A stretch of 64,000 bases of DNA from Eremomyces bilateralis CBS 781.70 (taxonomy: Eukaryota; Ascomycota; Dothideomycetes; Eremomycetales; Eremomycetaceae). The stretch's first letter is position 1. Each line of letters starts with the position of its first letter. Shown one piece after another: positions 1-64,000 of this stretch. Location of the stretch: the NCBI RefSeq assembly GCF_010015585.1, contig NW_022985082.1, forward strand, positions 301,150 through 365,149, given 5' to 3'. Under the pieces are notes generated by a model. That model saw nothing but the letters and a program-made list of their open reading frames with translations, did not search any database and had not been told where the DNA came from. The translations under genes were made by a program, and so were the position numbers.

Positions 1-66
1 ACATCGAGGGCCGAGAGTTCTCATGCAACTATTAAGCGACGGATCACGCTTCGACGAGGCGATATA

Positions 67-837
67 ATGAATACCATCGATCAATTAACGCATTCAATCC
101 GTCGTACAAACCATGAGGCTACTGTCGCAATGGAGGACTCTGCAATCCGTGTCAATCCGAAGTATCGCGCCGTTTTCTCTCCGGAAGTGATCCAACATGT
201 TTCTCCGCAAGCGCTTAAGAAGATGTATCGAAGTATCATTCGAATCAGGCTTGAAGAACGTCGACGGCGAGATGAAGAGCGGCGACAGAGAAATGAAGAG
301 CGTCAACAGAGAAATGAAGAGCGTCAACAGAGAAATGAAGAGCGTCAACAAAGAGATGAAGAGCACTCAGGAGATTACTCGAACCAGTCTCCATGCATAC
401 ACATATATCAGACTTCTCTTGGACTTCCTTACTTCCATACTATTCGACGTTGTCTATCACAAAATACGCAAATCCAGCTTCCTATGATCGACTCCTATTG
501 GTTTTACAAGTTACCTACACTCCCACTACCCGGATCCTTCGCGACAGTACGCGATCCAGCTATGGCACGACTTCCTCCTAGACTAAGAGACCGGCCAAAC
601 GACCCTTCTTCGCGTCGACTCCCGTCTGCCTTCGAACAGGTACGTGCAACACCATTACAACACCAAAGATCGGGAGGAGGAGCACAGCCCCAGCCAGCCC
701 CTCCGCCGCAGATGAACGGGCAGGAAATTACGGAAGAAGCACGAAGGTTACTTGCGAACTATCGACCAGGGGAGACGTCATTCAGCGATCTCATCCAAGA
801 GCGCATCAGCGGCCTTACGCCAGCTTCTTTTGAGTGA
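67..837 (+). CDS. hypothetical protein with charged heptad repeats, possibly 5'-partial
   Basis: I do not recognise this protein. The frame holds 256 codons from the first in-window ATG, but it is open to the left window edge, so the true start may lie outside. Residues about 60-100 are Arg/Glu/Gln-rich and contain four tandem copies of a seven-residue unit of type EERQQRN, which should form a highly charged helix or coiled coil. The segment after it (about residues 101-185) has a different, less biased composition and could hide an intron. The C-terminal 60 residues (ITEEARRLLANYRPG to the stop) look like ordinary coding sequence. An antisense frame over the repeat is also open but reads as a monotonous hydrophobic repeat and is taken as a shadow. 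Confidence 0.4.
   Translation: MNTIDQLTHSIRRTNHEATVAMEDSAIRVNPKYRAVFSPEVIQHVSPQALKKMYRSIIRIRLEERRRRDEERRQRNEERQQRNEERQQRNEERQQRDEEHSGDYSNQSPCIHIYQTSLGLPYFHTIRRCLSQNTQIQLPMIDSYWFYKLPTLPLPGSFATVRDPAMARLPPRLRDRPNDPSSRRLPSAFEQVRATPLQHQRSGGGAQPQPAPPPQMNGQEITEEARRLLANYRPGETSFSDLIQERISGLTPASFE
274..357 (+). repeat. 21-bp tandem repeat, four units
   Basis: Four head-to-tail 21-bp units start at 274, 295, 316 and 337. Units 2 and 3 both encode EERQQRN; unit 1 (EERRQRN) and unit 4 (EERQQRD) are slightly diverged. The unit length keeps the frame, so copy number can change without breaking the gene. Confidence 0.85.
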
Positions 838-1271
838 AACGAGGACCTAAGTTAGCGTTTTTGATCATCCGTGATCCTCCGTACGATTAGATACATTGAA
901 TTACAGAGTTTGAACGCAGAATGGTCGGCTTGACTCGTATAAAGCATCATATACTGGACCATCCCAATCTGCGTCAGAGATTCGAATGGATTGGTATGTC
1001 ATGTGACCAGGTAGGGTGTGAATGGAGCCGGGTGGCGGGTGTGAATGGAGCACAGCGGGGTGTGAAAGGAGCTTCACCCCATGAACACGACATGTCACGT
1101 GCACCCATCGCCTCCGCCTCTCCGAAGTCCAAACCGATGGTGTCTGGTGATTCCCAGCCCCTTCACTTTGTTCTACATTGAATTCGCCAATTCTTCCATG
1201 ATGTATTCGTGATCCCGTTTAGCAATGTTTCAGAAAGCGGCTTATCCCTTGTTTTTACGATTATGCGCATA
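838..1271 (+). other. intergenic region and probable Inp1 promoter
   Basis: No gene is supported here. It contains three near-identical 15-bp direct repeats (listed separately) and one CACGTG E-box at 1096-1101, about 170 bp before the likely Inp1 start codon. Short open frames in it have no coding character. Confidence 0.6.
1014..1072 (+). repeat. three direct repeats of GGGTGTGAATGGAGC
   Basis: Copies start at 1014, 1037 and 1058. The first two are identical over 15 bp and the third differs at one base (GTGAAAGG). Spacing of 23 and 21 bp is about two helical turns, as for a cluster of protein binding sites, though a decaying minisatellite would look the same. Confidence 0.7.
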
Positions 1272-3112
1272 ATGGAACCTTCAACGCCTAGTAGTACACC
1301 ACCAAGGTTCTCATATCCGGGTATACCTGGCCCCGGCGTTCGGCGTTCATTTACTGCCCCTACGAACGGATCGCTAAGGCCGTGTACGACGGGGAGTCCC
1401 CACGCCGAGTCGAACACGTCCCAAGGCGACGTTGAGGTCATTACCACTTATGGCGATGCGAAGATTGTCAAGTTTGGAAACATAGCACGCCTAGGCTCGA
1501 GTAGAGGGAACCCGGATCCAGCTGGAACCTTGCCCTGGACTTCGGCGACGGAGCGGACTCAAGCGGCTGGTATGCTCGAGCAGACGCGGATATGGCAAGA
1601 CACTATCATCTAACAATCGTAGGCCCGCTTAGTATTTATCGCGTCAAGAGTTCCGGCGTCTGTTTCCTTAATTCTGGCAAATTCCTCCTCTCCATCTTCC
1701 CGAGATCGCAATTCTGGTGTGTGGACGGAGAGTCGATCTTCGTGATGCCAATGCGAGATGAATACTACCGAATTGAACTCTCAGTAAAGAGCGAAGAGGA
1801 TAAGGCTGGGGTGGAGGAGTTTAAGACGAAGATTGGCACTGTCCTGCTCTACGAGAAGACTCCATGTCCATTTAAACGAAGATTCCATGTTGAGCTGCCA
1901 GACCAACCGCAAACACCGGCCCGGAAGAAGAGAATAGGCAATCCGGACAAGAAGGCCAAACGTTGGACGCTGGACAGGGTCTGGAAACCAGAAGATGGCT
2001 CTGCCTTGGACCGTACAGACGACTCCTCTGGACACAGCAGTGAGACCACCCCATCGGTTGAAGACGAGGAAGAAGATGAAAGCAAAAGCGAGGGAGCCGC
2101 AAACCGTGTCGATTCTGTCCTCGGTGACAGTCCTTCTTCGCGGCAGATCACCGAAATGCGATCACCAGAAACCACGGAATCCTCAAGACCATTCCGGCAT
2201 CCCATCCGATCCCTATCAGACCGATCTATCACGGTGCCGCCAATGCTCCAGCTTCAACAGACGCGATTTACTCGTTCGGATGTACAGGCATCAGAGCCTA
2301 CCCCTGTTCCATCGCAGCCAATACCCACTCCCGCCGAACCATCGTGCGACCCTGAAACCGCCAGCCTCTCGAGTGTCGATTCATTCTACTCTACCTCCGA
2401 AAACGATGCAACCCTCTCCTTCCTCGAGCCCCCTGCCCTCGAAGATCTTGCCGACCCCGACACTCCCCGCCAAGCCTCCCACCGCCGAGACGACTTCGAA
2501 ACCACCGTCATCTCCTCCGAGAATTCCGACATATTCTCTCCGACCCGCTTCTCCGAAGACAACGCCATCCCATCTCCGCCATTCTCACCAGGACCTGATC
2601 TGCCTCCCGCCTTCCGCACCACCTCAACCGCACCTACATCCACCTCCACCGCCATCTATCCATCCCTCCGACGCGCCCACTCCCCGCTCCCGCACCCTTC
2701 AAACCTCGCGGTCCCGACCCATACGCCTAGCACGCTGGGTACGCTCATCGGCGCCGGGATCGCCGGCAAGTTGACCCGCGGGCTGCTGCGGCTGATCATC
2801 GGCCCGCCCGCTGGGCTGGTCACGTTGATGGTGCGCGTGGCGAGGCGAATCATGGAAGGGACCGCGGAATGGGGCGTTGTGGATACGCGGGATATCTTCA
2901 GTGAGGTGGATGGGCAGGTTGGGGGATGGCAGTCGGGGGAGGAGGACGAGGACGAGGAGAAGTGGGCGGAGGTGGTCGAGGATGGAGTGTTGGTAGGGAG
3001 GACGGAGGACGGGAAAATTTATGAGGGCGTGGTGAGGCGGAACGTGAGAACGCAATCTAGTTGGGAAGATCGTGAAGGTGAAGCGACTGTCTCAGGGGCT
3101 GATGTGGATTGA
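1272..3112 (+). CDS. INP1: inheritance of peroxisomes protein 1-like (Inp1)
   Basis: Two exons, 1272-1569 and 1623-3112, encode 595 residues. The 53-nt intron has donor gtatgc, branch ctaac and acceptor gtag; splicing reads TERTQAAGPLSIYRVKSSG across the junction, which fits the fungal Inp1 domain. Further domain matches are WCVDGESIFVMPMRDEYYRIE and LLYEKTPCPFKRRFHVELP. In yeast Inp1 tethers peroxisomes to the cell cortex in the mother cell. The middle (about residues 215-430) is Ser/Pro/Asp-rich and probably disordered. Near residues 480-520 there is a Gly-rich hydrophobic stretch (LIGAGIAGKL, LIIGPPAGLVTLMVRV) that could contact a membrane. In-frame Met codons at 1209 and 1263 are alternative starts; 1272 was chosen because it opens the usual S/P/T-rich N terminus. 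Confidence 0.82.
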
Positions 3113-3548
3113 TTTTCGTGTGCGAATCTTCTGCAGCGCTTTGATTTGGAAACATCTTCGGCATAGCTATGGTTTTCGCCAAGGTTTGGCTCCTCTCCAG
3201 GTTTTCAGCAGCATGTTTTCAGCAACGGAGTTCAGGTTCGAGTGTCGTGCAGCGTCAGCCTGCCCGGGCTTCCAGGTCCGCTTTGTTAGTCTGCGTATTT
3301 ATCGGCGTCATCCCATTGTACGAGTCCATGTCACGGCCTACAGTCTTCGCACGCATCGCGTCTATCTTCTGAACATGTCATTATAAGTTACAAATCGACC
3401 ATCTCCTTGCCGCGAAACTGTCACCCCTATCTCTCAGAACTCCAAACCTGCATGGACTTGATATCGGAGAAATGCGGTAAGAACGGAACAGAATCAAAGA
3501 AAGGCATCATTGCAATCGTATATTCCAGGACCCCCCTTCCGCCCTCTT
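3113..3548. other. 3' flank of the Inp1 gene
   Basis: This stretch probably holds the Inp1 3' UTR. Open frames in it show no family resemblance, and no RNA gene or repeat was seen. Confidence 0.5.
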
Positions 3549-4073
3549 CTACGCTGCCTGAATTACCCGGGTTATACGATACGGCCCAGTCGGATCTGGC
3601 CGCGCCCACTCGACATGCATATTTTCCTGCGACCCGATTAGTGTGAACACCCGCCAACGAAGCCCTCCATCATCATCCGCATCCACGATATCCGTGATCT
3701 GTTCGATTTCTTTCTCTTTCTGCTTCTCCTTCATCTTCGTCTGCCGTTCGATCTCCTTCTGCTTCACTTTCTCCTTCCTCTGCTGTTCGATTTCGTCGCC
3801 GGGTTCGAGAACCTGCTCCGCTGCCTTTGCCATCGCCGCTTTCCCCGCCACGGCTTTCTTATCCGCCACGGTCTTCTTCGCGGCTTTCCTATCCGCCGCC
3901 GCCTTCTGTTCCGCTGGGGTCTTTGCGGGCTCCCTGGCGGCCCCCCTCGCGGCCCTCTCTCCGGTCTTCACCACCGCCTTCGCTGCCGCGGCGTTCTCCA
4001 TCGCCACTCTTTCCCTCTCCGCGTCTTCTTTCATCTTCTTCGTCACAGCTCTCTTCGTTATCGCTACTAGCTA
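3549..4073 (-). CDS. doubtful Ala/Lys/Glu-rich hypothetical protein
   Basis: The open minus-strand frame has no ATG near its start; it could begin at a splice acceptor near 4073, where a branch-like gctaat lies about 20 bases upstream of the AG. The protein is a long charged helix (KAAADRKAAKKTVADKKAV, then EIERQTKMKEKQKEKEIEQ) followed by a more normal tail with LRWRVFTLIGSQENMHVEW. It may be the last exon of the gene at 4288-4976 or a separate gene; I found no donor that joins them in phase. Another frame on the same strand is also open through part of it, as low-complexity DNA often allows. Confidence 0.3.
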
Positions 4074-4287
4074 TATTCCAAAAGCAACTATTAGCCAACA
4101 CTCATCAAACAGTGCGCGAAGAAACCAAAGCGAACCCAAGTGAACGTCAGAATGTCAGGCCATCACAAGCGACTTGTTTAATCACCCGTCACACCCGCAG
4201 CCAAGAAAAGCAACCCCCAAGAAAGGGGAGAAGAAGGCATGACCCACCACTAAGAACCCCCCCCCGCTTCTCCCCCGCCCTTCCCGT

Positions 4288-4976
4288 CTACCAGATGAAC
4301 GACACCACGCCAGGACTGTCATGCCCCTTTCCGACCACATAATCATTAGTCTGGAGAAAACTTTGGGAGATGTCCCGCCAGTGCACCCCGCCGCCGCCAC
4401 ACCAACAGCGCCCATTTTCGCACGGTTTCTTCGTGCTCTCGCATAACGACCCGGAGATGATGCCGTAGTACATGCCCTTTGTGGGATGCGCGGGGAGCTG
4501 GGTGCCTGGTTTCCCCGGTTTAGGAAGCGCTGGCGACGCTGGCTCCTCGTCGCTTGTATACACGTGTACTATGCGACTCGTGTCCCACCGTGGATGCGAG
4601 TCGCTGCCATACTTCCCCAGAGAGATCGGTACGGCTCGAGCTCCGGCGTAGTTCGACTCTCCACCGTGGCGCGACCGATTTCCTGGCTTCGTGGACGTCT
4701 TGGACGTCTTGGGCTTCTTGGTCACCTTGACCTTCTTGACCTTCTTGGACTTCTTCACACGCGCGACGTTCATTCGAATTACCTTTTTAGCATCTTTATT
4801 CAGCGGCTTCGTCATCGTCTTCTTGCCGCCTAGCGCCGCACCTTCAGCGATCGAGGGGAGAGATGGGAGATCTAGAGATGGGGAGACTTACTGCCACTCC
4901 CGGTCGTCGCGAACTCCTCGTTGTGGAAGTACCGGCGCGGTTGGAGCTCGGCTCGGTTACGGAGTTTGACGACCAT
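4288..4976 (-). CDS. lysine-rich hypothetical protein with Cys-rich segment
   Basis: I do not recognise the family. Exon 1 is 4892-4976 and exon 2 is 4288-4841. The 50-nt intron has a perfect gtaagt donor and a gaag acceptor, and the phase is kept, giving 212 residues. The protein starts MVVKLRNRAELQPRRYFHNE, continues with a basic run (VKKSKKVKKVKVTKKPK, nuclear-localisation-like), an acidic/Pro-rich linker and a C-terminal part with four cysteines (CESTKKPCENGRCWCGGGG) that could bind metal or form disulfides. The strong splice site joining two coding-like frames is the main support. A further 3' exon cannot be excluded. Confidence 0.5.
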
Positions 4977-5978
4977 CTTGACGAAGAGCGCTGTACGCGA
5001 GGATGAGGCTTAATGGCCAGGGGAAATCAGGAGAGATGGAAGTGCTGGGTGGCGAGAGTGCAGCGATTCTGTAGGGTGATGTCAGTACGGCCGTCATCCA
5101 TCCACACGGCGCAAAACTCGATCGACAGAACCAGTATACCAGGACCGACGACTAAGTTCCACGGATCTCGCGCACAGGTATACAGGGGACTTACAATAGC
5201 GAAGATCACGACACCAGACGACTCAATCGAGCGAAATAAAGTAAGTAATCTAGATCGACAAAACCGACTAATAATGAAGGGGAAAAGAGACCAAAAAGGA
5301 GGTACAGAGAGCCGGTGGTCGAAGGGACTTCAAGTACGGATCCGAGTGTTCTGGTTCAGTGGCCGAAGAAACAATGGGTTGCGGCTATCTGGAAATCTAC
5401 ATTCCACAACTCGCCGACAGGTATCCTAAATCGGCGAAACAAAGGAACACAGAGTGCCGGACGCATCAACGCTTATCGACTTATTCATGTTTGAAAGAAT
5501 TCACAATGAACCGACAAATTGACAATCATTAATCGGTTGATACGATAACTGATTCCCGAATGCAACCCCTTGCTATTGTATTTTTTGGACCAGTTGACCT
5601 AGCCCCGACCGATATATCGGACGCCGTCGATGAAATGCAACAATAGCGATATCGATCTCATCCCACCCGATCTGTTTCCAGCACGGTTGTCTACGGTCGG
5701 ATAGTTTTTTGTGACGCCTGCATTGCGCCGAAGATTCCAGACCCGGACCTCCGGCCCTGCGTTCATCGATGTTGAAAATGGAAGACGTGTATTGTGGTCA
5801 TATTTGTTGAGCGCCATTATGGTATAGACATCTGGGGGGTCTGCTGCGCTGGGATACTTTTGAAATTGTGAGATGTAAGGAGAGCCGACATAGCCTTCTT
5901 TCTTGAAGCTCCAGTCCTGGGGTTACCCGAGCCTCCCATAAGTACCTCCCATCCTATCAGAAGATGAGAAGGTCGGGT
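4977..5978. other. intergenic region, no supported gene
   Basis: About 1 kb between the starts or ends of two minus-strand genes. It should contain the promoter of the 4976 gene and the terminator of the glutamate dehydrogenase gene. A plus-strand frame (5013-5429) and a minus-strand frame (5599-5817) both start with ATG but have no domain, no splice signals and no repeats. Confidence 0.5.
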
Positions 5979-8900
5979 CTATTTCCCAATCGTCTTCATC
6001 TTCTTGCTCATGCTGGGAGAAGGTTAGTGACCGTGAAGGGGATGAAAGGAGGGAGAGGGACGTACAAATCAAAGAACGCAAACTGGCTCGCGGAAATGCC
6101 ATATTCATAGACGAAGCGACTCGCAAGGTAGCTACCGAAGATAGACCGAAGATAGCTGTCTGGAACCTGTAAGGTTATAGTTAGCCTCAGACTCAATACA
6201 AAAATGCAAGATTCGCCAAAAACTCACCCTCTCCACCAACTTCTCAAATCCCACCTGCTCCATCAACAACTCCGGCAACGCCTCCCTCAACACCCCCTCC
6301 CTCAACCCCCTATTCTCCCACAGCTCCGTCTCCTGCAACTCCTCGTCCAGCGCCGTGATCGCCGCGCTCAGCCGATCGCTTACCATGCTGCGCGGCGTCC
6401 CCGTCGCCGCGTGCTCCTTCCACACCGCCTCAAACTCCAGCCGCGCGTTGCGCCGAATGATCGCCTGCACCTGCCGCACGTACGTCTGGTAGAACGCGGG
6501 CGCCGCGCCGTCTGCGCCAACGCACATGTGCGCGATGAACTCGGCGTCGCTGAAGGAGAGGGAGGCGAGCACTTCGAGGGAGGAGGACGTCACGCCGCCT
6601 TTGTTGGAGGAGGCGTCTTTGTAGAGGATGCAGCCGGCCTTCTCGAGGCGGAGCTTTGCATCCTGGGTGATGAAGAGGTTCGCGCCCTCGACGATGTACG
6701 GTATCGTCGCCTTGCCGTCGACGATTAGCTGCCCGACGTTGCTTAGGTCGATGCTCTCCGGGCGTCCGCCGCACGGGACGAACACATCGTAGAGCTCTCC
6801 GCGGGCGCTCCCGCCGCGTAGGTGGAAGGTGTTGCGGAAGGTGGTGCCGTTGTGGACGAGCTCGCCGGTGGGGAGGCGGACGTCGGCTTCGTCAACGAGC
6901 ACACGGTATCCGGACGCGGAGAGCTTGGAGATGTCGAAGTGCACGATCATCTTGCGCTCCTTGGCGAGGCGGATGAGCTCGTCTCGGTTTAGACCTTCGG
7001 GGTCGACGAGGACGCCGGAGCCGTCGACAATGGCGCAGTATTTTTCGCGGCTGAGGAGGATCTCGTTGGAGCCGAGGTCGCCGTCCGGTCCACCCGTTTG
7101 CATCTTGCGGACGGTGGTCTCGTCGAGCCCGAGTTTGCGATAGATTCCTGTGACGTATTCGCGGACCGAGAGGGTCGTCATGCCGTATTTGTCGTGCGGG
7201 ATGCCACCCAGACGCGGGGACTTGCCGGTGAAGAAGGACTTCCACCAAGGCGCCCCGCGGATGCGGGCGTGCTCGGTGGCCCAGTCGACGAGCTCGGCGG
7301 TGTTCTCGTCGGGACCCATGAAGAGGATCTCGGGCTTGCCGTGTAAGTCTACGATGGGGTCTTTGATGCCGGGACTAGTGGGTGGCAGGAGCAAGTCCAT
7401 GATGCTGTCAATGTACTTCTCGAACGCACCAGCGGCTTTGTCCTGGTGATTGAAGTCAAGGAGGATGACTCCCTTGGAGCCACCTTCGGGGATATCCTTG
7501 TTCTTGCGTTGCTGTGTATTGGCGAGGTTGTAGTTCTCATCGAACATGCTCCTTGCGTTGATCGCGTACGCTTCCTGGCTCCGTGATTTGACAATACGGA
7601 TGCCTCCGCGGGAAATATCCCGGAACCGCAGATGGAATCCGCGGAACTCGGAGCTGATCACTAGGAACATGCCATACAACGGCTGTGGATATTCCTCCGC
7701 GGGGAGGAAAGCGGGGTTCAGACGGAACGACAGGGCAACCTTCGTCGGGGTGTAGAAGTTCGTCTTGAGCACGGAGACGTTGAAGACGCAGAATGCTTGC
7801 ATCACCATCTCATGGTACTCATTCACCACAGTGTTCCCGATGAGCTTGACGAGCTCTCCATGGTTCAGCACTTTGTCGACCTTCGTTCGGAGATACGACA
7901 GGGTCGGGATGAAATCGTCTTGTTCGCCCCGCATGTGAACGTAATGTGTGTTGGCAAAGCTCAAATAGAGTGAATGGATGAGCTCCGGGTAGCGATTGAT
8001 GATCTCCAGGATGTACTCCGCCGTGAAGGTTTCGGTTCTGAGTCGCTTCTTCAGCCTCGCGAGCAACTCCGCATGCACGCTGTTGTTCTGATCGAGGATC
8101 GAGGCTAATGTCGTGTATTCTGAACCCAGTCGGTTGAGGAAATGTCCCACAAACACCCAGACGCAATGTGCGTAGATCGTCTCCTGCAAACTCAGCCGAC
8201 CTGACGCAAAGTGTGCCTGAAGCTTGTTCTGCGGAACGCAATAAAGGAGCGAGATCTCCTTGATGATTTGATGAATGGAGGCTTCAATAGGAGGAAACCT
8301 CTTGGTACCATCAAGTTTCGCCGGATGGAGATAAATCGACATGACGGTGTATCCATTGGAGAACTGCTCGACGTACTTCCGCGACGATGTGAGGCCGTAG
8401 TAGTGGTAGAGATCACTCAACGCGCTGAAGAGGCCCAACGCAGTTCGCTGCTTGTATGCGACAACCAGCCGCACCTCCGGGCTATCTTCCATCTCGTAGT
8501 ATTCAATGACCGGGCCCGTCCTTGCCACAGCCTTCTCGATGACCTGCTGGTAGATCTCCTTGGTGTTCTTCGTCGACTTCTGCAAGAACTTCCTTTCTCC
8601 GACGATGTCGAGATTCGTCTCGTTCTCCGGGGGGTTCGGATGCTCGAAATCGCATTGGTACACGAAGTAGCATCGGAGTTGTTGCTCATGAGCGCCCGGC
8701 AGAAGCCCAGCGGATCGGAAGGTCTCGACTCTATAATTGTCCTTATTGCTCGAGACGTTCAGATATTTCTCATCGATCCGTTGTTCGTATCGTGGGCCAT
8801 CGATGACTGAGATACCTGGTCGAGAGGTGTCAATGTACACCGCATGGTCTGTTGCTTCCTTGTCCAGTCGAATCTCCAACCGCTTGTCGTCTCGAGCGTA

Positions 8901-9338
8901 TGCGGCAACTTTAGCGGCGTAGAGGGAAAGAACATGGCTCGCAATCCTGCACGTCGTTAGTTATAATCCCCATGTCACTGCTTGAAATCATTGCTGCACT
9001 CACACGTCCACCGATTCGGTCGAGAAATACATATCGTCGATGCCCAAAGCATTATAGAACCAATCCGTCTCCTGCTCCACGAATTCCGGCGGCAGGAACC
9101 CCTTCTCCTCCACTAAATCCATTACCGCCTCCTTCTGCTTCTCCTTTCCCTCGAACGTTGGCGCCACATATCCGGAGCCTTTCTCATGAAGGATCCTCGT
9201 CGGGCCGCCAGGAGTACCGGGAGTGCCGGGAATGCTTAGATGTGTTGGGAGGGGGGAGGGCTGTCGGCCTGGCGTGCGGATGACTTGCTCGAGGAGCTTG
9301 TTGTGGATGTGATTCGAAAGGGGAGTTGGTGAAGCCAT
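5979..9338 (-). CDS. GDH2: NAD-specific glutamate dehydrogenase
   Basis: Four exons (9004-9338, 6228-8946, 6066-6166, 5979-6012) give 1062 residues, the usual size of the large fungal NAD-dependent enzyme. It oxidises glutamate to 2-oxoglutarate and ammonium, mainly for glutamate catabolism. Introns of 57, 61 and 53 nt have donors gtgagt, gtgagt and gtacgt, and all phases agree. The catalytic core is clear: GGIRIV, then KDIPEGGSKGVILLDFN with the substrate-binding Lys near residue 603, then FMGPDENTAELVDWA and KMQTGGPDGDLGSNEIL. Splicing of the last intron gives the C terminus ASQFAFFDFMSKKMKTIGK. The N-terminal 110 residues are a Pro/Gly-rich regulatory-type extension. Frame and key motifs are intact. 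Confidence 0.95.
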
Positions 9339-9667
9339 GGTGGCTGTGGTTTGTGGTGTTTGATGCTGGAATGATGTGATCTATTCTAGACTTTCGCGAA
9401 ATCGTGTTAGTATACAATTCTAAACGTGTCTATACGCTAGAATATCTGAATTGAGCGCAATTGATAACGATTTAGGGGAGTCGGTTGGTGGAATGGCGTG
9501 CGTCAAAAAGAGCGGTATGCTGTGCTCCCAAGAACAAGGAGCACATGCAGCTCGTCCATTGAATGTTGTCCGACATTCTGGCCACTGCCAAACTCCGTCC
9601 AATGACTGAATTGCCCGTATCTCTGCTGACAAGCTGACTGAATACTGTCTTGCACGTGAGATATTCC
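9339..9667. other. upstream region of glutamate dehydrogenase gene
   Basis: Probable promoter and 5' UTR of the minus-strand GDH2 gene. Overlapping open minus-strand frames (9420-9732) look like noise. A CACGTG E-box is at 9653-9658, about 315 bp from the GDH2 start. Confidence 0.45.
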
Positions 9668-9973
9668 CTATTCGAGGAAAGCCGTCCAACCCGAATGTCT
9701 GAAGCCATCACGGTCTCCAGATGCCATATCAATTATCATGATGAACATGGGTGATATCATCGGCGGGGCTACGGAAGCAGGAACAAGATAGCGCTGTTGC
9801 ATGGCGCCTCCAGGGATCCATGATGAATGCTGCTGTGGGATAGAGGGGCCAAGAAATGCAGATCTATGGTTATTTGCCAGACTTGAAAACCATTGCGACC
9901 GAGATATGGTTGTGTATTCGCTGGATGAAGAAGAAACCATTGACTCACCGATGAGATCTGATATTGTAGTCAT
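9668..9973 (-). CDS. possible small Ser-rich hypothetical protein
   Basis: A 101-codon frame starts with ATG at 9973 and begins MTTISDLIGESMVSSSSSEY. I do not recognise it. In its favour, a TATA-like ggataaat lies on the same strand about 165 bp upstream (near 10145). Against it, there is no known domain, the codon pattern is not striking, and the frame overlaps others on both strands. The gene may also be spliced. Confidence 0.3.
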   Translation of the reverse strand: MTTISDLIGESMVSSSSSEYTTISRSQWFSSLANNHRSAFLGPSIPQQHSSWIPGGAMQQRYLVPASVAPPMISPMFIMIIDMASGDRDGFRHSGWTAFLE

Positions 9974-11666
9974 CTAGAAATGAAAGTGAAGTGAAGTGAT
10001 CAAGTGAAGCTCAATCGATGTTTCCAGAACTAAATGTCGTTGGTTCCGATCGGCACGAAACCCAAAGAATGATGACGCTGTCTGTATTGCGTATTGTGGA
10101 TTGTGGATTGAGTGGAATTGGAGTTCCCCAGCCAGATCCTATTTATCCTCAATTCAATGACGAACTGAAAATGCACCCTTCAGTATAGAGCAGTCTAGAT
10201 CAGGATTTCCAATCACCGCCATTGAGTGATTTTCCCCCTTTCACAAAAACCGGGGCATGGCGACCGTTGAAATAGTTTTTCCCCCGATTCCGTTTTGCCG
10301 TCCACGGGACTGGTTTTTCGTGACATCGTGACATTTTCTCGTGCGTTGCGCTTGGTGTCGGCATGACGAAATTGTAGTCTCATCCTGCCGCATTGCTATC
10401 CAACCACTGCAGCGGCCTGCCTGCCTTCGTCGCTCCCCATCTCACTTCTAACTGCATTCTTAGTCTCTGAAATGCGTAATAAACACGAATCATGCTGCGA
10501 TGCCGATGTCAATTCAGGGACGGTGATTTCGCTGAAGGTACCAAGTCCACGATAGCCATCTGCGAGATTCAAAGATTTCTGAATTCCGATCCAGCCCAGC
10601 TCAGCCCCAAATCCCTCCTTCAGTTAGCGCTTAGCAGTTAGCACCCACCAGCAGCCGGTGCCTGAAGCCCTGAACCCCCCTCTCGCCCCTCCCCCGCCAT
10701 CCCTCCGCGCCTACCGCATGCGTCTCGACGCCTCTCGCCCTCTCACGGTCTCACCGATCCGCCACGTATCCGTCTAGCACGGGCTGCACTGCACCCAACC
10801 GCAAAAAATCTCTGCACACCATTACGTAGCCCCCGGCCCAATCGCCGCTGCTCCGACCTGCATCGTGACTGTGAAGCCTGGGATTGGTTGGGGAGGGTCA
10901 GCTGTGGGCCAGCGGGCAGGGGAATTGGAAGGTGCGATGGATACCGGGGAAGGTGGGAGTGATAGGAGGGGGTGCATGCATGATGTCTGGTTGGGGAATA
11001 AATCATACAGGCTGCACTCTATGTGTAGGGGGTAAGGGCGTTGGCGGGGGGCCTGGGGGGTTTAGGTTGGGTGCAGGTATAGGAATAGAATGGAGAAGGG
11101 GGAATGGTCCAACTGAAGTTCCATTGGGTCCGAGTCCGCGTGAGGAACATGATTCATGCTTGGTGGTAATTAGGAGGGGACGGATGGATGGGCAGGATCT
11201 ACTACGAGAATTCTAGATTGATGGATCGGTGGAGAAGATTGGAGACGTTGGGAGTCTGGAACGGGGATTGGGTCATCAATTGTGCAGAGGAAGGTGATCT
11301 GCCAGTCGGTCATATCTGGATTGGGCGGAACAGATACTTTGCTAAAGGTCGCTTTTGGTCGAATTGATGGGTGTTTAGCAGATTGTGTTGGGTATTGTGT
11401 TGATACCTATCTATATTGTCGGGCCGTAGAGCTATTGTTAGATTGATATGAAACATTGACATGCCCTCAATTCACAGGATACAATGGGTGTTGGAGGGAG
11501 ACTGACCATGCTCATATCACTGGCTGTCATTGCAATGTCTAGATGTTCAAGATACAGTACTTTTGGGTAGTCTCGTCAGTGCCTACACGTGTCTATACAC
11601 TCTCTATCGAATTATCGATACTTCCCCCCCCATCCACCACCCACCACTTCCGCTCCCTCCATTCAC
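9974..11666. other. long intergenic region
   Basis: About 1.7 kb with no supported gene. It holds short GTGAAGTGAAGTGA-type repeats near 9986-10010, a TGTGGATTGTGGATTG duplication near 10090-10110, and pyrimidine-rich runs near 10675-10735 that look like core promoter DNA. Frames at 10743-11006 (-) and 10884-11216 (+) are G- or C-rich and show no coding character. Confidence 0.5.
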
Positions 11667-13224
11667 CTACGAGGAGCCCTCACCCACCGGCAACGTCCGA
11701 TGCAACCACGGCTTCTTCCCCTCCCCCTCCCCATAATCCTCACTCACCTGCCCGTTTCCCTTCACCACCCACTTATAAATCGTCAACCCCTCCAACCCCA
11801 CTGGCCCCCGCGCATGGATCTTATTCGTGCTGATCCCCACTTCCGTCCCGAACCCGTACCGCTGCCCGTCCGCCAGCCGCGAGCTCGTGTTCCAAAACAC
11901 CCCCGCGCTGTCCACCCCCGCCAGGAACCCGTTCGCGATCCCCTCGTCCAAAGTCAGGATCACGTCCGTGTGGTGCGACCCATGTTTGTTGATGTGCTCC
12001 ATCGCCGTCGCCAACGCCGCGCCCGCCGACGCGCCTGACGGGATCGTCTTCACCGCGAGCGTGAGGTCCAGGAACTCCGTGTCGAAGTCCCGGTTCTCGT
12101 CAGCAGCCTTGACCCCGGTTGCTGACGGTAGCGCGGCGGTCAGGAACTCGCGGACGTGCGCATCGCAGCGCAACTCGACGCCGCGCTCTAGCAGCGCGGA
12201 CGCGACGGGGAGGAAGTTCCCGGTGTCGCGCAGGAGGCAGGCCTCGTCGACGAGGAGGGTCTCGAGGGAGTTGCAGGCGGCGGGGTAGGAGGTTTTGGCG
12301 TCGAGGATGATCCTGGTGGCGAGGGCGGCGGGGTAATCGGGGCGGAGGTAGGCGGAGCAGAGGCCATCGGCGTGGCCGAGAACGGGGATCTGGGTGTGGG
12401 ATTTGATGTGGCGGACGAGGTCGTTGGAGCCGCGGGGGACGACGAGGTCGATGTGGGTGTCGAGGCCGAGAAGGGGGATGATGGCGTCGCGGGTGGTGAG
12501 AAGTTGGAGGGACGCGGAGGGGACAAGGGTGGTTTCGAGGGCGGCCGAGAGGACGCGGGAGATAGCGATGAAAGACTTGGTAGACTCTTTGCCGCCTAGG
12601 GAGGGTTAGCTCGGTAGAGAGAAAGGGAGGGAGGAGTATACCTTTGAGGATGGCGGCGTTGCCGGACTTGATGGCGAGCGAGGCAATGTTCGCGATAACC
12701 TCTGGACGAGCTTCAAAGATAATGAGGAGGACACCGATGGGGCATGATATCCGCTCGAGGGTCAGCCCTTCGTCGAGGAGTGTCCGTCTATCGATTTTGC
12801 CAACTGGTATGATGCGTTAGTCCATGTTGATATTGGGGCTTCTTCGATTGACACCAGCAGCCTTGAACTCTGGAGGCATCATAACCGACGTTCAACAGCA
12901 AGACTATCAAAATCCCAACTTACCCGGATCTTCCAAGTCCCGCACACTCAGGATCCCGTTCAACATATCCGCATACTTTCCCTTCTTCCCCAAATCCAAC
13001 CTCTTCATCAAACTCGGGCTAATCGACCCTGCCAGCACCGCCGCCTCGGCCAACTGCATATCCTCCGCATTCGCCGCCAGGATCTCGTCCTTTGCTACCG
13101 ACAGGGCATAGTGCATCGCCGTCAGGGCATCGTTCCGAGCGGATGTGGGAAGGATGGCCAGCTGCCGGGAGGATTGGCGGGCCGCGATGGCGGCGTTGAG
13201 GGGAGTGGTGTCGGAGAGGGACAT
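11667..13224 (-). CDS. PRO2: gamma-glutamyl phosphate reductase (glutamate-5-semialdehyde dehydrogenase)
   Basis: Three exons (12924-13224, 12642-12803, 11667-12595) encode 463 residues, close to yeast Pro2. The enzyme reduces gamma-glutamyl phosphate with NADPH to glutamate-5-semialdehyde, the second step of proline synthesis. The introns (120 and 46 nt, donors gtaagt and gtatac) splice in phase and restore family motifs: [20 protein letters not shown], then [44 protein letters not shown] and [10 protein letters not shown]. The catalytic Cys is near residue 262 in [13 protein letters not shown]. The C-terminal [20 protein letters not shown] is typical. No defect is seen. GDH2, which also acts on glutamate, lies downstream on the same strand. 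Confidence 0.95.
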
Positions 13225-14495
13225 GGTGGGATGTCCGGCACTGAGGAATTGAGTGAGGAGACAGTGAGGATGGAGAAATTGACTCAAGGCGAACAATAGG
13301 AGCTCTGAGATGAGGTCTGATGCTGGACAAGCACAATACAACTTGGACAATAGCAGTCGGAATTGAGAGATTTAATAGACTCTGCGAGGGATCTCGTATC
13401 GTAGAATGCTATGAAATTGAAAGAAAGCACTTTTATCAAATTGGTTGGAGATTTCGACGTCAAAATTACCCTTTTTTCATTCCAGTTGTGTCACGGATGA
13501 TAGATGAGATGTATTAATATTCTCGGGATGATTTGATATTTCCCTGCCGGTCGGGCAGATGACGTGTGGGGCAGGAACGAGAACTGCAGGTGCACGAGAA
13601 GAGCTCGGGCGCAGCTGCCGGTTTTCCCCTCATAATGCCTCAGGCAGTCAGGCAGTCATAGAGCCATTCAATTTGATTAGGTAGCCACCCCCTCGATCGG
13701 AACTCGGACCCTGACATCTGATGGATCACATATATGCATGGAACCCATGTCACACCCCCTGCACCCGCCAAGTCCCCAGCCACACTCGGCAACATCCCCC
13801 CTGCATCTTTCATCCGTGCCTGCCGCCGCCCTCAACACTTCACCAGCCCTCTTTTTCCTCCACCATCCACGATCGTATCCATCACTGAAACATCTGGCCC
13901 CCCATCGGCCCCATAGGCCATGAATCGCACTCTCTCAGGAGAGATCTAGCCACCATGACTCTCAATATTGATTCTGATTTGCCCTATTGCCAGTCTGGGC
14001 ATCAATATTCCCACCACACCTTGGTAAAACTGGGGCATCTCTATATTAAGCGGCACGAGCAGGTGCTGACTCTCCTTGGATGGGGCCCAGAACCACCATG
14101 AGAAAAGGAAAATGGAGTTAGAGAAATAAATGGCTGGAGCATAGCCTTCCCACTTTCAAGAGGAATAAGAGTCGTGTAACATCCTGCTAACCTTCCATTA
14201 TTTTCGTTCACATCTGATCTTCATCGTTGACACTTGATCTATCTCGGAAGCAGGAACCCGTCTTCCCGCTCCTTTTACATCTGATATCTTTTTGTTTGCA
14301 GGGAATCATCCAATTGCTCCTACCCTTACTCGGTCACCAACACTCACCACCTCCTCTCTTCCCGCTCTCCAACCTCTCACTCTCTTCCCACTCTCCAACC
14401 TCGCAGTATTACCTCTCACCACCCGTCTCCCACAGAAATACATCTTATCTACCATCCCAAGCCTTCCATCTCGTCAATTCTTCACAGTCGTATTC
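13225..14495. other. intergenic region between divergent PRO2 and CRH genes
   Basis: This 1.27-kb region should hold both promoters. It includes C/T-rich DNA at 13740-13900 and again at 14330-14480, just before the CRH start, typical of fungal transcription start regions. A frame upstream of and in line with the CRH gene (from 14292) is open but lacks a signal sequence and is treated as 5' UTR. No RNA gene was seen. Confidence 0.55.
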
Positions 14496-16183
14496 ATGTG
14501 GTCGACTCCCTCCCTCCGAGCAATCGCTCCTCTAGCATTGCTACTTTCTCCTGCCGCCGCTCAAACGTGGAGTTCATGCAACCCCCTCACATCTGGAAGC
14601 TGCCCTCCCAATCCCGCCCTCGGCCGGGAAGTCAGCATCGACCTCGCCTCAGAATCAGATAGCTTCACCGTCACCGGCGGATCGGTGAACTATGGCGCAA
14701 GCGGTGCCGTTTTCACCGTCGCAAAATCCGGCGATTCCCCCACCATTTCCTCCATATGGTACATCATGTTCGGTCGGGTGGAAGTGGTCATGAAAGCGTC
14801 TCCCGGCGCCGGCCTCGTCAGCAGTGTGGTCCTGCAATCGGATACGCTCGACGAGATCGACTGGGAGTGGCTCGGTGCGGATCCCGCGCAAGTTCAGACC
14901 AACTTCTTCGGGAAGGGAAATACCGATACCTACGACCGTGGCGCATTCCACCCCAACCCAGGATCGCAATCGGAATACCACACCTACACAATCGATTGGA
15001 CCCCAGAGCAGATCGTTTGGCAGATCAATGGGCAGACCATTCGAGCTCTCAATCAGGCGGACGCGGCTGGCCAATACCCCCAAACTCCGATGCAGATCAA
15101 AATGGGCTCCTGGTCCGGAGGTGATCCAGCCAACTCCCCGGGGACCATCGAATGGGCTCGTGGACCAACCGATTACTCCCAAGGTCCCTTCTCCATGTAT
15201 GTCCGGTCCATCAAGGTTACCGACTACTCCAAAGGCACGCAATACCGCTACAAGGATACCTCCGGCACCTGGAAATCCATCGAAGCAGTCGGCGGCTCCG
15301 TCAATGCCGTAGGCGGCGGTTCTCCCGTCGAATCCGCTGCCCCCGCGGTGACATCCAAGTCCACCGGCCAACCTCTCCCCTTCGAAGGCACCCATCGCCA
15401 ATCGGAGTCTATCACCACTCGAACCGGCTACCCCTGGGTCGCAGAACCGTCCAACCCTTCATCCACATTCGTGACGTCGTCGTATCCGGGTCTTCCGTCT
15501 GGATGGACCGTATCCGGCTCCGGCAAGGTAATCCCGGCCAGCTCGGCCCCTGTGAGTATGGACGATCATTCCTTTTCTTCTCCGACCCCTCCCCCCAATC
15601 CAACAGCCGGTGCGCAAGGCCCCTCGACGACGCCGCAAGGAGGCTCCTTAGCTCCACAACAAACCGACGCGTCTCCGGCGGTCCAACTAGGTGATCCTTA
15701 CCCACTCCTTCACCCAGTTGACACCTGAACTTCTCTCCGCCCTTCTCTCCTCCATTCTCCCCTTCCACTGTCGTCGTCACCCTCTTGGAATTCTCGCTAA
15801 TGTCGATATCATAGTCACCCCCTCAATCCACCACCTCTCCCTCGCCTTCCTCCTCGCCTCCACCGGATGCTGGCTCCGCCTTCGATTCGACATATGAGTC
15901 CATCTCCGGCTGGGACAACCGTGGCTTCGCCACTGTACAAGTCGTTCCCGCCCGCTGGGCCTCCCGGTCTAAGAGCTTCGACGAGCAGGGCTTCGAAATC
16001 ACCGCGGCACCGACACCGGCAAGCGCGGACACGACAGCCAAACCTCTAGCGGTGAGGGCGCAGGATCCTTCGGAGGTGTATGGAGCAGGAGCCGGGCGGA
16101 GGGCAGGAGAGAAGGAAGTAGGCTATGCAGCCTGGGGCATGGGAATCGCGGTGGGCGCGATGATGTTGATTGGAAGGCTTTAG
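14496..16183 (+). CDS. CRH-type GH16 cell-wall transglycosylase, GPI-anchored
   Basis: Exons 14496-15551 and 15815-16183 encode 474 residues. The protein has a signal peptide (about residues 1-22, ending PAAA), a Cys-containing N-terminal module, and a GH16 domain with the catalytic motif DEIDWEW (Glu120, Asp122, Glu124). CRH enzymes cut chitin and join it to beta-glucan in the fungal wall. After the catalytic domain comes a Ser/Thr/Pro-rich stalk, and exon 2 ends in a hydrophobic tail (YAAWGMGIAVGAMMLIGRL) that fits a GPI-attachment signal. The 263-nt intron has donor gtgagt and a gctaat branch 15 bases before the AG, and joins in phase 0. Retaining it leaves the frame open for 58 more codons, to a stop at 15726-15728, without the anchor (see findings). 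Confidence 0.88.
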
Positions 16184-17926
16184 AAGAAAACTAGAAAGCG
16201 TGGCGTCGATTGTGTTGCATAAGCGTGGCGTTTGGGTTGTTTCGGATGGATTATAAGATAGAAATGGAATGAGGAGCTGACATGGCATGTAGATAGATGA
16301 GATGGGATGAATAAGGGATGAGTATTGCGACCAGGACTGAATGCTATTGTTACCTGCGGTCGACGAGTCTATCGGACGTTAGACGAATGGATAATGGGAC
16401 TTGGGCCATTTGAATTGGTGCAGATGTGATATGGTCTCTTTACAAAACTGTGATCATGCAGGACCGCGCAGTAGGATGGTATTAAATGATATAACCTTTC
16501 TATTCCTTAGCCGATTCTCCTCTCGATGTCTACGGTAGTGAAAATAATTCCAGTTACACCCGACAACCTCCCCAGTCATCATGTACCCCCTCAATCCTCA
16601 TCCAAGCTAGCGCACGCCACCCTAACTCCAACTCCACCTTGCCCAGTTTCCCACTGCTGACTGACATCCCACCACAGTCGTACTGCATCATTTCTCCAAC
16701 TCCCAAGTCCACCTCCCAACCGGACCCTCTATCATCTCGCCGCCATCATACCACCATCCGTCCTAGCATCTGCCGTGCGACTGGATCGGGCGACGAATGG
16801 ACACCTCGGAGCTATATATCAGCCCCGGACCAGCCAGGGAAGTTTGTGGACGGCTCTGTGGTCCTTTGAATTGATTGTCCAGACTGTTGTGGGGGGGTTG
16901 ATATTGAATTGTCAACTACCTGTGCCGTTGAACTCCCTGAGGACGAGAGGGATTGTCCCCAACGGAAGGCAACCTCACCTTGCGGGGCTACCGCCGTCTG
17001 GTAAACGAAGCGACCAAGATCCCAACGCCTCTTCTCCCCACTCCTTAAACCGGCATCCTCTCAACGTGAATGAGAAACGGGAATGACCATCGCATATCCG
17101 ACTCATTAACTCCAATGTCGATCCCTGCTCTTCTTAATAACCGACGACGCCGTTGACATGACCCATCGCCTTGGAATCATATCACGATAGATCAATGCGC
17201 ATTCACTGTCCGCAAGAATCGCCGATTGAGCCCGTTTGATCGATGATCTTCCCTCCCGTCGCATTCGACTCATCTGGTTGGAAGCGAGAGAGAATTTAAT
17301 TGTCAACTGCCGTACGGGTAGCTGCAACGCGACGTTTGCATCCGGGCACTCACTCACTCCTCACCACGCCATCTCATCTCACGGACGGTTGAGCGGCATC
17401 AGTCGGTATTGCAATCCGGTTTGGTTGCGCTTGCTGTTTGGTGCGATCGCGTGGATAAAAACGCGGTGACTGACTGAAGACGTTAATGTGTTGTATGAAT
17501 TCTTGCGAGAGTCACATCACCCATCCGCAGTGTACATAGTACATATTGACTTCCCGCACTTGATTTTGCTCCCTGCACGTATTTTCTTCCTTTTATATGT
17601 CCTTGCTGTTCACATCGCTCTTCTTCACCCCTGTACATGCGTGCTTAATTACCTTACATACGCGAGCATTCCATTCCACTGCCATTGCGTTCCGAGTACA
17701 ATCTCCCTGTCCCATCGCACAGAACCCAGGAGGCGGATTCGGAGGTCGGGCAACGTCGCTCAGATCGGTGGTGCTACTGGAGTTCGGGTGTGATTACGCG
17801 GGGACGGATCAGCGCTCGCATCTCACGACATCGTGTTCGGTGTTGTGATATGTGAGGTTCTTCACTCCACACCACAACTCTTCAGCTTCATCTTTCGTAG
17901 TCTGAGAAGTCTCTGCGCGACTCACG
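16184..17926. other. intergenic region before the hexosaminidase gene
   Basis: About 1.7 kb with no supported gene. It should hold the CRH terminator and the GH20 promoter, with pyrimidine-rich DNA at 16560-16760. Small plus-strand frames at 16639-17086 and 17488-17848 have no start context or domain. No tRNA-like cloverleaf was recognised. Confidence 0.5.
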
Positions 17927-19840
17927 ATGCGTTTTTCCTGGGTGTTCACCACCCTCGTCTCTTCCTCTCTTCCGCTACTCGTTTCGGCAATATGGCCTAT
18001 TCCTTCCGAGTATAGTACTGGCAACTCAGTACTCTGGGTCCGACAAAACTTGCAAGTCTCCTTGGCTGGAAAAGATGTAGGAATTCTTTCGCAGTTTTCT
18101 TCGTTTGCTTCATTTGATTCATTCGCGAGCGTCCTTGATAGATTCCTTGCCTCTTATTTACCACAACAACTAACCGAGCAATTCGCATTTCTGCAGCGGC
18201 CGACCGGGAATTATGAATTGTTCACACAGACCGGGAAGAATTCCAGTTGTTTCGCGGTGGATCCGGACCCGGCCAGTTGCCCGATCGGCTCCAATACCAT
18301 CTTGCAAGCCGCCGTTGCGAGGATGTTCGACACGCTGTTCGAGCGGAACTTCATCCCATGGAAGTTCTATCCAAAGCGCGCAGTGTTCGAGCCCGGGAGG
18401 GACGGCACGTACCGCGGCCCGCGGAAGGAGATCACGAAACTCACACTGGTACTGAAAAAACCAGACCCGGAAACCCTCCTGCGCCCACTGGCAGGCTCGG
18501 TCGACGAATCGTATGAGCTAGCCTTGAACACTGATGGGACGGCGACAATAGCCGCAAACTCCACGATCGGGCTGGTGCGGGGTCTGACAACGATGACGCA
18601 GCTTTTCTTCAAGCATTCGGATGGCCAGGTATACACGAAGCTTGCTCCAGTGAAGATCTTCGACGCGCCAAAGTTCCCGCATCGTGGACTGAACATGGAT
18701 GTATCACGGAGCTATTACCCGGTCAAAGATATCAAGCGCCAGATCGACGCTCTGGGGTACACCAAGTTCAACCGCCTGCATCTCCATATCACGGATTCGC
18801 AATCGTGGCCGCTCGTTATTCCTGATTTGCCATGGCTTACTTGGAAGGGAGCTTATCAGTATGATATGATCTACACCCCTACCGACATCAGCGATATCCA
18901 ATATTACGCTGCCCTGCATGGCATCTCCGTGGTCATCGAAACCGACATGCCTGGCCACACCACCAGCATCGGATATGGCTATCCAAATCTCATCACCGCC
19001 TTCGAAGAAGACGACTGGGCCACCTACGCCGCGCAGCCCCCATCAGGCACCCTCAAACTCAACTCCCAGGAAGTCTTTGTCTTCCTCGAAAAACTGTGGA
19101 ATGACCTGCTCCCCCGCCTGAAGCCCCTCTCCGCATACTATCACACCGGCGGCGACGAGGTAAACAAAAACGCCTACCGCTTCGACGAAACCGTCAACTC
19201 CTCCGACCCCGCAGTCCTGCAACCCTACATGCAGAGCTTCGTCAACTTCAACCACGACGCCGTCCGCCATGCCGGCATGGTCCCCATCGTCTGGGAAGAG
19301 ATGCTCCTCGAATGGAACCTCACCCTCGGCCGCGACGTCGTTGTGCAAACCTGGCAATCCTCCGCCGCCGTCCAGCAAGTCGTCGCTAAAGGCCACAAAG
19401 CCCTCGTCGGCAACTACAACTTCTGGTACCTCGACTGCGGACAGGGGCAGTGGATCGACTTCCCCCCGGATTCTTCGGAGGGGTTCTGGCCGTACGCGGA
19501 CTACTGCTCCCCGCGGAAGAACTGGCGGCTAATCTACTCGCTCGACCCTCTGGACGGCATCCCGGCGAACCAGACGCATCTGGTGATCGGCGGGGAGGCG
19601 CATATCTGGGGGGAGCAGACGGATGCAGTGAACGTGGATCGGATGGTGTGGCCGCGGGCGGCGGCGGTGGCGGAGGTGCTGTGGAGTGGGGCTAAGGATG
19701 CGGAGGGGAGGAATCGGAGTCAGGTGGAGGCGAGTCCGCGGTTGGCGGAGATGAGGGAGCGGTTGGTGACGAGGGGGGTGGGGAGTGAGCCGGTTCATAT
19801 GCCATATTGTACGATGGAGGATAAGGGGTGCATTTGGTGA
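17927..19840 (+). CDS. nagA: secreted beta-N-acetylhexosaminidase, GH20
   Basis: A single exon of 637 residues starts with a signal peptide (MRFSWVFTTLVSSSLPLLVS). An N-terminal GH20b-type domain is followed by the TIM-barrel domain from about residue 250 (FPHRGLNMDVSRSYYPV). The catalytic Asp-Glu pair is D410-E411 in HTGGDEVN. Other family blocks are FNRLHLHITDSQSWPL, IETDMPGHTTSIG, WEEML, VIGGEAHIWGEQTDAVN and WPRAAAVAEVLW. The enzyme removes terminal GlcNAc from chitin oligomers and works after endochitinases in wall turnover. The start at 17927 is the first ATG that gives a signal peptide. The symbol follows Aspergillus usage and is a family-level guess. Confidence 0.93.
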   Translation: MRFSWVFTTLVSSSLPLLVSAIWPIPSEYSTGNSVLWVRQNLQVSLAGKDVGILSQFSSFASFDSFASVLDRFLASYLPQQLTEQFAFLQRPTGNYELFTQTGKNSSCFAVDPDPASCPIGSNTILQAAVARMFDTLFERNFIPWKFYPKRAVFEPGRDGTYRGPRKEITKLTLVLKKPDPETLLRPLAGSVDESYELALNTDGTATIAANSTIGLVRGLTTMTQLFFKHSDGQVYTKLAPVKIFDAPKFPHRGLNMDVSRSYYPVKDIKRQIDALGYTKFNRLHLHITDSQSWPLVIPDLPWLTWKGAYQYDMIYTPTDISDIQYYAALHGISVVIETDMPGHTTSIGYGYPNLITAFEEDDWATYAAQPPSGTLKLNSQEVFVFLEKLWNDLLPRLKPLSAYYHTGGDEVNKNAYRFDETVNSSDPAVLQPYMQSFVNFNHDAVRHAGMVPIVWEEMLLEWNLTLGRDVVVQTWQSSAAVQQVVAKGHKALVGNYNFWYLDCGQGQWIDFPPDSSEGFWPYADYCSPRKNWRLIYSLDPLDGIPANQTHLVIGGEAHIWGEQTDAVNVDRMVWPRAAAVAEVLWSGAKDAEGRNRSQVEASPRLAEMRERLVTRGVGSEPVHMPYCTMEDKGCIW

Positions 19841-21036
19841 ATGAAAGGGATGAAGGAAAGAGGGATGGTAGAGTAGTGGTGAATGAAAATGTGGCCGAGA
19901 CGCTCTGAGGTTCGTTGGTAAGGGTTAGACACGATCCCACTGAAATTGTCATGATTGCGCCATAGCAAGTTAATGAATTTTTTTGGCTTAAAGCAGCTTT
20001 AGGATATCACCGTATACTGTCGGGTGGCCCATGATGGCCAACGGACCGTATCTCAGCTTACCTCCTTTACCACCTCCACTCACCTGTCCATACTCCTGTA
20101 GCTCTACCACATACACAAGCACCAGTACACGAGGTAGTAACCAATGGGAAGCCGGTATTAATGGGAGTAGGCTGTGCCACGAAATGTCGACAGCAGCCTA
20201 GATACGCAAGCCCCAAACAAAAGCAAACGACCGCATAAAAGATCGCCCCTGACCAGACTCGAACCTGCATCCACCTCCCCATGACCTTCCCCCACCTTTC
20301 TCCCCCTCTTCTCTCTCTCCCTCCCCTCTATACCCAGCAAAAAGGAACGGACCGTCGAGAAGCAAAACTATAACTCACCTTCGAGGGTGGGATAGAAAGT
20401 CAACCATCTCGTAGGCCCTAGGTGTCTGTTCCATGGGACTGGTATCATTTTTTCAGCTGTACTCAATCTGCATCAGTCGCGAAACCAACTTGACCATTTC
20501 CACTGAGAGTTAAATTGATCGGTTTAAATAATATAGTGCTTTTCGAATATCTGTTAACACAAAAGAAGGGAGGAGGGAGGTGAATTCATGTGAAGTTGAT
20601 AGGGAGGAGGGAGGTACATGATAGATCACGTGGACGATATGGATGCCCCTGGCCCCCTGCCCTCATGTTGCCCCACAATTGCTTTGACGCGACGCCGGCA
20701 ACACGACATTGATGTTGAACATCGACAAGCTCCATTTCACCAGAATTTACTGCCTACGCTCGATGGTCCCACGCATTCCAAGTTCAACATACCAGTTGAG
20801 TGGATAAGTACATACCCAGGCGAGAACCGAGGGACAGATTTGGATTCTTGAACTATAGACGCATCAACACGTGGTACACTCCCGTTCATGAATGCATCAA
20901 CTCGTCTCAATATATCAAAGTGGTCTACTGGACGAATTGCGGCGGTTTATTGTAACGAGCGTCGATTTGTTACTCTATTTACATGTCTGATCACAGACTC
21001 GCAGGCTGACAAGCTATATTCTGGTATCTCATGCCC
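19841..21036. other. intergenic region
   Basis: About 1.2 kb with no supported gene. There is a CT-rich tract at 20280-20335, a repeated GGGAGGAGGGAGGT near 20568-20615, and two CACGTG E-boxes (20627-20632 and 20868-20873). A minus-strand segment near 20250-20290 resembles a tRNA T-arm but not the rest of a tRNA. Confidence 0.5.
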
Positions 21037-21573
21037 TTAGCATGGTCTGGGTCTGCATTGAGGTCCTCTTCCAGGTCCTCTTCCAGGTACTCGATTCCCG
21101 ACTCCCTGGTTGTAACCACCTCCTTGGTTCCCGTATCCTCCCCATTGATTACAATTCCCTCCCTGATAACCCCCATATCCTCCACCTCCTCCCTGACCCC
21201 AATTCCCTCCTTGATTACCTCCATATCCTCCACCCCATCCTCCCTGATTCCAATTCCCTCCTTGATTACCTCCATATCCTCCACCCCCTCCTCCCTGACC
21301 CCAATTCCCTCCCTGATTATTCCTATATCCTCCGCTCTGATTCCCGCCGGGGATCTGGTCGCGGATGTTCTGATCCAACTGGCCCCAAGCCTGATCCTCC
21401 GAGTTACACCACCCGGTATGCGCCAACGGCGGGCCATAGCCGTTCCCGGTGTCCTTGTGGACCACGCAGCAGCATCGCCCTCGGTTGGGAACCTGGCAGT
21501 TGACATTGTACTTACCTGGGCCCCAGACCTTTTGGCAGTTGTTGTAAACGCGGTCGCGGCGTCCGAATGTCAT
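21037..21573 (-). CDS. small Gly/Asn/Gln-rich repeat protein
   Basis: The 178-codon frame starts with ATG at 21573. The first 75 residues are normal in composition, with six cysteines (including a CCC run) and two tryptophans. From residue 81 on the protein is almost only Gly, Asn, Gln, Tyr and Trp, in 17-residue units such as GGYGGNQGGNWNQGGWG, ending in GRGPGRGP. Such a tail is expected to be disordered and could self-associate. I do not recognise the family and see no signal peptide. Two TATAAA-type boxes lie about 110-120 bp upstream on the same strand. Opposite-strand frames are open too because of the repeat. Confidence 0.55.
   Translation of the reverse strand: MTFGRRDRVYNNCQKVWGPGKYNVNCQVPNRGRCCCVVHKDTGNGYGPPLAHTGWCNSEDQAWGQLDQNIRDQIPGGNQSGGYRNNQGGNWGQGGGGGGYGGNQGGNWNQGGWGGGYGGNQGGNWGQGGGGGYGGYQGGNCNQWGGYGNQGGGYNQGVGNRVPGRGPGRGPQCRPRPC
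21135..21333 (-). repeat. 51-bp tandem repeat inside the Gly-rich gene
   Basis: About three and a half copies of a 51-bp unit encode GGYGGNQGGNWGQGGGG and variants. The unit length is a multiple of three, so reading frames stay open on both strands through the array. Confidence 0.75.
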
Positions 21574-22191
21574 GATGGATGATGGATGGATGTCTTTATT
21601 TGGATGGAGTTCAAGAATAGTACGTTAAAAGGTTTGAGTGTAAGTCGTAAGTTGTCCATTCTTCGTTCTGTCCTGGACGGTTTATAGCTTTATATGTATA
21701 GTGCTGGCCCTGACTCGACCTCATGTGGGGAGTAAACCCTTAGGAATGATGTCTTTCCTTGTACCATTATGGCGGCTATTGCCACAGTATAATGTTGATT
21801 GCACGTAAGTGAAGATGCTAACCAGACACGCCAGTAGAGCCAAAGTGGAAGTCTCATAAGGAGTTGAGGACCCTGATGTAAGAGCGGACGCGGCCACGTG
21901 ATCTCCGCCACATACCACAGCGACATTGACGTCAGAAGCGTGGCGCTCTAGCAAAAGGCTGCGGGATCACAACATCAGATGTCTGGCCTTCATAAATGCT
22001 AATAGAAATGGATGGAAGCATGAGGGTCACCCGGCAGCTCCTCCAGTTTCTCCACTTAAACCAATGCTCCTAGGTTCTGCAAACACGGAGCACCCGCCAG
22101 CTTGAGCAACGAATGCAGGGAGTGAGGCGGCTATACCATCGCGAGTGGGAGGACGACTTGGCCATCCTAAGCCAAGCCCACCGCTCTCACA
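21574..22191. other. intergenic region
   Basis: It holds the promoter of the Gly-rich gene and the 3' flank of the CorA-like gene, with a CACGTG E-box at 21895-21900. Minus-strand frames around 21690-21954 are not supported. Confidence 0.5.
21681..21694 (-). promoter_or_regulatory. TATA boxes of the Gly-rich gene
   Basis: On the minus strand this reads TATAAAGCTATAAA, two overlapping TATA-like boxes about 110-120 bp upstream of the ATG at 21573. Position fits a core promoter with a short 5' UTR. Confidence 0.5.
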
Positions 22192-24079
22192 TCACCCCTT
22201 GGACTTCTTCCCCTTTTGATTCAACTTCCTCGTCTCCCACCACCGCATAATCTGTTCCCAATACGCCGCTAAGACGACCGCGAGAATGCTCAGCGGTACC
22301 GCGGTGACGAAGAAAACGCCGTACACCATCGCACTGCGGTGGTTGATCTCATCGCTCATGCTCAGAAAGCCCGTGACGAAAGACCAGGGCACGAACACGA
22401 AGGCGAGGTAGGTGATGCGGCTCATGTTGCGCGACTCGACCATCGCTTTCTTGCTCTCTTCTACGCTGATGATCGCGGTGGCCATGGACATGATCTTCTC
22501 AGTGCGGTGCTGGAGGGTGTTGAGGTGGTCGAGGAGCGAGTGGTAGTCGCGTATAATGTCGGACTGCCAGTTTAACGGCGGTGCGGATGAGGGTTGTGGC
22601 ACGGAAGTTTCAATGGAAGTGTCGCTCTGAACAGCGTAGCGCCCTCTGAGGTTCGAGATGCTATCTTTAATCCAGCTCGAGTAAAACGGGAGTCGGCGTT
22701 GCCATTTGTGGAGATTGTCCAGGGCACGGTCAAGATCCTCTGGGCTGTGGCGACGCTCCGAGTCGAGCACCCACTCGATCTGGAAGAGGCCGGTGAACGT
22801 GTACTGGAGCGTGACGAGGATTTCAGCGAAGATGAACGGATAGATCTTGCTAGTGATGTACTCCGGATCCGAAGAGAGCCGCGTGGCGTCTTCGGGGGTG
22901 AGTGAAGTGACGCTGCTCATGAGATTATCGAACAAGGGATTGTTTGGTAGAATTATACCGTTCGACTTCTCATTCATTCGGGGAGGGCTGTCGAATCTAC
23001 CGTAGCCTTTCCAGAGAGGGTAACCCTCCGTAAGTGAAGGGTCGACGAGGATGATGCCTTTGACCAGCAATCAGTGTAATGCGCATCATAATAATAGATT
23101 CGACTTACCGGTCCAACCGGATTTATCTTCCCTACTCCATATGGAGATTTTCCGCCGCAGCAGTCCAACCTGATGAGGAGATGGTTCCCACCATGCTTTA
23201 GCACCCGACCTTACCTGGGCTTCCAAATCGATTCGTCTCAAAATGTTCCACTCCCCAGCTTGCTCCTTGGCCCGCTGCGATTCATCCGGATTGTCGAAAA
23301 ACCGCGGTTGCATATATCGCAGATTGACGAACGACCGTTGTCTCGCCTGCGACTCCAACTCCGGCATCTCGACCCAATCATCCTTGATATTGAACCAGGT
23401 ATGGTCTTCCAGATGACCTCGGAAGAAGGTTGGGTCAATGTCAAAGGCTGTTCCGAAAAGCTCGATGACGGCCTGAGAGAGATCCTCGACGATGAAGAGG
23501 CAGTTGCGCTTGGATGTCGTCGGCTGAATTGACGTTTGTAGAAGACTAGCAAGCTGTTCACGACTCTCCAGTGCATGCTGGACCATGCGATTTGGCGCGG
23601 TAAAATCAATATGGGCGACCTTCACCCGGGATTGCCTTTCCATAATTTCCAACGGCGGAAGCGAGGCACTCTTTTTGGGGACTGTCGACGCCTCCATAAA
23701 CTCTGCAAGGTATCTCAGTCGGGGGAATTGATCCGACACGGATTTGACATGATTAAAATACGGCTCGGCACTACATCTCGTCAGAGCCCGTTAATTCTCC
23801 ACAGTACCTTGGCCTTGAGGTGGTGTACCATTGAGCTTTATCTTTAGCTAGCCATGGTTCTTCATGATAGATCGTTCCAGTAAAGTATGGATCACCAACA
23901 TGAGGGTGGATTCCCACCTCGACAACCGTGGGACCCTTCTTGTTTGGGCTCGCCACCGAACGTGTAGCGGTAAGGCTGGACACGGCGCCCTCGGTCGCGG
24001 CACGAGATTGGCGAGAGGCAGCGCTGAGTGTCCTGTTTTCTGAATTATTGGCTTCTTCAAGCCGGCGCGGAGACTCCAT
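22192..24079 (-). CDS. CorA-like divalent cation transporter-like membrane protein
   Basis: Exons 23808-24079, 23109-23770 and 22192-23057 give 599 residues. The architecture fits fungal CorA-like proteins: a long soluble N-terminal part followed by two C-terminal membrane helices (ITYLAFVFVPWSFVTGFL and AMVYGVFFVTAVPLSILAVVL, about residues 525-575) and a basic tail. The Gly-Met-Asn motif that ends the first helix in true CorA Mg2+ channels is absent; FLSMSDE stands there, so transport is unproven. Intron 2 (51 nt, gtaagt) is convincing. Intron 1 is only 37 nt, but it is in phase and removes a stop. The gene is divergent from SLD2 across 568 bp. Confidence 0.72.
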
Positions 24080-24647
24080 GACGAAGAGAATATAGATATA
24101 GCAGAAAAAAGTCTCAGACAGCGCGCGAGACACGATATGCGGTAAAGGCCAACAGAGGGGGAGAGCACATGGCGATGCCACCGAAATAGTCAAGAAAGCG
24201 GATTGTCATTTATCCCCGGGCAATGCGCGAATTCGATACCGTACCTACCTGTAACGAGGCTGAGGCTTGATAGGACATGGCGGAATCCTGATACATGATG
24301 CCACTGCAGCCTGCAGGATGCGTCAAGGCGAATAGGGCTCAGGATTTCGACTGTGAGCGAAAGGAGGCGTTGAAGAATAGGAACTGGAAGTTTTGATAGG
24401 TTGAAATTCCCGAATATTACCCTCCCACGTGACCCTTGACTTATCATACATGTACCGGCCAATTAGCAACGTTGGAAAGCTCTACTAGTAATGAGACTAA
24501 CCAGAAGCAGTCATAATTACCGAAATGGCCAACGCGAACGCGTCTTGTGTGTCCCCACCATCCCGCGTCAACCACACGCCATTTACTTTCATGACAATCT
24601 AGGCTTTCCGTGACTTCAAACCCGCCAAATACAGATGCTATTCCAAA
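24080..24647. promoter_or_regulatory. divergent promoter region of the CorA-like and SLD2 genes
   Basis: This 568-bp region separates two outward-reading genes. It contains a CCCACGTGACC sequence (E-box 24426-24431) and a CTGCAGCCTGCAG element near 24303. No gene is present. Confidence 0.5.
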
Positions 24648-26500
24648 ATGGAGAGCTCTTCTGCTTCCGAAGAGTATGTTTCACAACTCCGCCTTGAATT
24701 GAAAGCATGGGAACGCGATTTCTCCGCCCGCAATGCTGGCCGCAAAGCCGGCCGCGATGACATCAAACAAGACGAGATTATAGGTTAGTATTGCTTTTGA
24801 GTAGAGGCTCAATTCATGACGCTAACAATACATTCTCCAGCCGGGAAATACAAGGAATACAACCGTTTACGATCCGCCAATTCCAGCAAGCCTCCACAAT
24901 CTCCATCTCAATCACGCCAACCCTCGAAACCGAAAGACACCCCCAAGCAGCTGCTCGGCACCCCTCGTGTCTCTCGCAAGCTTTTCCAGAAGCAAAACGC
25001 ACCGCCCCTCCCACCATCATCGCCTTCTCCACAAGGCCCCAAACCCATCCTATCCCCTTCTAAGGATCCGGCAGCTGAGGCCGCCACCACCCCTTCCCAC
25101 CCCCGCGTCTTCTTCACCTCCGTTGGTCCCACTCCCCAAAAGAACGGCCGCGTCCTCGGTCTCTTCGACCTACTCTCCTCCGGCGAACCCACACCCCCAA
25201 GCCACCGCCGCCGAGGAGCCGACCTCTTCTCTCCCACGCGAGCCGCGCTGACCGAAGCATCGGGTCGCATGAACGTCCTGGTGACGCCGAGCGCGACGCG
25301 ATATACCGATGCGGGCAACGCAAAGCCGGCGCACGATGGCACTCCTGTCAAGGCGGGTGCGGAGAACGGTGCGGAGGAAGACCCCGAGGAGATCATGACG
25401 GGACGGAAACGTAAATGGGCACGCACGCCCGGCAGCGGCAACGGCGGACGGTTCTGGATGGATTTGTTCGTGACGCCGGGAAAGCGGCGGAAGTTGTTCG
25501 ATGCGGAGATGGGGGCGGTGGGGGAGACGCCGAGGAAGGAGATGGGGGGAGAGACGCCGCGGTTTTTGCGGAGGGATCAGGGGCAGTTTGAGGGGCTGGA
25601 TGCGGTGACGGAGGAGGATGACGGGGCGGAGGTCAAGAGTCCGGAGGTGGTGGTGAGACCGTGGAAGAGGGGGTTGCGGAGAACGGTGAGTAGTGTGGTG
25701 GAGAGGCTGAGGAGGGTGGAACAGGAGAGGAAGGTAGATGAGGAGGAGAGAGCGAGGAGGGAGGATAGCATTCTTAGGGAGGTGGAGGCGGGGTGGGAAG
25801 AGGAGGAAGAGAAATCGAGGAGGACCCAGGAAGGGGTGGAGCAGCCGACGACTGCGGTTGGGAAGCAGACTGAGGCTCCCCACGAAGCTCTCGACGAAGC
25901 CCCCGACGAAGTTCCCGACGAAGTTCCCGACGAGGGTCCCGACGAGGGTCCCGAAGAAGCCTCTGACGAAGAACCCCAGCCTGAGGAAGACTACGTGGAC
26001 ATGGTCCCAGAGACACAAGATATTTTCGCGACGAAATCAGGCGAAGAAGATCGATTCGATGAAGATCTCGAGGCAGCAGAAGATCCCAGGCCGGAGGACA
26101 CATCGCAAGGTTTTGTGCGGAAGAAGAAGGGGCAGAAGCGGCAGACGAAACGCGTTATCAGTAAGTCTAACCATCTGGATTCTCCCATTTGTTCTATGTC
26201 ACTAACGATATCCCAGTGCGCCCTGTCCGCAATGCGCCGAAAACCAAGGATGTCGCAAACGAACCTGTCTACGCGAATGCCAGTGACTCAGACGACCTAG
26301 AGGACGGTGCCGGCTCTGAAAATGGCTCGGCCTACGGAGATGAGGAGATCGGATCGGATGCTGAACACGCGAAGGACACATCAAAGCCAAAGCTAAAGTC
26401 TAAGAAGAGGACGGTGAATCCACTTGCTCACACCAACTTTAGAAAACTGAAGATCAAGAATCAGAATTCCAAAGCAAAGGGGCGTGGAAGGTATCGTTAA
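24648..26500 (+). CDS. SLD2: DNA replication regulator Sld2
   Basis: Exons 24648-24783, 24841-26160 and 26217-26500 encode 579 residues. Introns of 57 and 56 nt have donors gttagt and gtaagt and ctaac branch points. The N terminus has the Sld2/RecQL4 signature: LKAWERDFSARNAGRKAGRD and then EIIAGKYKEYNRLR. In yeast Sld2, once phosphorylated by CDK, binds Dpb11 to start replication; many SP and TP sites (such as LGTPRVSRKLF, FDLLSSGEPTPP and FVTPGKRRK) fit that role. The third exon continues RVIMRPVRNAPK and ends in a basic LKIKNQNSKAKGRGR tail. A Pro-Asp-Glu repeat lies near residues 395-420. RPN12 follows on the same strand. Confidence 0.87.
25880..25976 (+). repeat. 12-bp PDEV/PDEG-type tandem repeat in SLD2
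   Basis: About six short units with the pattern Pro-Asp-Glu-Val or Pro-Asp-Glu-Gly (12 bp each, somewhat degenerate) form an acidic tract in exon 2. The frame is kept. Confidence 0.6.
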
Positions 26501-27139
26501 GTTAGGTACCGATGTATTGGTATGAGATGGGATACCCAGACTAGAGTTTTGGGGCTTCAACGAATATAAATGTGCATGAATATATGAGATTCCAACAACA
26601 ACAAGGCAATTTGATATCCGTGTCAGGCGATGCGGGTTACGAAATGGCATGCCTCATGATCACCTTAACCATCGCTGAGACAAGGCAGCGATCGAGTCAT
26701 CTGCCACTTGCTGAGGCGCAGGAACAAGATATACGCACATATAAAGAGTCACCCCAGCTTGGCCAAATGCTCTACGTATCGATATCCCTTTCAAATATTA
26801 ACGTAGAGAGTATTAACAATGGCTCGCTTTATTCTCACATCATGGGTGATGGGAGCTGTGAGGTTTGGGATGCGGCTCTTCTTCAGACGGAGACGCCAAG
26901 CCCAACTACCAACTGCTGCCTCAGGCTCCAAGGCTGAACGCTCGACATCACTACATCTTGCAACGACGGCGATTCCAGAAGAGATTCCAGAATCATCCAG
27001 ATCGCCTCCAGCTTTACCAACACCAACGCCAATTCCCAGCCTCATACCCGTAGTCACGACCTCAAATACCTCTCCGTCCACCGACTCAACCCCCCAGAAA
27101 ACTACCACCCCTCCATCCGAACCATCCACACCGCTCACC
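26501..27139. other. SLD2 terminator and RPN12 upstream region
   Basis: About 640 bp without an independent gene. From 26819 it is open in frame with RPN12, which would add 107 residues with a basic, hydrophobic start; this is treated as 5' UTR or an alternative start (see findings). Confidence 0.5.
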
Positions 27140-28017
27140 ATGGCTGACACCGAGCTCCAAAACATCATCCGCCAACTCCACCAACAACACACCTCCCTCA
27201 ACCCAACCACCGCCGCCCAACTCCTCTCCACCGCCAAACGCGCCCTCCTCACCCTCAACGCCCTCCTCCCCTCACCCTCCTCCTCCCCGCAACACCTCCA
27301 AGCCGCCCGCGAAGTCCTCGAGCTCGGCGCACTCATCTCCATCCGCCTCCAAGACGCCGACTCATTCACCCGATACTTCGCCCAGCTGCAGCCGTTCTAC
27401 GCGGTGCCGGAGGCGCGGCTGCCGCGGGAGGGCTCGCAGCGGAGCAAGATCACGGGGCTGTATTTGCTGTTGCTGTTGAGCCAGCATGACTATGCTGGGT
27501 TTCATACGCTGCTGGAGGGGCTAGAGGTCGAACAGGAGAAGGAGGGGGAGAAGGGATTGGAGAACGATCCATTTGTGCAGTATCCGATAAGGTTGGAGAG
27601 GGCGTTGATGGAGGGGAGCTATGATCGGGTGTGGGGCGCGACGAAGGGGGAGAACGTGCCGAGTGAGGAGTTTGCGTTGTTCTCTGGGGTGAGTTCCGTC
27701 GTTCCAATGGCCCTTGTGGGTGGATGCTAACGTGATTGAAGGTCCTGATTAATACCATCCGCTCTGAGATCGCATCATGTTCCGAGAAAGCCTACCCGTC
27801 GATGCCGGTCTCCAATGCGAAGAATCTCTTCTTTCTCGATAGCGAGGGCAGCGTTGTGCAGTTTGCGCAAGAGCGGGGGTGGGTGGTCAAGGATGGACGG
27901 ATTTTCTTCCCGCACCCGGATCAAGAAGGAGGCTCGGAGAAGGATATCTTGGCGACCAGTGACAAGGTGATCGAGAATACCCTGGGCTATGCACGAGTTT
28001 TGGAAACGATCGTTTAG
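27140..28017 (+). CDS. RPN12: 26S proteasome regulatory subunit Rpn12
   Basis: Exons 27140-27688 and 27742-28017 give 274 residues, the same length as yeast Rpn12. The 53-nt intron has donor gtgagt and a gctaac branch, and joins in phase 0 (FALFSG to VLINTIRSEIASC). The C-terminal half shows the PCI-like CSN8/PSMD8 domain: KAYPSMPVSNAKNLFFLDS and then ERGWVVKDGRIFFP. Rpn12 is the last subunit to join the proteasome lid and links lid to base. The chosen start MADTELQNIIRQL follows a good context (accATGG). It converges with the uL11m gene, with 300 bp between stop codons. Confidence 0.88.
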
Positions 28018-28317
28018 AGTGCAGATAGCGGGGATTTGCGGCTCTCAATAGATGGACATTCATAAGACGGTCACAGCATGGCGTTCAAATGCGGAAATCC
28101 GGTTTATATCAAGAGGTTCTGCACGTCAGGCTCATTAGAGCAAAGATTCCGCCAAGATTGGCTTCATATGCTGGATATACAGTGAATGTACAGTGTAAAG
28201 GCGCTCTCCGTCTATGATCCAGCCGGAACCCACAAGAACTCCATCCCAATGCACGTTTCTCCCCTTGCGCCCAATCCGTCATTTGTATCTGACCGACAAT
28301 CATCGCTCTGCCCTCGC

Positions 28318-28908
28318 TCACGGCACCACCACCACCCCACAGCTCGCCGCCTGCGCCACCACACTCTTACACAACCCCTCCAAACTCATCCCCTTCAACC
28401 TCTGCTCCCCCTGCTTCACCTTCGCGATCTCATACACATGCTTCAGGCTGACCGTGCCCACCGTCCCCGTATCCGACATCCCCGGCGCCGCCAAGTTGAA
28501 TTTCCGACTCCCCTTCTTCCCTTCCTGATTCTCTTTCGGCCCCGGCACGTTGCCCGCTCCCCGGACCTTCCCTCGATCGGGCTTCACGCCCGCGGCGGCG
28601 AACAGCATGGTCGAGGTGGGTGGCGTGCGGACGTCGAAGGTGAAGGACCGGTCCGGGCGGACGATGACGCGGGCGGGGATGGGGGTGCCGGTGATGAACA
28701 TCGAGGTGCGGGCGTTGAATTCCTAAGGACGGTGGGTTAGATTCGGATGGAAGGAGGAGGAGGAGTCGATGGCGCATACTTTGCAGAAATCCATGCTCTT
28801 CACACCTTTGCTACCTAGTGCTGGGCCGACGGGGGGAGAAGGGGACGCTTGCCCGGCGCCGACGATGAGTTTGACGATCACATCTTTCTGGAGCGCGGCT
28901 CGAGCCAT
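28318..28908 (-). CDS. MRPL19: mitochondrial large-subunit ribosomal protein uL11m
   Basis: Exons 28780-28908 and 28318-28722 encode 177 residues. The N terminus [20 protein letters not shown] is the L11 signature that forms the GTPase-associated centre with 23S-like rRNA; it continues [20 protein letters not shown] across the 57-nt intron (donor gtatgc, branch ctaac). The C-terminal rRNA-binding domain is also present ([31 protein letters not shown]). It is a fungal mitochondrial type rather than cytosolic uL11. An insert with [15 protein letters not shown] is somewhat longer than in yeast. The gene is divergent from PRP3. Confidence 0.9.
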
Positions 28909-29150
28909 GGTGAATTGACTGGTGCGGCTCAATTAGCAGCGTGAGCTTTGCCAAATGATTGTATCGAATGTGATGTGGTCGAGACTTTCTACAGATATCA
29001 ACGATCTAGGCACGTGGGCACGTGACATGGCAGGGCATCGTCACCAAAACTTGCTTCATCTTCACAACTGAGATTCCCTTCAATGTCAAGTGATTATCAA
29101 CGTCCCTTCTTTACCTTTTCGCGTCGTTTTTGACGCCCACGACAATCAAG
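28909..29150. promoter_or_regulatory. 242-bp bidirectional promoter of uL11m and PRP3
   Basis: The start codons of two outward-reading housekeeping genes are 242 bp apart. The region contains two CACGTG E-boxes (29011-29016 and 29019-29024); the second extends to CACGTGAC, a form bound by fungal Cbf1-type bHLH proteins. Both genes probably share this element. Confidence 0.7.
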
Positions 29151-30878
29151 ATGCCGGAGAAGCGTCCACACCCCGAAGATGGCACCGACGTCGCCAACGG
29201 GCACAAACGGCCACGCTCCAACAACGCATCTCCCGCACCACCGAGTAATGGTGTCTCCAAGAAGAAACCTGATCTCAACGCCCAAATCGCCGCCGCTCGT
29301 GCCAAAGCCGCCGAAATCAAAGCTCGACTTTCTGCCAAAAATGCCGGGCCCGCCTCTCCTTCTCCCGCACCTCCTAGTGTAGCCGCACCGTTTGATCGAG
29401 CGAAAACACTCGAAGACATCCGAGCACGTATTGCAGCGGCGACCGCGAAGAAAGCAGCCACCGCAGAACCGCCGCCACGGGCGGGCTCGTCCAGATTTCC
29501 TCCCCCGAACGACTTCGACGAGGGGCCGTCGCGGGCGCGTGGAGGGCTGGGGATCGGGCTACATCCGGCGCTGATGGGCGACGTCGGAGCCGATCGGTCG
29601 AAGAGCCGGTCGATGCACCCGAAGTTCGCTACGACATCTGGAAACCGGCGGACGGAGTCGCCGCTGAGGCGGCAGCAGCTGGATCTAGCCGGGCCGAACG
29701 TCGAGGAGCTCAAGAGCAACCCATACATGGACCCGAACTTGAGCCTCATGCCGCGGGGACGGGTGCCGAAGAACTTGGTGTTTAATCAGAAGGGGAAGTA
29801 TATACAGCAGGGGAACGCGCTACGGCGGCAGGCGGCGCTGGAGGAGATGAAGAAGAGGATTGCGGAGCAGGCGAGGAAGGTTGGGTTGGATGAGGATAAT
29901 GACAAGTCGTTCCTGATCCAGGCGCCGCCTGAGATCGAGTGGTGGGATGAGGCGTTGGTGGACGGGACGGATTACACCGGGGTGGAGGATTCGAAGAATC
30001 TGAAGATCGACACGGAGGATTCGATCATTACGCGATATATCCAACATCCCGTCCTGATCGAGCCGCCGCAGGAAAAGAACGCGCCAGCACCGAAACCAAT
30101 GTTCTTGACGCAGAAGGAAATGGCGAAAAAACGTCGGCAGACGCGGATGGCGATCCACAAGGAGCAACAGGCGAAGATCCGACTCGGCCTGGAGCCGCCA
30201 CCCCCGCCGAAGGTCAAGAAGAGCAACCTCATGCGCGTGCTCGGCGAACAAGCCGTCAAAGACCCCACCGCCGTCGAGGCGCGCGTGAACAGCGAAATCG
30301 CTGAACGCGCAGCCCAGCACGATGAGGACAACGAGTCGCGCAAGCTCACCAAGGAAGAGCGACACCAGAAGCTCGCGGAACAGCAAGAGAAGGACGCGCT
30401 GAAAGGCGTGTTAATCGCTGTCTTCCGGATCGAGAACCTCTCGTACGGAAAACACCGCTACCAGATCGACATCAACGCGAAGCAAAACGACCTGACCGGG
30501 ATGACCATCCTGCACCCGAAATTCAACATCGTCATCGTCGAAGGCGGCGCGCATAGTATTCGGAACTACAAGAAACTCTTGCTGAATCGGATCAAGTGGA
30601 CCGAGAACGCGGCGCCGGCGAGCGTGCGGGAAGGGAACCGCGAGGTGGAGAAGGAGTGGTTGAAGAGCGTCGCGGATAGCGGTGAACTGAAGGATCTCAG
30701 CTTCAACAAGTGCACGTTGGTGTGGGAGGGGCAGGAGAAGGAGAGGAAGTTCAAGAAATGGGGAAGTAAGGTGTGTGAGACGGATGTGGATGCGAAGGAT
30801 GCATTGACGAGGTTCAAGATGGAGAATTTTTGGACGCTAGCAAAGAGTTTGGGACAGGCGGATGGGTTCGAAGGGTGA
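29151..30878 (+). CDS. PRP3: U4/U6 small nuclear ribonucleoprotein Prp3
   Basis: A single exon of 575 residues. The N-terminal 150 residues are Ala/Pro-rich and disordered. From about residue 190 the PRP3 domain is clear: NPYMDPNLSLMPRGRVPKNL, FNQKGKYIQQGNALRRQAAL, PPEIEWWDEALVDGTDY and YIQHPVLIEPP. The C-terminal DUF1115-type domain has VFRIENLSYGKHRYQIDIN and NIVIVEGGAHSIRNYKKLLL. Prp3 binds the U4/U6 duplex within the tri-snRNP. The start is the ATG at 29151; the frame is open 21 bases further upstream but without another ATG. It converges with LTN1, with only 187 bp between stops. Confidence 0.93.
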   Translation: MPEKRPHPEDGTDVANGHKRPRSNNASPAPPSNGVSKKKPDLNAQIAAARAKAAEIKARLSAKNAGPASPSPAPPSVAAPFDRAKTLEDIRARIAAATAKKAATAEPPPRAGSSRFPPPNDFDEGPSRARGGLGIGLHPALMGDVGADRSKSRSMHPKFATTSGNRRTESPLRRQQLDLAGPNVEELKSNPYMDPNLSLMPRGRVPKNLVFNQKGKYIQQGNALRRQAALEEMKKRIAEQARKVGLDEDNDKSFLIQAPPEIEWWDEALVDGTDYTGVEDSKNLKIDTEDSIITRYIQHPVLIEPPQEKNAPAPKPMFLTQKEMAKKRRQTRMAIHKEQQAKIRLGLEPPPPPKVKKSNLMRVLGEQAVKDPTAVEARVNSEIAERAAQHDEDNESRKLTKEERHQKLAEQQEKDALKGVLIAVFRIENLSYGKHRYQIDINAKQNDLTGMTILHPKFNIVIVEGGAHSIRNYKKLLLNRIKWTENAAPASVREGNREVEKEWLKSVADSGELKDLSFNKCTLVWEGQEKERKFKKWGSKVCETDVDAKDALTRFKMENFWTLAKSLGQADGFEG

Positions 30879-31065
30879 GGTTCTTGCATAGCGGACGAGA
30901 TACGCGACATATACGAACGGCACAGCGTGTACAGATCAAGTTAATTCATCCACTAAGGCGACATTTGCATCGGTTGCGTACCGGTCCGATCAATGCAATA
31001 CATTGAAACCGAACCCCTTGTGTCGTCCATCATTTGCTGCAAGGATGCGTCTTATCCGCCCAAAT

Positions 31066-34000
31066 CTATCCGTAATTGAACTGCTGCCGACAAAGGGGAC
31101 ACGTCGACGAATTGCTCGACTGGAACCATTTATGCAGGCAAGACGCATGGAACATGTTCTTGCACGTCACGCATTTCTTGCTAGGGAACTGGTTGTCCTC
31201 GCTGATCAGCGACTGGCAGATCGAACACTCCGTTTGACCCTTCAGCGAGCCGTTGATGTTCTTCCTCCATGCGATGATGCCTTCGACGATACTTCCGTTC
31301 TGGCGGTTTGTTAGTGGCGTGAGTAAGCAGGTCGAGCGGACGTGGGACTTACCGAGAACGTCATAACACCCTTCGTCACTAGCAGCCAGGTCTGCCACTT
31401 CCTGTCAGTCACTCCCACACGCTTGTCGGTCAGCGCGTCAGCGGGACGTAGTGGATAGCTAGGAGGCAGACTGATCACAATGCTAGCCGCCGTCTCGTCA
31501 TCCAGCTGATAGATCGCGACAGCTTGTTTCGATGCTGGGGATGTTTTGACGGAAAGTGCCTCATTCGCATCGTCCTGCTTCATGGTATCCACCCATTCGC
31601 GAACGACCTTCAGCGCCGTATCGGAGACGAGTGGCGAGAAGTACCGCTCCGTCCATTCCTCGACGGATTTGGAGACGTGTCGCGGGCAGGTGAACCACCA
31701 TTCGCGAACCTTGTTCGGGAGGTGTCGGAGGCAGAGGAAGTAGAGATGGGCAAGTCGCTGTCGCTTCTGCTTTACTTCATCTTCGGAGCCGTCGACCTCT
31801 CCATTCACGAGGTCAAACTTCGATACATCCTTCGGGCGCCCAACAGCATGACCAAGGGCATCCACTACATAGTCAAGGAAACTCTTCACTGCGGTGGTTG
31901 AGGCTAATTGCTGGGCATACTCGGCCTTGACCTTGAAGGACGTCGAAGGCGCTTGGAAGTGAGCAAAGACTAGCAGCCAGGCGAAAAGGTACCCTCGAAC
32001 AGGTAGTGGCGAGGTGCTCTGCCAATTAACGGTGAGTGGTTGGTCCACTTCATACTCCCCTGGAGACTCCTTAACCATATCGATCAGTATAGACGGTAGT
32101 TCCACAGTCGCATCTCCCAATGCGGCTTCGACGGATATCTCTTTCTGTGCTTCTTCGACTAGACCGTGCAGGATTTCGTACATGTCCTTCTGTATTGCGG
32201 CCGAGTTGGCGTTCAGGAAGCCGAAAAGTTCGGATGGTGGCGGGAAATGCGTGAGAGGGATTTGCTTCAGCGTTCGCATCAGAAGCTCGTTGACGTTCTC
32301 TTTCAGCAAGATGGGCGGATGATCATGAATTTCGGCCATCACGCGCGCCAAATGGACCAGAGAATCGGCGACATTTTGGGTAGACGAACCTAACGCCTCT
32401 CCAAGATCCTCGTTTGCATTCTCCTTTTTAGCTTCATTCCGGAGCGTTGCGTAGAGCTTTAGCGATGTGTGTAGCAGCGTGATTCGGAGGCTTCTTGGTC
32501 CGGTGCACATATCAGCGGTTGTAGTGGACCATATATCTGCGACCAAATCCAGAATGACAGACCAATACGAACCATACGTCTCGATCATGGTGGGTAAAAG
32601 CACTCGAAGCGTTTGAAGGACCTCTGACTGTATTTCATCTTGGTCACTGTGGTCTTCCAGTGCCTTGATCAGACGCTGAACAAGGAAAATAAGTCGTTGT
32701 TTCGCAATTGTGTCCGCCAATTCCGGACAAACGCTAAGCGCCGCGTTGATTACGACCAGCGCAGATAGCCCGTCCTTCTTGAATCTGTCAACATTGTAAC
32801 CAGTGACTTCTGCACAGAGTCGGTTGAAACGATCCGCACTTTTAGTATGCTTGCTTAACAACCCCCGGAGACTCTTTAGCGTAGCTGCTGTGGATATGGG
32901 GCTTGCCAATGGATTTGCCCAAGCTTCCAACTGTTCTTCTTCGAACACCGCGGATTGAGGTTGGCCATAGGTGCTTGCAGCCTCTTCCATGATTTCTACG
33001 TAGCTGACAGCATTGTAGAATGATCGAGTCGTTACCCCCGCCATGTGATTCTTCAAGCGCCTCATGACACTGTATATGAATGACTGGCCCTCCGAACTTT
33101 TGCCGCGCCACAGTTGGGGGAGGACATCGTCCTTCTTTATCCAGTCTTCAATAAGCCTTTTGCCGCCATCAAGAAAAGAACCAATCTCTTTACGCTCAGT
33201 GTAATCGTGTTGAACCCAAAAGCCATTACAGTGGGGGATATCGAAGTTGTCGTTTGCTAGGCGCAGCGAGAGGAGAAATAGCTCGGCCAAATCGACATGA
33301 TGTTCGCGTGGAAGGCAGTCGAGTGCCCCGGGAAAACGCATCGCAGCACCGTAGTACATTGCCATCCGCAAAGGAATGGAATACTCTCGAGAGTCTACTT
33401 GTGGAGCTGCAGAAGACGGCTTGTATTCTTCTCCAGTATCCACGAGATACGCCGCACCGCCCAGAGGATTACTCATGGAAGTTAAAGGAGAAGGTCTGAC
33501 GCCGAGGAACCTCGTGTTGAGAGCATCTGTCCACTGAGCGCGATCGGGGAACAGACCAGCGGGCTCTCGGCTTTCTACGGTGTCGTACTTGAAGAATTGA
33601 TGGGCGAACCAGAGGAGAGCTTCAATACTAGGCGATCCTTCATCGGCAGTAATGAGGTTCTGTTGGATCACGGACGACCCTAACGCGCTCCGATCTTCGA
33701 TGCTTAGCTTCTGGAATGTTGTTATGCACTTATCCTCAATGAGATGAAAGTCATCAGCGAAATTCTCGGGGAGAGAGCTTGATAGATCCTTGGAACACAG
33801 TATTTTCGAATACCAGTGCACGCCCTCAGAAGACTTGAGGAAGGGCAGTAACATGTCATTCCCCCCATGCTCGAGGAAATCGGCAAGTTTCCAAACCTCC
33901 GCGAGTGGAATGGCTTCGTCCCTTAGGCCACCGAGGCTTCTAATGATCTTTGTGATAGTTGTATCGGAAAGCCTTGACGGATGTTTTGCAGCGCCGACGA

Positions 34001-36074
34001 GCAACTGCCATCTCGACGATTCTGCCGTGGATTCTTTTTCTGCAACCTCGAGGAAGAAAGACTGGATAGACTCGTCTTCTTGAATCAGTTCCGACTGTTT
34101 CACCTCTTTTGAAGGGAATAGTAAACTCTTCAACGCTGCAGTTTTGGACGGAGCCCCAAGCGCAAAAATAGCTGCAACTGTGTCGTTCCACAAGTTTGTA
34201 AACGACGGATCTCCCCGAACTGCGTAAAGGATGGAAGCTAGGATGGGACCTGAGGGTGTGAGAAGTAGCCCTGGTAAATCGCCCTCGAGAAAGGCGAGCA
34301 CAAGTTCGCGGATGGTAACAGTCTCTGGGCCAACCCTCCTGTACTCCCCAGAAACGATGGAGTCCAATACCGATGCGACGCCATAGTTCTCTCCTTTTCC
34401 CAACGTCAAGAACTCGATCGCTCTGGATGCGACCAAATCCAGAGAGCGTTTCAGAGATTCTCGAACTTCTTCATTTTCGATGCGTTGAGCTAGGCGATAC
34501 ACCGACGCCCATCGCCGGCCTTGCACCTGCAGAGATTCTTGAATTTTTGACGAGTTCCTCGCTTCCGCGTCCGGTTTTGGCTCATTCTGCGCAACTGGAG
34601 TAGCCTTTTCCATTGTTGCAACAAAATCATCACTGATTTTGCTCCATTGATTCCCAATGACTAGATGCATCCCCGGAGTCCGAAGCACACTCTCGATGAC
34701 ACCAGCGCCTCCTCTTTCAGCCAGTGACCAGCCCATGTTCTTACCATTTTCCAAAACACAATTAGAGACTAGAGGGCACAAATATTGCTCAATCGCGAGC
34801 GGCACGCAGGGCTCCGGAAGACCCTGGATGAGGTCTTGACAAAGCAAGACGTATGCCTCCAAAGTATCCGTATCTTGATGTAGCCCTCTACTTTCCTCCT
34901 TGCTCGTGGCTGCGGATCGCAACGCATCAAGCAGTTCAATCGTCGTCTCTGGATCTTTAGGGAGTACTTCCGGAGGCAGTTCGTTGAGTAGCTTATGGAG
35001 CGATTTCCAATATCGAGGGCCACCACGCTGAGCGCCGCGTTGAATTAAGTGTAAAAGGGACGATTTCGGTGATTTCTTTGCTCTGTAGTACTTGGTCCAG
35101 AAATAAGTAAATTCCCTTGTCAGGAGGCAGAGAGCGTCGAGGAAAGCTGTCGACGACCGTGTTTGATCTGATTTCAACCCACTCCCGAGGTAAATACGAC
35201 AGATTGAATCCGGTGAGGCATCGACCAAGTCGGGTGTCTTGGTCAGGAAGAGTTGAAGTAGGGTGTGGGTAGATTGGCGCACTGGAGGGTCGGAATATAA
35301 ACCAAGCTCCCAAACTCTCAAATCCCCAACGACCTTCCCCCATTTATCTGCGTGCGTAGACAGAGTTTTGGTGTCAAGGTCTCGTAGCAATGCACTCAGC
35401 TGCTTCAGAGCAGCGGAAGCGACACGAGCATATTTTGCCTTGGAGTCTTCCTCGTTGACATATCTCTCGTCGCTCAAAGTCTTAGGCGATTCTCGCGCGA
35501 TGGCATCATAGCAGAAATCAATTATTTGACCCTGAAATGCGATTTTCAGGTTTTGTCTTTTTTCGTCGGAATCAAAGACAGCGCTGACGGACTCTTGCGC
35601 CGCTCTGGCGACAGCGTCGTCGGCTTCGTTGCAACTTGCCATCCATGGTCCTATGAGGCGAGAGAGATGCTTTGCCAGTCTCTTTCCTGCCGCTTTACCC
35701 AGAATTCCTAGGATGGTGTGCGCGAGCTGTCGAACCTTTCGAGCATTGTCGATGGAAAGGCGGGGGTACAAAGACACCCAAGCGTCCAAGAGTGCTCCAT
35801 CTTCTCCAGGGTTGTTCTGTGACACATAGTCGGCCAAATCTTGCAGTGCCTTTGATCTTGTGATATCTTCTCTCTTGGACAAGTTCTTCAACAGGACGAC
35901 AACGTTCGGATCCGATATTCGGGATAGGTCGGGGGCCTCGGCGAGATATGAAATGGAAGACGACGAGAACGTTGACTTTGAAGACGAATCGAAGGGATTT
36001 GCAAATCCACCAGAAAATGCTCCAGCAGCAGCACGACTGCTGCTTGCTTGAACTTTGACCTGTCTCTTACTCAT
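31066..36074 (-). CDS. LTN1: E3 ubiquitin ligase listerin (Ltn1/Rkr1)
   Basis: Exons 31353-36074 and 31066-31299 encode 1651 residues. The 53-nt intron (donor gtaagt, acceptor ccag) joins FS to NGSIVEGIIAWRKN in phase. Listerin marks stalled nascent chains on free 60S subunits with ubiquitin in ribosome quality control. Visible parts are the conserved N-terminal block (NPFDSSSKSTFSSSSISYLA, then DPNVVVLLKNLSKRE), a very long HEAT/ARM-like helical body, and a C-terminal RING after LKGQTECSICQSLI, with CxxC, CVTCKNMFHASC and CPLC ligands, ending QQFNYG. The start is the first ATG of the frame. Both domains are intact, and size fits the family. Confidence 0.93.
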
Positions 36075-36363
36075 TTCCAATGATACCCCAAAGCTGCATT
36101 GTTGAAACGATTGACAGCGTAATGCTCGGAATCACGAGTATATCAAGGCAAGAGAGTTCTCTAAGGATAAATGGTATCCTTCGGCTAGAAATGAAATCTC
36201 TTAACGACCTAACACCTTGATTTGAAATTGTAGGTGATCCGGTATAGACACCGGTGTTCCCAGTTCCGGCAGATGTATGTACAATTTGTCGTCGTCTCGC
36301 CAGGCCAAAATAGCTGCCTCAGGCACACAATATGCACGTCATCCAATCCAGTCTTTCGGCCAA
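36075..36363. other. LTN1 upstream region and transposon flank
   Basis: It holds the LTN1 promoter and the 3' flank of the neighbouring transposon. A short palindrome CCGGTATAGACACCGG lies near 36239-36254. I could not identify the terminal inverted repeat. Confidence 0.4.
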
Positions 36364-38110
36364 TCACCCTTCCTTCAGATTTGAGGAGCAAAACAAACCG
36401 CCCTGCCAGGCCTGCTCCGAAGGGCTTTTCCGCTTCCGGCCGCGCTTTCCTTTGCTCGTCTCAGCTTCTTTTGCAGCACGCTTCGCCCGCGCCTCCTCGA
36501 AGTCTTCATAGCTCATCACCTTCGCCCTCCCTAACACGGTAGACTTAGTCGACCGGCGACGTTTGGCTTCATCATTCTATTTGACTAGATTTTGATTGTC
36601 ATTCTCGAGCAGGGCACGTTCCGCGAAGGATATTTGGGCGGCGTTAAGCAGTTTCTCTAGGCACAGCTTGCTCTCGTCGTCAAGTGCATGAGTGTCCATT
36701 TCGACTAGACCACGTAGCGAACGAAGAGCGTCTACTGTTACGGGAGTCTGGAGTACTTCGTCTTGAGAACATGACCCAATGTTCACGTCATTGGCATTCG
36801 GAACAGTTACCTCCGCCGGTGGCTTCCAAATGTCTCTGAGTACCCTATCTGGGTTAAATGGGTACAAACCGCTTCTACCCCAGCCGGCCCTTATGTTATG
36901 AGCAGTGAACGCTTTCTCCCGCGCAGCGCTGTAGAGGGTTGTGAAGTGCTCCTTGCCAACTGTGTTTGCACCTCCTCGATAGAACCGCTCGGCTTCGTCG
37001 CGGTAGGCTGCCTTCAGGGGGCCAAATACTCCAATATCACAGGGCTTGAGCTTGTGAGAAGTGTGAGATGGGAGACGGCACAGGCGAATGTTATTTTCAA
37101 GGCAAAACTGTAAGATTTCGAGCGTTTCGAGCGTTCCGAAACCATCGCAGATCAGGACACGCGGTTTCTGACCCGCCCGCTCTTTGGTTTGCGGATCGAA
37201 CACTCGCGTCAACCACTCCAAGCTGATCTTAGAATCTGTGTATCCTGATTCGGAGCATGCATAGTGCCACCCAAGAGTTGAGAAGGTGGTCCAGTTGCTC
37301 CGATGGGTCGTTGGCGGCCAGATTACGAGAGGGGAGAGATACCTACCATCGCAGGAAATACATTCTACAGCTGTAATCATTGTCCGCTTGACACCCGCAC
37401 CTCTGTAATTTCGCGAGTCGTCCTTACCTACCAGGACTTTGACGGAACCCAGCATGCAGAGCATGACGCCAGTCTCATCCATGTTATAGACATTTTCTCG
37501 GGGAACGCCTGGATCCTCTAACACCTTTCCGATCACCTCAAACCAGTGTGTGACCTTATCATATATGTTGTTATCATGGCGATTCCAATCTACGGCCTTG
37601 ACCTTTCTTGCCTTGAGCACTGGGTTGCGTATCTCAAAGCCTTTTGGCCAATTCTTGTTCGGGGGCTTTGTCGCTGCTTTTGACGTAGAACGTCGACTTG
37701 CGATGCAAAACGCAAGCGACCGGACATGCTTGATTGGAATAGGGTAACCTAGATCGGCCGACCTTTTCAAGTACTGAGCGAAAGCTTTCTCTTCCGCCGG
37801 AGTTAGGTACTGTTGGCTCCTCGCCTTGTCTTATTTGGAGCGTCGTCCGTGGGCCCGATGCCATAGGGTAGATTTGGAGACTTTACCATGTTCCGATAGG
37901 GCACGGTATGTGCAAGGTTGAGATTCAGGGGGACCATCTACGAGGACTTGACTGGCGCGGTCCATGCTCACTGTGGTTGTGGTGGGGGTGGTGGTGACGA
38001 CGAGGAAAGAGACCAGAGAGCGAGCGCAACGGCCCAGGCGCTATCTGAGGTGGAAATGAGCCAGAACCCGAAGGAGGGTTTCTTTTTGGGCCCCATCTAT
38101 TTTTAGTTAC
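36240..38110 (-). mobile_element. pogo/Fot-like DNA transposon, borders approximate
   Basis: Borders are guesses: flanking DNA on both sides of the transposase is included, but no terminal inverted repeat or TA target duplication could be matched by eye. The element lies between LTN1 and an orphan membrane protein gene. Confidence 0.45.
36364..37965 (-). pseudogene. pogo/Fot-like DNA transposase with two nonsense codons
   Basis: From ATG 37965 to TGA 36364-36366 one frame of 534 codons runs through with only two internal stops: TAA at 37831-37833 and TAG at 36577-36579. Both can be read as CAA or CAG Gln codons changed by C-to-T at CpA, the preferred RIP context. The N-terminal part has a HTH_psq-like helix (YRALSEHGKVSKSTLWHRA), the middle a CENP-B-type region (YLTPAEEKAFAQYL), then the DDE domain with Asp in VYNMDETG, in VLICDGFGTL and in KPCDIGVFGPLK. 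The C-terminal tail STKSTVLGRAKVMSYEDFEE is typical of fungal pogo elements. Length and frame are otherwise intact, so inactivation looks recent. Terminal inverted repeats were not found. Confidence 0.85.
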
Positions 38111-38821
38111 CCACATTTGTTCGGTTTCTTGATGCTTCGCTGGGTGACAGTCGAGGAGAAGGCTTCTCGTGGTTGCGGTGAAATCCAGCATTGTCGATGA
38201 ATCTTGTGAAAGTTTTCAAAGTCAGCTCTCGCGAGCTTCCCTACAAGTCTCGCATCCCCTGCCACACGCTGAGGGTAATCTGGAACGGAGCGAATCACAG
38301 CCTTGAAGCAGATGATCGTGGCTTGCTGCAACCAGCTGCCAAAAGATACAAGCCACAAAACTATGCTGTGGCGTTCAACGCTCAGAGATCCTGAAAGTCA
38401 CAAACAGATACACACACACACAATTTATTATGCCCGGTGGCGATACAGAGACTTGCAAAAATCAGCTTCAGCTTTTTACATGCGCACGTTGTTTCTTACC
38501 TCAGCTCAGCCTCTTGTAGCCGCTCAGCGCTTGAATGCCCCGTTCGCCATCAGCTTCAATGCCTGCCCGAGCGACTGCTGCATTGTCGCCTCCCTATTAA
38601 GAAACCCCGCCTAAACAGATTTCATCAAGTCACGTGACTACACAGCGCAGGGTAAGCCAGCTTACCCTGCACGAGACGGCACGGGACGGCAGAGACAGGG
38701 AGACCCGCTCACCCGCGCCTACGTTCCCCAACTTTACGTGTTTCGACATTCATTATCATCATCCGACTCGTCTTTCATCACCCCATTTTCATGACACTCT
38801 ATTCTAAGGTGATTTAGTGCG
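38111..38821. other. upstream region of the orphan membrane protein gene
   Basis: About 700 bp with no supported gene. A perfect 10-bp palindrome GTCACGTGAC (38629-38638) lies 184 bp before the next ATG. A short ACACACAC run sits near 38410. Confidence 0.5.
38629..38638. promoter_or_regulatory. GTCACGTGAC palindrome (E-box)
   Basis: A perfect 10-bp palindrome centred on CACGTG, a fungal Cbf1/Pho4-type bHLH site, upstream of the gene at 38822. The binding factor is inference. Confidence 0.5.
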
Positions 38822-40031
38822 ATGATGCTCTCTTCATGGCCGTTCATGCGCGGACTTATGCTACTGCTTAGCAGTTTGTCACTCGTTTTCGCCACTTGGG
38901 ATGATAATTTTGCGGGCCTCTTCCCAGAATATAACAATGGATTTCAGCTGCTCTTGCGCAACAACTGTTCCTCACAACACGCCATTTACCTAGAGGATCG
39001 AGACGGCGATACCAGGGTCGAGCCGATTCTAAAGGCATTTGGTCTAGATTCCGCGGCAAATAATGTTGTCCAGTGTCTTCTCACATCTACCCCAGAAGCC
39101 ATCAAAGTTAAAATGGCATCAGCCCAGGTCGGTTCTTTTTTTCTTTTTTTCGAAAGATTCGTTAACGAGCCTCAGGTTATTCTCGGGTACATTCGCTCTC
39201 AAGCCAGTGGTAACTGATTGCTAAAATTAACCCTTACATAGTCTTACTCCATCAATCCTCGCAACTCTCGGCGCCAGCCCCCAGGAGACCGCTATGCTCT
39301 CCGTTTTCGCTAAAAGACCATTGTTATCAGCTCTTCTCGCCGCCGGCTCACCTGCAGTCTTTCCCCTCCGATCATTCGAATACACAAGGACTATCGAGGA
39401 TCTGCTGGAGCGCGATTTTCAAAAACCCGCAATTTTCAATGACCTTGATCCCGTTATTCTCGTCCTGGAGTATCTTCTCGCTGCTGCATCGGTGGGAAAC
39501 ATTGGCGAGCTATGCTATCGACTAGGAGGACGCGTCCTCAGTGCTATATTTACAGGCGACGAACAACATTATTTTATCTGGGCTTGGATTGGTTTGGCTA
39601 TTCATGGTTTTGGAGCGCTTACTCTTTACCGTAGAACGAAGGTTACAACTCTTGGAGGAGAGTACGACCAGCACCATGGGCACACCGTTTTTAACCAGTT
39701 CAAGCTACAGGCAAGACAAACTCGACTTTGCATTGAGATTCGCCGAGAATCCCTTCTCTTCCTAGCTATCTACTGGTTTACCACCTTACTAACAGTGTGC
39801 CACATCGTCTACGGCACGATTCTATTTTCCAGTATGCTGTTTATCTCAGTGGAAGATGCCATTTCTGTTATCGCCCGGCTGATGGGAAGCGTCATCGTGT
39901 GTCGGATTGTTCTAAGTTATGAGTTAGTTAACCTCCAAAGCATCGTTAAGGAGATTAAGAAGGAAAGAATCGCAGATATTACAGATGCGACCGCTGAGAG
40001 GGAAATGGAGGAGAGGCAGGGATCGAAATGA
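38822..40031 (+). CDS. orphan multi-pass membrane protein with microexon
   Basis: Exons 38822-39127, 39176-39186 and 39242-40031 give 368 residues. The middle exon is only 11 nt and encodes VILG with its neighbours; using it gives KMASAQVILGLTPSILATLG, which resembles a family of fungal membrane proteins of unknown function as I remember them. The N terminus is hydrophobic (GLMLLLSSLSLVFATW), then a soluble part with LEDRDGDTR, then about five membrane segments (for example LLSALLAAGSPAVFPL, WAWIGLAIHGFGALTLY, LFLAIYWFTTLLTVC and TILFSSMLFISV). The C terminus is a charged helix ending AEREMEERQGSK. No function can be given. It converges with the HET-NACHT-WD40 gene. Confidence 0.6.
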
Positions 40032-40738
40032 ACGCTGACGCAAATTGACACGAACAGCGGCTCTATGTAATGTCTATGTGGATACTTCACTTACTAAAAA
40101 ATAAAAACCGAAATAGTCCAAATCTACGCTTAGTTAACTTGTCGCCTGCTGAAAACCAAAGGATATAACCAGTTGATATTCTTTCTCCTTTGAGCATGGT
40201 CGTCACCTACGGTACGGGGCGAAATAGATGGTGTTGAAATTCATTGCGTTCTTCCACGCTAGGACACAGGTAGCCTTTAGGAATGGAATCGCCAAGCCAG
40301 GCCCCCAGGTCCGAGCTGAGCCACCACACCAGACGGCAGACATCTTGCACTTTTGGCGCCTTAGAGCATAAGGCTAAAATTACATTACAAGCCTTACATC
40401 AGCCGCGCTTGGCCTTGGCGCGCTAACCGGGACAGAGTCATCATCTAACTAGTTAGAGGTACGTACTAACTTTAATGAATGGTCCGACAAAGCGCACCTG
40501 TACAGTGTGGCCGTGCAACCATCACGAGGTATAACCAACGTACTGGGCTCGCCTGCGCTCCACCTACGAGGAGAAGAAGCCACCACGGTCGGACCCAAAA
40601 CTTGGATCCTGAAGAAATAGTTCTATCACAATATTACCACTTCATCCCTCGTACCAATCTCATATCTTACAGTTACCGCACCATATATTCACACTGAACC
40701 CCAGATCCCTCGATGAAAGAGATATTAAGAAGAAAAAA
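40032..40738. other. intergenic region between convergent genes
   Basis: About 700 bp between two stop codons, AT-richer than the surroundings. A small plus-strand frame (40479-40697) is not supported. No repeat or RNA gene was seen. Confidence 0.5.
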
Positions 40739-43700
40739 TTAAGAAATAGAGTTGAAGCTGCACATCCATACCTTTCCAGATCCCACGCCGATACCTACAG
40801 TCTTCGCGGACACAGATGAACATGACGGCCGATACTCTGAAGGTAGCCACAAAATGTTCTCAGAATCATATGTGATCCACACTCCAGTTGAACTTAACCC
40901 TACCCCTTTATATTGGAGACCTTGAGGATGTGTTTCAATCGCGTTCGTAAAGGAAGCTGATGACGGGTCTATCGCGATAGTCCCGATATCAGTTTGAAGT
41001 AAAGAACTGGTAGCGTCGAATAGTACGTTATGGAGACTCTTTTCAACCTCGAGCGTCTGGAGACACGCGCCGCTGTTCGCATCCCAGATCTTGACGGTGG
41101 TGTCCATCGACGCTGAAGCGAGCCGGGTCGAGTCGGACGAGAAGACCACCGACATGACCCAACCGATGTGGCCCTTAAGGGTCTGGAGACACACGCCGCT
41201 ACTTATATCCCAGATCTTAACGGTCTCGTCGTCCGACGCGGAGGCGAGCCGGGTCGAGTCAAGTGAGAAGGCCACCGAGCGGACTAGCTCGCTATGGCCC
41301 TCGAAGGTCTGGAGACACGCGCCGCTGCTCGCATCCCAGATCTTAACGGTCTTGTCGTACGACGCGGAGGCGAGTGCGGTCGAGTTACATGAGAAGGCCA
41401 CTGAGCTGACCCCATTGCTGTGGCCCTTAAGGGTCTGGAGACACACGCCGCTACTCGCATCCCAGATCTTGACGGTCTTATCATCCGACGCTGAAGCGAG
41501 CCGGGTCGAGTCACGTGAAACGACCACCGACATAACCCTCTCGCCGTGGCCCTCGAGGGTCTGGAGACACGCGCCGCTGCTCGCATCCCAGATCTTGACG
41601 GTCTCGTCGTCCGACGCGGAGGCGAGCCGGGTCGAGTCAAGTGAGAAGGCCACCGAGCGGACCCAATCGCTATGGCCCTCAAGGGTCTGGAGACACGCGC
41701 CGCTGCTCGGATCCCAGATCTTGACGGTCTCGTCGTACGACGCGGAGGCGAGCCGGGTCGAGTCACGTGAGAAGACCACCGAGTAGACCGGACCGCTATG
41801 GCCCTTAAGGGTCTGGAGACACGCGCCGCTGCTCGGATCCCAGATCTTAACGGTCTTGTCGTACGACGCGGAGGCGAGCGCGGTCGAGTTACATGAGAAG
41901 GCCACTGAGCTGACCCTATTGCTGTGGCCCTTAAGGGTCTGGAGACACACGCCGCTACTCGCATCCCAGATCTTGACGGACTTGTCGAATGATGCGGAGG
42001 CGAGCCGGGTCGAGTCACGAGAGAAGGCTACTTCACTGATCCTACCGCTATGACCCTCGAGGGTCTGGAGACACGCGCCGCTGCTCGGATCCCAAATATT
42101 GACGGTCTTGTCTTCCGACGCAGAGGCGAGCGCGGTCGAGTTACATGAGAAGGTTACTGAGCTGACCCGATCGCTATGGCCCTCGAGGGTCTGGAGACAC
42201 GCGCCGCTACTCGCATCCCAGATCTTGACGGTCTTATCGGACGACGCGGAGGCGATCCGGCTCGAGTCACGTAAGAAGACCACTGAGCTGACGGAATCGC
42301 TGTGGCCCTTAAGGGTCTGGAGACACGCGCCGCTGTTCGCATCCCAGATCTTGACGGTGGTGTCCCTCGACGCTGAAGCGAGCCGGGTCGAGTCGGACGA
42401 GAAGACCACCGAGCCGACCCAACCACTGTGGCCCTTAAGGGTCTGGAGGCACGCGCCGCTGCTCGGATCCCAGATCTTGACGGTCTTGTCGTACGACGCG
42501 GAGGCGAGCCGGGTCGAGTCACGTGAAAAGACCACCGATATGACCCGATCGCTATGCCCCTCAAGGGTCTGGAGGCAGGCGCTCCATTCATCGCTTATAG
42601 CCGGCTGAATCGTGATCCCGTTCGGCTCTTCGTGCTTGAAGAGTCCTCTAATTAGACTGCGCGCCGGACTGAATAGTAGTGCAGACGCATACGCCTGGAG
42701 AGGACTGGTTTCTATTGCCAGCTTGTGAGACATGATAAATCGGCGCGCATCTTTGACGAGTTTGAGCAATCCAGACTCGTCCGCGTTTCTCTATATCAAG
42801 TTAGTGTATTATGTATGCAAAGGCTGGGCTAAGGATTACTTGAATGAGGTCCTCGAGTTTCGCCATAGAGACCACCCCTTCCGACATACTTCTACAAAGG
42901 CTCAGAGCCTCGAGCCAGTAGAGGTATCTCTGACGTAGGAATATGTTGATAGATCCACCATCTTGGAGGTCATTAGTCGCATTCTTAGTCGGTGCACAGT
43001 CCAGCAGATGGTCGATCCAATAGATACTCGAGTATCGCACTGAAGATAGCGGATCTGGATCGGGTTGCTTGACTTGATCAATGGGGAGCCCCGGAGCACC
43101 TAGACCATAGACGTCACGTCTTAGGGTTTTAGACATGACTTGAAGTGATTGGGAGAATATGGTGCGATGTGTGTCTTCTATCCCAGATGGATGGATCTCG
43201 TTGCGTTGCTTGTGGGCCAAGAAGTCCTTCGCCGATTGGTGAACAAGGTATATAGTGTGCTCTCGGATATTCAGAAATGAGCCACAAAGCCCAATAATCT
43301 CCGATAGAGCTTCGTATTTGCCAGCAACTCTGTTAAGCATATTGACGAAGCATACCAACTCGTCTAAAGTAATTGGCCGGCGTACTGTCAAGACGATGGC
43401 CAATATGCTTTTGCATAGCTTTGCATATCTCGAACTGTAGATCTGATCCAACATCCGTTTGTACAGAAGATCGAGACCTGGTGGAAACGCTAAAGCCATC
43501 TCTTCAGCTTCCCATTCAGAGGCATTGGCGAGTTCTTGGCACACCAAAGCCACCCAAAGAAAAGTGCCCTTTGCGTTGAGCGACAGGTAATGATGGACAT
43601 CGTCTCGTGTATCATCGCTGTATCTCTTTCGTTCCGCTAGCATATCCACCTTGAACTGGATGAATGTCGTAATGGCAGCAGCGACCGATTTTTCGTTCAG

Positions 43701-45086
43701 TTCAAGACACAGCCTCACCTTCTGCGTCGCAGCGTCGAGATTCTCCTCGATACTAGGCCAGTTTCGACTAGAAATGATCCACTTGATGCGGGGGGATGTA
43801 GACGACATCTGTACAATGAAGTCCAACAGTTTCGGTAAGCCTTCCACGCATTCGTCGAGTGCGTCGACGACCAAATACGTCGTAGTTAAGCTCCGGTCGT
43901 GAAGAATGTTGGTGAAGATCTCAGATAGAACAACCCAGGCATTTGCGTCCTCGAAGAGTGTTTTGCCGGCATGATCGTACTTCTCCCGTACGTGTGAGAT
44001 CAGAGATGGCTGTTGGTCGATAAGCAAATATATCAGACCTCGTAGCACGGCCGTGGCATTGTTGATTCGAGAATCAGTCGCCTGACAGAAGAAGTAGGAG
44101 AGAAGATCCGACTTGGCTATACATATATTTAGCTCGTCGATAATACCGCAGAGCAGCATAGTTTTTCCCTTTCCGGGATCGCCCTTAATCCAGAGCAGCC
44201 GGCTGCTTTGGTCGTTGCGCCATTGTTGAAAGTCGGAGTTGTCGAGGATCCAGCGGTACGAGTCTTCTAGTAAGCCACCCTTCGTAGCTTCGATACGCTT
44301 CTTGTCATGGCGCGGGTCGGTGAGTCGTAAATCTTGGATACATTTCTCTAGCTTATCGATCTCTTCTTGAAGCCGTTTAAACGCGCTCTTCATCCCTTCG
44401 CCATAACGAGGTGATATATATACGCCGAAAATGCCTAGCAATGAGTAGGCTCGATCTTCCTTAAGCTTCGTCTGGCGGGATTGTATCCATGAAAATCGTT
44501 CTTCGACGCTGAATTGAGATAAAGGGCCTCCTTGAAGTGCTGACTGAGGAATACCCGTTATCTCGTAAGTTTGTTGCTTTAGCGAATTTCCGTCACCAAG
44601 TCGCTTGCCTTCCCGGGAGAAGAATTCGATCGACGCTGGCACCAGGAGCTCTTGGAGTGTCCATCCCCGAGTGAACCACCTGCTTTTCCGGAAATCCGGT
44701 TCCCAACTGTCTCTTGAGTCCTCACACAATTTCCTCTTCCTAGTCGAAACATCCGACAGGTACACGTAGCACCGAGTCGCCTTGCGATACCACTGAAACA
44801 TCGAGTTGATCGCGCGCGAGAGTTCGCCGTGGTTTGTCTTGTCGATGCAGCAGGTATCAATCCAAAAGTATTGTAATCCATCTTGTCTGGTTTGATCTCT
44901 ACAGAACCGGATCTTCTCATACCCAAGCTTTTTCTCGCCGGTGCCATTTGTCACATCTTCGAAAGTCACCTCCTCGGTATCCGCTCCCCATGTGTGCGAG
45001 AGTATGGCATAGGGAGGAATCGGATCGTCGCCGACTAGGTCCTTTGTGAGCCTGACTCTGCTTTTCTCACGTTGTAGAAGTCGCAT
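40739..45086 (-). CDS. HET-NACHT-WD40 STAND receptor (HNWD family, HET-E/HET-D/HET-R-like)
   Basis: Exons 42840-45086 and 40739-42790 encode 1432 residues; the 49-nt intron (donor gtaatc, branch ctaac) joins in phase 0. The HET domain covers about residues 25-220 (PYAILSHTWG, WIDTCCIDK, RGWTLQELLVP and DRAYSLLGIFGV). A linker with GGLLEDSYRWILDNSDFQQW leads to a NACHT NTPase with P-loop GDPGKGKT (302-309) and Walker B-like TYLVVDALDEC. Twelve complete and one partial WD40 repeat of 42 residues follow, then a C-terminal domain. In Podospora anserina, proteins of this design recognise non-self partner alleles through the WD repeats and trigger cell death through the HET domain. Frame, P-loop and repeats are intact, so the receptor may be functional. 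Confidence 0.93.
41069..42580 (-). repeat. twelve 126-bp WD40-coding tandem repeats
   Basis: Each 126-bp unit starts at an ACLQTLEGHS-type codon block and ends at WDPSSG or WDASSG. Twelve complete units run from 42580 down to 41069, and a thirteenth is broken off after about 10 residues. Most units differ at only a few codons, grouped after GHS and around the Asp-Lys-Thr motif. Confidence 0.9.
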
Positions 45087-45695
45087 GGTAGTGGGGGGAA
45101 GCTTGGCGCTAGCAGATGTCGGATCAGCGAGCAGTACGTGAAGCTGCTATCGGAGTGAAAAAGTGTAGAGGCCCCCGGCCCTACAGATATACGAGAGTCA
45201 CGGCAAGATTATTAATGCAGTTTGTAGCCTTGGACTCCTAGAGCTCATGCCTTGGCCTGCGACAATATGTTACGTGCATAATCATTCCACGCTGGCTAGG
45301 ATTGTTCATCGTTTCGAATAGAAGTACCTGCCTGTATGCCGAACTTGCGCGATCTTGCACGCTATGGCACAGACATCTCTGATGATGATTTCTAAATATC
45401 TTAATGTGACTCTAAGGCTCGGATAATGGTCTTGGATGAGTTTTAAAGGCAAGAAGGGTATAATAGTGGTGCTGTATGGTAATCGAGGAGGTCTGCTATG
45501 AGGATGATGACATACTTTCCGAAAACCAGGCGAGAACGTGGCCACCCCAATGAATTTTTTCAATTCAAATTGTCTAGCAAATTAAGAAATGGCTGTAAAG
45601 CACGATTCATCTTAAGTTATGGGATTATAATTGTATGTGCAGAGCCTGGATTGCTTTGAATTCGAAGTACCTACGAATTTGCCCGTCACGCAGGG
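45087..45695. other. upstream region of the STAND receptor gene and piggyBac 5' flank
   Basis: About 600 bp, partly AT-rich (near 45550-45620). It should hold the receptor promoter and possibly remains of the piggyBac element. No intact gene is seen; a minus-strand frame at 45306-45563 is unsupported. Confidence 0.45.
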
Positions 45696-46322
45696 ATGCC
45701 CGCCATAGCTACAGGGAGGGAGGTTACTATTTTGTTGACTTGTTCGGAAGGTTTTTGGCGACGATATACTCTACGGAAGGGCCTACCAATCCCGATACTA
45801 ATCGATGACTATAATCATTATATGGGCGGCGTTGATATCGCAGATCAGCTCCGGTCCTGCTCATCAACGCAGCGCGTGTTCTTTCGGAATTGGTATCCAA
45901 TTTGGTTCTGGATTCTTGATACAGCTATCATCAACGCTTTTCTTATATCGAGGCAGATCTCCGAAACAAGTCTAAGCCAGAGAGACTTCCGGAGAGAGCT
46001 CGCCGCAGCGCTATTTAAGTACTCCGACGAGGTCTATAGAGACCATAGGACAGAGCTATTCCATAGGTCTACGACTCCGCAACCGCAACAGCTCAAAAAG
46101 CCTATCTCAGAGCACCGTCTAATTGCTCTAGATAAACAGGCTCGTTGCTATATCTGTCGAAGCGTCTTTTTTGCTACAAAGAAACGGAAATTTGGCGACG
46201 AGATTGTCGTCAACGGAGTTAACCGTAAGCGTCCTGGAAAGACAGGCTTCGGCTACTCTGTTTGTAATATCCCTATCTGTACAGGAGGAGGCTGTTGGCA
46301 TCATCATTTGAGCGAAATCTAG
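45696..46322 (+). pseudogene. truncated piggyBac-like transposase (C-terminal part)
   Basis: The 208-codon frame matches the C-terminal third of piggyBac-type transposases: DDYNHYMGGVDIADQLRS is the family's most typical block, followed by FRNWYPIWFWILDTAIINAF and a Cys/His-rich end (RCYICRS, CTGGGCWHHHL). The first two thirds, with the first catalytic Asp residues, are missing; full-length proteins have about 550-650 residues. Part of the remaining frame is open upstream of the first ATG. The piece is an immobile remnant beside the STAND receptor gene. Confidence 0.82.
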
Positions 46323-46490
46323 CTTGGAATTTTACAGTGGCAGCAAATATACGGATTTCATTGGTAGATGACCCCTGTACAAGTGTCACCGTGCCATCCT
46401 AGGCTAGGGGGCATGTTTTCAGCAGACGAAGGGATAGGACGGCCATGAGCAAATGAAAGCATATCAACCAAATTAATCCAAAAGCCGAAC

Positions 46491-46499
46491 TATTTAAGG
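46491..46499 (+). promoter_or_regulatory. TATA-like box
   Basis: TATTTAAGG lies 77 bp upstream of the ATG at 46568 and fits a core promoter for the NmrA-like gene. Confidence 0.4.
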
Positions 46500-46567
46500 A
46501 CTCAATGGGACTGAACAAAGAGCTGCCTATTCCGAATACCTAATACCTTATCCAAATTTGGTACATC

Positions 46568-47342
46568 ATGTCGGAACATATTCTCGTTCTCGGTGCTACA
46601 GGCAAGTACCAATCCAGCGCTCCTCGTCCAAGATCTAATCTTCTTCTTCCAGGTGTGACTGGGCTAGCATTTTGTACCACTGCTTTGAAGGCGGGTCATC
46701 AGTTGACTCTATATGTCCGAAATCCAAGCAAACTACCAGCGGAGATTTCCGGCGACTCCAAAGTCACGGTGATCGAAGGATTATTATCCGATGCAACTGG
46801 ACTACAGAAAGCTGCGGCATCAGGTGCAAAAATTTTCGTATCCTTTGCAGGGCCTACCTACGGCTCCAAAGGCACAGTAGGTCCCTGTCTCCTTAGGCCT
46901 CAAAGTCCTTCCGGGTGCAGCGATAACTTTAATGCAGCCGGTTACCGATGCCATGAAGTTGATATTCCCTCTTCTGATCGAAAATCACTTCAAGAGGGCA
47001 TTGGTGCTAGGCACCTGTTCCTTCACGGCGCCCGAAGACAAAGGAGCACTGAAATGGAAAGCATCGGTGGTCTTGATCAAGATCATCGGCGGTACGGCTT
47101 TTCAAGAATTCCAGGGCCTCGGCGCGTTCGTCAGCTCGCAGGAGGTGTCTCAATTGAAGTGGACTCTTTTCAGAGTTCCTTTCCTCGGGAATGGTCCTGA
47201 GAAACCCGTGCACGCTTCATACACAGGCTCGGGCGAAGACGGCATGTTCTTATCGAGGCAAAGCATCGTCACTTGGGTTTTGACGGAGCTGAAGGAAGAT
47301 TCGGATTGGGTTGGGAAGACCCCTGTTCTTTCAAATTGGTAA
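46568..47342 (+). CDS. NmrA-like/atypical short-chain NAD(P)-binding protein
   Basis: Exons 46568-46601, 46653-46876 and 46938-47342 give 220 residues. The first intron has a GC donor (gcaagt) and joins to give ILVLGATGVTGLAFCTTAL, a perfect dinucleotide-binding motif that is lost without splicing. The second intron (61 nt, gtaggt) is in phase. Further Rossmann-fold features are LTLYVRNPSKLP and KVTVIEGLLSDATGLQKA, and the C-terminal part has LKWTLFRVPFLGN. Such proteins act as NADP-dependent redox enzymes or redox sensors; the substrate cannot be told. It has no catalytic YxxxK motif, as expected for the NmrA group. The neighbouring MFS gene converges on it. Confidence 0.75.
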
Positions 47343-47953
47343 TGACCCTCGGTGGATTTTGTTTAATAGCACGGCATTGGTACGTACTGCTTGCAACTAC
47401 AAGCTGCCAGTCTGTTGCACCATGCAGCTCTTACAGAGGGTCTCGACAGATTGCAAGCACGGGACCGAAGGCTTAAGCTTTTCACTATCATTGAAATAAG
47501 CGTTGTTACAATCTGGTGTTTCCCGGGGCTCCACCAGCGTGAATACAATTGACTATGCGGTTAAAACGCTCTATGCACGCAATAGCAATCCCGTTATCAA
47601 CCTCGTTCCGGGGAAGGCCTAGTCGAAGAGAAGGAAAACTTAGACAAAGGCCACTGGAATTTCCGTGACTCTAGCGAAGACGGAGGGCAGCTGGGTGGTC
47701 CTGAAATTCACGATCGATCTTTTCCACCCCGGAAGGAATTGATTAGCTTGACTACTTTTATTGTCCGATGGGCCATAGACGGGACGTTTCTCAACAATGT
47801 TGTATAGAGGAACTATCGAAAAGATTGTGAGATACATATTGTTTCCATCTGTTCGTGTCTCGCCACAATGATGGTCCAAGAGTACCTATATTGTCTCCGT
47901 CCCATGTACGCACGAGCGAACTTGATATATCGACTTGATATCCAAGCAGCAAC
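47343..47953. other. intergenic region between convergent genes
   Basis: About 600 bp between the NmrA-like stop and the MFS stop. Open frames on both strands are short and without domains. Confidence 0.5.
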
Positions 47954-49895
47954 CTACCTTAGAGCAGTCTTTCCATTGCCAAGCAAGACAGTTTGCGGTT
48001 GGCCCGGAGAAGGACTGACCGATTTCTTCTCGTCGACATACTCGCCCTCCGTCGTCAGTGGTTCAGGCTGCAGCTGAGTAGTGTTCCGACGACGACGGAA
48101 ATGATCATCAATGTATCTGATGGCGGCGAGAGTCAAGCCGGCTGATAGGACACCGATGTTGATGCTGAAGCCTCGGCGGTACTTGGGTTTGTCCTCGGAA
48201 CGGAAGATCTGCGCGCCGTAGATACCAGCGATATTGGCACCCATGATCACCCTGGAGTTCATGTCGCGTTAGTACCGGCCGGCACAAGGAATGAAGGGTC
48301 GGGACATACATGGCCATAGCAAGCGCTCGCTCTTCCGAATCAGTACAGGTGAGAGACATCCAGGTAATGTTGAGCGGGTGAGAGAATGTCCCAAAGATCT
48401 GCGTCCAAACCACGCCGAAGTATTTGACCCCCTGGCGGTTGTTGAATTCGGTGAAGATACGATTGAAGACGTAGCCTAGTAGATGGCAGCCGAAGCCAAG
48501 CATGACCGTTTCTCCTCGTCGATTGCTGAGAGACGTTAGCATCGCTCGACACATTATTGGGGTAGGTTGCGTCCGGCTTGGACCAAACTTACAAGTGATC
48601 GGAAATATAGCTGAAGGCGAAGGATACCGGAACTTGGACGAATAGACCAACGGAGGCCATCGCGTTACTCGTGAGGGCAGGGAAGCCAAAGCCAGAGACC
48701 AGCGATGGAGCGTAGGTATCAAAGGCACGCTGAGGGCCGTTGTTGCACAATGTAATGAACAGATGAACCCACATCCGCCAGTGGGTGAACTAGTGACGTT
48801 AGATCCTTGGCCTGTAAATGTGATGCATCCTTCCAGAGCTTTTAGAGCATAGTATGCCCCGGGTTGTAAGATTATAGGCAACAGGATGGAAACTTACAGC
48901 TTTCTTGAACGCACTCAGTCCGATGGTCTTCTTCTTTTTGCCTTTCATGGGGTCATCGAGTTGAACACGAGTGCGGAGAATATGTAGCTCCCTCTTGGTG
49001 AACAGGGAATAGCGAGGGATAAAAGTGCTGCTCGGGTTCTTGAACGAGTCAGGGAGGAGGAATCCAAGAATAAATCCACTGAAGATCGTGAATCCCCCCA
49101 TCAGGACAAAGAGCCAGAACCAACCAGGTCGTCCACCAACGCCTCGCATATGAAGGATGGCATATGCAAGGAGCTTCGCTGACGCTTGGCCGAGCTGGTT
49201 GCCGAAGTAGAAGATCATGATTCGCTTCGCTGTCTCCTTTCGGGTGTACCAGGTCGAGACTGCCGAACGTTAGAAACCGAGCGAGACTTCGATGTTCGGG
49301 TAACATTACGCGTCCAAAGTCCACCAGGGATAAATCCCGACTCCGTCATTCCAAGGATGAACCGAGTCGCAATGAAGGAGCCATAGCTACGCTGGAATGC
49401 TTGGAAGGTGCTGACGGTGCCGAAGAGGAACAACTGAAGTGTGAGCCATTTGCCGGGGCCGACTCGATAAAGAATCATGTTGGATGGGATTTCGAAAAGC
49501 ACGATGCCCAGGGAGAGCATTTGTTGGCCCACATTGAATTGGTTCTGCGTGACGCCGATATCTTTCATGAAGTTGTCCGTGATAGCGTTCGCAATGTTTC
49601 CTCTGTCGAGCTCTGCAAGGCAATGATTGAGAAGTTGTTCGTTGGGAGTAGAAGGTCGATGTCAACTTACGTAGACAGAAGAATCCAAGAGTGAGCAGAG
49701 GCATAATAATGCAATCTAGCCTAAATAGCCATTAATCAAAACTTGCCACAGTCCTGGGATTGTGCACACTCACTTCCGCTTCGCCCTCCCCTCCTCCTCC
49801 TTCGTCCAGTCGACATGTACTGCAAGGGGCAACTCATCATCCCTGGGAGCAGGGTACTCGTCCGGATTGGCAGATTTGAGATCTACGCCGACCAT
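47954..49895 (-). CDS. MFS permease, allantoate/nicotinate (anion:cation symporter) family
   Basis: Seven exons (49774-49895, 49671-49720, 49310-49612, 48898-49259, 48593-48789, 48310-48525, 47954-48251) encode 515 residues; all phases agree. The family signature is strong: FCLQLDRGNIANAITDNF, then VGQQMLSLGIVLFEIPSNM, FIATRFILGMTESGFIPGG and TLSTWYTRKETAKRIMIFY. These match the Dal5/Tna1/Thi73 branch, which imports organic anions such as allantoate, nicotinate or other carboxylates at the plasma membrane. About twelve membrane helices are expected, with a hydrophilic loop (RTRVQLDDPMKGKKKK) in the middle. The C terminus is a charged cytosolic tail. Substrate is unknown. Introns range from 50 to 108 nt. 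Confidence 0.88.
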
Positions 49896-52800
49896 TGTTG
49901 CTGACGAAAGTGTCTCTCCAGTTCAATTGAGGAAAAATTCCGCTTGGATACACAAACCAACTGTAGCCGAATCTTTCCCCTCCTTATAGCTTCCGTCGTT
50001 TGCTCGCCAAGGTCGATACGCAGAGGCATAAGCTGGGCCAGACCGTCTGGGCATTGCTGTGGCGTGTCGTGATACCAGCCACAGAGCGCGCATGATGCCG
50101 CAGTGGGGGGGATATCCCACGGATCGATCCAACAATCAGTCATGAATTGACTAAGATGGCCTTGGCCGCACAACAAAGGACGTTGACTCTGAAAGATCAT
50201 GAGGGGATAGAAAGACTGGCTGTAGGATGCCTTATCAGAAAGCACCTGAGGCTGTCGATGTTCGCTTAGCGTACCCATGAATGGCGCCTTGGGTCTGTAG
50301 TCGAGAAGGCCAAGAAACCTATCAAGCATACCATGGTTACGATTGCGTGCTTGATGTAACAGATGTTACAATATCGCCCAGAAACAGCGGCTTAACCAAG
50401 AGAATAGGCAACCTGGGGACTTGAAAATTCGAAATGCTTATATTGAACTTCAAAGACAATAACGAAATATACACAGCATCAAATGCAAAAGGTAAGCTGT
50501 CGGTGCGTAGGGGACAAGACTCAAACGAAATTGAACTAGTAGTAGTGGTCTGTGACTGGGGTGACATGGAGCGGTCCAGATTGACTCCGCGATTTCGTGA
50601 GATCCAAATCGACACTAGGATTTAACAAGCAGGATCGGCGGTTTGCTGCTGTGCTGTGTCAAGCACGATACTCGTTGAAGTAGGATCCATGCATGTATGC
50701 CAGTGTGGCATCGGAATCTTTCCTGAACACGACTTACTCGACAGGGGCACCGGATGCCATTCGTGGTCCATCTCCTTTCTTCTTCAGTTGGCTGCTGGGC
50801 AACACAGAGACACTCGTTTGATTCAAGGAAGGAACTCAGCTGGCCGTGGGATGGGACCACTGCTCCCACTCTGGGAGACTGTGACTCTGAAAAAGGCTGG
50901 ATACCAAGCATGAATGCAAACCATCGATGGCTTTAATAGTAGAAGATGCATCAAAACGCGAGCCAGGTTGAAAAGCACGTCACTGTGGCGCTGGCGTATT
51001 TGGCTTGTATAGTGCGCTGGAGTCAGGGGTTGATACGAGAGAGGCAGAGAGGATACTGACAGATACCTCCAGCCCGTCCAATTCATTGCTGCACTTCTGG
51101 AATCTGGAAATATTCTCTGTCGTTCAGCAGAGACTTCTTGCATTTCTGACTCTGTTCAGTGATCATAGTCTTGTATCAATTCAAGCACTATTGATAAACT
51201 TCCTAGGCCGCTGCGAATATTTGAGGGGGAATGGGTCATAGTTCAAAGCTCGTTCTTCATCTACCGACATCATAGCATTTGCCAGGCCATTCAGGGCAAA
51301 TATCGAATCATTGTAACTATTGGTATGCCTTACTACTTCAGCTTCGCCGCGGAGATGCACTTCTCTCACACTTGGAGGCTATCCCTACTCTTTAGCGTCA
51401 CATCATCGTTCCTGCATTCACTGCTCTATTTAGCATCGCATGTGCCGTATCGGCTCTAAGCTCAAAGTCTTCTTCTTTTTCTTCTTTTCTACTTCAAGCT
51501 TGTTAAATTTGTTAGTCGAGAAGGAAGCGAATGGAACACGCTTCTGCTCATGACGATAGCATTCTTACCTTGCCATATCAGAGTTGCTGTATGGCTGTGT
51601 CAACATATTATCGACAATTTGATAGGCCTTCAACCGGCTATATTATGTCCTAAGGGGGGATCGATATGCGAGCATCCAATTTTGTACTCGGACGAAGTCG
51701 CTTCGTGCAAAAAGGATGTCCGGAGGTCATGAGGATGCCGTCACCATTCACTCGAAAAGTGCTTAGTAGGAGCGTACCACGGACCATAGAATTCTATTTG
51801 GTACGGTTATACGCCCTTCCAAGATCGCGGATCTTGGAGGAGGTCGCGAGTGTTTTCTCTTGATCATTCCATGAACTAGACCCAGATTCATGATGGGTTT
51901 CCCCAGAAGAGAGCTGCAAAGTCGCCTGCTTGAGGCGATGGGAGACCTGCGCTGGTAGCACTGAACAATTTGAGGAAATGTCATGTTGTCTAGCAGATGA
52001 GAGTGCCACAGCAGGGTCTCTTTCAAATAATTCGATCCAACGCTAACTCGTTCCAACGGAATAGTTATAGACATACTATCGACCGATGCGATTCGAAGAT
52101 TCGGAATACACTCATGGTGCAGTGTTGAGACCGGGAGCTAAACCGACCGATAACTTCGAAAGGCCTGGGAGTCCGTGTTTCCACCACTCTCATTTGATAT
52201 CTGTTGCTCCCTGTGAAACAGGTCTCTGCGACATGGGCGACAAGAGGCATACTGGAGTGTCATTTAGGATATCCCTCGTGATTTGGAGATGATTTGGAGA
52301 TGAACTTGTAGATGGAATGGGTCTCTAAAGTGGATATCCGGGCAGACGGTCCTGCGTCTCAACATTTCCAAATCAATCGTCCTTGCTAGGAACGGAGTCG
52401 GCGTGAAGGAGACCACCTCACAACTTAGCTGAAATGCGGCCACCCATGAACCACCGCTTCCCTAATGGTTCGGCCCGAGTCGATTTTGCGAAAGAGTACT
52501 GGGACAGGCAAACCCCCCACCTGGTCAGTTTTCTTCTTAGAGCCGTCTCCGACCCTACCTCTCTGATTCCAGACACAGAGCAGGTTTTCCCAACGGACTG
52601 TCACTTTATGAACCTGGCGAAGCACTCTACTGCGGAAATTCCCCAAGGCTGAGGTTGAACTAACCGAGCAGGGGATGGTTCATATGCGATGTATTTTCCG
52701 TGGTATGTCTGCCACAGGATCCCTCAGCAACTATCCAACACGAAGGGGTGGTAAAAGAATGACCAGGCGCGTCTTCCAATTCCGGACCGAACACTTAACA

Positions 52801-54933
52801 TGGGACTTTCTATGGGAGCAAAGCCCGATGATATGCCGGCTCACAGGGCGTCTCCACTCCGTGCAAGAGGTGGAAGAGATATATCGAGCTCTCTGACCGG
52901 AGGCAGATACCCATGGCACTTGAAATTCGGACTGAAGGATGTTGAGAAGGAACAGTGACTGGAAGTTTCCGAAACCAGGGAGGGATATATCAGGACAATT
53001 AATCCGCAACGAAGGCGAAATTGGCTCAGTCGACGACTTTGCTATTGCTTCCACATCACATTCACATGTGGGCCCCGTCCGAATAAGATGGCCATGGCAA
53101 CAGACGACAAGTGTGACCGTCCAACCGGGACGACCGTTTGCTCGGACGGAACTTATCAGGAAGCAAGGATGGGATACCGGATACTCCTCGCTGCCAGCTC
53201 GAGGCAGATGTCCACAAGAGATCAGAGTTCAAGTAAGGACGATATTCCCTCCAACCTAACTTGGCCTCCGTGTCCCCAAATCGTGTGCCACACAATCGTT
53301 GTGAACCCTCAATTGTTCCTTCGGGTGGCACAACCGGGCGCACTGCAGTGACGACCACAACCGCCAAGCAGGCATCCAACCCAGCTTGTGTAACCCAGGT
53401 TACCGTATCCGCACACTGTTTAAACTGAAACGAAGGATGCCCAACAACAACAACAACTAGGTATTCGGCCCTCTGGATAGTTCCGCACCTCGGAACAATT
53501 CAAGCTACTGTCAAATACATTGGCGACCGATATAAGCTTCATCAATAGAGAATGACGTCGCTTACGACACGCGCTAAAGCCTATTCGCATAGATAAGGAA
53601 CAGATCACCGAATTTGTGTGATTCGAGGATTGCGATGGATTCCCATGTGTGGCACCTCGAAAATAGATTGCGGCCAATATCGGGTCCTGAGACGGCTGGT
53701 CCTTGCGCCACACACATATCTCAGGACTATTCCTCAAGGACAAGGATGATCGGCGGCAAAGCAACGGAGGATCCTGCCATTAGAGGCGATGAATGAATGT
53801 GGGCGGTTAGGCGGTTGGAACATCAGCAGATCTTGGAAAGGACGGATGATGCGTGTTGCCTCTAGAAGCACTTCTGAGTTCTGACTGTTACTGGAGAGAC
53901 GACCGGTTAGCCCCGAAAGACGCATGAACACCGTTGTCAAAACCCTCCAGCCTGGTAATGAATCTAGATTATGCGAGAATGCGAGGGGATCCTACGCTGA
54001 CGGAACACCCTGGACCTGAATTTCGAGAAGGCAACCGGAAGAAATACTGCCTGTGAGGCTGGATGGATTCTAGGCCTTGCTATTATTACAAAGTCAAGAC
54101 TTTCAAGTCGCCTGTTCAGCATCGAGGAGTGGAGCTGTACGTCATACAGTCGGGAATATTTTTACGGGCTACGATCGATCGCTGGTCGGCAAAGGAAAGA
54201 TCTGCGATGGCTCGGATTCAGAATAAAGATAGACGAGGATCTCACGCGTGGTTGCATTGTCGAGGGCCCGGAGGATTGTTCGAAGGAATCTGGGCCAAAA
54301 ACTTGGTCTTCCCCAGGCTTGCGTTGTTGAACTTGAATTATGGATTGGCCGTAGATCTATCGTACAGACAAAAATTGTCTCCCAAGGTATATGCCTCGCC
54401 AAAACCAATGTGACAACGCAATGGCATCTTGTCTAGAAAGACCAGAAAAAACCCGCCCAGATGAAAAGGGTATTAAAGCTGAGGATCATTGACAGCAACC
54501 CCTGGTGTCTTGCTGTATATAACGCCAGGCGCGCCAGCTCAGCAATGCTTCCCAGTATTACAATATGTGCATAGATCGGAATAACTCTGAACTTTGAATG
54601 TGTCATGATAAGAACATGTTGACATTTTGCGATGCTTGGAAGTTCTCTCGTTCGACCCAGAGAAAGTATTGACATGAAAGTACCACACACATCGAAAGTC
54701 CAATGTATTAAAAAGCAAACACGACAACCCGTTGAAGGTTAAAAGTCCAACGCGTGCCGTGCCCTGCGCATTAGAACCAGAAATTCGATCGGGGCGTGAC
54801 AGGCGATTCGTCGCTGTTTGGCAGACTCCAGATTCCCGCTGCCATGCGTTGACGAGTATTTCCCATACCTCCTATCTTCACCACATGGACAATCCAACTC
54901 CACTGATCACCACCGCTCGCGGTCGGAAACCGC
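49896..54933. other. 5-kb gene-poor region
   Basis: No gene is supported over 5 kb. It starts with the MFS promoter. Many frames of 60-150 codons occur on both strands but none shows a domain, a credible splice structure or a signal peptide with conserved sequence. A CAACAACAACAAC run lies near 53440-53455, a GATGATTTGGAGATGA duplication near 52290, and an AT-poor, mixed composition throughout. Degraded transposon sequence or non-coding RNA genes could be present but are not recognisable by eye. Confidence 0.5.
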
Positions 54934-55441
54934 TTACAGGAGGTAGGCAGCCATGCCGAAGATGGCAGCCAAAGCACCACCGGAGACGGCCATCTGGCTG
55001 GCGGCACCGGTGAACTTCGGCGGGACGGCAGAGGTCTTGGCGGGAGGAGCGACGGACGGGGAGCTCTTGGTGGGAGCGGGGGTGGTGCCGTTGCCGTATG
55101 GCTTGGAGGTCGGCGCCGGCGGGGGCTTCTCGCAGGTGGTGCACTTGGTCACGACCTGAAAAAGGTCAGGTTCAGGATATGCACTGAAGAAGCGTTGGAG
55201 TACTTACGGCGCTGGAGACGGGCTTGGTGACGGTGCAGCCAGTTGGACATGGCAGGGTGATGGTGGTAGCCTCGGTGATGGTGTAGGTGTTGCCGCCGTG
55301 GGTAATGGTGGTGGGCGCCGGGCAGTACGTGACGTAGTCGGTCACGACCTCAGTAACGACTGGAGGGGCGGTGCCATTCCGGCCACCGGCACTGACACCA
55401 ACGGCCAACAGGGTGGCAGCAGCGATAGTTGAGAAACGCAT
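54934..55441 (-). CDS. small GPI-anchored cell-wall protein (Ser/Thr/Pro-rich)
   Basis: Exons 55208-55441 and 54934-55155 give 151 residues; the 52-nt intron (gtaagt, tttcag) is in phase 0. The protein has a signal peptide (MRFSTIAAATLLAVGVSAGG), a TEVVTDYVTYCPAPTTITHG block and GGNTYTITEATTITLPCPTG, as in fungal GPI wall proteins related to clock-controlled protein 6, then a Pro/Ser/Lys-rich stalk and a C-terminal hydrophobic tail (GGALAAIFGMAAYLL) for GPI attachment. It probably ends up linked to wall glucan. Cysteines occur in pairs (CPAP, CPTGC, CTTC). It is a structural protein; no catalytic motif is visible. Confidence 0.8.
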
Positions 55442-58400
55442 TCTGATTGATTTGCTGGAGTATTAAGGGTTACCGAAGTAAAGAGATCGAAAAGTCGAGT
55501 TGATCGTGAAGTTGGCGTGAGAAACGTGAGTACGGATGTGATAAAAACGAGAGACTGTCCGTAGATGTTGTAGTGAGTGGAGAGAGGAAGAAGGACGGGA
55601 GGGAAACATGGATGGAGGGAGTTTTATATGACATGAGAGCAGGAGACCAACAAAGTCAGCTACCGCTAGAGTGCTCCAGTGAGACGCTAAGCCAGCGACA
55701 GTGAGCGACTGGTCTTCCTGCACGGATAACCGAATGGGTCGTCGCTCTGGTGGGTGACCCAAGCACTTTTCCACCAACGGAAGCGAAAACCGCATCGAGG
55801 GTGGAAAGTGGTTCCTGTGGACACAAAAGGGGCCTGGTCGGGATCTTGAACAAGTTAGGGGCTAACCTTGCATGTCCCCTGAGGCACCGCTGCACTATTG
55901 ACTATTAGCAGCTGATCTGACCACTCACAGACCGAGCTTTCGGCTTCGCGCTGGCTAGACTCATTTAGTTTCCGTCCCATCTCGATACCCATGCTCGTCA
56001 TCGGCCATCCTCACGAATTCGGCATGTTTTGTTCCCTTGACAAAGGCGAGGTAGCGGTGCAACTCAGTGGCGCTCAACATTGACGCCTGGTCTTTGCATG
56101 CCGAGATTACGAGTGTGGAACGGTCGCTGGGGTCCTGGATTGCTGTGCCGTTTGTCAATCAGTCTTCAATATCTCCTAGTTAGATTTGGGTCTTGCTTCG
56201 GTCGCGTGAGTGGATCAACAAGACGTTGGATTGTCAGGATCATGGCCCCCTCCACAATCAACCTTTTGAAATCCCCATGTTCCTCTCCCGTCTATTGCAT
56301 GTTGCTGACAGCTGGAGACCGCGGTGGGCGGTGATCACTGATCAGTGGGAGTCGATTTGACAGCGCTAAAATTACTATGACGGCATTGTCCTTCTGGAAC
56401 CTGCTTCCATGCTCTGGGGCATGAAGGTTGCATAAAAACAACCCACCAACTGATGAAAGAGATGCGGCAGATACCCGCACCGGACCATTGGCTTGGATGG
56501 CGTGGTGGCCGCAATTTCCGGACGATTGACGAGGCGTGACGAGAATAAAGTGGCGAGAAAGTTAACTCCCAAGTCTTGGGAGTGGAAGTTGGGACCGTGG
56601 AAGCGGGCAACCAAAGTTTGTCGCTGTGAAGTCTGGACCCTGGGGCCTGGTGTGGGCGTCTCGAGACATCACGAGTTCCATACTGGTAGACTCGACTCAT
56701 TGAACGTGAGCCATGGTAACAATAATTGGGCATTAATTGTAATTTGATTCAATATTGTGCTGGCGAAGACCTATGGGAAGGCCGCCAACAACACCACAAA
56801 TGGGTCTGTTGTAGCTTGCCGAAATCTGGCGGCAAAATATCGAGTCACGGATGGATGACTCCATAGCAACTTAAACCAGCAGATGTTCGCTTTCGCTTCC
56901 AGATATGCGACCATCTGATAGTTGGCCCGAGAAATTGTGTCCTGATTCCTGAGATCATTATGGTAATGTCGTTCAACATTACGGCACCCGTAACCGCGGT
57001 GAGAACGTCGAATACCAGATACTGGTGGAGATGCGCCGATCACAGTGTCGGTTCCAGTATTCCAATTGTATGGTGGCCCGACTGTCACGGAGCATCAAGC
57101 CCGTACTACGATTTGGCTCCCATCACCAATTGCAACGACACAGGCCAACCGTCAACCCCTCCCTAAATGCTTGTAAAATGTATCTGCTGTCATAAGCCAA
57201 AGCCAAGTGATGAAGCACATTCTATGCATCTCCAGGGCTCATTGGTGTATGCTCAAGCAAGGGCGGGTTCCTGCAGAAATCCTCCTGCGCTGCGAAATGG
57301 TCGAACCAATGATATGTGGACAGCGTTCTAGACCATTCGGTTTGTTGTCAGTACCCGAGTGGAATCAGTCATCCGCTGCCTGATCCAGGCACCAGAGCAG
57401 GAGTACGAAGGATGGTGAAGTCAGGAGGAGAAGCAAGAACTTGAACTCTCCCGAATCCATACGGAGCAGTGGCTTCTTTAGATCGGAATCTCGTGACTCT
57501 TCCCAAGCCCTTTTAAGATCTTTTCCGACATATTCACGTGATGATGATGCTGAACGTTTCCCACCTTGTGAATCCCATGGATACGACAATAAATGCTAAG
57601 AAACGGTCTTGGTTAGCCTCGGCAGTAATTTCCTTCTTCTACCAATAACAGTAAACAGACTAACTATGTTCGCATCTTATCTCCTAATGAGGTTGGAATA
57701 ATCAATAATGAATGAACGAGATCATCAGTTGACCCACCGCGATCGTGCGCTGTGCCCATGTTTGCATGTGCGGAAGCAGATCCTCGTTGATTGTTGAAGC
57801 CGTCCGGCATCCGGGCAGAGCTGCAATGGTGATGTTTGTACGGAGTACTCCATAGAGTATCTACATTACAGTATCTACAGCTTGAATCCGATGTTCCAGT
57901 ACGACAACAATCACACCTAAGGTACTAGTCCTATAGTATCTCAAGATACACCTTCATAATTTATAATGGGCTGCACCTCGCAAAATATCCATGCACCACA
58001 TCCCCACCCTTCTAGACTCAGCAGTGAGCAGCCATCCCCAGTTTTACTTTTTAACATGCAATCGAGAAGCTTCATAGGCTCATGGACTGTGGAGTAGTCC
58101 ATGCGGAAACAGTGAGTGAGACACATCTGAGTTCTGACATCTCAAATTTCGATCCTTCGTTCTCCTGATCTTTCAGGGGAGGGATGGACCATGGAGCCAT
58201 CCAGTTTGGCTTCTGATCCATCATCCTACCCCATTGCTTTGAGGACGACAAGCAAATCCGGAGTCCTGAAAAGGAAAAGGGCACCTTTAGAATCGGAGAA
58301 GGATGGCTTCTCCGACAATGACCATATCGTATCGTCCATGGTTCACGGCCTCTTTTTTCCCAAGCTGTTTACAAGTCTGATGGATCAAAAAGTGGACATT

Positions 58401-58673
58401 GAAGGCCCTAACTCCTGAGGGCTGCGGGCTGACGGTTCTGATAAACTCCACTCTCCTACTCCATCGAGGTGGATTCCTAGCCCCACGACCTCGGAGAGGC
58501 TGGAAATATTTCCAGTGATCAGACACTTCATCCCCAACTCTGCCTCAGGCGATCATACGATCCAGCGACCTCGGTATTATTATTCAATATGAATTATTTG
58601 TGATCTCCTTTCTATCTCATCCAATTCCACTTGTGCCAATTCTACGCGACTCTTACTACGATCGCCCATTTCA
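55442..58673. other. 3.2-kb gene-poor region
   Basis: It begins with the promoter of the GPI-anchored protein gene and ends with that of the SET-domain gene. No gene is supported. A minus-strand frame at 57365-57589 ends in a hydrophobic stretch (FLLLLLTSPSFVLLLW) but has no ATG start and no partner exon that I could identify. No RNA gene was recognised. Confidence 0.5.
55623..55628 (-). promoter_or_regulatory. TATA box of the GPI-anchored protein gene
   Basis: On the minus strand this reads TATAAA inside CATATAAAACTCCC, about 180 bp upstream of the ATG at 55441. A TATA box fits a strongly expressed wall protein gene. Confidence 0.5.
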
Positions 58674-59438
58674 ATGCCGCTACCAGCGAAACAGACCTTA
58701 CCACGGAACTGGCCCTCTTCGATCACGTATACTCCCATACCAGTTCACTCGCCGAACCTCTCTTCAACGGAGCTTCGAACCCTCCATCCGCCTCGATCCA
58801 CGTCTTCTCTGGTTCCAGCACTGAAAATACCTCTGCATTCTCCGTCGTATATCTCCATCCTTCCGATCACCACACCTGGGCATCCGGCGAGAGGACAACA
58901 CGGTCTCTTCGCCGCCGAGGACCTGCGGCCCGGTTCGCACATTATATTCTATATTGGCTTCGTACATGGGAACTCGGACAAGGAAAACCATAGCACGAGC
59001 GACTATGACCTGAGCCTTGTGCGGGAGGCGGTGAGTGTCGCTGGTGCCAAAGGTGAAGAGCAGGGGCAAGATGTCATTGTAGAACTTGGAGTGGATGGCG
59101 AGCAGATGGGCAACGAGGCTCGTTTCGTCAATGACTATCGCGGTGTCCCTGCTTCCCCTGCCCCTCACAAGTCTTCCTCGCATGCAAATGGAATCTCACG
59201 CTCTCAAGCATCCACTACAAAAGGTGCCTTGGTCCAAGCACCGAATGCTGAGTTTCGCGACGTATGGGCCGAATACGCCCATGGCAAGGAGACGAGAATA
59301 GAGAGATGCATTGCGATTTTCGTAAGAGAGGCCGGCAAAAGTGGGAAATGGAAGAACGGAATCCGTAGAGGTGAGGAGATTTTGGTAAGTTATGGCAAAG
59401 GATTTTGGGGCGCAAGGAAGGAAATGGATGAGGCATAA
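58674..59438 (+). CDS. SET-domain protein, putative lysine methyltransferase
   Basis: A single-exon frame of 254 residues. The N-terminal half has a SET-N block (TTPGHPARGQHGLFAAEDLR, then IIFYIGFVHG, about residues 67-99). The SET-C block follows with GNEARFVNDYRGV (146-158) and GEEILVSYGKGFW (233-245). The usual RFxNHSC segment is here RFVNDYRG, as in the small fungal SET proteins, and no Cys-rich post-SET motif is present. A Ser/Ala-rich insert (about 158-190) separates the two blocks. It may methylate a protein lysine, but the substrate is unknown and activity is not certain. The start is the first ATG of the frame. Confidence 0.62.
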   Translation: MPLPAKQTLPRNWPSSITYTPIPVHSPNLSSTELRTLHPPRSTSSLVPALKIPLHSPSYISILPITTPGHPARGQHGLFAAEDLRPGSHIIFYIGFVHGNSDKENHSTSDYDLSLVREAVSVAGAKGEEQGQDVIVELGVDGEQMGNEARFVNDYRGVPASPAPHKSSSHANGISRSQASTTKGALVQAPNAEFRDVWAEYAHGKETRIERCIAIFVREAGKSGKWKNGIRRGEEILVSYGKGFWGARKEMDEA

Positions 59439-60722
59439 CGGCTGTTGCCGTGCTACCATCCTTACCTTCGTCGACCAGATCCTTCATGCAGGCAGACTCT
59501 GGGAAAGAATTTTCCTCCAACGACGATCCGTAGCAGCATCGTGGAGCAGAGGAGGTCAATCGCCTCATGTTCTAGAAGCCATATGACACTCCCTAAGTGT
59601 GGTTTCCTCTCTGGAAGCTAGCAGTTCATCCAACTGAGCTGTGTCAAAAGACGGTCCATACAAATTTTCCGGGAGGTCACCGCCCTGCTTACCAAATGGC
59701 GAAACGCCATATTCACGTTCGATGGAGCAATACATGCTGGAAATTATGGATTGGCCGATATTCAGCAATATACACCGCGAAGGATTTGATCCCTTTGAAG
59801 GCCTCGTGGCCTGCAGGAAAAAGGTTGGGAAAGGATACTTTTCGATATTCATGGACTCGGAATCAAGCGGTGCGATTGGTAATCGAGCCAGTATCGGTAG
59901 ACAATTCGACATATAGGTCCAGGATCACCGACTGGCCTTCTGCATTTGTCAACGATCCTTGATGTCCTCCTTCATGTCCTCCCATGGATAGTAAGGACAG
60001 AGGCCTGCTAGGATGATAATAAAATGCCTCGGAAGTTCATGCAGGAAGTGATTGCATGCTAATCTACAAATCTGCATGTCTATCTATCCTCTGGGGTGCT
60101 TTATGGTCGACAGATTTGGGCATTGACCTCAATGTGTTTGAGATAGACAATTGAGGCTCAACCTCAAAATCACGGGATGAAATGACCCAACTGACCTTAA
60201 AGCACTAAGCTACGATGGTATTCCTTAAACAGTTCCATAGGATTGATACCTCACCGCAAATGGCTCCCAGATCCGCTAGAATCCTAATCTTACACGATGG
60301 AATCATGGAAGGCTGCGAGATGCATATATCGTCATGGATTCCCCGCTCCTTCGACACAGATCGTCCTCCGATTCGATCCCTCGCCATTACTACTGACCAA
60401 CTCCACCACTCAAACTCACTCACAACTGCCACGCCTTGAGAAATTTCAGTCAGCATTAGGCTTAATTGGGGCATCATGACCCGGAATCTGGATTCGCGCG
60501 GACGAAGCGAGCGGCGTTATGAGATCAATAATCCTTCCGTTGGTGCGATGTACGGAGGGCAGCGGGAACGACGACGTTGGTCCCGCGGTAAGAACAGAAT
60601 AGGCAATTACGTTGGTTGCAGTATTATATCTCCTTGATCCGGTCAATATTAGGTTCTTTGTCTCTCGTATCGTGCGATTTATCTTTGCTTTGGGGTATTG
60701 CCATCATTAATTATTCTTCAAA
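59439..60722. other. intergenic region
   Basis: About 1.3 kb between two plus-strand genes. Open frames of 60-120 codons on both strands (for example 59597-59962) have no domain. A GTTGAGCCTCAA-like pair near 60120-60165 is the only local repeat seen. Confidence 0.45.
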
Positions 60723-62533
60723 ATGCGTGTCAATTCGATATTGGTCGCGTCATTGTCATGCCTTTCTAACGGTCTTGCTGCGCCTAATGGAGGAGGCCGT
60801 CATTCAGATCTTCCAATTGTTGACTTGAAATATGAACTACACCAAGCCATTTCATTTAATGTAAGGACTCAATTGAAATTTCCCAAGGGAGCATCAGTCC
60901 CATACGTGGCACTCTACAATAGCCTGTGACCCGGATGACGACTTTGAATGGCACAAGAGATGAACAGGACATTAACAATACGTACAGTCCACTCGACAGT
61001 ATTATAATTTTTCAAATATCCGATATGCGCAACCCCCCATTGGAGAATTCCGATTCGCCGCACCTCAGCCTCCCAAGGTCGACAGAAAAGAAGTTCAAAA
61101 AGGGGACCTAGGCAGAATATGTCCTCAAGCCTCCCCAGCGTGGTTCGCGACGCAGACAGGGTTCATCTTAGACTACTTGGGTATCCCCATACCGCCGAGG
61201 AATTCGTCGTCAGTTCCTTCCGTAAGCATCGACCCGCGCACCACGGAGGACTGCCTATTCCTCGACGTGCTCGTCCCGAAGAAAGCCTGGGATGGGAGAT
61301 ACGGACAGAAGAAGGCTCCGGTCCTCGTCTGGATCTATGGCGGTGGCTACACGGTAGGAGAGAAATCGTCGTTCTTGGGATCGCCAGTCGGGTTGCTGGA
61401 GCGGGCTGAAAATGACCTTGTCTTCGTCTCGATGAACTATCGCGTCGGCGCGTTTGGATTCCTATCAGGCCCTACGTTCCAAGCGGACGGGGGAACCGCA
61501 AACGCAGGACTTTTGGATCAGCGACTTGCGCTGCAATGGATTCAAGAGAATATCTCCAAGTTTGGAGGTGACCCTGATGAGGTGACCGTGATTGGCGAGT
61601 CAGCGGGCGGTGGCTCAATCATTCACCACATTACTGTACGGTATTCCAAAGTTTGTGCTTCAACGTCACTAACATAGCGGACAGGCATACGGAGGGCTGA
61701 AAGGCCGTGCTCCTTTCGCTCGTGCAATTCCCCAATCCCCTGGCTTTCTCCCTACGACCAGCAGTCATCAGCAGGAATCGACGTTCCAGAAATACATGTC
61801 ATTGCTGAATGTCTCCACCCTCGCAGAGGCACGGCGTGTCCCAAGCGAAGCGGTCATCCGCGCCAACATCGCCCAAGTCAACGAATCCATCACCGGCACG
61901 TTTGCGTTCGGCCCGGTTGTCGACGGCAGCTTCACGCCTGCCCTTCCTGGGCAGTTACTCGCTCGAGGACAGTTCGATAAGCGGTTAGATGTCATGCATG
62001 CGTTCAACTCGCAGGAAGGCTTGTTGTTCACTCCCTCGTACGTCACGAATGAGGAGGCTTTCCGCAACTACACTGCCATCTCCCTACCCACGATCGAACC
62101 AGAAACCCTGGATTATCTTTTCACCGAGTTATATCCACCGGTATTCGATGGAAGCACCCCATACAAAGACCACATCGGCCGTGCCGCCTTCTCCACATCC
62201 GAGTCGATCTTCATATGCAACACCCGCTACCTCGCAACGGCATATGGCGGGAAGACCTTTGGCTACGAATTTACCATCTTTCCCGGCCTGCATGGACTCG
62301 ATCTTCCCTACACGTTCTACGATGGCGAGCCGGCGAAGGTAACCGGCAACGTCAACATTGCGTTGGAGCACCAGCGTGCCATCGTGTCCTTTGCGAAGAG
62401 TGGCGATCCGGGATTCCCGGTGTACGGGGCGAATTCAACCATCCGGATTTACGGTTCGGCCGGCGTAAGTACAGCGAGAGATCCGAATGCTAATAAGAGA
62501 TGCGACTGGTGGCAAAAGGCTCTGTACGCTTGA
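60723..62533 (+). CDS. secreted type-B carboxylesterase/lipase
   Basis: Exons 60723-60860, 60988-61635 and 61685-62533 give 544 residues. There is a signal peptide (MRVNSILVASLSCLSNGLAA) and a classic start YYNFSNIRYAQPPIGEFRF. The oxyanion motif is WIYGGGYTVG (GGG 164-166), the nucleophile Ser251 sits in VIGESAGGGS, the acid is probably Glu373 in FNSQEGLLF and the base His465 in FPGLHGLDLPYTF. Asp in TTEDCLFLDVLVP is also typical. It hydrolyses esters outside the cell; the natural substrate is unknown. Introns of 127 and 49 nt (gtaagg, gtacgg donors) are in phase 0. The frame is intact. Confidence 0.9.
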
Positions 62534-64000
62534 TTTGATCTTTCTGTGCCAGGGAAGTATGGTGATCCCGCATCATATGGCAATTTAAAGTCGAAGGTGC
62601 TGTTAATACGCATTCGTCAGGTTCATACCTGATGGGCCGAAGAATAATGAAGTACTGGAGAATATGTAATGTAACTCTGACGGACTTCTAAAACTCTTAG
62701 TTAACTTTAATTATTATATCATATCAATAGTCTGGTGAATTAGGGCATTCAGCTACTGCTATTGCCCGAACAAAGACACTCTCCGGCTCTCAGACAGGAG
62801 ACTCAGATGCGTCGTAAGCTTAACTCGTCCCAATTCAGATCGTTGAATCGGGATGATTTCCGAAATTCTCCGATCTTAGGTTGTTGAATACCCGTTTTAT
62901 GCGATTTGGACCCTTACCTACCTAAGTAAGATGGCTTCTCGGCGTGGATTCATTTAGAGGTTGGCAGTCATTCCCGTCAAATAGGACGGAATGAAGACGC
63001 TCTAGTGTGGCGTCGCCTCCTACGTCATCTGAATTATGATCGACGATGCATGTTCTCTATTTCGATTCTCAGGAAGCGCTTACACTAAGCTGAGAATGAA
63101 GTCTATAAGTTTCACGACTATGATCTAGATCTTCTATTATGTCTAGGAACCCCATGTGAAGTCTCAAAATCCTATCATGATATCCAACTTTGCGCATGTC
63201 TCCGCCACTGTCTGCCACACCTTAACCTTGTGTTGAGACCATACAAAACTGACAGAAGCACAACCAGTTCTCTAAGCAGCAGTGATAGGCAGGCACTGAC
63301 GAAGGCGAGTTAGTCGGGCGTACATAATGGAAAACGTGGGCGTCTGACGGGCTCGTTCGGACGCAAGGAGCGGCTGAGCGAATTCGGTAGTTGATCAGTC
63401 ATGGCTCGCCATCCTATTTCGGAAAATACGAAGCTTGTTTTGATGTGTTTGAATCAAGGAAGCAGTCGAAATACCGCAGGCTGTTGATTGGGAGTGGGGC
63501 GGGGCGACCGATGACGTCCTTTTCGAGCACAATGTGAATCTAGGCCTTTCCGGATGTGACGAGAACATAGGCTGAGGAACGAGTGAGACTAGATAACTAG
63601 CGCAGTGTTTGCGATAAAGTTGAAGCTTATCTTGCTCATACGGTTATCAAATCGACGCCGAAGTAAATAGACATATCAGAACAGGAATCCGAAGGGGAAA
63701 CAGGATCACCCTTATCACGTACTAACCTTATCGGACTACCCACCCGTTCGGCGGAAATATGTCCGAAAGACCAATCAGGATCCCCGAATGATTCAACCTA
63801 AAATCCCGCCACCATAGTACGGGTACCCATCACCCAACTTGGTTCGGCAGACCGGTCCGGATGCATGGACAGCGGATCGCAAGTTCGCTGCTCGAAAGTC
63901 GAACCCTCACGTCTCTCAAACGAGTGGTGAGAGTGTGAGAATGTGAGACACGAAGCGATAATGCTCACTGGTGTATTCGACCAGATCAGAGGGGGAATGG
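62534..64000. other. right-end region without supported gene
   Basis: The last 1.47 kb holds the carboxylesterase 3' flank. No open frame of note, repeat or RNA gene was recognised. Confidence 0.5.

What the first reader, a model, noticed from the sequence alone, without database searches (positions are those of the whole stretch)
40739..45086. Apparently intact allorecognition-type HET-NACHT-WD40 receptor
The sequence shows HET, NACHT (P-loop GDPGKGKT) and twelve WD repeats in one open, two-exon gene. Proteins of this design control vegetative incompatibility in Podospora (HET-E, HET-D, HET-R). An intact copy with homogenised repeats suggests a working non-self receptor. Function in this species is inference.
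Basis: partly seen in the sequence, partly recalled or inferred. Interest (0 to 1): 0.75.

Follow-up and report, generated by a model that had tools for sequence, protein, structure and literature searches.

The report
Fungal HET-NACHT-WD40 immune-type receptor gene
An apparently intact fungal sensor gene of a known kind that can trigger cell death on meeting something foreign; its repeats vary at the binding face, as in known relatives, but whether it tells self from non-self cannot be seen from one genome.

Summary
On the minus strand, 45086-40739 encodes an uninterrupted 1432-residue protein in two exons (49-nt intron 42839-42791): HET, NACHT with P-loop GDPGKGKT, winged helix, then exactly twelve 42-residue WD40 repeats, the domain order of Podospora HNWD proteins (HET-D, HET-E, HET-R). 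'Homogenised' needs trimming: repeats average 76% pairwise amino-acid identity and 84% to consensus, just under the published 85% cut-off. Variation peaks at the sites published for P. anserina: 5 of 111,930 four-column sets, theirs included, vary as much. But 13 bacterial WD40 arrays vary at the same columns, so this marks a propeller binding face, not allorecognition. Tests for positive selection are mixed. Best reading: an intact HNWD-type NOD-like receptor whose ligand binding drives NACHT assembly and HET-mediated cell death. Allorecognition is only one possible use; a 2025 review says most fungal NLRs are not allorecognition genes (passages). Side finding: fourfold-site GC is 82% in the array, 53% in the rest of the gene. 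New member of a known kind.

The parts
40739..45086 (-). whole gene, ATG to stop, 1432-aa protein
   Evidence: open frame after removal of one 49-nt intron
42840..45086 (-). exon 1 (749 codons): HET, NACHT, winged helix
42791..42839 (-). intron, 49 nt, GT...AG with CTAAC branch-like site, phase 0
   Evidence: sequence signals only; no transcript
40739..42790 (-). exon 2: linker, twelve WD40 repeats, C-terminal tail, stop
44736..45011 (-). HET domain match (residues 26-117)
   Evidence: PF06985 E 1.1e-14, profile 1-93/146
43689..44261 (-). NPHP3_N/NACHT nucleotide-binding domain (residues 276-466)
   Evidence: PF24883 E 2.1e-38, PF05729 E 1.7e-12
44160..44183 (-). P-loop (Walker A) GDPGKGKT, residues 302-309
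   Evidence: read in the sequence
43209..43427 (-). winged-helix domain (residues 554-626)
   Evidence: PF22939 E 6.4e-7
41072..42583 (-). array of twelve 42-aa WD40 repeats (residues 819-1322)
   Evidence: blade strands predicted at pLDDT above 70 over most of it
40742..41071 (-). C-terminal tail (residues 1323-1432), candidate cryptic blades
   Evidence: no Pfam hit for residues 1331-1432; repeat profiles score above zero only on its first 9 residues; strands predicted, mostly below pLDDT 50

Best explanation
This is an intact NOD-like (STAND) receptor of the fungal HET-NACHT-WD40 class. The twelve repeats and the C-terminal tail probably fold into two beta-propellers whose variable top face binds a protein ligand. 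Binding would release the NACHT ATPase to oligomerise, which brings the N-terminal HET (TIR-like) domains together and triggers regulated cell death of the hyphal compartment. Shown here: domain order, open frame, twelve repeats, and concentration of variation at the columns that the literature places on the propeller's binding face. Inferred from the HNWD literature: ligand binding by the WD face, oligomerisation, cell death. Not shown: the ligand, and whether it is a conspecific allele (allorecognition) or a foreign organism's protein (immunity); I put allorecognition at about one in five.
For: Gene model and domains. The four codons under strong selection in P. anserina HNWD repeats (7, 9, 25, 27 of PMC1805685, passages; my columns 13, 15, 31, 33) rank 3rd, 2nd, 1st and 6th in entropy among 42; 5 of 111,930 four-column sets, this one included, reach that sum. 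For the seven published high-dN/dS positions, 2 of 1,000,000 random seven-column sets reach the sum, and 5 of the 7 are among the seven most variable columns. All 12 repeats carry a different residue combination at the four sites. pN/pS by counting is 1.17 at the 4 sites, 1.34 at the 7, 0.31 at the other 35. The two most alike repeat pairs are far apart: 6/10 at 98% nt and 2/12 at 94%, as repeat shuffling would leave. The top PDB match by fold and by sequence is the highly repetitive propeller protein 2ymu, with Apaf-1 or apoptosome entries three times in the first 20 fold matches.
Against: With a free synonymous rate the 4-site test does not favour omega above 1: omega 0.06, 0.56 and 0.00 on three trees, 2dlnL 3.8, 0.1 and 12.7 away from 1 on the low side, with the synonymous rate running to extreme values; the 7-site test gives omega 2.2, 3.8 and 3.4 with 2dlnL 2.2, 4.9 and 5.3. 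Column 33 is not flagged singly on any tree. Bacterial WD40 arrays vary at the same columns (13 of 80 loci usable). The third most alike pair by nt, 7/8 at 92%, is a neighbour pair. The longest identical tract between repeats (65 nt) is reached in 15 of 500 shuffles. The fold match to 2ymu superposes poorly as a whole (TM 0.37/0.43, rmsd 16.9). The HET-NACHT part (residues 1-820) has no PDB relative by sequence (one hit, E 0.27). No expression, population or ligand data; no fungal relatives could be compared.
Confidence: 0.8

Rival explanations
1. It is a true heterokaryon-incompatibility (het) gene: its WD40 face recognises allelic forms of a conserved host protein in the partner strain after hyphal fusion, as HET-D and HET-E do with HET-C.
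For: Same domain order and the same variable columns as HNWD proteins; twelve repeats lie within the 10-12 reported for reactive het-e alleles (passages of PMC12222747).
Against: Most fungal NLR and HET genes are not allorecognition genes, and three of the five HNWD paralogues are het genes (PMC12881547, passages); no population data here; an 11-repeat het-e allele is unreactive with the common het-c alleles, and functional het-d alleles all have 11 repeats (PMC12222747, passages).
Confidence: 0.2
2. It senses other organisms (bacteria, viruses, other fungi) or modified host proteins, i.e. it is an innate-immunity receptor with no role in strain compatibility.
For: The review's view of most family members; PMC2873952 finds the repeat dynamism hard to explain by incompatibility alone and suggests pathogen receptors (passages); bacterial tandem WD40 arrays with the same variable columns.
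Against: No ligand known; not testable here.
Confidence: 0.6
3. It is a silenced or non-reactive allele: open but not functional.
For: Inactive alleles are frequent in P. anserina (passages); CpA-context transitions are over-represented among repeat differences, 23 of 156 sites against 43 of 816, as light RIP would leave; three 750-bp blocks beside the gene (one overlapping its first 86 bases) have CA/TA of 0.69-0.91 against a window median of 1.76.
Against: 1432 codons open with the motifs present; purifying pattern at the other 35 repeat codons (omega 0.21-0.27).
Confidence: 0.15

Closest known systems
Podospora anserina HNWD family (HET-D, HET-E, HET-R, hnwd1, hnwd3)
   Same: Order HET, NACHT, WD40; 42-aa repeats; similar repeat number; variation at the same repeat positions. 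CA/TA and TG/TA by domain are close to the published het-D row (here HET 1.32/1.05, NACHT 1.39/1.50, WD 2.05/1.68; het-D 1.25/1.16, 1.13/1.16, 2.06/1.59); the het-E row is not alike (1.89/1.92, 1.43/1.29, 1.15/0.83).
   Different: Repeats less alike (76% pairwise here; Dyrka et al. quote about 85% within a P. anserina gene); repeat unit differs in sequence from the one printed het-e repeat; species and orthology unknown; no HET-C or HET-V partner identified.
Fungal NLRs with high internal conservation of repeats (HIC, Dyrka et al. 2014)
   Same: NLR with tandem, same-length, similar repeats after a HET effector.
   Different: 84% to consensus by my count against a T-REKS PSIM of 0.85; T-REKS itself was not run.
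Bacterial proteins with tandem WD40 arrays (Nostoc and others) and the solved repeat propeller 2ymu
   Same: Long tandem WD40 arrays, 39-54% identity (best segment) in the best 80 loci kept of at least 571; same variable columns in the 13 usable; one of six scanned shows a NACHT N-terminal helical domain (L018); 2ymu is the top fold and sequence match.
   Different: No HET domain in the 25 best families listed for each of six of the 80 (56 to 70 families matched each, so the lists are cut); array not richer in fourfold GC on average (27 loci, mean difference -0.06).
Apaf-1
   Same: Nucleotide-binding oligomerisation domain followed by WD40 propellers (recalled); among the fold matches.
   Different: CARD effector and caspase recruitment instead of HET (recalled).

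Membership tests
HNWD (HET-NACHT-WD40) NLR architecture | N-terminal HET domain | tested here: met
   PF06985 55.5 bits over cut-off 22.5, partial profile 1-93/146
HNWD (HET-NACHT-WD40) NLR architecture | central NACHT with intact P-loop | tested here: met
   PF05729 47.9 bits, PF24883 132.6 bits; GDPGKGKT at residues 302-309
HNWD (HET-NACHT-WD40) NLR architecture | C-terminal 42-aa WD40 repeats | tested here: met
   twelve, all 42 aa
HNWD clade proper (orthology with het-d/e/r) | groups with P. anserina HNWD genes in HET and NACHT trees | not testable with these tools
   no fungal genome collection or HNWD sequences on hand; own genome not held
NLR with high internal conservation (HIC) | repeats above 85% internal identity over at least 100 aa (T-REKS PSIM 0.85) | tested here: inconclusive
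   84% mean identity to consensus, 76% pairwise; T-REKS not available
NLR with high internal conservation (HIC) | hypervariable positions under diversifying selection | tested here: inconclusive
   position match strong; dN/dS tests mixed; same columns vary in bacterial arrays
heterokaryon-incompatibility (het) gene | polymorphic alleles that co-vary with compatibility and cause cell death on fusion | not testable with these tools
   needs isolates and fusion tests
double seven-bladed propeller (PMC12222747 model) | two closed propellers using C-terminal cryptic blades | tested here: inconclusive
   model pLDDT 72, pTM 0.53, drop at exon-2 residues 411-414, near the start of repeat 9; tail mostly below 50

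The most novel reading that the evidence does not exclude
The repeat array is kept alike and GC-rich by GC-biased gene conversion between repeats, so that conversion leaves a compositional footprint (fourfold GC 82% in the array, 53% in the rest of the gene) by which shuffling receptor arrays could be found from sequence alone.
Probability: 0.2. Interest if true: 0.45.

Novelty: new member of a known kind. Interest (0 to 1): 0.28.

Why it matters
It adds an apparently complete HET-NACHT-WD40 receptor, with a gene model ready for testing, and shows that the positions varying among its repeats are those known from Podospora. The bacterial control also shows a limit: that pattern alone does not mark allorecognition. 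If the GC step proved general, it would offer a sequence signature of repeat conversion in receptor arrays.

Tried and rejected
Single-sequence AlphaFold2 of exon 2 gave pLDDT 40 and was set aside; a second job with 27 of the 80 fetched bacterial relatives (alignment A1) gave pLDDT 72. In that model about eight blades match the eight-bladed designed propeller Tako8 (332 columns, TMt 0.96, rmsd 1.4) better than seven-bladed designs (TMt 0.85, rmsd 3.2-3.3); the output does not say which residues. I do not rely on this: near-identical repeats make ring closure ambiguous and the published HET-E model is 7+7 (section 17 of PMC12222747).

The first likelihood script had an optimiser failure in its free-rate fits (the alternative scored below its null on one tree); it was replaced. 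Its fits with the synonymous rate tied to the other codons gave 2dlnL of 47-60 for the 4- and 7-site sets, but that assumes equal synonymous rates.

Cryptic blades by sequence: profiles from the 12 window repeats, from 235 bacterial repeats and from both scored above zero in the tail only on its first 9 residues. Flanking inverted repeats around the gene: none in 35500-48500 at 25 nt or more except one palindrome inside the gene. GC-biased conversion: current differences from the repeat consensus show no excess towards G or C (45 of 540 W>S, 84 of 972 S>W), and of four neighbouring genes measured three have GC3 of 0.71-0.76 and one (Ltn1) 0.54, so a GC-rich founding unit explains the step as well. 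The species could not be named; the neighbouring genes found look to me like those of a filamentous ascomycete, from recall, as those calls name no organism.
Full report
OBSERVATION. On the minus strand the frame opens with ATG at 45086 and ends with a stop at 40739. One 49-nt intron, 42839-42791, with GT...AG ends and a CTAAC branch-like site, joins the two open stretches in phase 0 and gives 1432 residues. Without splicing, the frame of exon 1 runs into a stop inside the intron and the product would lack WD repeats. Pfam gives HET (residues 26-117, 55.5 bits, cut-off 22.5, though only profile positions 1-93 of 146), NPHP3_N and NACHT (276-466), a winged helix (554-626), and WD40 in twelve stretches. 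The P-loop is GDPGKGKT at residues 302-309. LVVDALDE (Walker B-like) and RGWTLQELL (HET-like) are in the translation; I recall those motif names, they come from no call. The HET-NACHT part (residues 1-820) has no solved relative by sequence (one PDB hit, E 0.27). Open stretches in other frames over the array (up to 262 aa) are by-products of a 126-base period.

REPEATS. The twelve repeats are each 42 aa. Mean pairwise identity is 76% aa and 83% nt; identity to consensus is 84% aa and 89% nt; leaving out seven variable columns, pairwise aa identity is 85%. Dyrka et al. 2014 (PMC4986451, passages and section 8) call repeats highly conserved at T-REKS PSIM 0.85. By my count this array falls just short; T-REKS itself was not run. 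By nucleotide identity the most alike pairs are 6/10 (98%), 2/12 (94%), 7/8 (92%) and 8/11 (91%), so the two closest are far apart but the third is a neighbour pair; mean identity shows no steady fall with distance along the array. The longest identical tract, 65 nt, is reached in 15 of 500 column shuffles, so recent exchange is suggested, not shown.

VARIABLE COLUMNS. Paoletti et al. 2007 (PMC1805685, passages and section 6) report codons 7, 9, 25 and 27 of the HNWD repeat under strong diversifying selection; PMC12222747 (passages and section 17) uses positions 10, 11, 12, 14, 30, 32 and 39. The het-e repeat printed there aligns with mine at an offset of one, so these are my columns 11, 12, 13, 15, 31, 33 and 40. 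Counting S12, W14, D30, K32 in that printed repeat gives the S-W-D-K listed for a het-E repeat at the four sites in PMC2873952 (passages), which fixes the four as my 13, 15, 31 and 33. I wrote the seven columns into the script from recall, in the same turn as one search showed them; they agree. The four rank 3, 2, 1 and 6 of 42 in entropy. Of all 111,930 four-column sets, 5 (this one included) reach their sum; of 1,000,000 random seven-column sets, 2 reach the sum of the seven. All twelve repeats differ in their four-residue combination.

CONTROL AGAINST OVER-READING. Thirteen of the 80 yielded six or more chained 42-aa repeats by my anchor; in these the most variable columns on average were 31, 15, 13, 12 and 33, and in all 13 the published four columns lay within the top 1.2% of four-column sets. 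The pattern therefore marks the variable face of tandem WD40 arrays more widely. It fits a receptor; it does not single out allorecognition.

SELECTION. Counting gives pN/pS 1.17 at the four columns, 1.34 at the seven, 0.31 at the other 35. By likelihood with the synonymous rate shared across the repeat, columns 13, 15 and 31 exceed 1 significantly on all three trees tried (one of them a star tree), column 40 on one, column 21 on one, column 33 on none. With a free synonymous rate the four-column set gives omega 0.06, 0.56 and 0.00 (2dlnL against 1: 3.8, 0.1, 12.7, on the low side) with extreme synonymous rates, and the seven-column set gives 2.2, 3.8 and 3.4 with 2dlnL of 2.2, 4.9 and 5.3. 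Twelve repeats are too few; positive selection is likely by analogy, not demonstrated.

COMPOSITION. Fourfold-site GC by block is 0.55 (residues 1-275), 0.57 (276-560), 0.53 (561-818), 0.82 (array) and 0.41 (tail). In the array, 14 of 14 columns that are fourfold in every repeat have a G or C majority (p 1.3e-4 against 0.53 in the rest of the gene). Of the 80 bacterial loci I listed frames for 31 and measured 27: the array differs from the upstream part by -0.06 on average, is higher in 7 of 27, by at most 0.13, and lower by up to 0.33. Against a conversion bias: differences between repeats show no excess towards G or C, and NAD-GDH, hexosaminidase and Prp3 frames in the window have GC3 of 0.71-0.76, Ltn1 0.54. 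In the published CA/TA and TG/TA table, het-D has a like step between HET/NACHT and WD, het-E does not; that paper's table of GC contents (S2) was not seen. In two listings (7 of 7 papers; 12 of 58) I found no fungal NLR paper that discusses GC-biased conversion: the term occurs in PMC9262711 only in a reference title, and in one orchid paper. C-to-T and G-to-A differences are more frequent in CpA context, 23 of 156 sites against 43 of 816, as light RIP would leave; sites in related copies are not independent.

STRUCTURE. AlphaFold2 with 27 bacterial relatives predicts blade strands at good confidence over most of the array, a confidence drop at exon-2 residues 411-414, near the start of repeat 9, and low-confidence strands in the tail (pLDDT 72, pTM 0.53). 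Foldseek ranks the highly repetitive propeller 2ymu first (48% identity, E 8.4e-50), though the whole superposes poorly (TM 0.37/0.43, rmsd 16.9), and lists Apaf-1 or apoptosome entries at ranks 12, 16 and 19. PMC12222747 models HET-E as two seven-bladed propellers made of 11 repeats and three cryptic C-terminal blades (section 17). Twelve repeats plus a tail fit such a layout, but ring sizes are open here.

SURROUNDINGS. Neighbours include NAD-GDH, GH16, Prp3, Sld2-like, Inp1-like, carboxylesterase and CorA-like frames, hexosaminidase and listerin, and remains of mobile elements: a DDE_1 transposase frame at 36577-37830 and a weak DDE_Tnp_1_7 fragment at 45660-46322 (E 0.0017, under its cut-off). 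No second NLR and no glycolipid-transfer (HET-C-like) domain turned up among the 15 other window frames scanned with Pfam (8, 7); unscanned or intron-broken genes could be missed.

MECHANISM AND VERDICT. By analogy with HNWD proteins (PMC9262711 and PMC12881547, passages): ligand binding by the WD face, NACHT oligomerisation, HET-driven cell death. The gene looks like an intact receptor of a known kind. Whether it serves allorecognition or defence against other organisms is open; the review's statement that most fungal NLR and HET genes are not allorecognition genes makes defence the better bet.

Noticed in passing
41072-42583: Fourfold-site GC is 82% in the repeat array against 53% in the rest of the gene.
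   Followed up: partly
41072-42583: Transitions between repeats are enriched in CpA context (23 of 156 against 43 of 816 sites), as light RIP would leave.
   Followed up: partly
36577-37830: 417-aa open frame with a DDE_1 transposase domain, E 3.6e-28.
   Followed up: no
45660-46322: Weak C-terminal transposase match (DDE_Tnp_1_7, E 0.0017, under cut-off), a likely remnant just upstream of the receptor gene; low CA/TA (0.77) and TG/TA (0.60) hint at RIP.
   Followed up: no
46544-47342: NAD(P)-binding (NmrA-like) gene split over two frames: intron or broken gene.
   Followed up: no
58593-59438: Frame with a weak SET match (E 4.6e-4, just under cut-off), 13.5 kb from the receptor; HET-R's target HET-Va in P. 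anserina is a SET protein (passages), but this frame shows no other HET-Va domain. Probably coincidence.
   Followed up: partly
39231-40031: 266-aa frame with long hydrophobic stretches, no Pfam match, about 0.7 kb beyond the 3' end of the receptor gene.
   Followed up: no
40954-40995: A 27-nt imperfect palindrome (85% complementary) lies in the C-terminal tail coding sequence.
   Followed up: no
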